From the NCBI GenBank assembly GCA_004322275.1, contig SCTA01000004.1, forward strand, positions 1 to 45,592: a stretch of 45,592 bases of DNA, read 5' to 3'. This document shows positions 1 through 45,592 of the stretch, piece by piece (position 1 is the stretch's first letter; each line of letters starts with the position of its first letter). Both the position numbers and the translations under genes were made by a program. The notes beneath the pieces were generated by a model, which was not told where the DNA came from, did no database searches, and worked only from the letters and a program-made list of their open reading frames with translations. This DNA is from a bacterium. GTDB taxonomy: Bacteria > Desulfobacterota > Deferrisomatia > Deferrisomatales > BM512.

Positions 1-114
1 CGACCATGACCACGAAGCGGAGAGCGGCAGCAAAACCTGGGCCTTGCGAGAAGACCTTAATAAGGAAACCTTTAAGCGAAACCCAACAATACCGCCAGCA
101 TAGGCATTGCAAAC

Positions 115-146
115 GTCGGGCATCGCTTCGCTCCGCCCGACCTACG
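115..146. repeat. Intergenic palindromic repeat, copy 1
   Basis: The arms GTCGGGC (115-121) and GCCCGAC (135-141) pair perfectly around a 13-base loop and are followed by CTACG. Read on the minus strand, this is the same element as 33405-33439: flank and loop are identical, and the two base pairs that differ are replaced in both arms. A fragment resembling the other version (ACCCAACA) lies just upstream at 81-88. The rest of 1-183 shows no convincing gene. Confidence 0.75.
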
Positions 147-183
147 GCTCTGAGCGATAACAGGAAAGGGCTTTTGATCGGTT

Positions 184-408
184 TTAAGATAGGTTCTTTT
201 CAACGTCTGCGATTAGTTGCGCTGCGGAAACGCGGAACGTTTTCGCCAGTTGAATTATTGTGACGAGAGAGGGCTGTTGATGCCCGCACTCCAAAAGTGA
301 AATAAAGGAGCGGTCCAGTCCGCTTTCAAAGGCGACTTCCTCCTGAGAAAGATTCCGCGCTTTTCTCAGTTCCCTCAGGGTTTTTCCAAAAGCTTCTTCT
401 ATAGTCAA
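184..408 (-). CDS. Small XRE-family helix-turn-helix regulator
   Basis: This 74-residue protein is almost entirely one Cro/C1-type helix-turn-helix domain. It has the typical LRKARNLSQEEVA helix, then the recognition-helix segment SGLDRSFISLLE and the QPSLVTIIQLAK stretch of the XRE family. It should bind DNA as a dimer and repress or activate a nearby promoter; the target is unknown. The start is TTG at 406-408, chosen because an AAGGA ribosome-binding site sits upstream at normal spacing and no ATG precedes the domain. It is divergent from the C11 protease gene, so that gene is the obvious candidate target. Single-domain regulators like this also occur in restriction-modification and toxin-antitoxin loci, but no such partner is visible here. 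Confidence 0.85.
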   Translation of the reverse strand: MTIEEAFGKTLRELRKARNLSQEEVAFESGLDRSFISLLECGHQQPSLVTIIQLAKTFRVSAAQLIADVEKNLS

Positions 409-644
409 GTCTGCATTCCTTCAGTAGCAGACCTAACACGAAGCCGGTTCTGAATCTGTTGACAACAATCAACAAAGAAGCATAAATAAGTTCTTCTCGT
501 CCACGTGAATGTTTTGAGCGCATAATTTAAAACCGTATCAAAGACACTTAAGTGGTACCTCGTTAACGCTTTCCAGTGTGCTACGCGCATTTGAAGTAGT
601 TTTTACCAACCCGGTTTGTCCCTGTGGAGGGAGAAGGACGACTG

Positions 645-2600
645 ATGAAAAGACTTATTGGATTGTTCTCAATTCTTCTGATTGCCTTAACGCTCGGATG
701 CGGGGGTGGAGGCGGCGGCAGTAGCGGTGGCGGAGGCACTACGGCTAAGACCACTTTCCTTGTCTACATGGTCGGATCGGATTTGGAAAACAATGGGGAC
801 CCGGAAGGTGGAGCAGCCACGGGCGATATTATCGAAATGGCTCAGGTCGGCTCAACTGCGAACGTTAATGTAATAATTGAGACGGGGGGAGCGGACGTTA
901 CTAACCAGATCGACTGGAAAACCGTTCAGCGTCACAAGGTTATCAAAGACGATATTGAAACAATCTCTAACCTCGGCTCCGTAAGCATGGGCGACCCCAA
1001 TACCCTTAAGGATTTTATAACTTGGGGTGTGGCTACTTATCCAGCTGATAAATATCACCTCATCCTTTGGAACCACGGCGGAGGGACGGGTGGATTTGGA
1101 TGGGATGAAGTTCATGGCAACGACAATCTTGAACTATCCGAAATTGATCAAGCCCTTTCACAGGCGGAGACCATAACTGGCGTTACCTTTGAAACCTTCG
1201 GTTTTGACGCTTGCCTAATGGCGACTATAGAGGTCGCTTCTCTAGCCAGTCCATACGCTAAATATTTCGTCGCCTCTGAGGAATCCGAACCGGGGCACGG
1301 GTGGGATTACACGCCAATCCTTACCGCGCTAAAAACAAACCCCGCTATAGCTGGCAATTCCTTGGGCAAAGTGATAGCTGATTCGTACAAGGCGCAAGCG
1401 GACGCAACAGCGGCTCAATACCGCGCCGCAGGTGAAGCATATAACCAGGAAAAAGAAATAACGCTCTCCGTAATGGATTTGTCAAAAATTGCAGATGTGT
1501 CCACTGCGTGGGAAAGCCTGATGGCTGTCGCCACTCCTTCTACACAACTCGAATATTACACTTTCGGAAAAGCGGTAGAGTCCACAAAACAATTTGGAGT
1601 GTCAAAAGACCCCGGGAATCCGAGCCAAGGGCTTGCGGATCTTTCGGATATGTCGTCAAAGCTTTCTGCCGATTACCCAACCGAAGCCAATGCAGTTAAT
1701 ACAGCCGTTTCTCAGGCCGTGATTTACAAGGTAGGCGGAAGCCTTCAAGCCCGCGCTAAGGGTCTTAGCGTGAAGTTGCCTTCCAGTCAGGAACAATTGA
1801 CGGATTATGCATCTTACACAGACTTGACTGAATACGTAGCCGCCCTTGAAGGATATTGGTCTTTCCTCGTCCCCGATACAAACCCTCCCTCTTTCTCGAA
1901 TGAATCGGTTGATTGGGGCACGGGAACCTATTACGCCGACGTTGCTGGCGACGATATAGCCAGTCTGTATACGACAGTTTGGTATTATGATCCGGTAAGC
2001 GGCAATCCAATGTTACTCGGCATGGATACTCCTGACGGATTTGATGGGACGACACTCTCTTATGGGTTGCCGGATTCATGGATTACTCTCGATGGTAATT
2101 TCGTTTCCGTCTTTGTATTGGAAGAGGACGGCGACAACTATCTTCTGGATATGCCGGTTCTTCTCAATGGCGAGCAAATGGATATTTTGGCATGGCTGGA
2201 TACCGGAGCAGGAGAATATCAGATTTTAGGCGCTTGGCCGGGCTTTAATGGTCAGATGGCGGCACGCGAGATACTCCCCATTAAGAGTGGCGACGTCATA
2301 GCTCCTAATTTTGGCGTTTTGAACAGCACTACCGGAGATTGGGAGTATGTACTTGGAGATACTTTCACGGTTTCCGGTACTCCGGAGTTAGGCATCACTC
2401 CCCTTCCGTTAGGTGATTACGGCGTTGCTTTTTACGCAGAGGATTTTGCGGGAAACGGCGCTGTGTCAAATTTGCTTATTGGTCAGTACTCCCTTGCAAG
2501 GGGCTCACGCTCTGCTAGCCGTATGCCCCCGCTGTCCGGGGCAGCAAAAGAAGGGCTGCTTAAGCTGGTATCGCAAAAACGCGGAACAAAAGTGAACTAA
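645..2600 (+). CDS. Clostripain-family (C11) cysteine protease, lipoprotein
   Basis: The product is a 651-residue secreted lipoprotein. The N-terminal signal peptide ends in a lipobox (LTLGC, Cys19) followed by a Gly/Ser-rich linker. The protease domain starts at about residue 37 (TTFLVYMVGSDLE). It carries the two catalytic signatures of family C11: His144 in LILWNHGGGTGG and Cys190 in FGFDACLMA. C11 enzymes usually cut after Arg or Lys; the substrate here is unknown. The last ~250 residues look like beta-rich C-terminal domains. ATG at 645 is preferred over an in-frame GTG at 624 because the GGAGGGAGAAGG ribosome-binding site (626-637) lies between them. The gene is clearly less GC-rich than most of the window, which hints at transfer. 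A hairpin at 2621-2652 follows the stop. Confidence 0.88.
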   Translation: MKRLIGLFSILLIALTLGCGGGGGGSSGGGGTTAKTTFLVYMVGSDLENNGDPEGGAATGDIIEMAQVGSTANVNVIIETGGADVTNQIDWKTVQRHKVIKDDIETISNLGSVSMGDPNTLKDFITWGVATYPADKYHLILWNHGGGTGGFGWDEVHGNDNLELSEIDQALSQAETITGVTFETFGFDACLMATIEVASLASPYAKYFVASEESEPGHGWDYTPILTALKTNPAIAGNSLGKVIADSYKAQADATAAQYRAAGEAYNQEKEITLSVMDLSKIADVSTAWESLMAVATPSTQLEYYTFGKAVESTKQFGVSKDPGNPSQGLADLSDMSSKLSADYPTEANAVNTAVSQAVIYKVGGSLQARAKGLSVKLPSSQEQLTDYASYTDLTEYVAALEGYWSFLVPDTNPPSFSNESVDWGTGTYYADVAGDDIASLYTTVWYYDPVSGNPMLLGMDTPDGFDGTTLSYGLPDSWITLDGNFVSVFVLEEDGDNYLLDMPVLLNGEQMDILAWLDTGAGEYQILGAWPGFNGQMAAREILPIKSGDVIAPNFGVLNSTTGDWEYVLGDTFTVSGTPELGITPLPLGDYGVAFYAEDFAGNGAVSNLLIGQYSLARGSRSASRMPPLSGAAKEGLLKLVSQKRGTKVN

Positions 2601-2620
2601 AGTTCAAAAATGAGTGCATC

Positions 2621-2652
2621 TCGAAGAGGGCGGGCTACCCCGCCCTCTTCGA
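2621..2652. terminator. Hairpin between convergent genes
   Basis: A perfect 14-bp inverted repeat (2621-2634 with 2639-2652, loop CTAC) lies between the stops of the C11 protease gene and the radical SAM gene. The stem is GC-rich and the position suits a bidirectional terminator. A T-run is missing on both sides, so it may act as an mRNA-stabilising 3' hairpin instead. Confidence 0.6.
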
Positions 2653-2660
2653 CGCTAATG

Positions 2661-4286
2661 CTACAAATAAACCCTTATTCCTCCTCCGTCCTGCGTCCCG
2701 ATTCTGCCGGTTTTCCTGAGGATTTCGCCGAACAGCTCCGCCCTGAAAAGCGGGATGGGTTTTTCTCCGGCGGGGGTTTCGGCGTGGAGGAGGCCGTCGT
2801 CAAGGAGGCGGCGAAGGAGCCTTGCTCCGAGGGCGTTTCTTCCTCCCAACCCGTCGGCGATTCCGAGCGCTTTTTCGATACCGGCCTCTTTTCCTCCCAG
2901 CGGCAATCCCTTGAGAAAATTTACGATTCTCGCTGATACGAAGAGGGTGAATATATCTTCCCTGCTGAAATTTTCGTTGTCTCTGCCCATCGCGGTGAGG
3001 CGGCAGCGGACGAAATCCGCCTCCGTGAAGTCAAACTCCTTCGCCATCGGCGACCCCGGCGCGAGGTAGAAGGGCGAGGCGCCCATCAGGACGGGGAGGC
3101 GGGCGAGGAAGGCGAAGGTTTCGGTCATCGAGGCGAGAGTTTCACCCGGCAGGCCGAGTATCTGGTAGGCGACGATGCGGTAGCCGAGCGAAAACCCGGT
3201 CAAAACCGTCTCGCGGAATTTTTCCCGGTCGAAGGGCCTTCCCGCCAGTTTTGAAACCCCTTCGTCGAGGCTGACGAGCGCGAGGTTGAGGTGTGTGAAA
3301 CCGGCCCGCTTCATAAGGCGCAGCAGCTCTTCGTCGAGGCCGTGGTAAGAGACCCCGTTCATCGCCTGCAGGACAGGACCGTCTTCGGGAAATGCGGCGA
3401 TTATCTCCCGGCAGAGTCCGGTGAAGAAGTCCCGGTCGAGGGTGAGGTTGTCGTCCTCGAAGTCGAAGACGCGGTAACCCGCCTCCCACCGGTTTTTCAT
3501 CTCGCTGACGATATCGCTGACGGGCCTCGTACGGTAGCCGGAGCCGAAGACCGAGGAGACGGAGCAAAAGCCGCAGTTCACCGGGCAGCCCCGCGAGGCT
3601 AGCAGCGGAGCGAGGGGAAGCTTTCCCATCCGGTAGCGGCGCGGGTCGAAGTCCGAAAAATCCGGCGGTGGCAATTCCGCAAGCGGGTAGTTCGGTTCGA
3701 CCGGGTTTTGCTGAATCTTTTCACCGCTACGGAAGGCGAGATTGGGAACCTTCGAGAGTTCCCCCGTTCCTCCAAGCGCCTTTACCAGTTCTACGAGAGG
3801 CCTTTCCCCTTCGCCGCGGATCACGTAATCCACGACTCCCGATTTCAGCAGGGAAGCAGGGGCCGACGACCCGTGCGCCCCGCCGGTGACGACAGGAACG
3901 CCGAGGCGGGCCTTGAGCTCCTTCGCCAGCGCGCGAGTGTCTTTATAGTAGGCGGAAAAGAGGCAGGAGATGCCGATTAAATCGGGCTTCTCCCTCTCGA
4001 CTTCCCGCGCGATATCTTCAAATCCTGCTCCGAAATGATAAAAACCGTGGAAGGTTCCGAAGGGGCTCTTGTCGGGGTGGGGGTAGAACTCCCGGAGATC
4101 GGCAAGCTCCGGTAAAAGCTCTACGGTTCTTCTGCCGTGGCCCTGCCTGTAATCCCGGACTTCGACCTCAACGCCGGGGATGTGCTTCATTAGCGCGGCC
4201 TTGAGGGAACAGAGCCCGAGCGGCAGGAGCCTTAGTTCCGTGTCGTAGAAATCTCTCGCAGGAGGCTGGAGCAGGAGTATCTTCAT
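2661..4286 (-). CDS. B12-binding-type radical SAM protein
   Basis: This 541-residue protein has the two-part layout of cobalamin-dependent radical SAM enzymes. The N-terminal Rossmann-like B12-binding domain spans about residues 1-170 (KILLLQPPA at the start, then DLIGISCLFSAYY and VVTGGAHGS). The radical SAM core begins at about residue 225 with the iron-sulfur motif Cys234-x3-Cys238-x2-Cys241 (SRGCPVNCGFCS). The next segment (FDFEDDNLTLDRDF) is typical of the family. Enzymes of this type methylate or rearrange unactivated carbons in lipids, hopanoids or secondary metabolites. The canonical His of the B12-binding DxHxxG motif is not evident, so the domain may bind B12 base-off or not at all. 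No biosynthetic neighbours point to a substrate. It stands alone and converges on the C11 protease gene. Confidence 0.87.
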   Translation of the reverse strand: MKILLLQPPARDFYDTELRLLPLGLCSLKAALMKHIPGVEVEVRDYRQGHGRRTVELLPELADLREFYPHPDKSPFGTFHGFYHFGAGFEDIAREVEREKPDLIGISCLFSAYYKDTRALAKELKARLGVPVVTGGAHGSSAPASLLKSGVVDYVIRGEGERPLVELVKALGGTGELSKVPNLAFRSGEKIQQNPVEPNYPLAELPPPDFSDFDPRRYRMGKLPLAPLLASRGCPVNCGFCSVSSVFGSGYRTRPVSDIVSEMKNRWEAGYRVFDFEDDNLTLDRDFFTGLCREIIAAFPEDGPVLQAMNGVSYHGLDEELLRLMKRAGFTHLNLALVSLDEGVSKLAGRPFDREKFRETVLTGFSLGYRIVAYQILGLPGETLASMTETFAFLARLPVLMGASPFYLAPGSPMAKEFDFTEADFVRCRLTAMGRDNENFSREDIFTLFVSARIVNFLKGLPLGGKEAGIEKALGIADGLGGRNALGARLLRRLLDDGLLHAETPAGEKPIPLFRAELFGEILRKTGRIGTQDGGGIRVYL

Positions 4287-4309
4287 CGCGCATTTCTATC
4301 ACAAGGGAC

Positions 4310-4343
4310 AAAAAAAAGCCCCGCTTCGATGTAAAGCGGGGCT
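4310..4343 (-). terminator. Rho-independent terminator of the cytochrome operon
   Basis: Read on the minus strand, a 10-bp perfect stem (4334-4343 with 4317-4326, arms AGCCCCGCTT/AAGCGGGGCT) is followed directly by a run of seven Ts (A-run at 4311-4317 on the plus strand). It sits 23 bases past the stop of the 13-heme cytochrome and so ends the porin-cytochrome operon. Confidence 0.9.
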
Positions 4344-4366
4344 CTCAAGGTTAATGAAGAGTTTTT

Positions 4367-6604
4367 TTACGGACGTGTTACCGCGTTGTCGTTGGCGGTG
4401 TCGCCGTCTTCCTGGAACCATTCCGCGACCACCGGGTAAGCGGAAAGGTCGAGGGCGCCGTCGAAGGTTCCGTTGTCAAGCTGGTCTATGGAGTCGAAGA
4501 TTATTCGCTGCGCGTAGATGCGGTTGTGAGTGTAGGCTCCGGCCTCGCTGGCGAGAATCTTCTGGTTCTGGAGAGCGCCGTAATCGTTCAGCGTCACCAG
4601 CGGGTCGTTGACGTTTGTAGAGTTGTCGATGTCGAGGTCGATGTAGTTCTGAACGTCGTTGTTGAGGTAGTCGGAGAGGAGCTGGTTGGCGGCGGTGAAG
4701 CCGGTTTTCTGCTCTTCGAGCTTGGCGGCGGTAATCGCGTAGGGATCGACGTGGCAACCGGCGCTGTCGCAAACGGCCTGATTGGTTATGGCGGTGATTA
4801 CACCCGCCTCGGTCGTGACCGCCGCGAGGGTGTGCCCGGCGCCGTCGTTCATGTGGCAGGACGCGCAGGGGCCTCTTCCGGTTTCAGGCGAGTCGGCGTT
4901 CAGGCCGATCTTGTCGTGCTTGAAGTAGGCCACGGGCGTGTAGCTGAGGCTCGGGAACTCGAAGAGGGTGTGGGTCTTCGCGGCGTAGAGGATGCCCGCC
5001 GCAGGCAGGTAGTGTATGCGCGTGCTGGTTGAGCGGGCCGCGGAGGTGGTCTTCAGGTATTCGCCGTTGGCGCGGCCGCCGTGGCACTTGACGCAGACCA
5101 CGGATTCTCCCGCGTCGGCGGTTCCGAGGGTGGCGAAGGTGTTGCCGTCGCGATCGACGAGAATGACGGCGTCGGAGGTCTTGACGCCTCCGGCGTTGTT
5201 CTTGTGGCAGCCCCAGCAGTAGAGCATTTCGTTCTGGCCGGAGGAAACCGCCTCGTCCACGTCGGCGGTCGCCGGGTCGTCGGCGGTCCATCCGGCGAGA
5301 TGGGAGAAATTGTTCAGAGAAGGATCGTAGGACGCGGGACCCTTTATGAAGTTGGAAAAGCCCGTCGCGGTGTGGCAGACCTGGCACGCTTCCTCGTCAG
5401 CGCTGTCCCAGTCAACGTCGGACCAGCTGGAGGCCGCGCCCGCGGCCTGCACCGCGACGCTCTGCGCGAGGGTCCTGTCCGTGGCTCCGGCCGCAGCGGT
5501 TTCCTTGGCTGCGAAGACGGTTCCGCCGTGGCCTGTTTTTGCCCAGTCCTCGTTGATCGCCACGCCGCCCTTGTGCACGTCGTGGCAATCCCTGCAGGAG
5601 CGCTCGCTTGCGTCCTTCACTACGTAGCCTTCGATTACGTCGGTGGTATCCGGGTCGTCGAAGTGGGTTGTAGCGATTATGCGGCCCCATCTCTTGGCGT
5701 GGTAGAGCAATTGGGTTCCGCCGGTGGCGCTGATCAGGCCGGTGTCCGAGGTGGAGCCCGCAGCGGCCGGGTACTGGGTGCCGGTCAGCTTCACGTTGTC
5801 CTTCTGGTGGCAGTTTATGCAGGTGTTGTACTCGGCGGAGGCTGTGACTTCGCCGGTATCCTCGTCTTCGTTCTCAGCCTTGAGCAGTTCGTTGGGATTG
5901 TGCGCATCGTGACAGGTGGCGCACTGGATGTTCGAGGCGGAGGGAACGGGTAGAACCAGTCCGGCGAGCTGCTCGACGGTGGTTACGTCCTTGTAGAGCT
6001 TGCCGCCTTCGTGATTGTGGCACCTGGCGCACTTGGCCGAGTTGAAAAGCTCGTCGGCCCCGCCGTGGCCGGATGACTGGTAGGCGGCGAGTATGTTGTT
6101 GCCCTCCGGGTGGTAGGGCAGGTGGCTGTCGGGGATGGTTGCGTGGCAATTTCCGCAGATGGCTACTCCCGGTGTGGGCACGGGCATCGGGCCGACGCCG
6201 AAATGTTCTCCGCCCGCGCCGTGGCAGGCTTCGCAGGTGACAGCGGCGAGCCCGCCTTCGGGTATATTGGCGGCGGGTATGGTTTCCTCCAGGGTGACGC
6301 CGTCGCCGACGGGATCGTGGCAGGTCAGGCACTCTTCCTCTTCGGCGGAAACGTGGGTGGAGTGAACGACGTGCTTGCTCTCAAGAAATTCCGAAACCGC
6401 CTTTGAGCTCCAGGTAAAGCCCTCATGGCATTCGATGCACTTGTCCGCGCCGGTGAAAGCCCTTCCCTCGGCGTCTACTCCGAAGGGGTTCTGAAGGCCG
6501 GCGGTTTCATCCGCAGCCGAATCGAGGTTGCTTGAGCAGCCGGTGATGGCGAGGGCCAGAAGGGCGGCGCTCGCGGGAACAATGAAAATATCGCGGGTTT
6601 TCAT
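4367..6604 (-). CDS. 13-heme outer-membrane c-type cytochrome lipoprotein
   Basis: This 745-residue lipoprotein (lipobox AITGC, Cys23; no Asp at +2, compatible with outer-membrane sorting) has twelve CxxCH heme-binding motifs. They start at residues 56, 92, 124, 150, 192, 228, 262, 337, 407, 463, 504 and 580. A thirteenth site of CX4CH type (CDSAGCH) lies at 612-618. The last ~125 residues carry no heme motif. As third gene after a porin and a periplasmic decaheme cytochrome (gap of 14 bases), it fits the exterior electron-releasing subunit of a porin-cytochrome conduit, the role of OmcB in Geobacter or MtrC in Shewanella. In length and heme number it is closest to OmcB-like proteins. Likely acceptors are Fe(III), Mn(IV) or other extracellular solids, which is inferred from the family only. 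Confidence 0.9.
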   Translation of the reverse strand: MKTRDIFIVPASAALLALAITGCSSNLDSAADETAGLQNPFGVDAEGRAFTGADKCIECHEGFTWSSKAVSEFLESKHVVHSTHVSAEEEECLTCHDPVGDGVTLEETIPAANIPEGGLAAVTCEACHGAGGEHFGVGPMPVPTPGVAICGNCHATIPDSHLPYHPEGNNILAAYQSSGHGGADELFNSAKCARCHNHEGGKLYKDVTTVEQLAGLVLPVPSASNIQCATCHDAHNPNELLKAENEDEDTGEVTASAEYNTCINCHQKDNVKLTGTQYPAAAGSTSDTGLISATGGTQLLYHAKRWGRIIATTHFDDPDTTDVIEGYVVKDASERSCRDCHDVHKGGVAINEDWAKTGHGGTVFAAKETAAAGATDRTLAQSVAVQAAGAASSWSDVDWDSADEEACQVCHTATGFSNFIKGPASYDPSLNNFSHLAGWTADDPATADVDEAVSSGQNEMLYCWGCHKNNAGGVKTSDAVILVDRDGNTFATLGTADAGESVVCVKCHGGRANGEYLKTTSAARSTSTRIHYLPAAGILYAAKTHTLFEFPSLSYTPVAYFKHDKIGLNADSPETGRGPCASCHMNDGAGHTLAAVTTEAGVITAITNQAVCDSAGCHVDPYAITAAKLEEQKTGFTAANQLLSDYLNNDVQNYIDLDIDNSTNVNDPLVTLNDYGALQNQKILASEAGAYTHNRIYAQRIIFDSIDQLDNGTFDGALDLSAYPVVAEWFQEDGDTANDNAVTRP

Positions 6605-6618
6605 CTATTCCTCCTTTA

Positions 6619-7467
6619 TTAGTGGCACTTGCGACAGGTCTTGCCGCCGCTGGCTTTATCCATTTTACCTTCAACGTCTTCCCACCCCTGGGGGTGAGGA
6701 TTGACACCTATGCCCGTTATGGCGCTGTGGCAGGTCAGGCACTCGTCACCCTCTGGGTGGCATACCTCGCAGGTGGCGAGATTCCTTCTGGCCTCGCGGG
6801 CGTGGTCGCGGGTCCAGTTATGGGAGGGCAGCACCGAGCCCTCCGGGTGGCAACCCGCGCAGGAATCGGGATCTTCGGCGAAATCCCCGTGATTGGAACC
6901 GCTCACGGCTATCGAACTCCAGCCTTTGCGGTGAGAGAGCACCGAGAGGTCTTCGTCCCTGAAATCCTCGTGGCACTCGACGCAGTAAGAGTTCTCGTGG
7001 CACCTGGCGCACTTTTGCTGATCGGTGCGCGCCGCGATGGGGTGGCTGACGGCGAATTCGCCACGGTGGATGTTGAAGGGGGCGTTGGCATAGTCCCCCT
7101 GCTCGTCGGCTTTGCCGGCTTCGTGGCACTCCGTGCAGCCTATTGCGCCCTGGAGCTTCCCCTCGTCGTGGCATTTTTCGCAGGTCTTGTAGTCGCGCAG
7201 GGCGAAGGGGCCGTGGTCGAGGCTCCAGAGAGGGCCGTGGGACTTGAGACCCGTGAAGGTGACCTCCGCCATGAATTTTTCGTCATGGCATTTTTTGCAG
7301 GTTTCGTTCGAGGGAATGACGCTTTGGTCGCCGGGCAGGTGACAGGCGGCGCAATCGCCGCCGGTTACGTACTGGCTGACGTGGTCTTTCATCGAGAATT
7401 GCGCCGCGAAGGCCAAGGTAGCTCCGCCGAGGCCGACTAGCGCGAGGATCATGATTTTCTTACGCAT
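6619..7467 (-). CDS. Periplasmic decaheme c-type cytochrome of the conduit
   Basis: The 282-residue protein has a signal peptide (about residues 1-22, cut near AFAAQ) and ten CxxCH motifs at residues 39, 57, 96, 111, 153, 162, 203, 233, 243 and 278. The last heme motif is the C-terminus itself (the protein ends CRKCH). There is no lipobox, so it should be soluble in the periplasm or plugged into the porin. Ten hemes equals MtrA of Shewanella, while the OmaB proteins of Geobacter have eight. Its place between porin and outer-surface cytochrome, with gaps of 16 and 14 bases, indicates it carries electrons from periplasmic carriers through the barrel. A ribosome-binding site (GGGAGA) precedes the ATG. 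Confidence 0.9.
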   Translation of the reverse strand: MRKKIMILALVGLGGATLAFAAQFSMKDHVSQYVTGGDCAACHLPGDQSVIPSNETCKKCHDEKFMAEVTFTGLKSHGPLWSLDHGPFALRDYKTCEKCHDEGKLQGAIGCTECHEAGKADEQGDYANAPFNIHRGEFAVSHPIAARTDQQKCARCHENSYCVECHEDFRDEDLSVLSHRKGWSSIAVSGSNHGDFAEDPDSCAGCHPEGSVLPSHNWTRDHAREARRNLATCEVCHPEGDECLTCHSAITGIGVNPHPQGWEDVEGKMDKASGGKTCRKCH

Positions 7468-7483
7468 CGCTTGTCTCCCTGGT

Positions 7484-8692
7484 CTAGAAGCGGTAATTCA
7501 GCCGTACGCGGCCGAGGTAATATTCGTCGTAAAGGGCGCTGTCGGCCCGTTCAAAATTGGCTTCGAGCGAGAAGGAATCGGTAAGCTCGGACTTTGCGAA
7601 GACCCAGTAGCGCCTGCTGAGCGTCTCGTCCTTCTCCTCGATCCTTCTTTCCAGCACGTCGTAATTGACGCCGAAACCGGGCTCGAAGTAGCGGTTGACG
7701 AGGTATGCGTAGCGCAGTTTTATACCCTTGAGGCTCTGCCCGTCCTCGTCGTCGCGGAAGGTGCCCAGAAGGTACCCCGACCAGACGCCGGTGCGCAGCT
7801 TTTCCGCGCCCGCTTCGTATACGTTCGCGTCGGAGTAGTCCTCGTACATCTCATTCGTGTATCTGGCGACTGCAAGGTACCCTTCGCCCATCCTGCATTC
7901 GTACTCCAGCCCCGCCTCCCTGTATTCGCTGACGGCGAAGACCGAGTAGATGGAGGTGGACCGGAAAACCGGGATATCGTAGAGGTAGCGGGCGCGAAGC
8001 GAATGGCGCTGAGACGGGTGGTAGTCCGCCTCGGCGAAAAAGTGGCTCGGCTGCATCAAAAGGAGGTTGTACTGCGCGGCTGCGAAGAGCTCGAAAGAGT
8101 CGCTAAAGTCGTAGCGGCCGTCGACACCCGCCAGCTCCTTTGAAAGGTCGCTGGACTCCCACTCCTGAAAGTAGGCCACGGAAAGGTCGCCGTCGTCGTG
8201 GAGGGCCAGCTTGGCGGAAGCCCCGTAGGACTTGTCCCCGGCTTCGTACTCGTCTTTCTGCGATACCCGCACGCCTCCGAAGGCTTTCAGCGTAACGGGC
8301 CCAAGCCCCCGCGAGGTCAGATCGACGCCGTCGATTATTCCGGCTCCGGCGGCGGTGGATACGAATTGCCTTCCGAGCCGAAGGTCGAGTTTTTCGAGGA
8401 GCTTTTCCTTTTCGATGTAGGCGTAGTAAAGCCTGCTGTCCCGGTCCACCTCGTTTTGCAGATCGTCGGCGAGTCTCCCGTAGCCCCTGAATTTAAGGCC
8501 GGAATACCCGCCGAGATCGCGGACGTTGAGAAAGCCGTAGAGGTAAGCCGGCACCGCCTGATCGCCTTCGGGGGTGTCGAACCATTCCACGGTCGCCGAG
8601 AGGCGACCGGAGAAGGATTGCTCTGCGCGCGCGCCCGCGATGAATGGCGCGCACAGCGCGAGCGCCGCAGAAAGTAACAAAATTTTCCTCAT
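7484..8692 (-). CDS. Outer-membrane porin-like beta-barrel of the electron conduit
   Basis: This 402-residue protein has a signal peptide (residues 1-23, cut near ARAEQ). The rest is alternating beta-strand sequence rich in Tyr, Asp and Arg, ending in an aromatic residue (RLNYRF) as outer-membrane barrels do. Strands such as SGLKFRGYGRLAD, GYLAVARYTNE and IKLRYAYLVNRYF are visible through to the end. It is the first gene of the operon and has a strong GGAGGAGAC ribosome-binding site. In porin-cytochrome complexes the barrel holds the periplasmic cytochrome in contact with the outer one; sequence conservation between such barrels is low, so the assignment rests mainly on context. At about 380 mature residues it is nearer the Geobacter OmbB size class than the larger MtrB. 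Confidence 0.82.
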   Translation of the reverse strand: MRKILLLSAALALCAPFIAGARAEQSFSGRLSATVEWFDTPEGDQAVPAYLYGFLNVRDLGGYSGLKFRGYGRLADDLQNEVDRDSRLYYAYIEKEKLLEKLDLRLGRQFVSTAAGAGIIDGVDLTSRGLGPVTLKAFGGVRVSQKDEYEAGDKSYGASAKLALHDDGDLSVAYFQEWESSDLSKELAGVDGRYDFSDSFELFAAAQYNLLLMQPSHFFAEADYHPSQRHSLRARYLYDIPVFRSTSIYSVFAVSEYREAGLEYECRMGEGYLAVARYTNEMYEDYSDANVYEAGAEKLRTGVWSGYLLGTFRDDEDGQSLKGIKLRYAYLVNRYFEPGFGVNYDVLERRIEEKDETLSRRYWVFAKSELTDSFSLEANFERADSALYDEYYLGRVRLNYRF

Positions 8693-9003
8693 GTCTCCTC
8701 CCTGACCGGCTGGTTAAAGATTATTTTGTGAACCTACGAGGCGGGAAATTAATCCGCATGGCTTATGCGCAAATTCGACCCACCATGGTTAAATACTACA
8801 ATGTTTTTATTTTTTTCCAACCCCGGAAGGACAATTTAATTGGTAAAGAAAAACATTTTTTCGCGGAATGCTGCTTCGCGGGTGTATTTCCGGCGGGCGT
8901 CGGACAAAAATTATTTACCGGATTCGGGCCTTCCCCAAGCGGATTTTTTGCATTAAGCTGTATATAAAGTAAAACGCTGTTTAAAAATGCGCGGAGGGGT
9001 TTC
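8693..9003. other. Divergent intergenic region
   Basis: This 311-base region separates the divergent porin operon and the carbonic-anhydrase-like gene. It is AT-rich, with a poly-T/A stretch near 8800-8820 and a TATATAAA stretch at 8961-8968. It should hold both promoters. I see no gene, riboswitch or clear operator palindrome in it. Confidence 0.5.
8793..8820 (-). promoter_or_regulatory. Candidate sigma70-type promoter of the cytochrome operon
   Basis: On the minus strand TTGGAA (8815-8820) and TAGTAT (8793-8798) are separated by 16 bases, about 100 bases upstream of the porin start. The surrounding sequence is strongly AT-rich compared with the coding DNA. Both boxes are imperfect matches, so this is only a candidate. 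Confidence 0.3.
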
Positions 9004-10055
9004 ATGCATACGCAGGGCAGATCCATCCACGAGAGAATAGAGTGGCTCTTCGAGCTGGCCGAAAGGCATTCAACCGAGTACCGGAGCCCCGAAGCCTACC
9101 TCGCCCGCGAACACTACCTTGCCAAACACCCCACCGCCATTGCCGTCCTCAAGTGCATGGACGGGCGCATCAACATACCCGTCGCTACAAGAACCCCCCT
9201 CGGCATAATCAGCCCTTCAGGAACCTCGGGGGGATGTTCGACCTGGGGTGGCCCCACCTCGGCGAGGTGCTTGCCCACCACATCACGCAGATGGTCGCCA
9301 GCGGGCGAAGGGCGCTCATCTTCATCACCTACCATTTTTCGCGGGGAGACAATCACCGCAGCTGCGCCGGGTTCAATTACGACACCGAAAAGGCGATAGC
9401 CCACACTTACTCGATAAAAAGGCAGGCGGAACATATCTTCGGCGCGAACCACGGCACCGTGTACCCGATAGTCTGCGGCTTCGAGACCGACGAGGACGCG
9501 CTGATACTTCATGGCTGCAAGGGCGGCAAGCTCGACGTCTCGGCCCTTAAACCGGCGGACGCCAAATCCCTCGCCCCGCGCCTCTCCTCGCTCTTTCCCG
9601 ATATGCCCGACCAGATGCTGGAGGACATTTTGCCCCTTTTGCGCGGTAACATGCTCCATATAGAGAAGGTGCGGCGAACACCCCGCCTGCTGGACATAGA
9701 GCACCGCGAGTGGATGATCTGCCTCGGGCGGGGGTTCGACTTTCTCCATACCCCGAACCTCGCCCTCATCATCGGCCCTTACAGCCCCGATCTCTCGGAC
9801 CCTATACGCAAGGCCGCCTCGATAATAGAGTCAAACATGAAGGAGGGGAGGGTGCCCGACGACGGTTTCCTGCTCCTCGCCTCGGTTCCCTACGACGAGA
9901 TAGGGGTGGACAGGGCGAGGGCGGAGCTTAAATCCCTCTTTTTGTCGGATTTCGCGGCGAACGTCATCCGCAGCGATTTCCCCGAGCTGGCCACGAAGAT
10001 GTTTACCCACACCGCCGTGCTGGACTGGAGATCGAGGGCGTTGGAAAAGGTCTAG
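9004..10055 (+). pseudogene. Beta-carbonic-anhydrase-like protein, frameshifted
   Basis: Two overlapping frames form one ~351-residue protein. The first starts at ATG 9004 with a GGAGGGG ribosome-binding site and reads sensibly through VATRTPLGIIS. The second continues from FRNLGGMFDLGWP to the stop at 10055. The break lies at about 9211-9216, where one missing base (probably in the CCC run at 9213-9215) would restore a single frame. Zinc-site signatures of beta-type carbonic anhydrases occur on both sides: CMDGR (Cys51) before the break and HRSCAGF after it. The arrangement resembles proteins annotated as carboxysome-shell carbonic-anhydrase-like, but no carboxysome genes are nearby. Both halves keep normal codon use, so this is either a recent mutation or a sequencing error. 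Confidence 0.75.
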
Positions 10056-10071
10056 GTTCTCTTTACGGCGT

Positions 10072-10093
10072 CACTCCCGCGAATGCGGGAATA
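10072..10093. repeat. Short palindromic repeat (GTCA-CTCCCGC type)
   Basis: TCCCGC (10075-10080) and GCGGGA (10085-10090) pair around GAAT and are followed by ATAGAC. It belongs to the same class as 33606-33632 and 42988-43017, a widespread type of dispersed intergenic hairpin in many bacteria. It lies between the convergent carbonic-anhydrase-like and transaldolase genes. Confidence 0.6.
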
Positions 10094-10128
10094 GACGGAA
10101 GCAGCCGGAATTATCAAGGTTTGCGTTT

Positions 10129-11220
10129 TCATTTCAGGTTTTTCGCTTTTTCCTCTATCGCCTTCAGGAGCGAATCGTAGGAATTCTGGAATAATTTCAG
10201 CCCGTCCACGAGAAGTTTGTCTGTGACCGCGTCGATGTCGATGCCTGCCCGCGCGAGCTCACTTCTGCGCGCCGCGGCTTTGTCCACGTCGTTTTCGATG
10301 GTGGGCAGAACCTTGCCGTGATCCATGAAGGCGTTAAGGGTGGCCAGCGGCATGGTGTTTACCGTCAACGGCCCGATAAGATTGTCCACGTACTTGGTGT
10401 CGGGATAGGCGGGGTTTTTCGTTCCGCTCGAAGCGATGAGGAGCCTCTGGTAGTGAGCCCCGACCTCTCCCAGCTTCTCGCAGTGGGGGGTGGTGAAGAT
10501 ATCCTGGAAGCTCTTGTAGGCGAGCCGGGCGCTGTCGATGGCGAACTTTCCCCGAAGATCGGTCCGCCTGGCGTTCTCAAGCTCCCGGTCCATGGCGGTG
10601 TCCAGCCTGCTCACGAAGAGCGAGGCCACGCTGGAGGACTTTCTCAGATCGCCTCCCTTGTATTGGCGCTTTTGAAGCCCCTCGACGTAGGCGTTGGCCA
10701 CCGCCTCGTATTGGGCGAGAGAGAAGATGAGGGTGACGTTTATGTTCACTCCCTCGGCGGTCAGAGTCCTGAAAGCTTCGATGCCCTCGGGGGTGCCGGG
10801 AACCTTGATGAGGACGTTCGGCCTCCCGACGGCCTTGAAAAGCCTTTTGGCCTCTGCGACCGTCTTGTCGCGGTCATGGGCGAGGGCGGGGTTTTCTTCG
10901 AGGCAGACGAAGCCGTCAACCTCGTTCGAGGCCCGAAAGACCGGAAGGAGCGCGTCCGCCGCCATCCGGATGTCCTCGAAGACGAGTGCTTCGTAAAGAT
11001 CCGCGGGGCTCTTCGCTCCGCCCCTGACGGCTTCGGCAAGAGCTTTGTCGTAATAATCGCTCTTGGCTATGGCGTTTTCAAAGATCGTGGGGTTCGAGGT
11101 GACGCCCTTTAGCCCTTTACTCACCAGCTCCGAAAGCCCTCCGGAGAGGACGAAATTCCTGTCGATGTAGTCGAGCCACGCTGATTGGCCTAGTGAGGCG
11201 AGGTCTTCGAGTTTTCCCAT
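10129..11220 (-). CDS. tal: Transaldolase
   Basis: This 363-residue enzyme transfers a dihydroxyacetone unit between sugar phosphates in the non-oxidative pentose phosphate pathway. Family signatures are GVTSNPTIFENAI at about residues 39-51 and the Schiff-base Lys139 in NVLIKVPGTPEG, followed by GVNINVTLIFS. The length matches the longer class of bacterial transaldolases rather than the ~215-residue TalC type. It lies 16 bases downstream of the phosphoketolase gene on the same strand, so the two are almost certainly co-transcribed. Together they would interconvert fructose 6-phosphate and pentose phosphates and split them to acetyl phosphate. Confidence 0.95.
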   Translation of the reverse strand: MGKLEDLASLGQSAWLDYIDRNFVLSGGLSELVSKGLKGVTSNPTIFENAIAKSDYYDKALAEAVRGGAKSPADLYEALVFEDIRMAADALLPVFRASNEVDGFVCLEENPALAHDRDKTVAEAKRLFKAVGRPNVLIKVPGTPEGIEAFRTLTAEGVNINVTLIFSLAQYEAVANAYVEGLQKRQYKGGDLRKSSSVASLFVSRLDTAMDRELENARRTDLRGKFAIDSARLAYKSFQDIFTTPHCEKLGEVGAHYQRLLIASSGTKNPAYPDTKYVDNLIGPLTVNTMPLATLNAFMDHGKVLPTIENDVDKAAARRSELARAGIDIDAVTDKLLVDGLKLFQNSYDSLLKAIEEKAKNLK

Positions 11221-11236
11221 TTTAGAGCTCCTGTCG

Positions 11237-13597
11237 TTACCCTTTCCAGGTCCAGTTTCTTATTTCCGGCATGTCTTCGCCGTATTTTGAGATGTACTCC
11301 TTGTGGTCCACCAGCTTTTCTCTGAGGGATTTCGCCGCGTATACGCCCTTGGAGCCCAGCTTTGGAACGCGGTCGATGACGTCCATCACGAGGTGAAAAC
11401 GGTCGAGATCGTTGCAGACCGCCATGTCGAAGGGGGTTGTCGTGCTGCCCTCCTCCTTGTAGCCGCGAACGTGGATGTTGGGATGGTTCGTTCTCCGATA
11501 GGTGAGGCGGTGGATGAGCCACGGGTAGCCGTGGTAGGCGAAGATTACCGGCTTGTCCTTCGTGAAGAGCGCGTCGAAATCCTTGTCCTTAAGGCCGTTT
11601 GGGTGCTCCTCGCTTGGCTGGAGGGCCATCAGGTCCACCACGTTAACCACCCTTATTTTCAGCCCGGGAAAATTTTCGCGCAGGAATTCGACTGCGGCGA
11701 GGGTTTCGATGGTCGGCACGTCCCCGGCGCAAGCCATCACCACGTCCGGCTCGAAGTCCCTGTCGTTGCTTGCCCATTCCCAGATGCCGATGCCCGCCGA
11801 GCAGTGTTTCAGCGCCGCGTCCATGTCGAGCCACTGGGGGTTCGGCTGTTTTCCGGCAACTATCACGTTTATCCTGTTGCGGCTGTTGAGGCAGTGGTTG
11901 GCGACGCAAAGGAGAGTATTGGCGTCGGGCGGAAAATAGACGCGCACTATGTCGGCTTTCTTGTTGACCACCACGTCTATGAAACCGGGATCCTGATGAG
12001 AGAAGCCGTTGTGGTCCTGCCGCCAGACGTGGGAGGTGAGGAGGTAGTTCAGCGAGGCCACCGGACGCCGCCATTCGATTTCTTTCGACGCGACCTTAAG
12101 CCACTTGGCGTGCTGGTTGAACATCGAATCGACGATGTGAATGAAGGCCTCGTAGCAGGAGAAAAAACCGTGCCTGCCGGTGAGGAGGTAGCCTTCGAGC
12201 CACCCCTGACAGGTGTGCTCGCTCAGTATCTCCATCACCCGCCCCTCGCGGGAGAGGTTCTCGTCCTCGGGGAGTATTTCGTCCATCCAGACGCGGCCAG
12301 TCACCTCGAAAACCGGGTCGAGCCTGTTGGAGGCCGTCTCGTCGGGGCCGAAGACCCTGAAATTCTTCTGCTCCATGTTCAGGGCCATCACGTCGCGAAG
12401 ATACCCGCCCAGAACCTTCGTCGCCTCGGCCGAGGACGCCCCCGGAGACGGGACCTCGACCTTGTACCTCTCGAAATCCGGGAGCCGCAGCTCCTTTAAC
12501 AGCTCTCCGCCGTTCGCGTGGGCGCTCATCCCCATCCGCCGCTCCGGTTCCGGCATCAGTTTTTCAAGTTTCGCAACCGGCTTTCCCCCGGCGTCGAAAA
12601 GTTCCTCCGGGCGGTAGCTTCGCAGCCATTTTTCCAGTATCCCGATGTGACCGGGCTTCGTGGCGAGGTCGGTCAGCGGAACCTGATGGGAGCGCCAGAA
12701 TCCCTCGGCTTTTTTACCGTCGATCTCCTTCGGACAGGTCCACCCCTTCGGTGTCCGGAATATTATCATCGGCCACTGCGGCCTTGATGTGACGCCGTTT
12801 TTCGCAGCCTGTTTTATACCCCTTATGTCGGCGAAGACCTCTTCGAGGGTCCCGGCCAGAAGGTTGTGCATAGCCGCCGGGTCGTCTCCCTCGACGAAGT
12901 AGGGCTTGTAGCCGTACCCGATGAAGAGGGATCTCAGCTCGTTCTTGCCGATGCGCGCCAGAATGGTGGGGTTGGCTATCTTGTAGCCGTTCAGGTGGAG
13001 TATGGGGAGCACCGTCCCGTCGCGAGAGGGGTTAAGGAACTTGTTCGAGTGCCAGGAGGTGGCAAGCGGCCCGGTTTCGGCCTCCCCGTCGCCGACGACG
13101 CAGGCGACGATGAGCTCGGGGTTGTCGAAGGCGGCTCCGAAGGCGTGGGAAAGGCTGTAGCCGAGTTCACCGCCCTCGTGGATGGAGCCGGGGGTCTCGG
13201 GGGCGGCGTGGCTCGGTATGCCGCCGGGGAAAGAGAATTGGGTGAAGAGCTTTTTCATCCCCTCGGCGTCGCGGGATACGGAGGGGTAAAATTCGCTGTA
13301 AGTTCCTTCCAGATAAAGGCTCGCGATGACTCCCGGAGCGCCGTGGCCGGGGCCCGCGACGAAAAGGAGCTCGGCGTCGTGTTTTATGATTATCCGGTTG
13401 AGGTGCGCGTAAAGGAAGTTTATGCCGGGAGTGGTCCCCCAGTGTCCCAGGAGCCTTGGCTTTACGTGCGAAAGCGTCAGAGGCTCCCGAAGGAGGGGAT
13501 TGTCCAGAAGGTAAATCTGACCCACGGAGAGGTAATTGGCCGCACGCCACCAGGCGTCGAGAACCTCCAGTTCCTCCACGGAAAGTGAAAAGCCCAT
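11237..13597 (-). CDS. xfp: Phosphoketolase (xylulose-5-P / fructose-6-P)
   Basis: The 786-residue thiamine-diphosphate enzyme cleaves xylulose 5-phosphate or fructose 6-phosphate with phosphate to give acetyl phosphate plus an aldose phosphate. The sequence shows [21 protein letters not shown] (residues 82-88), the thiamine-binding GDGEAETGP (169-177), and later segments [12 protein letters not shown] and [14 protein letters not shown] that are typical of the family. The frame stays open 89 codons further upstream, but that part is low-complexity repeat DNA. ATG at 13597 has a good GGGAG ribosome-binding site and gives the normal family length. It heads a two-gene unit with transaldolase. 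Which of the two substrates it prefers cannot be told from sequence by eye. Confidence 0.95.
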
Positions 13598-14092
13598 AAC
13601 CGCTCCCTTGCGCAAAAGGTGTTCGGGCCGAAGACCCCGATGGGGTTTAAGCGTACACCCTGCGCCGGAATCGGCAATCTTGAATGCGTAGCCCCGCTCT
13701 TTCCGCCCCGGTTGTCTTGGCTTCGGCTTTTTCCGCAATGCATCGTTGCCGCCTGCGCCGGACGCTCGCCGTATAAAACGATACTGTCTTCGCGTCCTTG
13801 CTCGGCGGCGCCTCGCCTGACGAAAAAATCCAAAGCCAAATAAAAAACAAGGGAGATGCTCCACCCTCTCGCTACGGATTACTCTTATTTCAGGGATTCG
13901 AGCACGGCTTTTTTATAGTCGGCGCGCAAGCTTGAGTTCGATTTCACATTGTATTGATAGCACCAGGCGTGATAAAAAACCACGCATGGAATTTAAAAAT
14001 TCTTGTACCGCATAAAGAAATTAAATTTAAATTATTTTAGTCATAATTAGAGGTGACACAGCCGGAATAAAAAGAAGGGGAAAGGAGGCGCC
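13598..14092. other. Intergenic region with dispersed repeat copy A
   Basis: This 495-base region lies between divergent genes. The half next to phosphoketolase is GC-rich and contains a copy of a ~110-bp dispersed repeat (about 13727-13831). The half next to the phospholipase gene (13870-14060) is AT-rich and probably carries promoters. No gene is evident. Confidence 0.5.
13727..13831. repeat. Dispersed ~110-bp intergenic repeat, copy A
   Basis: This element shares its start (CTTCGGCTTTT), its centre (CCGTATAA-ACGATACTGTCT) and its end (GCCTCGCCTGACGAAAAAATCC) with copies at about 40764-40866 and 44164-44276, with small gaps. All three lie in the same orientation and outside genes. It has no open frame of its own. 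Confidence 0.6.
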
Positions 14093-15013
14093 ATGCCCGG
14101 AGCGTACGCTCACATGACTCTGGTCAACCAGTCCCTGGATCAGCGGAAGCTGGACGAGCTCGGGTTTCCCGAGAGGGCCAAGGACGCGGCGGGTTTGTTT
14201 CTCAACTTTTGCGAGCTCGGCTCGGTCAGCCCCGACTACCCCTATCTGGTCTTCGAGGAGAGCTCGAAACGATGGGCCGACGCGATGCACTACACCCGCA
14301 CGGGGGGGATTGTGCGCGCGGGGGTCAGGGCTCTTCGGGAAATGAGGGGGGACGCGCAGCTCAAATGCCTCGCGTGGCTCTTCGGCTACGCCTCCCACGT
14401 CGTCGCCGACGTCACCATCCATCCGGTCCTCGACATCAACGTCTGCACTTACGCGGAGCATCCCAAGCTCCACCGCATCTGCGAGATGCATCAGGATGTT
14501 TACATCTTCCAGCGCATGAGGGTCGGCGGGGTGGGGGAGCACCTCAAGACCGGGATAAGAAGCTGCGTCGGCAAAGGAAAGACGATCTACTCCAACATCG
14601 ACAGATTCTGGTCCTCTCTTCTCCAGGAAGTTCACCCCGCCGAATACGCCGCCAACAAGCCCGGGATTAAAAAATGGCACGAGCGCTTCTGCCTTGTCAT
14701 AGACGCCATCGACGAGGGCGACCATCTTCCCGAAATCTTCCAGCACATGCTTTCGGAGCAGGGAGCGGTGTATCCCTCCCTGCTGCAGGTAAAAAGCAGC
14801 TACCTGACCGGCATGCGGACCCCCGGCGGAGCCCGTCCCCTTCACTACGACGAGATCTTCGATCAGGCGGTCCTGAACGCGCGAAAAGTTCAGCTTGAAA
14901 TAGCGCGTGGGGTTTTCGAGGGCGGGGAGGAGTACGCGAGCCTGATACAGGACTGGAATCTGGATACCGGAAAAGTCTCCGAAAACGGCCCCGTGGCCTT
15001 CTGGGAGGGATGA
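14093..15013 (+). CDS. Zinc-dependent phospholipase C-like protein
   Basis: This 306-residue protein matches the Zn-dependent phospholipase C family in its opening MPGAYAH, in GSVSPDYPYL (residues 43-52) and in the His/Asp-rich AMHYTRTGG and ASHVVADVTIHP (100-111), which supply likely metal ligands His66, His102, Asp106 and His110. It has no signal peptide, so unlike classical secreted phospholipases it appears cytoplasmic; proteins of this size class are widespread and mostly uncharacterised. The start has a strong AGGAGG site. It opens a plus-strand cassette with a lipoprotein, an unknown protein and a metallo-beta-lactamase-fold hydrolase. Confidence 0.8.
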   Translation: MPGAYAHMTLVNQSLDQRKLDELGFPERAKDAAGLFLNFCELGSVSPDYPYLVFEESSKRWADAMHYTRTGGIVRAGVRALREMRGDAQLKCLAWLFGYASHVVADVTIHPVLDINVCTYAEHPKLHRICEMHQDVYIFQRMRVGGVGEHLKTGIRSCVGKGKTIYSNIDRFWSSLLQEVHPAEYAANKPGIKKWHERFCLVIDAIDEGDHLPEIFQHMLSEQGAVYPSLLQVKSSYLTGMRTPGGARPLHYDEIFDQAVLNARKVQLEIARGVFEGGEEYASLIQDWNLDTGKVSENGPVAFWEG

Positions 15014-15019
15014 GAGCTT

Positions 15020-15445
15020 ATGAGAACCATGCACAAAAACCTTGCCGCCGTAACCCTGATCGCCTTTATCGCCTTTTGTTTTTGCGGCTGCACCTCGAAG
15101 GCCGACGTGAACATCGACAGGATGGCCTCCTCGCTCACCAAACTGAGCGCCATCGCCAACCGCTGCGCGAAAAAGCCCGATTACAGCTGGCTCGGCGACG
15201 GGGAATTTCTTAAACAATGCGAAACTTATCAGCCCGGGATCCTCGACGAGTTCAGGGGACAGACGCTCAGGGTTTCGCGCTCCGGCGGCTACGCGGTGGT
15301 GCTGGTCTGCGACGGCGGCGGGAGCCATGCCCTTCTGGAAGACGCCGGGTGCACCGCTCCTTTGGACATCAACTACGGCGCCGCTTCGTCAAAGCCGTGC
15401 GGGTTCACCATAAACGCCCGGGAGCTTTGCTCGTCCTCCCGGTGA
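15020..15445 (+). CDS. Small cysteine-rich lipoprotein, unknown function
   Basis: The product is 141 residues with an N-terminal hydrophobic segment (NLAAVTLIAFIAFCF) and a plausible lipobox (FCGC), so it is probably membrane-anchored. The mature part has six or seven further Cys residues (for example RCAKK, KQCETY, VLVCDGG, GCTAP, KPCGF, ELCSS), suggesting disulfides in the periplasm. I do not recognise a domain. It starts 6 bases after the phospholipase-like gene, so the two are co-transcribed and perhaps translationally coupled. A second ATG nine bases downstream is possible. Confidence 0.7.
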   Translation: MRTMHKNLAAVTLIAFIAFCFCGCTSKADVNIDRMASSLTKLSAIANRCAKKPDYSWLGDGEFLKQCETYQPGILDEFRGQTLRVSRSGGYAVVLVCDGGGSHALLEDAGCTAPLDINYGAASSKPCGFTINARELCSSSR

Positions 15446-15501
15446 TCTTGTCCGGCTGAAAATAACGGTGAAAATTTCAGGCATTCAAGAAGGAGGTTCG
15501 C

Positions 15502-16194
15502 ATGACTCGCAAAACGCTTCCCGGACGCAAAATGACCCTCGCCTCCAAAGGCGGCGCGGCAAGCGTCCCCGTCATGCTCGAATCCCTTAAGGGGGATCCG
15601 GGCCTCTCCGGAAACGGCTCCGGCAAGAAGGTCTTTCACGCCATGTCCCGGTGCAACTACTTCTGCATAGCCTCCGACGAGCCGGGCGGGGAGTTCGTCA
15701 TGACGGAATCCGGCGGCTCCCATCCCTCGCCGAGCTTCCTGATGGTCGGGATGCGCGGAGTCATACTGGGGCCGCCCGGAGGGGACCGTTTCAAAACCTC
15801 GGCGGAGATTCGCAGCACCTTCAAAGCCGTGGAATACATGGAGGGCGAGGGGCCGAGCGGCTTTTACATCGACGTGGACGACCTCTGGCTGCCCGCGTCG
15901 CTCCTTGTTTCGGCGGCTTCGGGCCAAAAGCAGAGGACCGGGACGGTCTACAGGCTTTCGCAGGAACTTTTCAGGCTGGCTTATTCCCACCGGCGCGGCT
16001 CCATCGGCGACGACGCCTATCTGAAAGAGTGTCTGCGCTATGAAGGAACCGTTGAGCCAAGCCCCGAGGAGAGTGAGTCCTTCCGCCAGTGGTGGAAAGA
16101 GGAACTTGAGATCTCAAGGGGAAAATATTACGAGGCGAAGGCAAAGGGACTTACGCTCAGGCGCCGCGAAGAGTTGACGCCGGGGAAGGGGTGA
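15502..16194 (+). CDS. Unknown protein of the phospholipase/MBL cassette
   Basis: This 230-residue protein has a good AGGAGG ribosome-binding site and ends 4 bases before the next gene. There is no signal peptide or membrane segment. The middle (about residues 40-140) looks like an alpha/beta fold with conserved-looking segments CNYFCIASDEPGGEFV and PSFLMVGMRGVILGPPGG. The C-terminus is charged and helical (EELEISRGKYYEAKAKG). I cannot assign a family. Context suggests a partner of the downstream hydrolase or of the upstream phospholipase-like protein. Confidence 0.75.
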   Translation: MTRKTLPGRKMTLASKGGAASVPVMLESLKGDPGLSGNGSGKKVFHAMSRCNYFCIASDEPGGEFVMTESGGSHPSPSFLMVGMRGVILGPPGGDRFKTSAEIRSTFKAVEYMEGEGPSGFYIDVDDLWLPASLLVSAASGQKQRTGTVYRLSQELFRLAYSHRRGSIGDDAYLKECLRYEGTVEPSPEESESFRQWWKEELEISRGKYYEAKAKGLTLRRREELTPGKG

Positions 16195-16198
16195 GAAG

Positions 16199-17065
16199 AT
16201 GAGCGAACTTAGGATAACCCTTATCGACGTGGGGTGGGGCGACAGCATCCTTATCGAATCGGAGGACGAAAGCGGAAAAATCCACTGCGCCCTCATCGAT
16301 TCCAACGACACCGGCGAGAGCCTCTCCTCCTTCCTCTTCCTTAAACGCCACTTTGAAAAAAGGGGGATAACCACCCCCACGAAGGAACCCCTCTTCGACT
16401 GGATAATGCTCTCCCACGGCCACGCGGACCACGGGCAGGGGCTGAAGGGGATAGTAAGGAGCTTCGGCGCGAAGCGCCTTTTGTACCCGAGAATGCCCGA
16501 AACCGATGCCATACCTTTCTTTACCGCCCTCGTCATGGAGGCGAACGGGGGAAAGGGGCGCATCGGAAATCATCAGGCGGTTGACGAGGGGACGCTGCTG
16601 GAGGATCTGGGCGACGCCTCGCTGGACATACTCTGGCCCCCTGCCGGTTATCAGACCGACAACCTCAACAATAAATCCATAGTGCTCGCCATAACCCTCG
16701 GCGAGGTCTCGGCGATCCTGACGGGAGACGCCGAGGGGGAGGTCTGGGACAAGATAGCCGGAAAGATTCCGGCCAACGCGCGCTTCTTCAAGGTTCCGCA
16801 CCACGGCTCTAAAAACGGCGCCTTCTCGGGGAAAAAGACCCCCTGGCTGGACAGACTCTCCCCCGAGGCCACGGTGGGAATAAGCTGCCACATCCGGCCC
16901 TTTAACTTCCATCATCCCCACAAGCCGGTCCTCGACGCGCTGGAGAAATGGAAAAAGAAGGGGGCGAATCCCGGCGGGGAACCGGCGGCGCTTCGGACCG
17001 ACGTGAACTACCACCTGACCTTCGCCACCGACGGGACAAGCTCAAGGACAACTTACAGCCACTAG
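16199..17065 (+). CDS. Metallo-beta-lactamase-fold hydrolase, ComEC-C-terminal-like
   Basis: The 288-residue protein has the metal-binding motif HGHADH (His73, His75, Asp77, His78), followed by ILTGDAEGEVW and FKVPHHGSKNG, in the order seen in the beta-lactamase-like domain of ComEC/Rec2 and its free-standing relatives. It opens with ITLIDVGWGDSILIES, which resembles the DVGQGD opening of that group. Such stand-alone proteins have no established substrate; phosphodiester cleavage is a fair guess. The gene is the last of the cassette (gap of 4 bases to the previous gene). Its stop overlaps the stop of the convergent DUF2156-like gene by 4 bases. Confidence 0.88.
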   Translation: MSELRITLIDVGWGDSILIESEDESGKIHCALIDSNDTGESLSSFLFLKRHFEKRGITTPTKEPLFDWIMLSHGHADHGQGLKGIVRSFGAKRLLYPRMPETDAIPFFTALVMEANGGKGRIGNHQAVDEGTLLEDLGDASLDILWPPAGYQTDNLNNKSIVLAITLGEVSAILTGDAEGEVWDKIAGKIPANARFFKVPHHGSKNGAFSGKKTPWLDRLSPEATVGISCHIRPFNFHHPHKPVLDALEKWKKKGANPGGEPAALRTDVNYHLTFATDGTSSRTTYSH

Positions 17066-17979
17066 GGTTCGCCAGCGGGGGAGACGACGTATTTTTCCGC
17101 CAGGAAGACCGGGTGGTAGCTCTCCTTCGCCTGGCGAAGGCCGGTGTCGCCGAGGTCCTGCTCCCGGTTGACGTACTCGTACCCCGAAAGGGAGTTTCGG
17201 CTAAAGTCGCGGTTCAGGACCTGCGCCAGTCCGGCCTGGGAGGGGGCGGTCTTTTCAAACTGCACGACGAAGGTTTCCTCGTTCAGGGGTTCCCCGAGGC
17301 AGTAGGCCAGCACCTTGCCCTCCCGCTTTATGACGGCTCCGGTGAGGCCCAATTCGGCGCGGTGTCTGAGCGCCTCCACCGCCGCCTCCGTCTCCTGCGC
17401 CGCCGAGGGGCGTTTCGCGGGGCAGTACTCGTCGCACCAGCTTTTTGCGATATCCACGCACTCGGGGACGTACTCATCCGAAAATTCCGCGTACTCAAGG
17501 CCCGCCCCCTCCTCGCGCAGAAATTTTTCCAGCCTGTTTTTTCTCTTGTGATACCGGGGGCCGGACAAGGAAGCCAGATCCTCCCGCAGGTAGACGTAGT
17601 CGGCCTCGTCCCTGTCGCTTCGCACCTTCCACTGCGGGCCGCTAAAGTGCCTCTCGGCCATTTCCTTCGGCACCGGAAAGAGAATCCGGGGCCGACCCGT
17701 TTCCCGGAGGTAGCCGAGAAGGGCCGCGACGGCCTCCTCGTAGTTCCCTTCGCCCCAAGGCGGAAAGGCGTAAGGAACCGAGTCGTACCCGCGCCCGAGC
17801 GCGAAGAGAAAATCCCCCCGCCTGCTGAGCCGGTAGCCGTGAGTATCGCGGAAGAGGTAGAGGTTGGAGAAGGTCATCTCCGAAATGGGGCGGTTCATTT
17901 TTCCCAGAACACCGGCGACCTGCTCGCGGTAATCGAGAGAAACCTCGCAAAAGTCCGGAAAAGACGTGATTTCAGCCAT
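17062..17979 (-). CDS. DUF2156 / phosphatidylglycerol lysyltransferase C-terminal-type protein
   Basis: This 305-residue soluble protein resembles the GNAT-like C-terminal domain of lysylphosphatidylglycerol synthases (DUF2156). It shows the opening MTFSNLYLFRDTHGY, the middle YVYLREDLASLSGPRYHKRK with the basic KRKNRLEKF segment, and later KVLAYCLGEPLNEETFVVQFEK. It lacks the membrane half of MprF, as many stand-alone members do. The family probably moves an aminoacyl group from tRNA to a lipid or peptide; the acceptor here is unknown. It faces the metallo-beta-lactamase-fold gene, with the two stops overlapping at 17062-17065. Confidence 0.8.
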   Translation of the reverse strand: MAEITSFPDFCEVSLDYREQVAGVLGKMNRPISEMTFSNLYLFRDTHGYRLSRRGDFLFALGRGYDSVPYAFPPWGEGNYEEAVAALLGYLRETGRPRILFPVPKEMAERHFSGPQWKVRSDRDEADYVYLREDLASLSGPRYHKRKNRLEKFLREEGAGLEYAEFSDEYVPECVDIAKSWCDEYCPAKRPSAAQETEAAVEALRHRAELGLTGAVIKREGKVLAYCLGEPLNEETFVVQFEKTAPSQAGLAQVLNRDFSRNSLSGYEYVNREQDLGDTGLRQAKESYHPVFLAEKYVVSPAGEP

Positions 17980-18245
17980 TTTTCAGATTCCCAAAAATCG
18001 TGCGCCGCGCTTTCGCGGTTAAAGCCAGCCCCACAATTGTCGCCCCGGCTGGCCCTTTTGCAAGAAATGATACATCGCCCCGAGAAAAACTCTGTGCTTT
18101 TTTGTTACCCGGTGGTTTGATTGCAGTATATGCAAGGTGTTGTTATTGTTTTCAGGTAGAATTTTACAAATTCCGAAATAATCTCCGGACTCCCCCAGCG
18201 GGACCCGGCGGCGTTTACATATGGTTTTCCCTGAAAGGGCGGTTA

Positions 18246-21200
18246 GTGAACATAGCTGATAAAACGACGGTAAAAAAGCATCGTTTTGACGGGTACGGGT
18301 TTGTGCTCGTCTCTCTGGTTATAGGGGCTCTTCTGCTCCCCGGATTCCTCTTCGCCGCCCCCGCAATGCCGCAGCCGGTAACCGTCGGGCAGCCTGACGG
18401 CTCCGTCCTGAAGATACGGGTCAGGGGCGACGAATTTCGGGCGTGGACCGAGACCGAAGAAGGTTACACGGTAATTAAAAACGACCGGACAAAGTTTTGG
18501 GAATACGGCCGGACCGGATCTTCCGGCGATATCGAACCCTCGGGAATAGTCGTCACTCCGGCCGAAAAGCCTCCCCAAACCCTGCAAAAGCACCAGAAGC
18601 CCGGATTCAACACTGAGAAATACGACAGGCTAAAGAAGCTGCTCGAAAACAGGCGCGCCGAAGTATACAAAAAAAGCTCCAGGGGCCGGGCGGCGACTCT
18701 TCCCGGGGCAAAGCCAGCCCAGGGCTTCGCCGGAGCGGCGGCGCCTTCTTCGGGTTATAACCCCTGGGATCCGCTGGAGGTTCCGCTGACCGGCACCCAA
18801 AACCTTCTGGTGGTGATGGTGAATTTTTCAAACAAATCTTTTGTCACTACCCCGGACAGCTGGAATTCGATCATCTTCAACACAACCCCGGGAGCGAAGT
18901 CCCTCTCCAATTTCTACAAAGACAACTCCGCCGGAATGATAACTTTTAATCCAGTTAACCACACCCAGCCGGGCAAGCCCAAAGGCATCGTAGCGGTAAC
19001 CCTGTCGCAGGCGCACCCGAACAGCAAGGACAACTTTAATTACGACGTCGAGACGGCCTGGATAACGAGCGCCCTTTCGGCGGCGTCGGGTTACGTGAAT
19101 TTCCCCTCCTACGATCTTGACGGAGACGGTTATCTGGGAACCGGTGAACTGAACGTTTACTTCATAGTCGCCGGTTACGAAAGTGCTACCGGTCCCGCAT
19201 CGCCCGGTATCTGGGCTCACGCCTGGAGCGGGGATATCTACGTGGCCGGAAAGACAATCTCCCAGTGGGCGATGAACGGCGAGCTCTTCAACGACGGCCG
19301 GCAGATGACGATGGGAGTGATGACCCATGAGATGGGACACTCCATCTGCGGACTGCCCGACCTTTACGACACGTCCTACGCGAACGAGGGGCTGGGAATA
19401 TTCTCGCTGATGGCGGGAGGGGCCTGGGGCTTTGTCTCCGGCGAGAGTTCAGGCGAGACCCCTGCCGGTCTGGATGCGTGGTCGAGGTATTACCTCGGCT
19501 GGACGGTTCCGTACGAACCGGGTTCAAACGGTGAGACCCTTACCTTTCCAAGGTCGCTCGATCAGCGGGACAACGTGGTCAAGCTCGTGGACGAGGCGCT
19601 CTCTTCAAAGGAGTACTTCCTCGCCGAGAACAGGTATGAATCGGGGTGGGACGCGAGCATATTCTACGGCTCCAGCGGCACCTCCGGACTCCTTGTCCTG
19701 CATGTGGACACCGCGGTCGGCAGCAACGACAGCAGTGCAGGACCCCATCAGGGGGTAATGGCGGTGGAGGCGAAAAGCAACGTCTGCTCGCCCTCGGGAG
19801 ATTATGGCCCGCTCTGCGACGGACACTATACGAATCTGTTTTTCACCGGCAACAACGACAGATTTACCTACGAAACCTCTCCCGCCGCCAGATTGTACGA
19901 CTCCCGGCCGGTAGACAGGGGACTGGTATCCGTTTCCGCCCCGTCTACAACGATGTCGGCCGTTTTATACAGGAATAACTCCGCCCCGCTGCTGTCCCCC
20001 ATCGGCGACAGGCAGGTGGGCGTCAACGAATTGCTGGAGTTCACGGTATCCGCCGTGGACCCGGAAAACGGCGCTTTGACGTACAGCGCCTCAGCCTTGC
20101 CTTCCGGCGCACTCTTCGATGGCGTCAGCGGTTATTTTCGCTGGACTCCCACTCTCGCCCAGTCCGGCGTTTACAGCATCACCTTCACCGCTGCGGACAA
20201 CGGACTGCCTTACGGGCAAAGCTCCAGCGAGACCATCACCCTGGTTGTGAACAACGATCCGCCGGTTCTGGGCTCCATAGGCGACAGAACCGTCAACGAG
20301 GGCGAACTTCTGGGATTCACGGTCCTGGCGGCCGACCCCGACGGCGACACTCTGACTTACAGCGCCGCCGGCCTTCCCTCCGGGGCAACGCTTGACGCGC
20401 TGAGCGGAGAATTCGCCTGGACTCCCGGCTACGCTCAGTCCGGCAGTTACAGCGTAACCTTCACCGTCAACGACAGGGGAGCGAATGTCGGGCAAAGTGA
20501 CAGTGAAACAGTCACCATAACCGTAAACAACGTAAACAGGCCGCCCATCCTTGAGCCAATCGGAGGCAGAACCGTAAACGAGAACGAAACGCTCGCCATC
20601 GGGGTTGAAGCGGCCGATCCTGATGGAGACGCGCTTGCCTACAGCGCCGGGGAACTGCCCGCAGGGGCCACTCTCAACGTCGCCACCGGCGCTTTCGGCT
20701 GGACGCCGGGGTTCGACCGGTCGGGTACTTACGACGTGACCTTCGCTGTGACCGACGGCAGTCTCTCAGCCAGCGAGTCCGTGACGATTACCGTATTGAA
20801 CGTCAACCGCGCGCCCGTGCTCACGGCTATCGGAAGCAGGAGCTTAAACGAGGGCGAGGGACTTGCTTTCACGCTAAGCGCCGTCGATGCGGACGGCGAC
20901 GCGCTCGTTTACAGCGCCACCGGACTGCCGCAGGGCGCGAATTTCAACCCCACGTCGAAGACCTTCGACTGGACGCCCGGCTTCGATCAGGAGGGCTCTC
21001 ACACGGTGACCTTTGCGGCGTCCGACGGCGCTCTTGGCGATAATGAAGAGGTGACGGTCACTGTAGTCAACGTGAACCGCGCGCCGGTGCTGACCGATAT
21101 TCGCAACAAGGCCGTCAACGCCGGAGAGACCCTGAGTTTTACGGTGACCGCCGACGATCCCGACGGCGATTCGGTAACTTTTTATTTTTCCTCCCTCCCG

Positions 21201-22505
21201 GCGGGCGCGCTCTTTAACGCCGCGACCGGGGAGTTCGCCTGGACGCCGGGCGAGGAGATGAGCGGGAACGACTATAAGGTAATCTTCGGGGTCAGCGACG
21301 GCGGCTCGCCTAACCTCGGTGACAGCGAAGAGGTTGTCATAACGGTCGGAAGCAACGTCAACCGCCCGCCAGAGCTGAGTCCCCTTGCCGATCAGGCGGC
21401 GGAGGCGGGGCAAAACGTCTCCTTTACCGTTTCGGCGATCGACCCCGAAGGGGGCCTCGTCACTTACCAGATGGGCAACAAGCCGGTAGGGGCTTCCTTC
21501 GACAACGCCACGGGCGCCTTTGGGTGGACCGCGGCGGGAGAAGGAAACTATCTCGTTACCATAACCGCGACCGACAGCGGGGTTCCTCCGAAATCGGACA
21601 CCGGCGAGGTGAACATAAGCGTGGGAGGCGTCAACCGCCCTCCTGTGCTCTCGAAGATCGGCAACCGCTCGATAAAGGAATTTGAAACCCTCGAACTGGT
21701 TTTGACAGCCTCGGACCCCGATTCCGACGTTGTCAACTACTCTGCCTCTTTACTCCCGGCGAATGCCGCGCTCGCGGGCCAACTGCTGGCATGGACTCCG
21801 GACTACGGTCAGGCGGGGAGCTATCCGATAACGCTGACAGCCACCGACGGCGGCTTTCCCCCCGCGCAGGACAGCGAGACCATCGTAATCACGGTCGGGG
21901 AAGTCAACCCTCCCCCCGTTCTCTCACCCATCGGCCCGAAGCAGGTAAACGAAAACGAACCGCTGGAAATTGTCCTTTCCGCCACCGACCCGGACGGCGA
22001 CGCGCTGACCTTTTCCGCCGTAAACCTCCCGCCGGGGGCGACACTGGGCGCGGATACGGGAATCTTCAACTGGCTTCCGGGCTTTACCGACACCGGCAAC
22101 TACAGGGTCACTTTCACCGTCCGCGACAACGACGCCGTTACGCCCCTTACCGACGGGGAAGAGGTGACAATCACCGTGGGCAACGTCAACAGGCCGCCGA
22201 TACTAACTTCCATCGGCAATCAGAGCGTCACCGTGGGGAGCCCCCTGTCGCTTACGGTTACCGCCGCCGACCCGGACGGCGACGCGGTAACCTACGGCGC
22301 AACCAGCCTTCCCGCCGGAGCCGTCTTCGAGGAAGGGGAGTTCTACTGGACTCCCGGCGACAGTCAGGAAGGCGCCTTCAGCGTGATCTTCGTCTCCTCC
22401 GACGGCGACTTGACCGACAGCGAGACGGTCACAATCTCGGTCTATTCCCGGCTCTCCGGGGGCGGCGCGGCCGCAGGGTGCTTTATTGAGAGCCTCTGGC
22501 GGTAG
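18246..22505 (+). CDS. Secreted M6-type metalloprotease with nine Ig/cadherin-like repeats
   Basis: With a GTG start at 18246 (GAAAGGG site upstream) the protein has 1419 residues. A signal peptide (hydrophobic VLVSLVIGALLLPGFLF, cut near FAAPA) is followed by an M6-type catalytic domain with the zinc motif HEMGH (361-365) and GLPDLYD just after. From about residue 578 to 1400 there are nine tandem repeats of roughly 91 residues, each with the pattern PPxLxxIGxRxVNExExL, DPDGDxLTYSAxxLPxGA, WTPG and VTITV. These are putative Ig/dystroglycan-cadherin-type modules. The product probably acts outside the cell on protein or polysaccharide-associated substrates. It ends in a short Gly/Ala-rich tail plus Cys (GGGAAAGCFIESLWR). 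The frame extends upstream to 18000, but that part lacks a start signal. Confidence 0.9.
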   Translation: MNIADKTTVKKHRFDGYGFVLVSLVIGALLLPGFLFAAPAMPQPVTVGQPDGSVLKIRVRGDEFRAWTETEEGYTVIKNDRTKFWEYGRTGSSGDIEPSGIVVTPAEKPPQTLQKHQKPGFNTEKYDRLKKLLENRRAEVYKKSSRGRAATLPGAKPAQGFAGAAAPSSGYNPWDPLEVPLTGTQNLLVVMVNFSNKSFVTTPDSWNSIIFNTTPGAKSLSNFYKDNSAGMITFNPVNHTQPGKPKGIVAVTLSQAHPNSKDNFNYDVETAWITSALSAASGYVNFPSYDLDGDGYLGTGELNVYFIVAGYESATGPASPGIWAHAWSGDIYVAGKTISQWAMNGELFNDGRQMTMGVMTHEMGHSICGLPDLYDTSYANEGLGIFSLMAGGAWGFVSGESSGETPAGLDAWSRYYLGWTVPYEPGSNGETLTFPRSLDQRDNVVKLVDEALSSKEYFLAENRYESGWDASIFYGSSGTSGLLVLHVDTAVGSNDSSAGPHQGVMAVEAKSNVCSPSGDYGPLCDGHYTNLFFTGNNDRFTYETSPAARLYDSRPVDRGLVSVSAPSTTMSAVLYRNNSAPLLSPIGDRQVGVNELLEFTVSAVDPENGALTYSASALPSGALFDGVSGYFRWTPTLAQSGVYSITFTAADNGLPYGQSSSETITLVVNNDPPVLGSIGDRTVNEGELLGFTVLAADPDGDTLTYSAAGLPSGATLDALSGEFAWTPGYAQSGSYSVTFTVNDRGANVGQSDSETVTITVNNVNRPPILEPIGGRTVNENETLAIGVEAADPDGDALAYSAGELPAGATLNVATGAFGWTPGFDRSGTYDVTFAVTDGSLSASESVTITVLNVNRAPVLTAIGSRSLNEGEGLAFTLSAVDADGDALVYSATGLPQGANFNPTSKTFDWTPGFDQEGSHTVTFAASDGALGDNEEVTVTVVNVNRAPVLTDIRNKAVNAGETLSFTVTADDPDGDSVTFYFSSLPAGALFNAATGEFAWTPGEEMSGNDYKVIFGVSDGGSPNLGDSEEVVITVGSNVNRPPELSPLADQAAEAGQNVSFTVSAIDPEGGLVTYQMGNKPVGASFDNATGAFGWTAAGEGNYLVTITATDSGVPPKSDTGEVNISVGGVNRPPVLSKIGNRSIKEFETLELVLTASDPDSDVVNYSASLLPANAALAGQLLAWTPDYGQAGSYPITLTATDGGFPPAQDSETIVITVGEVNPPPVLSPIGPKQVNENEPLEIVLSATDPDGDALTFSAVNLPPGATLGADTGIFNWLPGFTDTGNYRVTFTVRDNDAVTPLTDGEEVTITVGNVNRPPILTSIGNQSVTVGSPLSLTVTAADPDGDAVTYGATSLPAGAVFEEGEFYWTPGDSQEGAFSVIFVSSDGDLTDSETVTISVYSRLSGGGAAAGCFIESLWR
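19979..22450 (+). repeat. Nine tandem ~274-bp coding repeats
   Basis: The C-terminal half of the M6-type protease gene encodes nine consecutive ~91-residue modules. Adjacent modules are diverged in DNA but share the PDGD, LPxGA, WTPG and ETVTITV positions. The boundaries are the NVNRPP-type linkers between modules. Confidence 0.85.
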
Positions 22506-22520
22506 AGAGAAGGCCCGCCG

Positions 22521-23030
22521 TTATTCCTTCTTCGGTTTGTCGGACTGCATGATGACGCCGGGTGCAAGCCTCTTTACATGGTATTTACCTTCGTATTTGT
22601 TTATGACGCTCAGATAGTTTCTCTGACTCCAGATCAGCATAAACTGATCCTGTTTTATGTAGATGATTTCACCTGCCACTGCGTTAACCTCCAGTTCTAC
22701 TAGCCAGCGGTCCGAGCTGGAGAAAATCAGGTGTTTCCCGGGTTCCAGGCCAAAGTAGATGTAATCACTGCCGTTTGTAATACCCATCAGGGACGAGGGG
22801 TTATGGTCGTCGACAAATACCATGGTGGGCGTCGCTATAAGCAAGAAGGGCATTATTACAAGGAGTAAGGGGTGGGGGTTAGGGCGGACCACGTAGACCA
22901 GAGCCTTGCCTTGCTCGATGGATTTCGGGAGCGTGTCCCCGTCTTTTTGCATCTCGGCGAAGGAGGCGCACCCCTCGAAGAGGAGTGACAGAGCAAACAC
23001 GGCCAGGAGAAGTATCCTTAGACTTTTCAT
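22521..23030 (-). CDS. DUF2846-type lipoprotein, paralogue 1
   Basis: This 169-residue lipoprotein has the lipobox FEGC (Cys21). It shows the DUF2846 pattern: ALVYVVRPNP, VFVDDHNPSS, YIYFGLEPGKH, then a beta-strand ending AGEIIYIKQDQ. A hydrophobic insertion (PLLLVIMPFLLIATP) between the first two motifs could be a membrane hairpin and is absent from its neighbour. The function of the family is unknown; members are outer- or inner-membrane lipoproteins. It is the second of two tandem paralogues (62 bases apart) and converges on the M6 protease gene with 15 bases between stops. Confidence 0.82.
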   Translation of the reverse strand: MKSLRILLLAVFALSLLFEGCASFAEMQKDGDTLPKSIEQGKALVYVVRPNPHPLLLVIMPFLLIATPTMVFVDDHNPSSLMGITNGSDYIYFGLEPGKHLIFSSSDRWLVELEVNAVAGEIIYIKQDQFMLIWSQRNYLSVINKYEGKYHVKRLAPGVIMQSDKPKKE

Positions 23031-23092
23031 GTGGCGGGTAGCCCCCGCGTTTTCCTTCGGAGCGGTCCAAAAATAGGAGTTTGCATGGGTTG

Positions 23093-23644
23093 TTACTTCG
23101 TTTCCGGCTTGTCAGCATGTTTTAGGACGCCGGGTTCGAGCCTCCTTACGAGGTATTTTCCTTCGCATTCGCTGACAAGGCTTAGTTCGTTCCAGTAAAG
23201 TTCGGGGAGGTAGCCCGTCCTCGGGCGCTGCCTTACGTAAATTATTTCGCCGGTTTTCGCGTTAACCTCCATCTCGGCCCAGTTTCCTGCGCTGGACAAA
23301 ATCAGGTGTTTCCCGGGTTCGAGATTGAAACAGATGTACTGTCCGCCTCTTGTATACCCCATCTCAGAGGCAGGTTCCTTGTCATCGACGAAAACGTTAA
23401 AGATGTATCCGCCGCCGCCCGAGTAAGGACGAACCACGTAGATCATAGCCTTGCCGGGGGCGGGAGACTTCGGAAGAGTGTATTTTTCCCCATCTTTTTG
23501 CATCTCGTCGACAGGAGGCAAGGAGACGTACTCTTCGGGGTTGGCGGAATACCCTTGGAGTATGCCTCCCACCAGGACCTCGCATCCTGCGAGAAGCAAC
23601 GGCAGCGCGAACACGGCCAGGAGCAGTATTTTCGTGCCTTTCAT
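23093..23644 (-). CDS. DUF2846-type lipoprotein, paralogue 2
   Basis: The 183-residue product starts at the ATG at 23644, which puts the lipobox (LLLAGC, Cys20) at normal distance; an upstream in-frame ATG at 23698 would add 18 basic residues. It carries AMIYVVRPYSGGGG, VFVDDKEPAS, YICFNLEPGKH and TGEIIYVRQRP in the same order as paralogue 1, and the same KYLVRRLEPGV ending. The two signal peptides are nearly identical (ILLLAVFAL), so this is a recent tandem duplication. It has an extra Gly/Tyr segment (GGILQGYSANPEEY) after the lipid anchor. Confidence 0.83.
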   Translation of the reverse strand: MKGTKILLLAVFALPLLLAGCEVLVGGILQGYSANPEEYVSLPPVDEMQKDGEKYTLPKSPAPGKAMIYVVRPYSGGGGYIFNVFVDDKEPASEMGYTRGGQYICFNLEPGKHLILSSAGNWAEMEVNAKTGEIIYVRQRPRTGYLPELYWNELSLVSECEGKYLVRRLEPGVLKHADKPETK

Positions 23645-23865
23645 GCGGGCTCTTTTCGTTTGTTCCTGCGGGTTTCGTTTAAAAAAGGTTCGTGGCACAG
23701 AAAAAAACAGTCCGAAAAATTGAAGTTTCTTTTACTTTAGCAAGATGGCACTTTTTGTCAATAGCCGGGCTTTGTGCGTTTTTAAGGTTAAATCCCTCTC
23801 TTGTCCCTCTCCGTTCCTTGAAGTAAACTCCGTAAAACCTTAGGAATTTACTTCAGGGGTGAATT

Positions 23866-25053
23866 ATGCTCATAGCGTCAGGTATTGCCGAAGCGATGCA
23901 GAAATCTTCCTGGATACGGAAGATGTTTGAGGAGGGGGCGAAGCTCAAGGCCTGCAAAGGGGAGGAGAACGTCTTCGATTTCTCAATCGGGAATCCGAAC
24001 CTGCCGCCGCCGGAGGCCTTTTACCGGACTCTGGCCGAACTTGCAGGCGACCGCACCCCCGGCCTTCACGGCTATATGCCGAACGCGGGTTTCCAGGACG
24101 TACGCGAGGCCGTGGCCCTCCGGGTGAGCGTGGAGCAGGATACCGAGGTAAAGGGCGATTCGATAATAATGTCGGTCGGGGCGGGAGGGGCGCTGAACGC
24201 GGTCTTTCGCGCGATTATCGATCCGGGCGACGAGATAATCGTCCCGAAGCCCTTCTTCGTCGAATACGTTTTTTACGCGGCCAACCATCAGGCGGTGATA
24301 CGGCAGGCGGCCACGACCCCCAGCTTCGACATGATAATCGCGACGATCGAGGCCGAGTTCTCGCCGAAGACGCGGGCGGTCCTCATAAACTCCCCGAACA
24401 ATCCCACCGGAAAGGTCTATTCGGAGGAGAACCTTCGCGCCCTCTCCCGCCTGATCGAGAAAAAGAGCGCGGAATACGGGCGCGAGATATTCCTCATCGC
24501 CGACGAGCCCTACCGGGCGGTAATTTTCGACGGGGTAGAGGTTCCCGCCATCTTCCCGCTCTTCAAAAACGCCGTCATCTGTTCCTCCTTCTCCAAGACC
24601 CTGAGCCTCGCCGGTGAGCGTATAGGCTACATAGCGGTGAATCCCCGCGTGGACAACCTCCCCCTCCTCACCGGCGCGATTATCATGACCACGCGCATTC
24701 TCGGCTTCGTCAACGCCCCCGCGCTCGCCCAGCGGGCGGTGGCGCGCCTTCTCGACGAAAAGGTGGAGGTGGATTTCTACCGCGAAAACCGCGACCTTCT
24801 CCTCGAAGGACTTGCAGGCGCGGGCTACGAGTGCCGGAAGCCCGAGGGGGCTTTCTACCTTTTCCCCAAATCCCCGATTCCGGACGACGTGGCCTTCTGC
24901 AAACTTCTCCTCGATGAAAACATCCTCGCCGTCCCCGGAACGGGTTTCATGGGGCCGGGCCACTTCCGGCTGGCCTACTGCTCCTCGCGGCAGACCGTCA
25001 CCGGCAGCCTGCCGGGGTTCAGAAGGGCGCTGGAAAAAGCAAAAGAGGGGTGA
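23866..25053 (+). CDS. Class I/II pyridoxal-phosphate aminotransferase
   Basis: This 395-residue fold-type I aminotransferase has FDFSIGNPNLPPP near the N-terminus, LINSPNNPTGKVYS, then IADEPYR. The cofactor Lys244 lies in SSFSKTLSLAGERIGY. It ends near the substrate Arg in GHFRLAYCSS. The closest-known types are aspartate/tyrosine/aromatic aminotransferases of subgroup I; the substrate is not decidable by eye. The start has a GGGGTG site. It is coupled to a YacP-like gene 6 bases downstream, with no obvious metabolic link. Confidence 0.92.
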   Translation: MLIASGIAEAMQKSSWIRKMFEEGAKLKACKGEENVFDFSIGNPNLPPPEAFYRTLAELAGDRTPGLHGYMPNAGFQDVREAVALRVSVEQDTEVKGDSIIMSVGAGGALNAVFRAIIDPGDEIIVPKPFFVEYVFYAANHQAVIRQAATTPSFDMIIATIEAEFSPKTRAVLINSPNNPTGKVYSEENLRALSRLIEKKSAEYGREIFLIADEPYRAVIFDGVEVPAIFPLFKNAVICSSFSKTLSLAGERIGYIAVNPRVDNLPLLTGAIIMTTRILGFVNAPALAQRAVARLLDEKVEVDFYRENRDLLLEGLAGAGYECRKPEGAFYLFPKSPIPDDVAFCKLLLDENILAVPGTGFMGPGHFRLAYCSSRQTVTGSLPGFRRALEKAKEG

Positions 25054-25059
25054 TCCTCC

Positions 25060-25527
25060 ATGATTCTGGTCGATGGACACAACCTTATCGGGCGTTCCCG
25101 CAGGCTCTCCCTCGACGAGGAAGAGGCGAGCAGGGAAGAACTGCTCCGGCGCATAGGCGCTGTAAAATCCCACAAGGGAGAGGCGGTCGTCGTCATCTTC
25201 GACGGCAACCGCCCAGGGGGAAACAGGGGGGAAAAGTCCGGCTCGGTAGCCGTCTTCTACACACCCTCCGGACTCAGCGCCGACGAGGAGATAATAAAAA
25301 GGCTCGACGCGGCCAAGGCTCCCCACACCGTCACCGTAGTAACCTCCGACCTCGGGCTGGCCGCAAGGGCGAAGGCGAGGGGGGCGCAGACATGCCCCTC
25401 CGAGCGTTTCTGGGAGACCCTTACACGCCCGAAAAACATGTCTCCTAAGAAGGAAAAGCCCGACCCGTCCGCGAAAGACGCCGAAATGTGGATGGAGATA
25501 TTCAAAAGCGGGAAGAAAATACGGTAA
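25060..25527 (+). CDS. YacP-like NYN-domain protein
   Basis: The 155-residue protein starts with MILVDGHNLIG, the opening acidic/Asn motif of PIN/NYN nuclease folds (Asp5, Asn8). VVVIFDGN and VVTSDLGLAARAKARG follow, the other two acidic strands of the YacP (DUF901) group. In Bacillus the YacP protein Rae1 is a ribosome-associated mRNA endonuclease, so an RNA-cleaving role is reasonable but not shown. Its gene follows the aminotransferase directly. The last ~40 residues (KNMSPKKEKPD onward) form a charged tail. Confidence 0.85.
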   Translation: MILVDGHNLIGRSRRLSLDEEEASREELLRRIGAVKSHKGEAVVVIFDGNRPGGNRGEKSGSVAVFYTPSGLSADEEIIKRLDAAKAPHTVTVVTSDLGLAARAKARGAQTCPSERFWETLTRPKNMSPKKEKPDPSAKDAEMWMEIFKSGKKIR

Positions 25528-25589
25528 ATCCGCTAAATTTCAAAAAAACGTTCTTTCCGCTGGAAAAACGTCCTCAAAAAGAGTATGCA

Positions 25590-25806
25590 AAAATCGTCAC
25601 GTTTTGATGGGGGGATTCACGGCGGCAAAACTCGATAAGGCCCACCCCGCCGCCGCAGGAAAACTCTCCCGTAAAAGTCGCTCATTTCCGCTTTGTTTCG
25701 CCTCCCGCATCGAGGAGGCGGTTTGGTTACTTCCGGTTAGTCTGCCTGATAAATCCGTCAGGCTTTCAACCATCGGGGCAACCCGGTAACTCAAGAGGGA
25801 GTGAAG
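25590..25806 (+). other. Possible structured leader of the secreted repeat protein
   Basis: Several strong hairpins sit before the gene: CGCCTCC with GGAGGCG (about 25700-25720), GCCTGA with TCAGGC (about 25744-25762), and a possible outer pairing of CCGG (25733-25736) with CCGG (25783-25786). The region ends in a GAGGGAG ribosome-binding site at 25796-25802. I tested it against the c-di-GMP, cobalamin and molybdenum riboswitch patterns I know and found no match, so this is only a candidate structured 5' region. Confidence 0.3.
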
Positions 25807-26887
25807 ATGAAAGCACGACTCGGAATCAGTCTCGCAATTTGGTCGCTCGGCGCATGCCCTGCAAAGCGCGCCCGCGTTGGCGGCGCAAAGCATCTACTCC
25901 TCCGACATCGTAGACGGCCAGGTAATGACCGCCGACCTCGCTTCGGGCGCGGTAACAAACGCCAAACTTGGCTCTGACGTAGAGGCGAGAATCGCCGCAG
26001 TGGAAAGCGCGCTTGCGAACCTGCAAACGCAAAACACGGCCCTCGCGAGCGCAGTCGCGGCCCTCCAGACGGAAAACGCGAGCCTCCAAACCCAAGTCAA
26101 CAACAAGCAGACCCAGATCGACGCGTTAGCGAGCGATGTCGCCAATCTTCAAGCCACCAACACCAGCCTTCAAAGCCAAATCAACCAGCTCGGAGCGGAC
26201 CCCGTTTTCGAGCTAGGCAACTACGTCAGCATCGACACAAACACCATCAACGACCTCGCCGGACCCCACGTCATCTTCACCGGGGCGAATGTGCATGTAA
26301 GAAGCGGATCGGGGTACACCGATGAGAATCCGATAACCGGTTTAGGCAACCTGATTGTCGGTTACAACGAAAACTTGCTTTTCGGGCATCTCCGCACCGG
26401 TTCTCACAATCTAGTAGTCGGTTCTGAGCACGGATTTACAAATAACGCAGGATTTGTGGCCGGGTACGACAATTCACTTCAGGCAGCTTTTGCAAGCATT
26501 TCTGGAGGGGAAGAAAATACCGCCGCCGGGGCAAGATCGAGCGTATCAGGTGGTATTCTCAATGAAGCCAATGGAAACCTCTCCAGCCTAAGCGGAGGCT
26601 ATAACAACAGAGCCAACGGCGCTTATTCGAGCGTAACCGGAGGGCAGAACAACATAGCAGAAGCTTGGGCCTCGGCCGTATCCGGGGGCCAGCAAAATTA
26701 TGCGCTTGGATATTCCTCATCCGTAAGCGGTGGAGCTGTAAATCGTGCAGAAGCTGATTATTCCTCCATAAGTGGAGGTGAACACAACTTCGCAAGGGGT
26801 CTTGTATCTTCTATTAGCGGAGGCTTCTACAGATCAGCCAACGGTTCACATGACTGGGTTGCTGGCACCCTCTGGCAGGACCAATAA
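25807..26887 (+). CDS. Secreted coiled-coil / YadA-head-repeat protein, signal peptide frameshifted
   Basis: A strong GAGGGAG site precedes ATG 25807, which opens a signal-peptide-like start (MKARLGISLAIWSLG). This frame closes soon; the main frame, one base off, is open from about 25811 and contains the rest of the signal (ALQSAPALAAQ). One extra base between about 25838 and 25860 would explain it; otherwise translation must start at TTG 25877. The mature part has a ~70-residue trimeric-type coiled coil (LANLQTQNTALASAVAALQ), then a beta region. Eight 15-residue units of the SxSGGxxNxAxG type follow (about 26496-26860), like the left-handed beta-roll heads of YadA. The C-terminal barrel of a real trimeric autotransporter is absent, so surface attachment is unexplained. 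Confidence 0.75.
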
Positions 26888-26896
26888 CCAAGTCCC

Positions 26897-26930
26897 AAAA
26901 GGGGCCGGGCGGACCGGCCCCTTTCTTTTC
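26897..26930. terminator. Bidirectional rho-independent terminator
   Basis: GGGGCCGG (26901-26908) and CCGGCCCC (26914-26921) form a perfect 8-bp stem with AAAA on the left and TTTCTTTT on the right. It follows the repeat-protein stop by 10 bases and ends transcription of the convergent GT-C/TPR gene as well, since that gene stops at 26929. Confidence 0.85.
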
Positions 26931-28680
26931 ACATTTTTTGGATAACGCTCGCGAGACTGGCGCGGGCGTTTGGATCGTTGGGAGAAATGCGGAGGGCTTC
27001 ACGGAAGTATTTGGCGGCCTCGGCGTACTGTTTTTTCTCAGCGAGGCCGGTTCCGGCAATCATGTTGGCCTTGAATTCGCCGCCCAAAGCTTTTATGACT
27101 ACTCGATCTTGGCCACCGGGCCAGCGAGAGGCGTTTTCAAGCGCCTTTTTCGCCGCGCCGGGCTTGTCGCCTGCAAGAAGAAGAACCCCGGCGAGCCGGT
27201 CGTTGAAGTCGTAGTCATTGGGGTTTATGGAGAGTTCCCTCTTCAAAAGCGCAGCCGCTTCGGCGTAGTTTTCCAGCATGGCGACGGCAAGTCCCCTGTA
27301 ACCGCTGGCCCTCGGGAAATTCGGGTCGAGCGCGAGCGCCTGACCGCAGTAGTCGTAGGCCGCGCGGTAGTCCTGGGCGTAAAAGCTGGCTATGCCGAGA
27401 TACTTTTTCGCCGCCGGGCTTTTCCCGCCGGTGATCTTGTCTGTGCGTCCGAAGAGGGTGGAGGTGTCCTTCCAGAGGGAGACCTGAGGATAGCTGCGCG
27501 CGGCGAGAAGGGACAGCAGAACCGCCCCGAAGATGGCGAGCGGCCTTCGGTCTTCGGCGAAACGCTCGTAAAGACGCGCCGCTGCCCAGACTATCCCGGC
27601 CATCAGCCCGACGTGCGGCACGTAGGTAAAGCGGTCTGCGAAGGAGTTGACGCCGGTTTTGACGATTCCGCTTCCTGGCAAGAGGACTAGGAGATACCAG
27701 AACCAGCCGAAGGCGATCTCGGGGGATTTTTCGCGAAACCTCCAGGCCGGAAAAGAAATCAGCGCAATCGCCGCGAGACAGATAAGCCCGAGCACCGCGT
27801 CTGCAGTTACGTTGTATTCCTCACCCCGCAGGTAGAGGCCTGCGGGCCAGAAGGTTTCGTAAAGGTAGGCGAGGTAATTTACGGCGGCGTTTAATATTCC
27901 GCTTAACCCGGTCCTTTGCCCCAACTCGCCGCCTTCGATTTGCTGCGCCTTTATCGTTACGACCGCGAAAACCGCCGAGAAGGCGAATAGGTGGGCTTTT
28001 TCGAGAAGAAGAGTTCGCCAGACGGGGAGATTCTCTCTGAATTTTCCTTTCGGGATGCGTCCCAGCGGCCAGAAGTCCAGAAGCAGAAGCGCGGCGGGCA
28101 GAACCACCACTACCGGCTTCGACATCAGGCCCAGAAGAGTCAAAACCGCGACCGCCGCTAGCCAGAGCCGCTTCCCGGTCTTCGCGTAGCTGACGTGGCC
28201 GAGGCAAGCCAGCAGAAAGAAAAAACCCGCCAGCACGTCTTTTCGCTCGGTCACCCATGCCACAGACTCGGCGCGTAGCGGGTGGAGGCCGAAAAGCGCG
28301 GCGGCGAAAAAGCTCTTCCAGTTCGAGCCGGTGGCCGAGCGAAAGAGCCAGAAGACTAGGAGGACGTTGAGAAGGTGAAGTATTGCGTTGGTGCGGTGAA
28401 ACGCTCCTGCATCATTGCCGAAAAAACTCGCGTCGGCCATGTAGGAGAGCCAAGTGACTGGAATCCAGTACTGCTGCTGAAAATGCGAGAACGCCACCTT
28501 GACGCCCCCCCAAGCAAGTCCGCCGGTTACAAGGGGGTTTTGGAACACATAAGCGCCGTCGTCGATGTTGACGAATCCAAACCCCGTCGTTTGCCAATAG
28601 ACGGCGAGCACGAGCAGAGAGAGGAGGAGCGCGGGAAGCGCCGTCGAATATTTTCTGCCGATCATGTGCTCATGATACAC
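26929..28680 (-). CDS. Membrane GT-C-type glycosyltransferase-like protein with TPR tail
   Basis: This 583-residue protein has about ten hydrophobic segments followed, from about residue 390, by tetratricopeptide repeats (AKKYLGIASFYAQDYRAAYD, PRASGYRGLAVAMLENYAEA and others). The membrane part has the motif set of TMTC-like proteins: VNIDDGAYVFQNPLV in the first loop, FHRTNAILHLLN, GLHPLRAESVAWVTERKD and SKPVVVVLPAALLLLDFW. Eukaryotic TMTC proteins are O-mannosyltransferases; the bacterial relatives are presumed to glycosylate proteins with polyprenyl-linked sugars. The GTG start at 28680 has GGGGAGA just upstream; an ATG 15 bases in is too far from it. Confidence 0.82.
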   Translation of the reverse strand: MYHEHMIGRKYSTALPALLLSLLVLAVYWQTTGFGFVNIDDGAYVFQNPLVTGGLAWGGVKVAFSHFQQQYWIPVTWLSYMADASFFGNDAGAFHRTNAILHLLNVLLVFWLFRSATGSNWKSFFAAALFGLHPLRAESVAWVTERKDVLAGFFFLLACLGHVSYAKTGKRLWLAAVAVLTLLGLMSKPVVVVLPAALLLLDFWPLGRIPKGKFRENLPVWRTLLLEKAHLFAFSAVFAVVTIKAQQIEGGELGQRTGLSGILNAAVNYLAYLYETFWPAGLYLRGEEYNVTADAVLGLICLAAIALISFPAWRFREKSPEIAFGWFWYLLVLLPGSGIVKTGVNSFADRFTYVPHVGLMAGIVWAAARLYERFAEDRRPLAIFGAVLLSLLAARSYPQVSLWKDTSTLFGRTDKITGGKSPAAKKYLGIASFYAQDYRAAYDYCGQALALDPNFPRASGYRGLAVAMLENYAEAAALLKRELSINPNDYDFNDRLAGVLLLAGDKPGAAKKALENASRWPGGQDRVVIKALGGEFKANMIAGTGLAEKKQYAEAAKYFREALRISPNDPNARASLASVIQKM

Positions 28681-28877
28681 AAATCTCCCCTTGCGGTTAA
28701 AGTTTTTACTGCTTCCGCCTGAGATTCTCGAACGCTACCGAGGAAAAGATAATCCACAATATCTAGTGCCCGGCAAATAAAAAAACCACTTTCCCTAGTG
28801 CGTTTGCCCTTTACACCCCACCCTTCCTCGGCTAGAATTACCCCTCTGAAGGATTAAAAACCGGCGGCAAAGTGTAG

Positions 28878-28895
28878 GATGGGCTTTAGCCCATC
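28878..28895. repeat. Palindromic repeat GATGGGCT-TT-AGCCCATC, copy 1
   Basis: This perfect 8-bp hairpin with a two-base loop is preceded by GTAG and lies 49 bases before smc. The same element, in opposite orientation with loop AA, lies at 33551-33568. Its location in the smc leader could affect expression. Confidence 0.7.
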
Positions 28896-28943
28896 GCTTG
28901 ATTCCTTCCTGCATCAGCCCCGCCAAGCTTTTCGGGACGGGCC

Positions 28944-31900
28944 ATGAAGATAAAGAAACTTGAAATCTTCGGTTTCAAAACCTTTCCAAAACCCACCGAG
29001 ATTCTCTTCCACGAGGGTATAACCTCCGTCGTCGGGCCGAACGGCTGCGGCAAGTCGAACATCATCGACGCTATGCGCTGGGTGATGGGCGAAAAGTCCG
29101 CCAAGGGGCTTCGCGGCGAGGCGATGGGCGACATAATCTTCTCCGGCTGCGAATCCCGAAAGCCTCTCTCTTACGCCGAAGTCACCCTGACCCTCACCGA
29201 CGTGGAGGGGTGCCTCCCCGAAAAGTTCGGCAATTACCACGAGATCGCCGTCACCAGAAGACTCGACAGAAACGGCGAGTCCGAATACTTCATAAACAAG
29301 ACCCCCTGCAGGCTCCGCGACATCACCGAACTCTTCCTCGACACCGGGCTCGGAAAGCGCGCCTACTCGATCGTCGAGCAGGGGCGCATAGACGCTATCC
29401 TCTCCTCCAAGCCGGTCGAGCGCCGCTACCTCATCGAGGAGGCCGCCGGGCTCTCCAAGTACCGCGCCCGCCGCGACGAAGCCCTCGTCAAGATGCGCCA
29501 CACCTCCGAGAACCTTGAGCGCCTCACCGACATAATGACCGAGGTCGGCAGGGAGATGGGGAGTTTGAAGCGGCAGGCGGGGAGGGCCAGAGCCTTCAAG
29601 GAGCTTCGCTCCGAAAAGCGCGGGCTGGAGCGCCAGTCGATGATTCACGGCTGGCGGGCGCTCGCGGAAAAGCTGGCGGCGGCGGCGGACGAGGTCAAGC
29701 TCGCCGACGAGGCGCTTGCCGCGGCGCGGGTCGAAGCCGACCGCCTCTCTCTGGAGCTCGAAGCCCTCCGCCTCTCCCTCCTCGAAAAATCGAAGAAGCA
29801 CGAGGACTGCCAGCGCATCATCTACTCCCTCAAGGGGCAGATTTCCGAGCGCGAAAGCCGGTCGGGTTTCCTCGAAAAAGAGACCGGCGGCCTCGCCGAG
29901 CGCAGCCGGGGCGCGGAGGAGGAGTCAAAGAACCTCGAACGCCAGTCCGCCTCCGTCCTTGAGGAGATGAACGCCCTTGACGAAGAGTTTCAGCGCCTCT
30001 CCGCCCGCATAGAGGCCGACGAAGACGCCCTTGTCGAGCTTATGGAGGCGCAGTCGAAGACCCACGAAGCCAAACGGAAGGCGGAGCACGCCATCGAGGA
30101 GAAGAAGCGCGACCTCTTCGCCGTCTCCTCCAGGCTCTCAACCCTCGCGACAAACCTCGACCACGCCCAGCGGCGCGAGCGCGAGGCGCAAAGAAGGCTC
30201 GGCGACATCGAAAGGGATATGGAAGACCTCTCCGGCAAGATTGACGAGGTCAGCGCCGAGGCCGAATCCCACAAAAAAGAGCTTCACACCGCCAAAAACG
30301 CCCACGAAAACGCGCTGGAGGAGAGGGAGACGGTAGCGGAGGACTTGGAAGACGCCGTCCTTCACCGCGACAACCTCCAAAAGCGCGTCGAGACGACGAG
30401 GCGCGAGCTCGGGGCGGCAGAATCGCAGCTTGAAGCCCTCTCCAGCCTCAAGGACAACCTCGACATTTACGGCGAGGGGGTCAAGGCCTACCTCCGCCAC
30501 GCGAGGGAGAAGAAGCTCTTCGGGGTGCGCGGCGTCATGGCCGACGCTATCTCCGTCCCCGGCCGCTACGAGGCCGCGCTGGAAGCCGCCCTCGGCGAGA
30601 GGCTCCAGTACGTCGTCGTCGCCGATTCCCTCCAGGCCTTCGAGGCGGTGGATTACCTGAAAGGAGCGAAGGCGGGCAGGTCCTCCTTCGCACCCGTAGA
30701 TGCGCGCGACCTCAAGGCTGTAAAGATGCCCGAGGTGAAGGAACCTTGGGCCCACGGCCCGCTGGTGGACCTCGTGAGGATAGAGCCGGGCAGCGACAGG
30801 CTCGCCCGCGCCCTCCTCGGCTCCTTCTACGTCGTCGAGCGCCTCGAAAACGCCCTCGAACTCTGGCGCTCCGGCGCTTCAAACGCCACCTTCGTCACCC
30901 TCGAAGGCGAAACCGTCTCCCCCGAGGGCGTGGTCAGCGGCGGCGTCTCCAGCGTCGAGAACGCGGGGCTGCTGAAACGCAATCGCGAGATTCGCGAGCT
31001 TTCCGACCTGGTATCGCGGCAGAAAGCCGCCCTCGAAGAGGCGGAGGAGAGCTACGAAGAGGCCAGAACCCGCCACCGGGAGCTTGAGGCGCGGATAAAT
31101 TTCATAAAGGAAGAGGCGCACCGCCACGAACTGAAGGTCGCCGACGCCAAAAAGAACATGGACATCAACTCCGAGCGCAAGACCCGCCTCGCGGAGCGTT
31201 ACGAGGCGCTCGAATTCGAGCGCGACAACGTCGAGAGGGAGCTTTCACGCCTCACGGAGCAGATGGAGGAGATGGAGGAATCCCGCCAGAACCTCCTCAT
31301 GGAGCAGGAGCGCGTCGACGAAGAGCTTCACGAGCTGAAAACCGCGCAGGAAGACGCCCAGATAGAGCAGGACAGGGCGCAGCAGGCGCTTTCCGAGGCC
31401 AAAGTGCGCACCGCCGCCGACAGGGGAAGGAAGACCGGCATCGGCGAGCAGGTGCGCACCCTCGGCCAGCAGCGGACGAACTTCGCCGAGCGCGCCAAAA
31501 GGCTGAAGCTGGAGGCGCAGAACCTCGAAAAAGAACGCGAAGAGAGACTGGCCGAACTCCAGAAGGTAAAGATCGAGCGCGAAGAGCTTGAAAGAGAACT
31601 CGGGAGGCGCGAGGAATCCTTTTCCGAGATAATGGAAAACCTCGGCGAGGAGCGCGGGGCGGTCGGCGAACAGGAACGCGCCGCCTCAGAGGCCAGAAGA
31701 AGCGCCGAGATAAAGAAAGAAGCCCTCACCACCGCGCAGTTCGGACTGCGCGAGCTGGAAATTCAGGCCGGGGCTCTGCGCGAGAAGTTCTCCGAGCACA
31801 CCGAAGTCCAGGAGGGAGCGGACGCCGGGATGTCCTCCGACGAAGAGCTTCCCGAGGATTTCGACCCCGCGAAGGCGCAGGAAAAGATAATCGCCCTTAA

Positions 31901-32534
31901 CGAGAAGCTCAAATCCTTCGGCGAGATAAACCTTCTTGCCGACACCGAGTACGAAGACCGCAAGACCCGCTTCGACTTCCTCGAAAAGCAAAAAGCCGAT
32001 CTCGACCAGTCGCTCGAATCGCTCAAGAGCGCCATTCAGCGGATAAACAGGATCTCGCGCGAGCGCTTCGACGAGACCTTCAACGCCGTCAACGAAAAAT
32101 TCCAGGAGGTTTTCCCGACCCTTTTCCGGGGCGGCAACGCCGAGCTTTTCCTCACCAACCCCGAAGACCTCCTCGAAACCGGCATCGACATAAACGTCCA
32201 GCCCCCCGGCAAGCGCCCGCAGAACCTCAGCCTCCTTTCAGGCGGCGAAAAGGCCCTCACGGCGGTCGCCCTCATATTCTCCCTCTTCCTCGTCAAGCCG
32301 AGCCCCTTCTGCATCCTCGACGAGGTTGACGCGCCGCTTGACGACCCCAACGTCGAGCGCTTCACTGACATGCTGCGCCAGATGGCCGGGGCGACCCAGT
32401 TCATGGTCGTCACCCACAACAAGATCACCATGGAGGCCGCCGCGCACCTCTACGGAGTTACTATGACGGAACCTGGGGTAACTGATCTTGTATCTGTAAG
32501 ATTGACGGCGGGGTTGTCGGAAGTGGCGGCATAG
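28944..32534 (+). CDS. smc: Chromosome segregation ATPase SMC
   Basis: The 1196-residue protein has full SMC architecture. The N-terminal ATPase half carries Walker A GPNGCGKS (31-38). A first long coiled coil is followed by a hinge at about residues 510-660 (GEGVKAYLRHAREKKLFGVRG onward) with a GGVSS segment, then a second coiled coil. The C-terminal half has the ABC signature LSGGEKAL (about 1097) and Walker B ILDEVDAPLDD. It compacts and separates chromosomes together with ScpA and ScpB, neither of which is in the window. Coiled-coil segments are very rich in Glu, Arg and Lys, which leaves long open but meaningless frames on the opposite strand. The AT-rich SEC-C gene starts 14 bases downstream. 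Confidence 0.97.
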   Translation: MKIKKLEIFGFKTFPKPTEILFHEGITSVVGPNGCGKSNIIDAMRWVMGEKSAKGLRGEAMGDIIFSGCESRKPLSYAEVTLTLTDVEGCLPEKFGNYHEIAVTRRLDRNGESEYFINKTPCRLRDITELFLDTGLGKRAYSIVEQGRIDAILSSKPVERRYLIEEAAGLSKYRARRDEALVKMRHTSENLERLTDIMTEVGREMGSLKRQAGRARAFKELRSEKRGLERQSMIHGWRALAEKLAAAADEVKLADEALAAARVEADRLSLELEALRLSLLEKSKKHEDCQRIIYSLKGQISERESRSGFLEKETGGLAERSRGAEEESKNLERQSASVLEEMNALDEEFQRLSARIEADEDALVELMEAQSKTHEAKRKAEHAIEEKKRDLFAVSSRLSTLATNLDHAQRREREAQRRLGDIERDMEDLSGKIDEVSAEAESHKKELHTAKNAHENALEERETVAEDLEDAVLHRDNLQKRVETTRRELGAAESQLEALSSLKDNLDIYGEGVKAYLRHAREKKLFGVRGVMADAISVPGRYEAALEAALGERLQYVVVADSLQAFEAVDYLKGAKAGRSSFAPVDARDLKAVKMPEVKEPWAHGPLVDLVRIEPGSDRLARALLGSFYVVERLENALELWRSGASNATFVTLEGETVSPEGVVSGGVSSVENAGLLKRNREIRELSDLVSRQKAALEEAEESYEEARTRHRELEARINFIKEEAHRHELKVADAKKNMDINSERKTRLAERYEALEFERDNVERELSRLTEQMEEMEESRQNLLMEQERVDEELHELKTAQEDAQIEQDRAQQALSEAKVRTAADRGRKTGIGEQVRTLGQQRTNFAERAKRLKLEAQNLEKEREERLAELQKVKIEREELERELGRREESFSEIMENLGEERGAVGEQERAASEARRSAEIKKEALTTAQFGLRELEIQAGALREKFSEHTEVQEGADAGMSSDEELPEDFDPAKAQEKIIALNEKLKSFGEINLLADTEYEDRKTRFDFLEKQKADLDQSLESLKSAIQRINRISRERFDETFNAVNEKFQEVFPTLFRGGNAELFLTNPEDLLETGIDINVQPPGKRPQNLSLLSGGEKALTAVALIFSLFLVKPSPFCILDEVDAPLDDPNVERFTDMLRQMAGATQFMVVTHNKITMEAAAHLYGVTMTEPGVTDLVSVRLTAGLSEVAA

Positions 32535-32548
32535 GATTAAGTATATTC

Positions 32549-33403
32549 ATGAAAATAAAAATCAATAAAGACTCACTTTATGAACATTTGAAGGAACAAT
32601 TGTCTTTTATTCATAGGTCAGCGAAAGCGTTCGACGAAGGTTTTGAAGAGGAATCTAAACGCATGGCTGTGGCACTAAGGATTCTTTTTCATGATACAAA
32701 AAATTCGAGTTCGCTTCTTCGGCAACTTGGAATCAAAAATTCATATTTGTATAGAGATACCTATAAATATCATTTTACGCCAAACATAAGTGGACCTATT
32801 GAGGGCCTTACTGGTTTTTGCATAAAAGCTGATGGGACTGCAAATGCGTATCCTCTGTTAGATAATTTGCCAATAGAAAACAATTTATTAAGGTCATTTG
32901 AAAATTGGTGGAATCAGCAGGTTATAAGAGATAATCTAAATTCTGTATTTACAAGATGCAATCTTGTTCTTAATATTGCCGATACTGATGGCGGAGCGCA
33001 TGTAGACCCAAGACTTGATTGTGAGTACGAAAAATTTGTAAAACAAAATTCTATGGAATGGTGGGTAATTGATAATGGAAATAAGAAACCAATCGGCGCA
33101 CCGCATTTAGCAAGTATTCGCCAGATAGTTCATGAACTCTTTAGCAGCTTGTTTCAAGTTTACCCAGAGTTTAAAAATGATGCTAATATCGAAATTGACA
33201 CTAACAAAAAAGTAGAATTTGCAAAAATACCAATAGAAAAAAATTGCCTTGGAAGAAATGAGCTTTGCCCTTGCGGGAGCGGATTAAAATTCAAGAAATG
33301 CCACATTTCAACGCAATCTAATTATAATTTGCGCAAAAACAATATAAAAAAAAGCACAATAAGTTGTGCCACTCCAACAAGTTTTATGCTTAAAAAGTCA
33401 TAG
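32549..33403 (+). CDS. AT-rich SEC-C-motif protein, unknown function
   Basis: This 284-residue protein is unlike its surroundings: the gene is roughly one-third G+C with A/T-ending codons, while the window is mostly about 60%. The first ~220 residues match no family I recognise (KRMAVALRILFHDTKN, FTPNISGPIEGLTGF, IADTDGGAHVDPRLD). A C-terminal zinc-binding SEC-C motif follows (GRNELCPCGSGLKFKKCH; Cys240, Cys242, Cys251, His252), as in SecA and many small accessory proteins. A Lys/Asn/Ser-rich tail extends past it. It starts 14 bases after smc but probably arrived independently. SEC-C modules fused to unknown N-termini are frequent in mobile and defence-type genes; that link is only suggestive here. 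Confidence 0.8.
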   Translation: MKIKINKDSLYEHLKEQLSFIHRSAKAFDEGFEEESKRMAVALRILFHDTKNSSSLLRQLGIKNSYLYRDTYKYHFTPNISGPIEGLTGFCIKADGTANAYPLLDNLPIENNLLRSFENWWNQQVIRDNLNSVFTRCNLVLNIADTDGGAHVDPRLDCEYEKFVKQNSMEWWVIDNGNKKPIGAPHLASIRQIVHELFSSLFQVYPEFKNDANIEIDTNKKVEFAKIPIEKNCLGRNELCPCGSGLKFKKCHISTQSNYNLRKNNIKKSTISCATPTSFMLKKS

Positions 33404-33404
33404 C

Positions 33405-33439
33405 CCGTAGGTTGGGTGGAGCGAAGCGATACCCAACAA
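33405..33439. repeat. Intergenic palindromic repeat, copy 2
   Basis: GTTGGGT (33411-33417) pairs with ACCCAAC (33431-33437) around a GGAGCGAAGCGAT loop, preceded by CCGTAG. It is the inverted counterpart of 115-146 and differs from it only by two compensated base pairs. Confidence 0.75.
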
Positions 33440-33464
33440 TGACAATGAAGGATATTTGCAACTT

Positions 33465-33539
33465 GTGGGGCTGGCCGCCCCACTCCCGGCCCCACTTCTT
33501 TCTAAAAGAAGTGACAAGGGGAGCGGGGCAGAGCCCCGC
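33465..33539. repeat. Three consecutive perfect hairpins
   Basis: Stems are GTGGGGC/GCCCCAC (33465-33483), CACTTCTTT/AAAGAAGTG with a three-base loop (33493-33513), and GCGGGGC/GCCCCGC with loop AGA (33523-33539). Their tight, regular spacing suggests one composite element rather than three chance palindromes. Confidence 0.75.
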
Positions 33540-33550
33540 AACCATAGCCC

Positions 33551-33568
33551 GATGGGCTAAAGCCCATC
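33551..33568. repeat. Palindromic repeat GATGGGCT-AA-AGCCCATC, copy 2
   Basis: Perfect 8-bp stem, the inverted partner of 28878-28895, followed by CTACA where copy 1 is preceded by GTGTAG. The matching flank shows that this is a real repeat and not only a chance palindrome. Confidence 0.75.
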
Positions 33569-33605
33569 CTACATAACTGTAAACGTGCGAAGCACGCAAA
33601 AGTCA

Positions 33606-33632
33606 CTGGTTTCCCGCTTTCGCGGGAATGAC
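33606..33632. repeat. Short palindromic repeat (TTCCCGC type)
   Basis: TTCCCGC (33611-33617) and GCGGGAA (33622-33628) pair around TTTC and are followed by TGACG. It is the same class as the elements at 10072-10093 and 42988-43017. Confidence 0.65.
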
Positions 33633-33643
33633 GCCGGGGAAGT

Positions 33644-33675
33644 GGTGCGTTACGCCGCTTCGCGGCTAACACACC
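33644..33675. repeat. GGTGCGTTA...TAACACACC palindromic element
   Basis: GTTA-GCCGC type arms pair across a TTCGC loop, followed by CTACA as in the neighbouring element at 33551. The shared CTACA tail hints that these palindromes belong to one superfamily with interchangeable stems. Confidence 0.6.
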
Positions 33676-33718
33676 CTACACAACCTGCCTTTTGCAAGGT
33701 ATCAATCAACACGGCAAT

Positions 33719-33748
33719 AAAAAAACCCCGCCAGTGGCGGGGTTTTTT
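33719..33748. terminator. Bidirectional rho-independent terminator
   Basis: A run of seven As, a perfect stem CCCCGCC (33726-33732) with GGCGGGG (33736-33742), loop AGT, and a run of six Ts. It lies 19 bases past the ppnP stop on the minus strand and can also stop plus-strand read-through from the smc side. Confidence 0.92.
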
Positions 33749-33766
33749 ACGTCTTCAAAACAAGCT

Positions 33767-34081
33767 CTAGCTGACGAACGAGCAGCAGTAGTCGCTGACC
33801 GTCCTGACCTTCATGGTGAACTTCGAGTTGGCGGGAACGTCGAAGGACGCGGGGCCCTTGATCGTCTTCCACTCTTTCGCGCCGGGGAGGAGCACGTCGA
33901 GCTCGCCCGACATTATCTCCATTATCTCGGCAGCGCCGGTATTGAACTCGTATTCGCCGGGCTGCATAGCGCCGAGGGTCTTCTTTGTGCCGTCGGCGAA
34001 AAGGACGGTTCTGGAGATTACGCCGCCGCCGAAGTAGACGTTGGCTTCGCGCACCACGGTAACATTCTTGAACTCGGACAT
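33767..34081 (-). CDS. ppnP: Pyrimidine/purine nucleoside phosphorylase PpnP
   Basis: This 104-residue single-domain cupin matches the PpnP (YaiE, DUF1255) family in full length: NVYFGGGVISRTVLFADGTKKTLG, the turn MQPGEYEFNT, EIMEIMSGELDVLLPG and the end DVPANSKFTMKV. The enzyme phosphorolyses many nucleosides to base and ribose 1-phosphate and takes part in nucleoside salvage. A GGAG-type site precedes the ATG (rc of 34085-34091). It is monocistronic, with its own terminator. Confidence 0.93.
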   Translation of the reverse strand: MSEFKNVTVVREANVYFGGGVISRTVLFADGTKKTLGAMQPGEYEFNTGAAEIMEIMSGELDVLLPGAKEWKTIKGPASFDVPANSKFTMKVRTVSDYCCSFVS

Positions 34082-34207
34082 GTTAATCCTCCGCTGAAAA
34101 TTGCTTTTTGATGTTGTTTCAACGGCCTCGACTTATACAACTTTATTTGGCGCTCCCGAAAGGGAAAAGCACGGGAAGACTTTTGAAAAACGTCGCAGCG
34201 GTTTTTC

Positions 34208-35695
34208 TTACTCCACCGGCGCCTGTCCGGGGGCGGAGATGCCATAGGCGTCGAGAAGCGCGCCTTCCAGCCGCTGGAGTTCAGCGAGGGCCTTGAGATA
34301 TCCCGCCGAGGCGCGGACGGTGCCCAGATGCGCTTCCATCTCGTCGCGCCGGGCGAGAGCGACTTCGTAGCCGGTGGCCCTGCCGACTTCGTACCTTTCG
34401 GAAGCCGAGCGGGCCTTTTCCGCCTCCAGCCTCTCCGAGGCCTTCGTCGCCTCTATCTGGTCCAGCTGCCTTCTCGCCTCGATGTGCGCCTTTCGCACGT
34501 CGGCTTCTATAAGCTGGAGGAGGTTCCCCAAGGCCTCTTCCGCCTGGCCTTTTTCGAGAAGCGCGCTCTTTTCGCTTGCCCTGGCGGCGCGGTTGCCGAG
34601 GGGAAAGCTGAAAGTGACCCCGGCGGAGGCGTCGTAGCTTTCGCCGAAGAATTCCCCCGCGGCTTGGCCGAAGGAGTCGGCGTAGCCGCTCTTGCCGAGG
34701 CGTATGAAGAGGTCGAGCTTGGGCAGAAGGCCGTTTCTGGTCTTGGCGACGGAAAGCTCGCCCCGCCTGATGTCCAGCCTCGCCTGATTGGCCTCCGGCC
34801 GAAGCTTTAGAGCGCCCCTGACCCCTTCTTCGAGCGGGGGGAGGGGAGGCGCGGGCAGCTCCTTGCTTTCGGCGGGAGCGATTTTAAGCGCGAAGAGGTT
34901 CTCCGAGGGCGGATTGAGAAGGCGAAGGAGGTCTATCCCGGCCTTTTCCAGCCTGCTGTCGGCGTCGATCACCGCCTGCCTGCGAAGGGCGACCTCCGCC
35001 TCGGCGGTCACCCGCTCGGATTCGGCGAGCTTTCCCGCCTCTATCCTGCCGTTGGTCTCGTCGAGCCCTCTTTGGGCCAGCGCGAGGGATTCCTCGACGA
35101 TCTTAAGCTCCATGAGCGCCAGAGAGTAGTCCCAGTAAGCCGCTATCGTCGAACTGGCGGTAGACTCGGCGAGGGCGCGGACCTCGTATTCGGAGGCGTC
35201 GGCGTCGAGGCGGGCCAGCCGGACCTCGTAGAGGTTGGCTTCCTCGCCCTTTCCCTGCATCAGCGGCGCGGTGACGGCCGCTCCGAGGCGGACGGAGGAG
35301 GTTCCGGGGTCGGTTATCGAGGCGTTGGCGCTTCCCTCCAGTACCATTCCCATTTCCAGCTTTTTTGTGACCTTGCCCTCGGCGTCGAGGGTGTCGCTGG
35401 ACTTCGAGGAGGGAGTGGATACGTCGGTGAACTTTTTCCCGGCCGAAAGGGAGCCGGAGACGACCGGGTCGAAGGCGGCAAGGGCTTTCTCCTCGTTCTC
35501 CCGCTTTATCGCCGTTATCGTCTTTTTGACCGCGTAGGCGCGGTTGTGCTCGAAGGCCATCCTGACCGCCTCTAAGACCGTGAGGCGAAGGGGCGAAGCG
35601 ACGTTTTCCGCCGGGTAGGCGGGAAGGGCGAAGGCCAAGAGGAGCGCCGTGAGGCAGAGGCGGAGAGTTTTTTTCACTTTAATCTTCCTATTCAT
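34208..35695 (-). CDS. TolC-family outer-membrane efflux channel
   Basis: The 495-residue protein has a signal peptide (LTALLLAFALPAYPAE) and the long alternating helices of the TolC/OEP family, present twice: ESTASSTIAAYWDYSLALMEL near residue 180 and the matching LLQLIEADVRKAHIEARRQLD near residue 390. It forms the outer-membrane duct of a tripartite exporter. It is the last gene of the four-gene operon; its ATG overlaps the stop of the permease gene by 8 bases. Substrate specificity cannot be told from the channel. Confidence 0.92.
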   Translation of the reverse strand: MNRKIKVKKTLRLCLTALLLAFALPAYPAENVASPLRLTVLEAVRMAFEHNRAYAVKKTITAIKRENEEKALAAFDPVVSGSLSAGKKFTDVSTPSSKSSDTLDAEGKVTKKLEMGMVLEGSANASITDPGTSSVRLGAAVTAPLMQGKGEEANLYEVRLARLDADASEYEVRALAESTASSTIAAYWDYSLALMELKIVEESLALAQRGLDETNGRIEAGKLAESERVTAEAEVALRRQAVIDADSRLEKAGIDLLRLLNPPSENLFALKIAPAESKELPAPPLPPLEEGVRGALKLRPEANQARLDIRRGELSVAKTRNGLLPKLDLFIRLGKSGYADSFGQAAGEFFGESYDASAGVTFSFPLGNRAARASEKSALLEKGQAEEALGNLLQLIEADVRKAHIEARRQLDQIEATKASERLEAEKARSASERYEVGRATGYEVALARRDEMEAHLGTVRASAGYLKALAELQRLEGALLDAYGISAPGQAPVE

Positions 35696-36893
35696 GGCGC
35701 AGCGCCTCGATCGGGTCGAGCCGCGAGGCTTTCCAGGCCGGGTAGAGGCCGAAGAAGATGCCGATACCGGCGGAGACTCCGAGGGCGAGGAGGGCGCTGT
35801 CGGTTTCCACCACCGTTTGCAGCGAGCCGAGCTTCGGTATCAGCAGTGCCCCGCCGACCCCGATAAGAAGCCCGATGAGGCCGCCGAAGCCGCTGACTAT
35901 CACCGACTCGACGAGAAACTGCATCAGGATGTTCCCCTCGGTGGCGCCTATCGCCTTGCGGATGCCGATCTCCCTGGTCCGCTCGGTCACCGTCACTATC
36001 ATCACGTTCATGATGCCGATACCGCCGACTATCAGGGAGATGGCCGCGATGCCGCCGAGGAGATATTTGAAGATGTTGGTGACCTCGGAGGCGCTCTTTC
36101 GTATCTCGTCCATGTTCATTATGTTGAAGTCGTCTTCGGCCCCGGGGAGGGTGCGGTGGCGCTTCCGAAGGAGGGTTTTCACGTCCTGCTGGATGTAGGG
36201 AATCTCCGTCTCGGAGACGGCCTGCACGTCTATCTCCCGGAGGTTTTCGACGCCGAGAAGCTGGCTCATGGCGGTGGTGTAGGGGATGAAGACCTGATTG
36301 TCGGGGCTTCCCCACCCTTCGCCCTTGGCCGCGACCTTCCCGAGGACTGTAAGGCCGATGCCGTTGACCTTTATCACCTCGCCGACAGGGTCGTTTTTGC
36401 CGAAGATCTTCTGCGCGATCTGGTCGCCTATGAGGGCCACGCGCATGCTGCGCTCGACCTCGCGCTCGGTGAAGATTCTGCCCCGGTCGATCTGGATGTC
36501 GCGTAGGGTGAAGTAGCTGGCCGAGGTGCCGAAGATGGACCCCTGGGTGTTCTGGTTGAAGTACTTGACCTGCGCGGAGCCGCGCACCACCGGAGCCACC
36601 AGCGAGACGCCGTCCACTTCCCGGGCTATGGCGAGGGCGTCTTCGAGCTTGAGATTCTGCTGGGTGCCGGTGGCGGCCCCCCGCGTGTCCCGCGAGCCCG
36701 GGGTGATTATCATCACGTTCGCGCCGAGGGAGGAGAGGCGCGCCAGAACCTGCTTTTGCGCTCCCGAGCCTATGGCGAGCATGGCGATGACGGCGCCCGT
36801 GCCGATTATTATGCCGAGGGCGGCGAGGAAGGAGCGGAGCTTGTTGGCCCCGAGACTCCTTACGCCGACTTTTATCGTCGAGGCGAGGTACAT
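35688..36893 (-). CDS. MacB-type ABC transporter permease
   Basis: This 401-residue FtsX/MacB-like permease has one N-terminal membrane segment (FLAALGIIIGTGAVIAMLAIG), a large periplasmic domain of ~210 residues, and three C-terminal membrane segments starting at YLLGGIAAISLIVGGIGIMN. The cytoplasmic stretch TERTREIGIRKAIGAT is a signature of the family. Here the ATPase is a separate protein, unlike E. coli MacB where both are fused. Together with ATPase, adaptor and TolC channel it works as a mechanotransmission pump that pushes periplasmic substrates outward. It starts 3 bases after the ATPase stop. Confidence 0.93.
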   Translation of the reverse strand: MYLASTIKVGVRSLGANKLRSFLAALGIIIGTGAVIAMLAIGSGAQKQVLARLSSLGANVMIITPGSRDTRGAATGTQQNLKLEDALAIAREVDGVSLVAPVVRGSAQVKYFNQNTQGSIFGTSASYFTLRDIQIDRGRIFTEREVERSMRVALIGDQIAQKIFGKNDPVGEVIKVNGIGLTVLGKVAAKGEGWGSPDNQVFIPYTTAMSQLLGVENLREIDVQAVSETEIPYIQQDVKTLLRKRHRTLPGAEDDFNIMNMDEIRKSASEVTNIFKYLLGGIAAISLIVGGIGIMNVMIVTVTERTREIGIRKAIGATEGNILMQFLVESVIVSGFGGLIGLLIGVGGALLIPKLGSLQTVVETDSALLALGVSAGIGIFFGLYPAWKASRLDPIEALRHE

Positions 36894-36896
36894 GTC

Positions 36897-37574
36897 CTAG
36901 ACGCCTCCTTCGACGATCTTGCCGTCTACAAGGTGAATTCGCTTCTTGCAGTGGGCGGCGACGTTCGGGTCGTGGGTGACTATCAGAATCGTCCTGCCGC
37001 TGTCGTTGAGCTGCTGGAAGAGGGACAGAATCTCCCTGCCGGTGGCGCTGTCGAGGTTGCCGGTCGGCTCGTCGGCGAGGATGAGGGCGGGAGAGCCCAC
37101 AAGCGCCCTCGCTATCGCCACTCTCTGGCGCTGTCCGCCCGAGAGCTTGGCGGGCTCGTGGTACATGCGCGAGGCGAGGCCGACCGTCTCCAGAGCTTCC
37201 ATCGCCCGCTCCTTAGAATCGCTTCTTCCCGCGTAGACCAGCGGCAGCTCTACGTTTTCGAGGGCGGTGAAGCGCGGAAGGAGGTTGAAGGTCTGGAAGA
37301 CGAAGCCGATGTAGCGGTTTCGTATCTGGGCGAGGCGGTTTCGCGGGAGTACGGCCACGTCCTCCCCGGCGAGGTAGTAATTGCCCGAATCGGGGTGGTC
37401 CAGGCACCCGAGGATGTGCATCAGGGTGGATTTTCCGCTCCCCGAGGCCCCGGTTATCGCGCCCATCTCGCCTTCCCTGACGCAGAGGGAGACGCCGTCA
37501 AGGGCGTTGACCACCTCTTCGCCGACCTGATAGCGCTTCGTGATGCCGCAGGTTTCTATGATTGTGCGTGGCAT
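36897..37574 (-). CDS. MacB/LolD-type ABC transporter ATPase
   Basis: The 225-residue ATPase carries Walker A GASGSGKST (42-50), the Q-loop segment VFQTFNLLPRFTALENVELP typical of the MacB/LolD/FtsE class, the signature LSGGQRQRVAIARAL and Walker B LILADEPTGNLD, then the switch His in VTHDPN. It powers the permease encoded 3 bases downstream. It lies 5 bases after the adaptor stop, so all four genes are one unit. Confidence 0.95.
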   Translation of the reverse strand: MPRTIIETCGITKRYQVGEEVVNALDGVSLCVREGEMGAITGASGSGKSTLMHILGCLDHPDSGNYYLAGEDVAVLPRNRLAQIRNRYIGFVFQTFNLLPRFTALENVELPLVYAGRSDSKERAMEALETVGLASRMYHEPAKLSGGQRQRVAIARALVGSPALILADEPTGNLDSATGREILSLFQQLNDSGRTILIVTHDPNVAAHCKKRIHLVDGKIVEGGV

Positions 37575-37579
37575 TTAAC

Positions 37580-38881
37580 TTAACGCCCGAAGGGCATGGG
37601 GGGGCCGCCCTGCCACTTGCTCTCTACCTGCTGTTTTTTGATTATAACCGCCTCTTCTCCGGAAAGGCCGGAGACTATCTGGGTAAGCTGGCCGTCGGAG
37701 ATGCCGGTCACGACGGGCCGGTCCTCATTTCCGGCGGGAAGCTGCACGGTCACGAATTCGCTTCCGTTCTTTCTGAAGACCGCCTCGGAGGGGACGCCGA
37801 GCACGCTTTCCCTCACCTCGATTATGATGTCCGCGCTCGCGGTCATCTCGGGCTTCAGCATATCCTTGTTTTGGGAGAGCACCTCTATCTTGACCTCGAA
37901 GGTGACGACGTTGGAGGTGTTGATTCCCCGGGGTGAAATTCTTTGCACCTCGCCCTGAAATTTCTCGCCGGGGAAGGCGTCCACCCGGAGGACCGCCTTC
38001 TGCCCTTCCTTGACAAGCCCGATGTCCGCCTCGTCCACCGAGGCGAGGACGAAAATCTTGTCGAGGTCGGAGATGATCATGATAGTGGTGCCGCCGCCGA
38101 CGTTGGACATGGGCGAGGAGATTATCTGCCCGGCCTGAACGCTTCTCTGGGTTATGACGCCGCCGAGGGGAGCGAAGACGCGGGTGTTCTTGACGCGCTG
38201 GTCGGCGATTTCGAGGGCGAGTTTGTCGCTCTCGACGTTGGCTTTCGCCGCCTCAATCTCCTGCCTGTCCAGTTCGAGCGCCTTTTCCTTCGCGTCGAGC
38301 TCCGCCTCGCGGAGTTTCGAGGTTTCGATGTCGGATCTGGCCTGAACGGCCTGGGTCTCGGCGCTTTCCGCTTCCTCGGCGCTGGCGAGCTTTCTTTGAA
38401 GAAGCTCCCTTGTCCTCGCGGCCTTGGCCTCGGAGTCTTTTGACAGGGAAACGGCCGAGGCTAGGGCTACCCTGGCCTTTTCACGCTCGTTGACCAGAGC
38501 CCGCTCGTTGACCCTGAGGTTTTCCTCGGCGATCTTCTGCCGTGCGAGGGAGGAGGCGAGGGAGGTTTTGGCCTGATTGAGGGTGCGGTGCTCGTCGGTG
38601 GGGTCGAGTTCGAGCAGGAGATCCCCCTTCCTGACCTTGTCGCCCTCTTCGACGGGAAGATTTACGATCTCGCCGCTGGCCTTGCACTTTATCTCTACGT
38701 CGAGGTTGGGAACGACCCTGCCGCTGGCGGTAATCTTCTGTACGATGCTGCCCTTCGTCACTGCGGAGGTCTTTTCGGTTTTGACTACCTCGACCGGCCG
38801 GAGTTTGTACCAGGCGAAACCGCCCACCAGAGCCGCAACGGCTAAAACGACAAAAATCCACTTTTTCAAAGCATTCTCCAA
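37580..38881 (-). CDS. Periplasmic adaptor (MacA/HlyD-type membrane fusion protein)
   Basis: The 433-residue protein has an N-terminal membrane anchor (WIFVVLAVAALVGGFAWY). A lipoyl/barrel half-motif (KASGEIVNLPVEEGDKVRKG) is followed by a long helical hairpin of ~140 residues rich in Ala, Glu and Lys, the second lipoyl half (RVFAPLGGVITQRSVQAGQ) and a beta-barrel domain. The hairpin is longer than that of E. coli MacA and should reach the TolC channel. It is the first gene of the exporter operon. The start is TTG at 38881; no ATG or GTG lies in a better position, so translation may be modest. Confidence 0.9.
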   Translation of the reverse strand: MENALKKWIFVVLAVAALVGGFAWYKLRPVEVVKTEKTSAVTKGSIVQKITASGRVVPNLDVEIKCKASGEIVNLPVEEGDKVRKGDLLLELDPTDEHRTLNQAKTSLASSLARQKIAEENLRVNERALVNEREKARVALASAVSLSKDSEAKAARTRELLQRKLASAEEAESAETQAVQARSDIETSKLREAELDAKEKALELDRQEIEAAKANVESDKLALEIADQRVKNTRVFAPLGGVITQRSVQAGQIISSPMSNVGGGTTIMIISDLDKIFVLASVDEADIGLVKEGQKAVLRVDAFPGEKFQGEVQRISPRGINTSNVVTFEVKIEVLSQNKDMLKPEMTASADIIIEVRESVLGVPSEAVFRKNGSEFVTVQLPAGNEDRPVVTGISDGQLTQIVSGLSGEEAVIIKKQQVESKWQGGPPMPFGR

Positions 38882-38983
38882 GGGTCCCGGAGGAGCCGCT
38901 GTATATGTTCAAACAAACGTTTAAGCGCTTGGCGAAGACTTGTCAAGGGCCGTAAGTGCTTAAAAACATTACTTTACAAAAGT

Positions 38984-39460
38984 TTACTTAATTTCGTGAC
39001 GGAACTCGTCTACGAGGACTTTTCCCGCCGCGACGACCTTGGCCCTGATCGTATAAGCGCCCTTCTCGGTCAGGTCCACGTTTGCGCCGTAGCCCTGGGT
39101 CATCTCCTGCGCCATAGCCTGCGCCTTGTTGCCGGAGGGGGCGATGACGAGGAACCCGGCGGTGCCTCCCTTGACGGGGGTTTTGTCCGGGGAAACGGGA
39201 AAGACCATCAGGTGGTGGGATTTCGTCTCCATCGCCGAGTGGTCCATCTTCATGCCTTTTGCCGCCTCGGCGGACATTCCCGCCTTGTTGTCGAGGAGGC
39301 GGTAGGTGAAGGAGAAGTTCTCGACTTTGGACTCGTGGATAACCTTGCCGAAGGTCTTTTCGTCTATGACTTGTCCGGCCTTCTCCACGGCGAGCGCCCC
39401 GGCCGCGAAGAAGAGGGAAAAGACGAGGCAGAGAACCGGCGATGCGAATTTTGTCTTCAT
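38984..39460 (-). CDS. Met/His-containing periplasmic protein, unknown function
   Basis: The 158-residue protein has a clear signal peptide (CLVFSLFFAAGALA, cut near ALA-V). The start at 39460 has an AGGAAG site. The mature part is beta-rich, with a segment GMKMDHSAMETKSHHLMVFP whose Met and His spacing suggests copper or other soft-metal binding, then a C-terminal TIRAKVVAAGKVLVDEFRHEI strand pair. I do not recognise a named family; the layout resembles FixH/YtkA-like periplasmic proteins. It lies 102 bases upstream of the exporter operon on the same strand and could be co-regulated with it. Confidence 0.75.
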   Translation of the reverse strand: MKTKFASPVLCLVFSLFFAAGALAVEKAGQVIDEKTFGKVIHESKVENFSFTYRLLDNKAGMSAEAAKGMKMDHSAMETKSHHLMVFPVSPDKTPVKGGTAGFLVIAPSGNKAQAMAQEMTQGYGANVDLTEKGAYTIRAKVVAAGKVLVDEFRHEIK

Positions 39461-39628
39461 TTGGCTTCCTTTCGTTTTTCGCTTTTGACGCGGCAAACGC
39501 TTGAACGTAGTACCGCTTTACAAAAATTAAAAGATATTTACAGGTTGTCAATTTGTGCGCAAAACGGCTGCCCGCCGCAGTAAACAATTTGCATACACAT
39601 AACAACATTCAGGGGTTATAGTTAAGGG

Positions 39629-40750
39629 ATGAAACTCCAGATAACAATGTTTTTCGCCATCGCCATCTCCATCTACGCGCTGATGCACCTCCTCGCCTGG
39701 TGGGGGGTGAGCCCGCTCTTTTCGGGCCATCCGCTCGCGGCGAAGGTGCTTTTGGTCCTCCTAGTTCCCCTTCTTTTCTCCATGCCCCTCATCCACATGT
39801 TCGAGGGCGCGGGGCTCGTCGGAATCGCGAGGGCGTTCGCCTGGGTCGGCTACACCTGGATGGGGTTCATCTTTCTGGTCTTCGTGTTCTCCGCGCTGGC
39901 GGGAATCCTTCACCTTCTTTTCTATACCGCCGCGAAGATCAGCCCCGGGTTTCCCGGAATTTCGATACAGGGAGTCTTCACCGCGAAGGCGATTCTCTTT
40001 CTTGTCCTCGCCCTTTGCCTCTACGGTTTTTACGAGGCGGGCGACATCAGGGTCGAGAGGGTAAAAATCGTCACCGGCAAGCTTCCCGCAAGCGTCAAAT
40101 CGATAACGATAGCGCAGATAAGCGACGTGCACATAGGGCTGATAAACCGGGAGGCGAAGCTCAAAAAGATTGCGGGCATGCTGAGAGAGCTTAATCCCGG
40201 CCTCCTCGCGGCCACCGGCGACATAGTGGACGGGCAAACCGACTACCTCGACGGCATAAGCTCGCTCTTAAAGGATTTAGATCCCCCTCTCGGGAAGTTC
40301 GCGATACTCGGCAACCACGAGCATTACGCCGGTCTTTCCGGCAGCATCGACTTTTTGCAGCGGGCGGGTTTTACGATGCTCCGCGACGAGGTCGTGACGG
40401 CCGGGGGGGTGATAAACGTCGCAGGGGCGGAGGACCGGGCGGCGGGCGACGGAGCGCCCTATCTGAAAAGTACTCAGAATAACCTCTTCACGCTTTTTCT
40501 GAAGCACCGGCCCCTTTTCGACCCGCTGACGGAGGGGAATTTCGACCTCCAGCTCTCCGGCCACACCCACCGGGGGCAGATATTCCCCTTCAATTACATA
40601 ACCGCGCTCAATTTCCCGCTGCAGGACGGTCTTTACGACCTTCCCGGCGGGTCGAAGCTGTACACAAGCAGGGGGACGGGGACGTGGGGGCCGCCGATGA
40701 GGGTTTTTTCGCCTCCGGAGATTACTTTTTTCGAGATTGTGCCGGAGTAG
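39629..40750 (+). CDS. Membrane-anchored metallophosphoesterase (YkuE-like)
   Basis: The 373-residue protein has four N-terminal membrane segments (about residues 1-145) and then a calcineurin-like phosphoesterase domain with all metal motifs: SDVHIG, GDIVDG, GNHEHY and GHTHRG. The organisation matches YkuE/YaeI-type enzymes, thought to act on phosphodiesters or UDP-sugar lipids at the membrane. It is a single gene with an AAGGG site directly before the ATG. A repeat copy follows the stop. Confidence 0.9.
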   Translation: MKLQITMFFAIAISIYALMHLLAWWGVSPLFSGHPLAAKVLLVLLVPLLFSMPLIHMFEGAGLVGIARAFAWVGYTWMGFIFLVFVFSALAGILHLLFYTAAKISPGFPGISIQGVFTAKAILFLVLALCLYGFYEAGDIRVERVKIVTGKLPASVKSITIAQISDVHIGLINREAKLKKIAGMLRELNPGLLAATGDIVDGQTDYLDGISSLLKDLDPPLGKFAILGNHEHYAGLSGSIDFLQRAGFTMLRDEVVTAGGVINVAGAEDRAAGDGAPYLKSTQNNLFTLFLKHRPLFDPLTEGNFDLQLSGHTHRGQIFPFNYITALNFPLQDGLYDLPGGSKLYTSRGTGTWGPPMRVFSPPEITFFEIVPE

Positions 40751-40763
40751 TCCGGCTTCCTCT

Positions 40764-40866
40764 TTCGTCGAAGGGCGGCGTCGTTTCTCGGGCGCGCTCC
40801 TTGCCGTATAAACGATACTGTCTGCGTCGCGCGCCCTGCGGACTCCTTGCCCTTCGCCGAAATAGT
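40764..40866. repeat. Dispersed ~110-bp intergenic repeat, copy B
   Basis: Shares with copies A and C the run GCGCTCCTTG-CGTA, then ACGATACTGTCT, CGTCGCGC, CCTGCGG and CTCCT-GCCC. It sits just after the phosphoesterase stop, in the 217-base gap before the MoaD-like gene. Confidence 0.65.
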
Positions 40867-40967
40867 TTGCCGGAAGTTGAAAAAATCTTCCATGTTCCCC
40901 TCGCCAATCGGGGACGTTCTCAACTATAATTTCACAAGTTGTACAAATCCTTCCTGAAGCGGAGATC

Positions 40968-41201
40968 ATGAAAGTCGAGATAAAACTCTACGCGGGGCTT
41001 GAGGAAAAACTTCCGGGAGGGCAAAGGAAGGTCGAGTCGGAGCTTCGCGAGGGGGCGACGGTGGGGGACGCACTCAAATTTTTGGCCCTTAAGGAACGGT
41101 TTTTAGCTATCATACTGGTCAACGGGGTTCATGCCGGGCCGGAAACGGTTCTTCGCGAGGGCGACGTTGTTTCCGTTTTTCCGCCGCTCGCGGGCGGTTG
41201 A
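40968..41201 (+). CDS. MoaD/ThiS-family sulfur-carrier-like protein
   Basis: This 77-residue ubiquitin-like protein ends in the family's Gly-Gly (FPPLAGG), which is adenylated and thiocarboxylated in true sulfur carriers. Typical segments are EIKLYAGLEEKLPGG, REGATVGDALKFL, ILVNG and LREGDVVSVFPP. Members donate sulfur for molybdopterin (MoaD), thiamine (ThiS) or tungsten-enzyme cofactors. No MoaE, ThiG or adenylating enzyme is in the window, so its pathway is open. The next gene begins 35 bases after the stop. Confidence 0.9.
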   Translation: MKVEIKLYAGLEEKLPGGQRKVESELREGATVGDALKFLALKERFLAIILVNGVHAGPETVLREGDVVSVFPPLAGG

Positions 41202-41236
41202 TTGATTTTATTTTACATTACTGGAGTTGCACAACT

Positions 41237-42625
41237 ATGGCCGATACCCACCAGAAAGCACTGGAGATAAACCTCGACCCCGAAAAGTACGGGGTCTTCG
41301 CCGAGATAGGCGCGGGGCAGGAGGTGGCCCGCTGGTTCTTCCGCGTCGGCGGGGCCGCCGGGACTATAGCGAAGACCATCTCCGCCTACGACATGACCTT
41401 CAGCGACGTCATCTACGGCCCCTCGCAGAGGTACGTGAGCGAAGAGCGCCTCTGCCAGATGCTCCTTCACGAGTACGGACTTCTCGAAGAGCGCCTCGCC
41501 GGGAAGCGCGGGTCGAGGACCGCCTTTTTCGCCTTCGCCGACACCGTCGCGGCAAGGAGCTTTTCGCGCATCGAGGACACCCACGGCTGGATGGGGATTC
41601 GCTTTCAGCACGCGCCCGGCTCGCAGTGCTCGCAGGCGATAATCCACGTTAGAATGCTCGATCACGACAGCGTGACCCAGCAGGAGGCCCTCGGCATCCT
41701 CGGCGTCAACCTCATCTACGCCTCGCTTTTCCTCCATTCCGACAGGGATGCTTTCATCTCCTCGCTCCTCGACGGCCTCTCGCTCGAAAGGGTGGAGGTG
41801 GACATGATCGAGCTCGCCGGCCCCGCTTTCAGCGGCATAGACAATCGGCTTATGAGCCTGAGTCTCGTGCAGAAGGGGCTGACCCACGCGGCTCTCATCT
41901 CCTCCTCCGGCGAGGTGGTCCAGCCCGCGGCGATACTCTACAAAAAGCCGATAATGGTGGTGCGCGGCAGCTTCCGCCCCCTTACCCTCCAGATGCTCGA
42001 CATGGTCGACCGCGCGATGGCGCAGTTCGTTCAGGAGCCGGAGATCGAGGGAAAGGAGGTAATCGTCCTCTGGGAGATGACCCTCCAGAACCTCATGCAG
42101 GGCGGCGAGATAAGCCACGAGGACTTTCTCGCGAGGGCGGATATGCTCGGCGCACTCGGCAAGACCGTTCTCATCTCCAATTACGACAGGTATTTTCGCC
42201 TCGCGGAGTACCTTTTCGGCTTCACCCGCGAGCCGATAGGGCTGGCGATGGGCGTCCCGACGTTAAAAGAGCTTTTCAAGGAGCAGTACTATCAGGACCT
42301 GCCGGGAAAGATACTCGAATCCTTCGGCAGGCTCTTCGAGACCAATCTTCGCATCTACGCCTACCCGCAGCGCGACGCCGTGACCGACGCCCTCATCGAC
42401 GCCGACAATCTGCGCGTCTCTCCGCACCTTAACCACCTCTACGCCTACCTGCGCGAGAACAGGTTCATCGAGCCGATACGGGGCTACAACGAAAAGTGCC
42501 TCTCCATCTACCGGGGCGAGATACTCGACAAGCTACAGTCCGGCGACGACACTTGGGAACTGATGGTGCCGCCGGAGGTTGCTAAAGTCATCAAGGAACG
42601 CGGGCTCTGGGGATATGGTGAGTAG
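41237..42625 (+). CDS. Large conserved-looking protein of unknown function next to MoaD-like gene
   Basis: This 462-residue soluble protein has no signal peptide or membrane segment and no motif I can name. The N-terminal ~170 residues contain GAGQEVARWFFRVGGAAGTIAKT and FAFADTVAARSFSRI. The centre has Asp/Glu-rich beta strands, VEVDMIELAGPAFSG and a conserved-looking YKKPIMVVRGSFRP. The C-terminus is helical. The ATG at 41237 follows a GGAG site; upstream in-frame codons lack one. Codon use and length show a genuine gene. It probably forms a transcription unit with the sulfur-carrier-like gene, which is the only functional hint. Confidence 0.8.
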   Translation: MADTHQKALEINLDPEKYGVFAEIGAGQEVARWFFRVGGAAGTIAKTISAYDMTFSDVIYGPSQRYVSEERLCQMLLHEYGLLEERLAGKRGSRTAFFAFADTVAARSFSRIEDTHGWMGIRFQHAPGSQCSQAIIHVRMLDHDSVTQQEALGILGVNLIYASLFLHSDRDAFISSLLDGLSLERVEVDMIELAGPAFSGIDNRLMSLSLVQKGLTHAALISSSGEVVQPAAILYKKPIMVVRGSFRPLTLQMLDMVDRAMAQFVQEPEIEGKEVIVLWEMTLQNLMQGGEISHEDFLARADMLGALGKTVLISNYDRYFRLAEYLFGFTREPIGLAMGVPTLKELFKEQYYQDLPGKILESFGRLFETNLRIYAYPQRDAVTDALIDADNLRVSPHLNHLYAYLRENRFIEPIRGYNEKCLSIYRGEILDKLQSGDDTWELMVPPEVAKVIKERGLWGYGE

Positions 42626-42773
42626 AAGGAAACCTCAAAACCGTGGTGAGCAGCCCCAAGTTCAAGGAGCCGCACAGCGAGAACCGAAGACATAACAAAT
42701 AGTTAGTCAAGGTTCGAGCGAGCACGCGACACAGAAATTGGGGCGCACAACAGGTTTTGGTAAAGGGAGTTGG

Positions 42774-42983
42774 ATGAACGTAAGCGTCAGGCTAGTGCGG
42801 CAGGAGGGGGAGGTTTCCTTCGTCCGGGCGAAGGACGGGAGGCCCCTTTTCGGCGGCCTGCGCTTCGCTGACCCGCAGGAGGCCCGGCGCTACCTTCACG
42901 AGGCGAACAAGAAAAGCGCAAGCAGCAGGTGGACGGAAGATGATTCCCAAGTGGGGAGAGAGCAGCTGAAGTTGATCTTCTAA
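42774..42983 (+). CDS. Small hypothetical protein
   Basis: The 69-residue basic protein has a good AAGGGAGT site before the ATG. It begins NVSVRLVRQEGEVSFVRAKDG, predicted beta, and ends in a helix with ARRYLHEANKK. No domain is recognised. The upstream stretch 42626-42773 shows nothing else. Confidence 0.55.
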   Translation: MNVSVRLVRQEGEVSFVRAKDGRPLFGGLRFADPQEARRYLHEANKKSASSRWTEDDSQVGREQLKLIF

Positions 42984-42987
42984 CCCT

Positions 42988-43063
42988 CGTCATTCTCGAC
43001 CGAAGGTCGGGAATCCAGCGGCTTTACACGTATTTCTGGACCCCCGCCTTCGGCGAGGGTGAC
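42988..43063. repeat. Two adjacent GTCATTC-type palindromes
   Basis: TTCTCGACC with GGTCGGGAA around GAA (42993-43013), followed by ATCCAG, and a second, opposite-strand copy CCCCCGCC-TT-GGCGAGGG with GTGAC (about 43040-43062). Both match the class at 10072 and 33606. The pair flanks a TATTTCTGGA spacer. Confidence 0.65.
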
Positions 43064-43073
43064 AGAGATGTAG

Positions 43074-43090
43074 GGTGGGCTCGGCTCACC
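43074..43090. repeat. GGTGGGC-type hairpin
   Basis: GGTGGGC and GCTCACC pair (one G-U) around TCG, preceded by GTAG as in the other palindromes of the window. It is a probable further member of the GTAG-palindrome superfamily. Confidence 0.5.
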
Positions 43091-43184
43091 AATCTATAGT
43101 TTGCGGGGTTTTTGCCCGCCGCCCTTTCTGCCTTCGCTCGTTGCTTCGCGTACGGGCCCGAAGAGGAGACGTAAAGATGGCTCG

Positions 43185-43215
43185 CCGATAAGCGTTGTGT
43201 TTGTTCGCTTATCGG
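43185..43215. repeat. Perfect 10-bp hairpin upstream of the DMT transporter
   Basis: CCGATAAGCG (43185-43194) and CGCTTATCGG (43206-43215) pair perfectly around an 11-base TG-rich loop, 58 bases before the transporter start. It could be an operator, an attenuator or another dispersed element. It has no T-run. Confidence 0.6.
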
Positions 43216-43272
43216 CTCGAAGGTAAGTTTGTCTACACTACTTCTCATAACCTCCACTAAAGAGAAATCAAT

Positions 43273-44148
43273 TTGAAGTTTTCATCCAGGCGGGCGGGGC
43301 CGCTGATGGCGCTCCTGAGCGCCCTTTTTTATTCGACGAAATCGCCTCTGGTGCGGATCGGGATAGAGGCAGGGGCGACCGTGCCCGCGCTGGCAGGGCT
43401 GCGCATGGTTTTTTGCGCCGCTATCTTTTTTATCGTCTCCAGATTCAGGAAAACCCGCCCGGGGTCCGGGCTCTGGCGCTCGCCCGCCCTGATTGCCGCC
43501 TCGCTCCTCTTCACAGTCTCGGTCATAGCCAGCTTTTACGCCGTCGCCTTCGCAGGGGTCTCGCTGACGGTGATACTCGTCTACTCCCATCCGGTTTTCG
43601 TCGCCCTTCTTTCGCGGATTTTCTACAAAACTCCCCTCGGCCCGGTGAAATCCTTCCTTCTGCTCACCGCCTGGGCGGGTTGCGCTTCGATAGCTCTCAC
43701 CCAGCCGGGAGGAAGCGGGGGGAAGGACGTGCCGCTGGGATCGCTGCTGGCGCTTTTTGCCGCCGCGACCTACGCGGGGTATCAGCTTCTGGTTCAGCGC
43801 TTCTCCAAAAAAGCCTCTGCCTTCGAGATAGCCTCGGCGACCAGCTACTGGGCGGTCGCGCCCTCGCTTCTCATGTGGCGCTTCTCGCCGCCGACCGTGC
43901 CGCTGAAGGCCCTTGCCGTCACGGCCGGGCTGGGCTTTTTCTCCACCTTTCTGCCGCTCGCGCTTCTCGCCGGGGCGATCTCGCGCATCGGCGCGGCGCG
44001 GACATCAACCATAAGCCTCGCCGGACCCCTCTTCGGCCTCCTTCTCGCCCGCTTCCTCTTCGGCGAAACCCTCACCGCCGCGCAACTCGTCGGCGGCGGA
44101 GTCGTTTTCGTCTCCGTTTCGGCGCTGTACCTGATAAAGAGCCGCTGA
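43273..44148 (+). CDS. EamA/DMT-superfamily transporter
   Basis: This 291-residue membrane protein has ten hydrophobic segments in two homologous halves, the layout of EamA-type drug/metabolite transporters. FYSTKSPLVRIGIEAGATVPALAGLR opens the first half and ALFAAATYAGYQLLVQRFSKK the second, and each half ends in the GETLTAAQLVGGGVVFVSV type of motif. Members export amino acids, purines or other small molecules; the substrate is unknown. The start used is TTG at 43273 after an AAAGAGA site; an internal ATG at 43306 is also possible. Confidence 0.88.
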   Translation: MKFSSRRAGPLMALLSALFYSTKSPLVRIGIEAGATVPALAGLRMVFCAAIFFIVSRFRKTRPGSGLWRSPALIAASLLFTVSVIASFYAVAFAGVSLTVILVYSHPVFVALLSRIFYKTPLGPVKSFLLLTAWAGCASIALTQPGGSGGKDVPLGSLLALFAAATYAGYQLLVQRFSKKASAFEIASATSYWAVAPSLLMWRFSPPTVPLKALAVTAGLGFFSTFLPLALLAGAISRIGAARTSTISLAGPLFGLLLARFLFGETLTAAQLVGGGVVFVSVSALYLIKSR

Positions 44149-44163
44149 GCCATTTCGTTCGAC

Positions 44164-44276
44164 GGCTTCGGCTTTTGCCGCGGGGCTTCGTCGCTACTCG
44201 CTCGCGCTCCTTGGCGTAGGCACGCTACTGCCTTCGTCGCGCTCCCTGCGGGCTCCTCGCCCGGCGACAAAATCCT
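44164..44276. repeat. Dispersed ~110-bp intergenic repeat, copy C
   Basis: Begins GGCTTCGGCTTTTGCCGC, like copy A, and ends GCCCGGCGACAAAATCC. The middle matches copy B (CGCGCTCC, CGTCGCGCTCCCTGCGGGCTCCT). It starts just after the DMT transporter stop. Confidence 0.65.
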
Positions 44277-44368
44277 ATGCCGTATTTAAAAGATGACGCA
44301 GCTTGCAATCCCTCCCCGGATAAAATATCCTCGCTTGGGACTGGACGAATCCTCGTGCGGGGATAATT

Positions 44369-45427
44369 ATGAAAACCACAGATAAGATTGTTGCCGTTTC
44401 AGCGGTTATCGCCCTTGGTTTAACCATTATCGGTTGGGTGGCAAACTGGAAAACGGCAATAACCGAGCTTGTATTAGTCGGCGGAGGCGTATTATTTGTT
44501 GCGCTGTGCCTTGGGATATATCTATGGAAAAAAGATGAGCCAGCAGAGAAAGGAACTAGCCTAAATAATTCGCCCTCCGGTGAATCGTTCGACCTCCTTG
44601 TAAAACAAAACTATGAGCTTAATCGTGAGAACAAGGAACTTCGCGACGGCCATCGGAAGAAAGACGACGAGCTAAGAGAGCTTCAGGAGATAACCAAGGG
44701 ACTTAGAGAGGCAAAACAGTCTCTTTCCGCCGAAGGCGAAAAGGGCGACAAAGACGCGGCCAAGGCCGCCGAACTGATGCGCGAGGGCAAGTTCGACGAA
44801 GCTGGCGAGGCTCTGGACGTTCTCATTCAAAAAGGTCAGGCGAACCTCAAAACCCTCGCCTCGCACCACTACAGCCGTGGACAGATATTCAAACTCCTGA
44901 ACGACAATCCCTCCGCTCTTAAGCACTTCGAGAGAGCTTATCAGTTGGATCCGGAAAATACGGACTACGTGTTCGCTCACGCGCTCTCGCTTCAAAAAGG
45001 CTGCAATTTCCGCGAAGCCGAACTCGTCTACGCTAAACTTCTCGAACGTTACAGGGAACTCGCCCGGAAGGATCCGGGGGCGTACCTGCCTGACGTGGCG
45101 ATGACCCTCAACAACCTCGGGATACTCCATAAGAATACCGGCAAGCTGAAGGAGGCCGAAGGGGAGTACGGCGAGGCGCTTGGGATATACAAAAAGCTGG
45201 CCGAAAAAGCCCCGGGAGCGTATCTGCCCTACGTTGCCGGTACCTTCAACAACCTCGGTTTGCTCCATTCAAACACCGGCAAGCTGAAGGAGGCCGAAGG
45301 GGAATACGCAGAGGCCGTTTCCCTCTATGAAAAGCTGGCCTCGGTTTACCCCGAAGCTTACGGCAAAAATCTTGGAATAGCCCGCCGGAACCTCGATGGG
45401 CTTCGCCAGAAGATGAAACAGCCGTAA
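44369..45427 (+). CDS. Membrane TPR protein
   Basis: The 352-residue protein has two N-terminal membrane segments (IVAVSAVIALGLTIIGWVANW and ELVLVGGGVLFVALCLGIYLW). A coiled coil follows at about 70-125, then a TPR domain from ~130. The final part has 46-residue repeats, two of which contain NTGKLKEAEGEY and are identical over 29 bases (45137-45165 and 45275-45303). TPRs build protein-interaction scaffolds; the partner is unknown. The first ~330 bases are more AT-rich than the TPR part, suggesting a fusion of sequences of different origin. The start has a GGGGA site. Confidence 0.85.
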   Translation: MKTTDKIVAVSAVIALGLTIIGWVANWKTAITELVLVGGGVLFVALCLGIYLWKKDEPAEKGTSLNNSPSGESFDLLVKQNYELNRENKELRDGHRKKDDELRELQEITKGLREAKQSLSAEGEKGDKDAAKAAELMREGKFDEAGEALDVLIQKGQANLKTLASHHYSRGQIFKLLNDNPSALKHFERAYQLDPENTDYVFAHALSLQKGCNFREAELVYAKLLERYRELARKDPGAYLPDVAMTLNNLGILHKNTGKLKEAEGEYGEALGIYKKLAEKAPGAYLPYVAGTFNNLGLLHSNTGKLKEAEGEYAEAVSLYEKLASVYPEAYGKNLGIARRNLDGLRQKMKQP

Positions 45428-45449
45428 CATACGGTAACAGTACCTTCGA

Positions 45450-45482
45450 GTCCAAAAACATTCCGTTAACCTGTTTTTGGAC
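45450..45482. terminator. Hairpin after the TPR gene
   Basis: An 11-bp perfect inverted repeat (arms GTCCAAAAACA and TGTTTTTGGAC) with an 11-base loop lies 22 bases past the stop. It has no GC-rich core or T-run after it, so it is an unusual terminator at best. It may be a protein-binding site or a repeat. Confidence 0.5.
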
Positions 45483-45592
45483 GAGCCATCCTTTCGTCCT
45501 CCCCGTGGCCCGTAGGTGACGCAGGGAGCGGAGGCGGAAAGGGCGGCGGGGGGGTCTTAGTGAGCGCAGCGAACGAGTGCCCCCTCACGCCC

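Follow-up and report, generated by a model that had tools for sequence, protein, structure and literature searches.

We identified a three-gene porin-cytochrome operon on the minus strand of contig SCTA01000004.1. The whole 45,592-nucleotide stretch analyzed here (the window) forms a single contig within a 2.88-Mb genome that is listed as 100% complete. The operon runs in the order barrel, inner decaheme cytochrome, outer lipoprotein, and comprises the following features:

7484..8692, minus strand: OmbB-type outer-membrane beta-barrel (402 aa, signal peptide, 22 predicted strands)
7468..7483, minus strand: barrel/decaheme intergenic gap (16 nt; 12-18 nt in most homologous clusters)
6619..7467, minus strand: OmaB-type periplasmic decaheme cytochrome c (282 aa, signal peptide, 10 CxxCH, exactly 10 other His)
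6605..6618, minus strand: decaheme/lipoprotein intergenic gap (14 nt)
4367..6604, minus strand: OmcB-type outer-membrane lipoprotein cytochrome c (745 aa, 12 CxxCH and one CX4CH)
4751..4771, minus strand: atypical heme motif CDSAGCH (CX4CH), residues 612-618 of the outer lipoprotein
4314..4346, minus strand: strong intrinsic terminator at the end of the operon (14-bp stem, then a T run; -23.3 kcal/mol, z -5.9)

The N-termini of all three proteins are signal-peptide-like as judged by eye, and the outer lipoprotein contains an ITGC lipobox at residues 20-23. Purine-rich ribosome-binding sites precede all three genes. Predicted mature masses without heme are 43.3 kDa for the barrel, 28.6 kDa for the decaheme protein and 76.1 kDa for the lipoprotein. 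A preliminary description of this DNA had proposed a single operon of a barrel, a secreted 10-heme cytochrome and a 13-heme lipoprotein, with gaps of 16 and 14 bases and one terminator. Open reading frames, motif counts and the hairpin bear this out at the coordinates it gave, while the operon's minus strand was absent from its text. Besides the two cytochrome genes, no reading frame in the window contains two or more CxxCH motifs. This observation, together with the recurrence of the three-gene order in dozens of genomes, excludes a chance origin of the operon.

Other genes in the window include one at 9004-10055 (plus strand) that is weakly similar to carboxysome shell carbonic anhydrase (E 0.016). 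Its N-terminal part (KCMDGRINI...) and its remainder lie in different frames near C and G runs, a possible frameshift that may reflect a misassembly or a disrupted gene. A transaldolase gene adjoins an XFP phosphoketolase gene at 10129-13864 (minus strand), suggesting a phosphoketolase shunt. The gene at 18000-22505 (plus strand) encodes a 1501-aa surface protein with an M6-type peptidase domain and many Ig/cadherin-like repeats.

The decaheme protein contains 20 histidines for its 10 hemes, 10 within heme motifs and 10 outside them. Nine of the latter are kept in at least 50 of the 51 aligned rows that have at least ten hemes, as would be expected for a pure bis-histidine heme wire; a 10-row alignment (A2) was too diverse for a pattern scan. 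The gene is present in one copy in the window's genome, and a plasmid search returned no relative of its product. An AlphaFold2 model computed with 60 relatives reached a mean pLDDT of 60 and a pTM of 0.37 and was set aside.

The barrel was modeled with greater confidence (mean pLDDT 90.3) and has 22 strands in the model. Strand numbers of 18-22 are predicted for OmbB-type porins across the Pcc family in a published survey (PMC4245776). The model aligns best with 22-stranded receptor barrels enclosing a large plug (Z about 20). Many 22-stranded TonB-dependent receptors and ushers were listed by Foldseek and VIA-align, and MtrB was not among the listed matches. We read the receptor and usher matches, which come from a predicted fold, as reflecting strand number and not kinship. 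Sequence and profile searches of the PDB returned no relative of the barrel and only generic multiheme matches. Among the most conserved barrel segments across 8- to 11-heme systems is PVF(D/R)STSIYSVFAV (residues 241-254, minus strand). This segment, predicted as an interstrand loop that includes a short helix, is a candidate cytochrome contact.

The 13 hemes previously ascribed to the outer lipoprotein comprise 12 CxxCH motifs, which are plain in the sequence, and a thirteenth that depends on the atypical CX4CH motif. The corresponding alignment column is CxxCH in all 25 other outer proteins (alignment A7). The site is thus ancestral, and in the window protein the motif has been widened by an insertion of two residues. 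Heme binding by CX3-4CH motifs is reported for other proteins (PMC4245776), and CDSAGCH is by analogy a putative thirteenth heme-binding site. An independent CX4CH motif, CGNTRCH, occurs at heme site 4 of the outer protein of another locus (L113, 2131-4509), where relatives have CxxCH. Atypical heme motifs, as read from these alignments, recur among the surface cytochromes of this conduit family.

Profile searches link all three proteins to the OmbB-OmaB-OmcB-type clusters of Geobacteraceae, which supports the conduit reading first proposed for the operon. Inner proteins with 8 or 9 hemes were left out of the inner profile and the barrels paired with them out of the barrel profile, and all profiles were run on mixed targets. 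The inner-protein profile, which thus contains only members with at least 10 hemes, matches Geobacteraceae 8-heme proteins of 228-243 aa (4e-40 to 1e-52). Other porin-cytochrome loci rank next among the same targets (1e-32, 8e-18 and 6e-14), and cytochromes outside porin-cytochrome clusters appear at 7e-9 or worse. The barrel profile matches Geobacteraceae barrels of 403-418 aa (1e-77 to 1e-84), so the barrel is not an unrelated porin, the case that had been named as refuting the conduit reading. The outer-protein profile, which took in two clusters with 8-heme partners, matches 12-heme Geobacteraceae lipoproteins (7e-188 to 3e-177) and others more weakly. The Geobacteraceae matches form OmbB (~403 aa), OmaB (8-heme) and OmcB-type clusters, including a tandem duplicate in one genome (G150), and the homology is to Geobacteraceae genomes and not letter by letter to G. 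sulfurreducens PCA.

When run across 84,980 species genomes, the inner-protein profile picked up 66 loci, the majority of them in Desulfuromonadales. Cultured carriers include Geothermobacter hydrogeniphilus, Pelovirga terrestris (two copies) and Desulfuromusa kysingii. Among 394 genomes drawn across the phylum, 32 contain a relative at E≤1e-30. Where no contig end interrupts the locus, a barrel gene of about 400 aa almost always lies directly upstream of the inner gene and a multiheme protein downstream. The inner protein has 10 hemes at most of the 66 loci. Most full-length outer proteins beside 10-heme inner proteins have 13 CxxCH motifs, with 12 and 16 as variants; one tally of outer hemes runs low through start trimming. 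The combination of 10 and 13 hemes is therefore, on the motif counts, the usual make-up of a large, well-supported conduit clade in Desulfuromonadales, Deferrisomatales and others.

Relatives of the window's organism include a Deferrisomatales metagenome-assembled genome of the same taxonomic order (contig JARGFW010000114, genome G006) and BM512 of the same family (PKTT01000006, genome G002), so the organism is most likely an uncultured member of Deferrisomatales. The only other searched member of the window's genus (G001, 650 contigs) gave no barrel or inner-protein match, so the conduit may not be universal in the lineage. A literature search found nothing on the conduits of Deferrisomatales themselves.

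An unrooted tree of 77 inner proteins places the members with 10 or 11 hemes on one side of a branch with 100/99 support, and the sole 8-heme row on that side (L109) is truncated where its contig ends. The 10-heme proteins form a group with 100/97 support that includes the inner protein of Desulfurivibrio alkaliphilus AHT2, and the window protein is sister to BM512 (98/95). Alignment resolves the 10-heme proteins into an 8-heme OmaB core and two insertions that carry one CxxCH each, the first N-terminal and the second central; the central one also supplies its own histidine. The 9-heme proteins have the central insertion only, and Deferrisoma-like relatives have an eleventh, C-terminal heme. 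Median barrel length is alike for 8-, 9- and 10-heme systems (404-407 aa).

These patterns allow a tentative reading, which we consider possible but short of probable, in which the clade records a stepwise lengthening of the wire. An 8-heme core would have gained one insertion to reach nine hemes, a second at the N-terminus to reach 10, with a related lineage adding a C-terminal heme to reach 11, the order of gains being deduced on an unrooted tree. With barrel size unchanged, the added hemes would have to change how the wire is packed, or else lengthen or thicken it beyond the bilayer. On the same tentative reading, the CX4CH motif of the window's outer protein would be a functional heme site where the ancestor had CxxCH. 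The natural series of 8, 9, 10 and 11 hemes at constant barrel size offers a good test bed for the effects of wire length and heme number on transmembrane electron transfer.

Several observations bear on whether the barrel and the cytochromes work together. First, the distance matrices of the barrel and inner protein correlate (Mantel r 0.86, 0 of 2000 permutations), whereas the outer protein correlates with the barrel and inner protein at r of about 0.25 (76 and 109 of 2000 permutations); these correlations partly reflect the shared ancestry of the genomes. The outer cytochrome is, by this measure, evolving more independently than the barrel and inner protein, in agreement with the literature, which holds surface cytochromes to be the more frequently exchanged. 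Second, the correlation between barrel and inner protein, with the adjacency of their genes in nearly all sampled uncut loci, argues against an envelope respiratory enzyme or storage complex built from the cytochromes, with the barrel as an unrelated co-transcribed porin. We consider this alternative very improbable. A complex cannot be proven from sequence alone, and NCBIfam has no dedicated model for the barrel (51 barrels scanned) or the decaheme protein (60 inner proteins scanned), which leaves this alternative some room. The decaheme protein nevertheless has enough histidines to bis-ligate every wire heme, leaving no evident catalytic heme. The missing models also imply that annotation pipelines may overlook such operons.

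The three genes, taken as a whole, are very probably best explained as a Pcc-family conduit that carries electrons across the outer membrane. The barrel would form a 22-strand sheath in the outer membrane, with the decaheme protein threaded into or through it and serving as a bis-histidine heme wire. On the cell's outer face, the anchored 13-heme lipoprotein would hand electrons to extracellular acceptors such as Fe(III) or Mn(IV) minerals, electrodes, humics or partner cells. The present analysis itself establishes the gene content, the heme motifs, the homology, the conserved order and the predicted barrel fold; we infer complex formation, barrel insertion, outward direction and the nature of the acceptors from characterized homologues. 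The outward step draws on the characterized Geobacter complex: in G. sulfurreducens, Fe(III) reduction requires the OmbB-OmaB-OmcB-type family, which also transports electrons across proteoliposomes (PMC4589669). By analogy, outward electron flow is likely in this organism, and the operon predicts respiration of extracellular acceptors in an uncultured Deferrisomatales lineage.

We regard as unlikely that the same conduit runs inward, taking up electrons from extracellular donors such as Fe(II), cathodes or partner cells. A heme wire is reversible in principle, and inward electron uptake proceeds through PioAB. Several clade members nonetheless come from genera known as Fe(III) reducers, an activity known in Geothermobacter and Desulfuromusa. 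The characterized members of the family also run outward (PMC4589669, PMC6148476). The Pcc survey describes Pcc clusters also in organisms incapable of reducing solid metal oxides, a distribution compatible with uptake, but it describes mtr clusters tied to Fe(II) oxidation as often lacking an outer cytochrome, whereas the one in this operon is large and retained (PMC4245776).

The genome contains additional electron transfer genes. A NapC/NirT-type cytochrome on contig C19 is a candidate quinol oxidizer. A second, different porin-cytochrome cluster lies on contig C32 (L047, G000:C32:12000-31999, positions 3534-12462). It encodes, in a row, a 1247-aa multicopper-oxidase-like protein, a small lipoprotein, a 441-aa barrel, and 5-heme, 24-heme and 4-heme lipoproteins, an Ext-like make-up with the addition of a multicopper oxidase. 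Further large multiheme proteins are encoded at five other loci (L023, L026, L017, L024 and L025), with 16-27 CxxCH motifs each within the stretch seen.

Comparison with known systems distinguishes likeness from descent. The operon would work like MtrCAB of Shewanella, with a barrel sheath, a decaheme inner wire and a surface cytochrome. From its heme numbers it had been described as joining an MtrA-like inner heme count to an OmcB-sized outer protein. A new hybrid subtype of this kind, with an MtrA-type inner and an OmcB-type outer cytochrome, is refuted as far as descent goes, even though the heme numbers of 10 and 13 can be read from the sequence. The DmsE/MtrA-type model TIGR03508 matched none of 60 inner relatives at E≤0.001 and did not match the window protein at E≤1, and a PDB profile search with the inner protein did not return MtrA. 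PF11854 (MtrB_PioB) matched neither the window barrel nor any protein in the window's genome, and MtrB-type NCBIfam models matched 0 of 51 barrels at the thresholds used. TIGR03507 (OmcA/MtrC family) matched two of 26 outer relatives and left the window outer protein unmatched, and PF22113 matched both the outer and the inner protein in a manner that looks driven by heme spacing. The 402-aa window barrel has 22 predicted strands, in contrast to the 26 of MtrB (PMC12133095), and the outer protein has 13 heme sites where that of MtrCAB has 10. The inner protein and barrel instead align over their full length with the 8-heme family, the 10 inner hemes being those of the OmaB core plus the two insertions, and an outer protein with 13 CxxCH motifs is the common partner of the clade's 10-heme inner proteins. 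The decaheme number is thus common to MtrA by convergence; as far as profiles can tell, the Mtr comparison is an analogy only and the heme number a coincidence.

The ExtABCD, ExtEFG and ExtHIJKL clusters of Geobacter likewise combine a barrel with multiheme cytochromes but contain 12-heme periplasmic proteins (ExtA/ExtG) and 5-heme lipoproteins (PMC6148476). The Ext-like barrel on contig C32 scores far lower (4e-23) with the barrel profile of the window family. The closest correspondence is to OmbB-OmaB-OmcB and OmbC-OmaC-OmcC (Pcc) of Geobacter, which share the gene order of barrel, periplasmic cytochrome and lipoprotein cytochrome, the ~403-aa barrel, and the 8-heme core with its histidines; the window outer protein is homologous to their 12-heme versions. 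The window operon differs in having 10 inner hemes instead of eight, through two insertions, 13 outer heme sites instead of 12, and no adjoining orfR/orfS-type regulator gene.

Shi et al. 2014 (PMC4245776) include Desulfurivibrio alkaliphilus, Desulfuromonas acetoxidans and Desulfurispirillum indicum in their Pcc Group II. The D. alkaliphilus AHT2 cluster falls in the window's 10-heme group, although an 8-heme lipoprotein adjoins its inner gene. From this one member we infer that the 10-heme clade corresponds to Pcc Group II. The distinct subtype suggested in the preliminary description accordingly stands as a clade in the tree but not as a new one, being widespread and including this Group II member (PMC4245776). 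By homology, the operon is a member of a known, conserved Pcc branch and not a new kind of system, and the Geobacter-type conduit has a broad, conserved decaheme branch.
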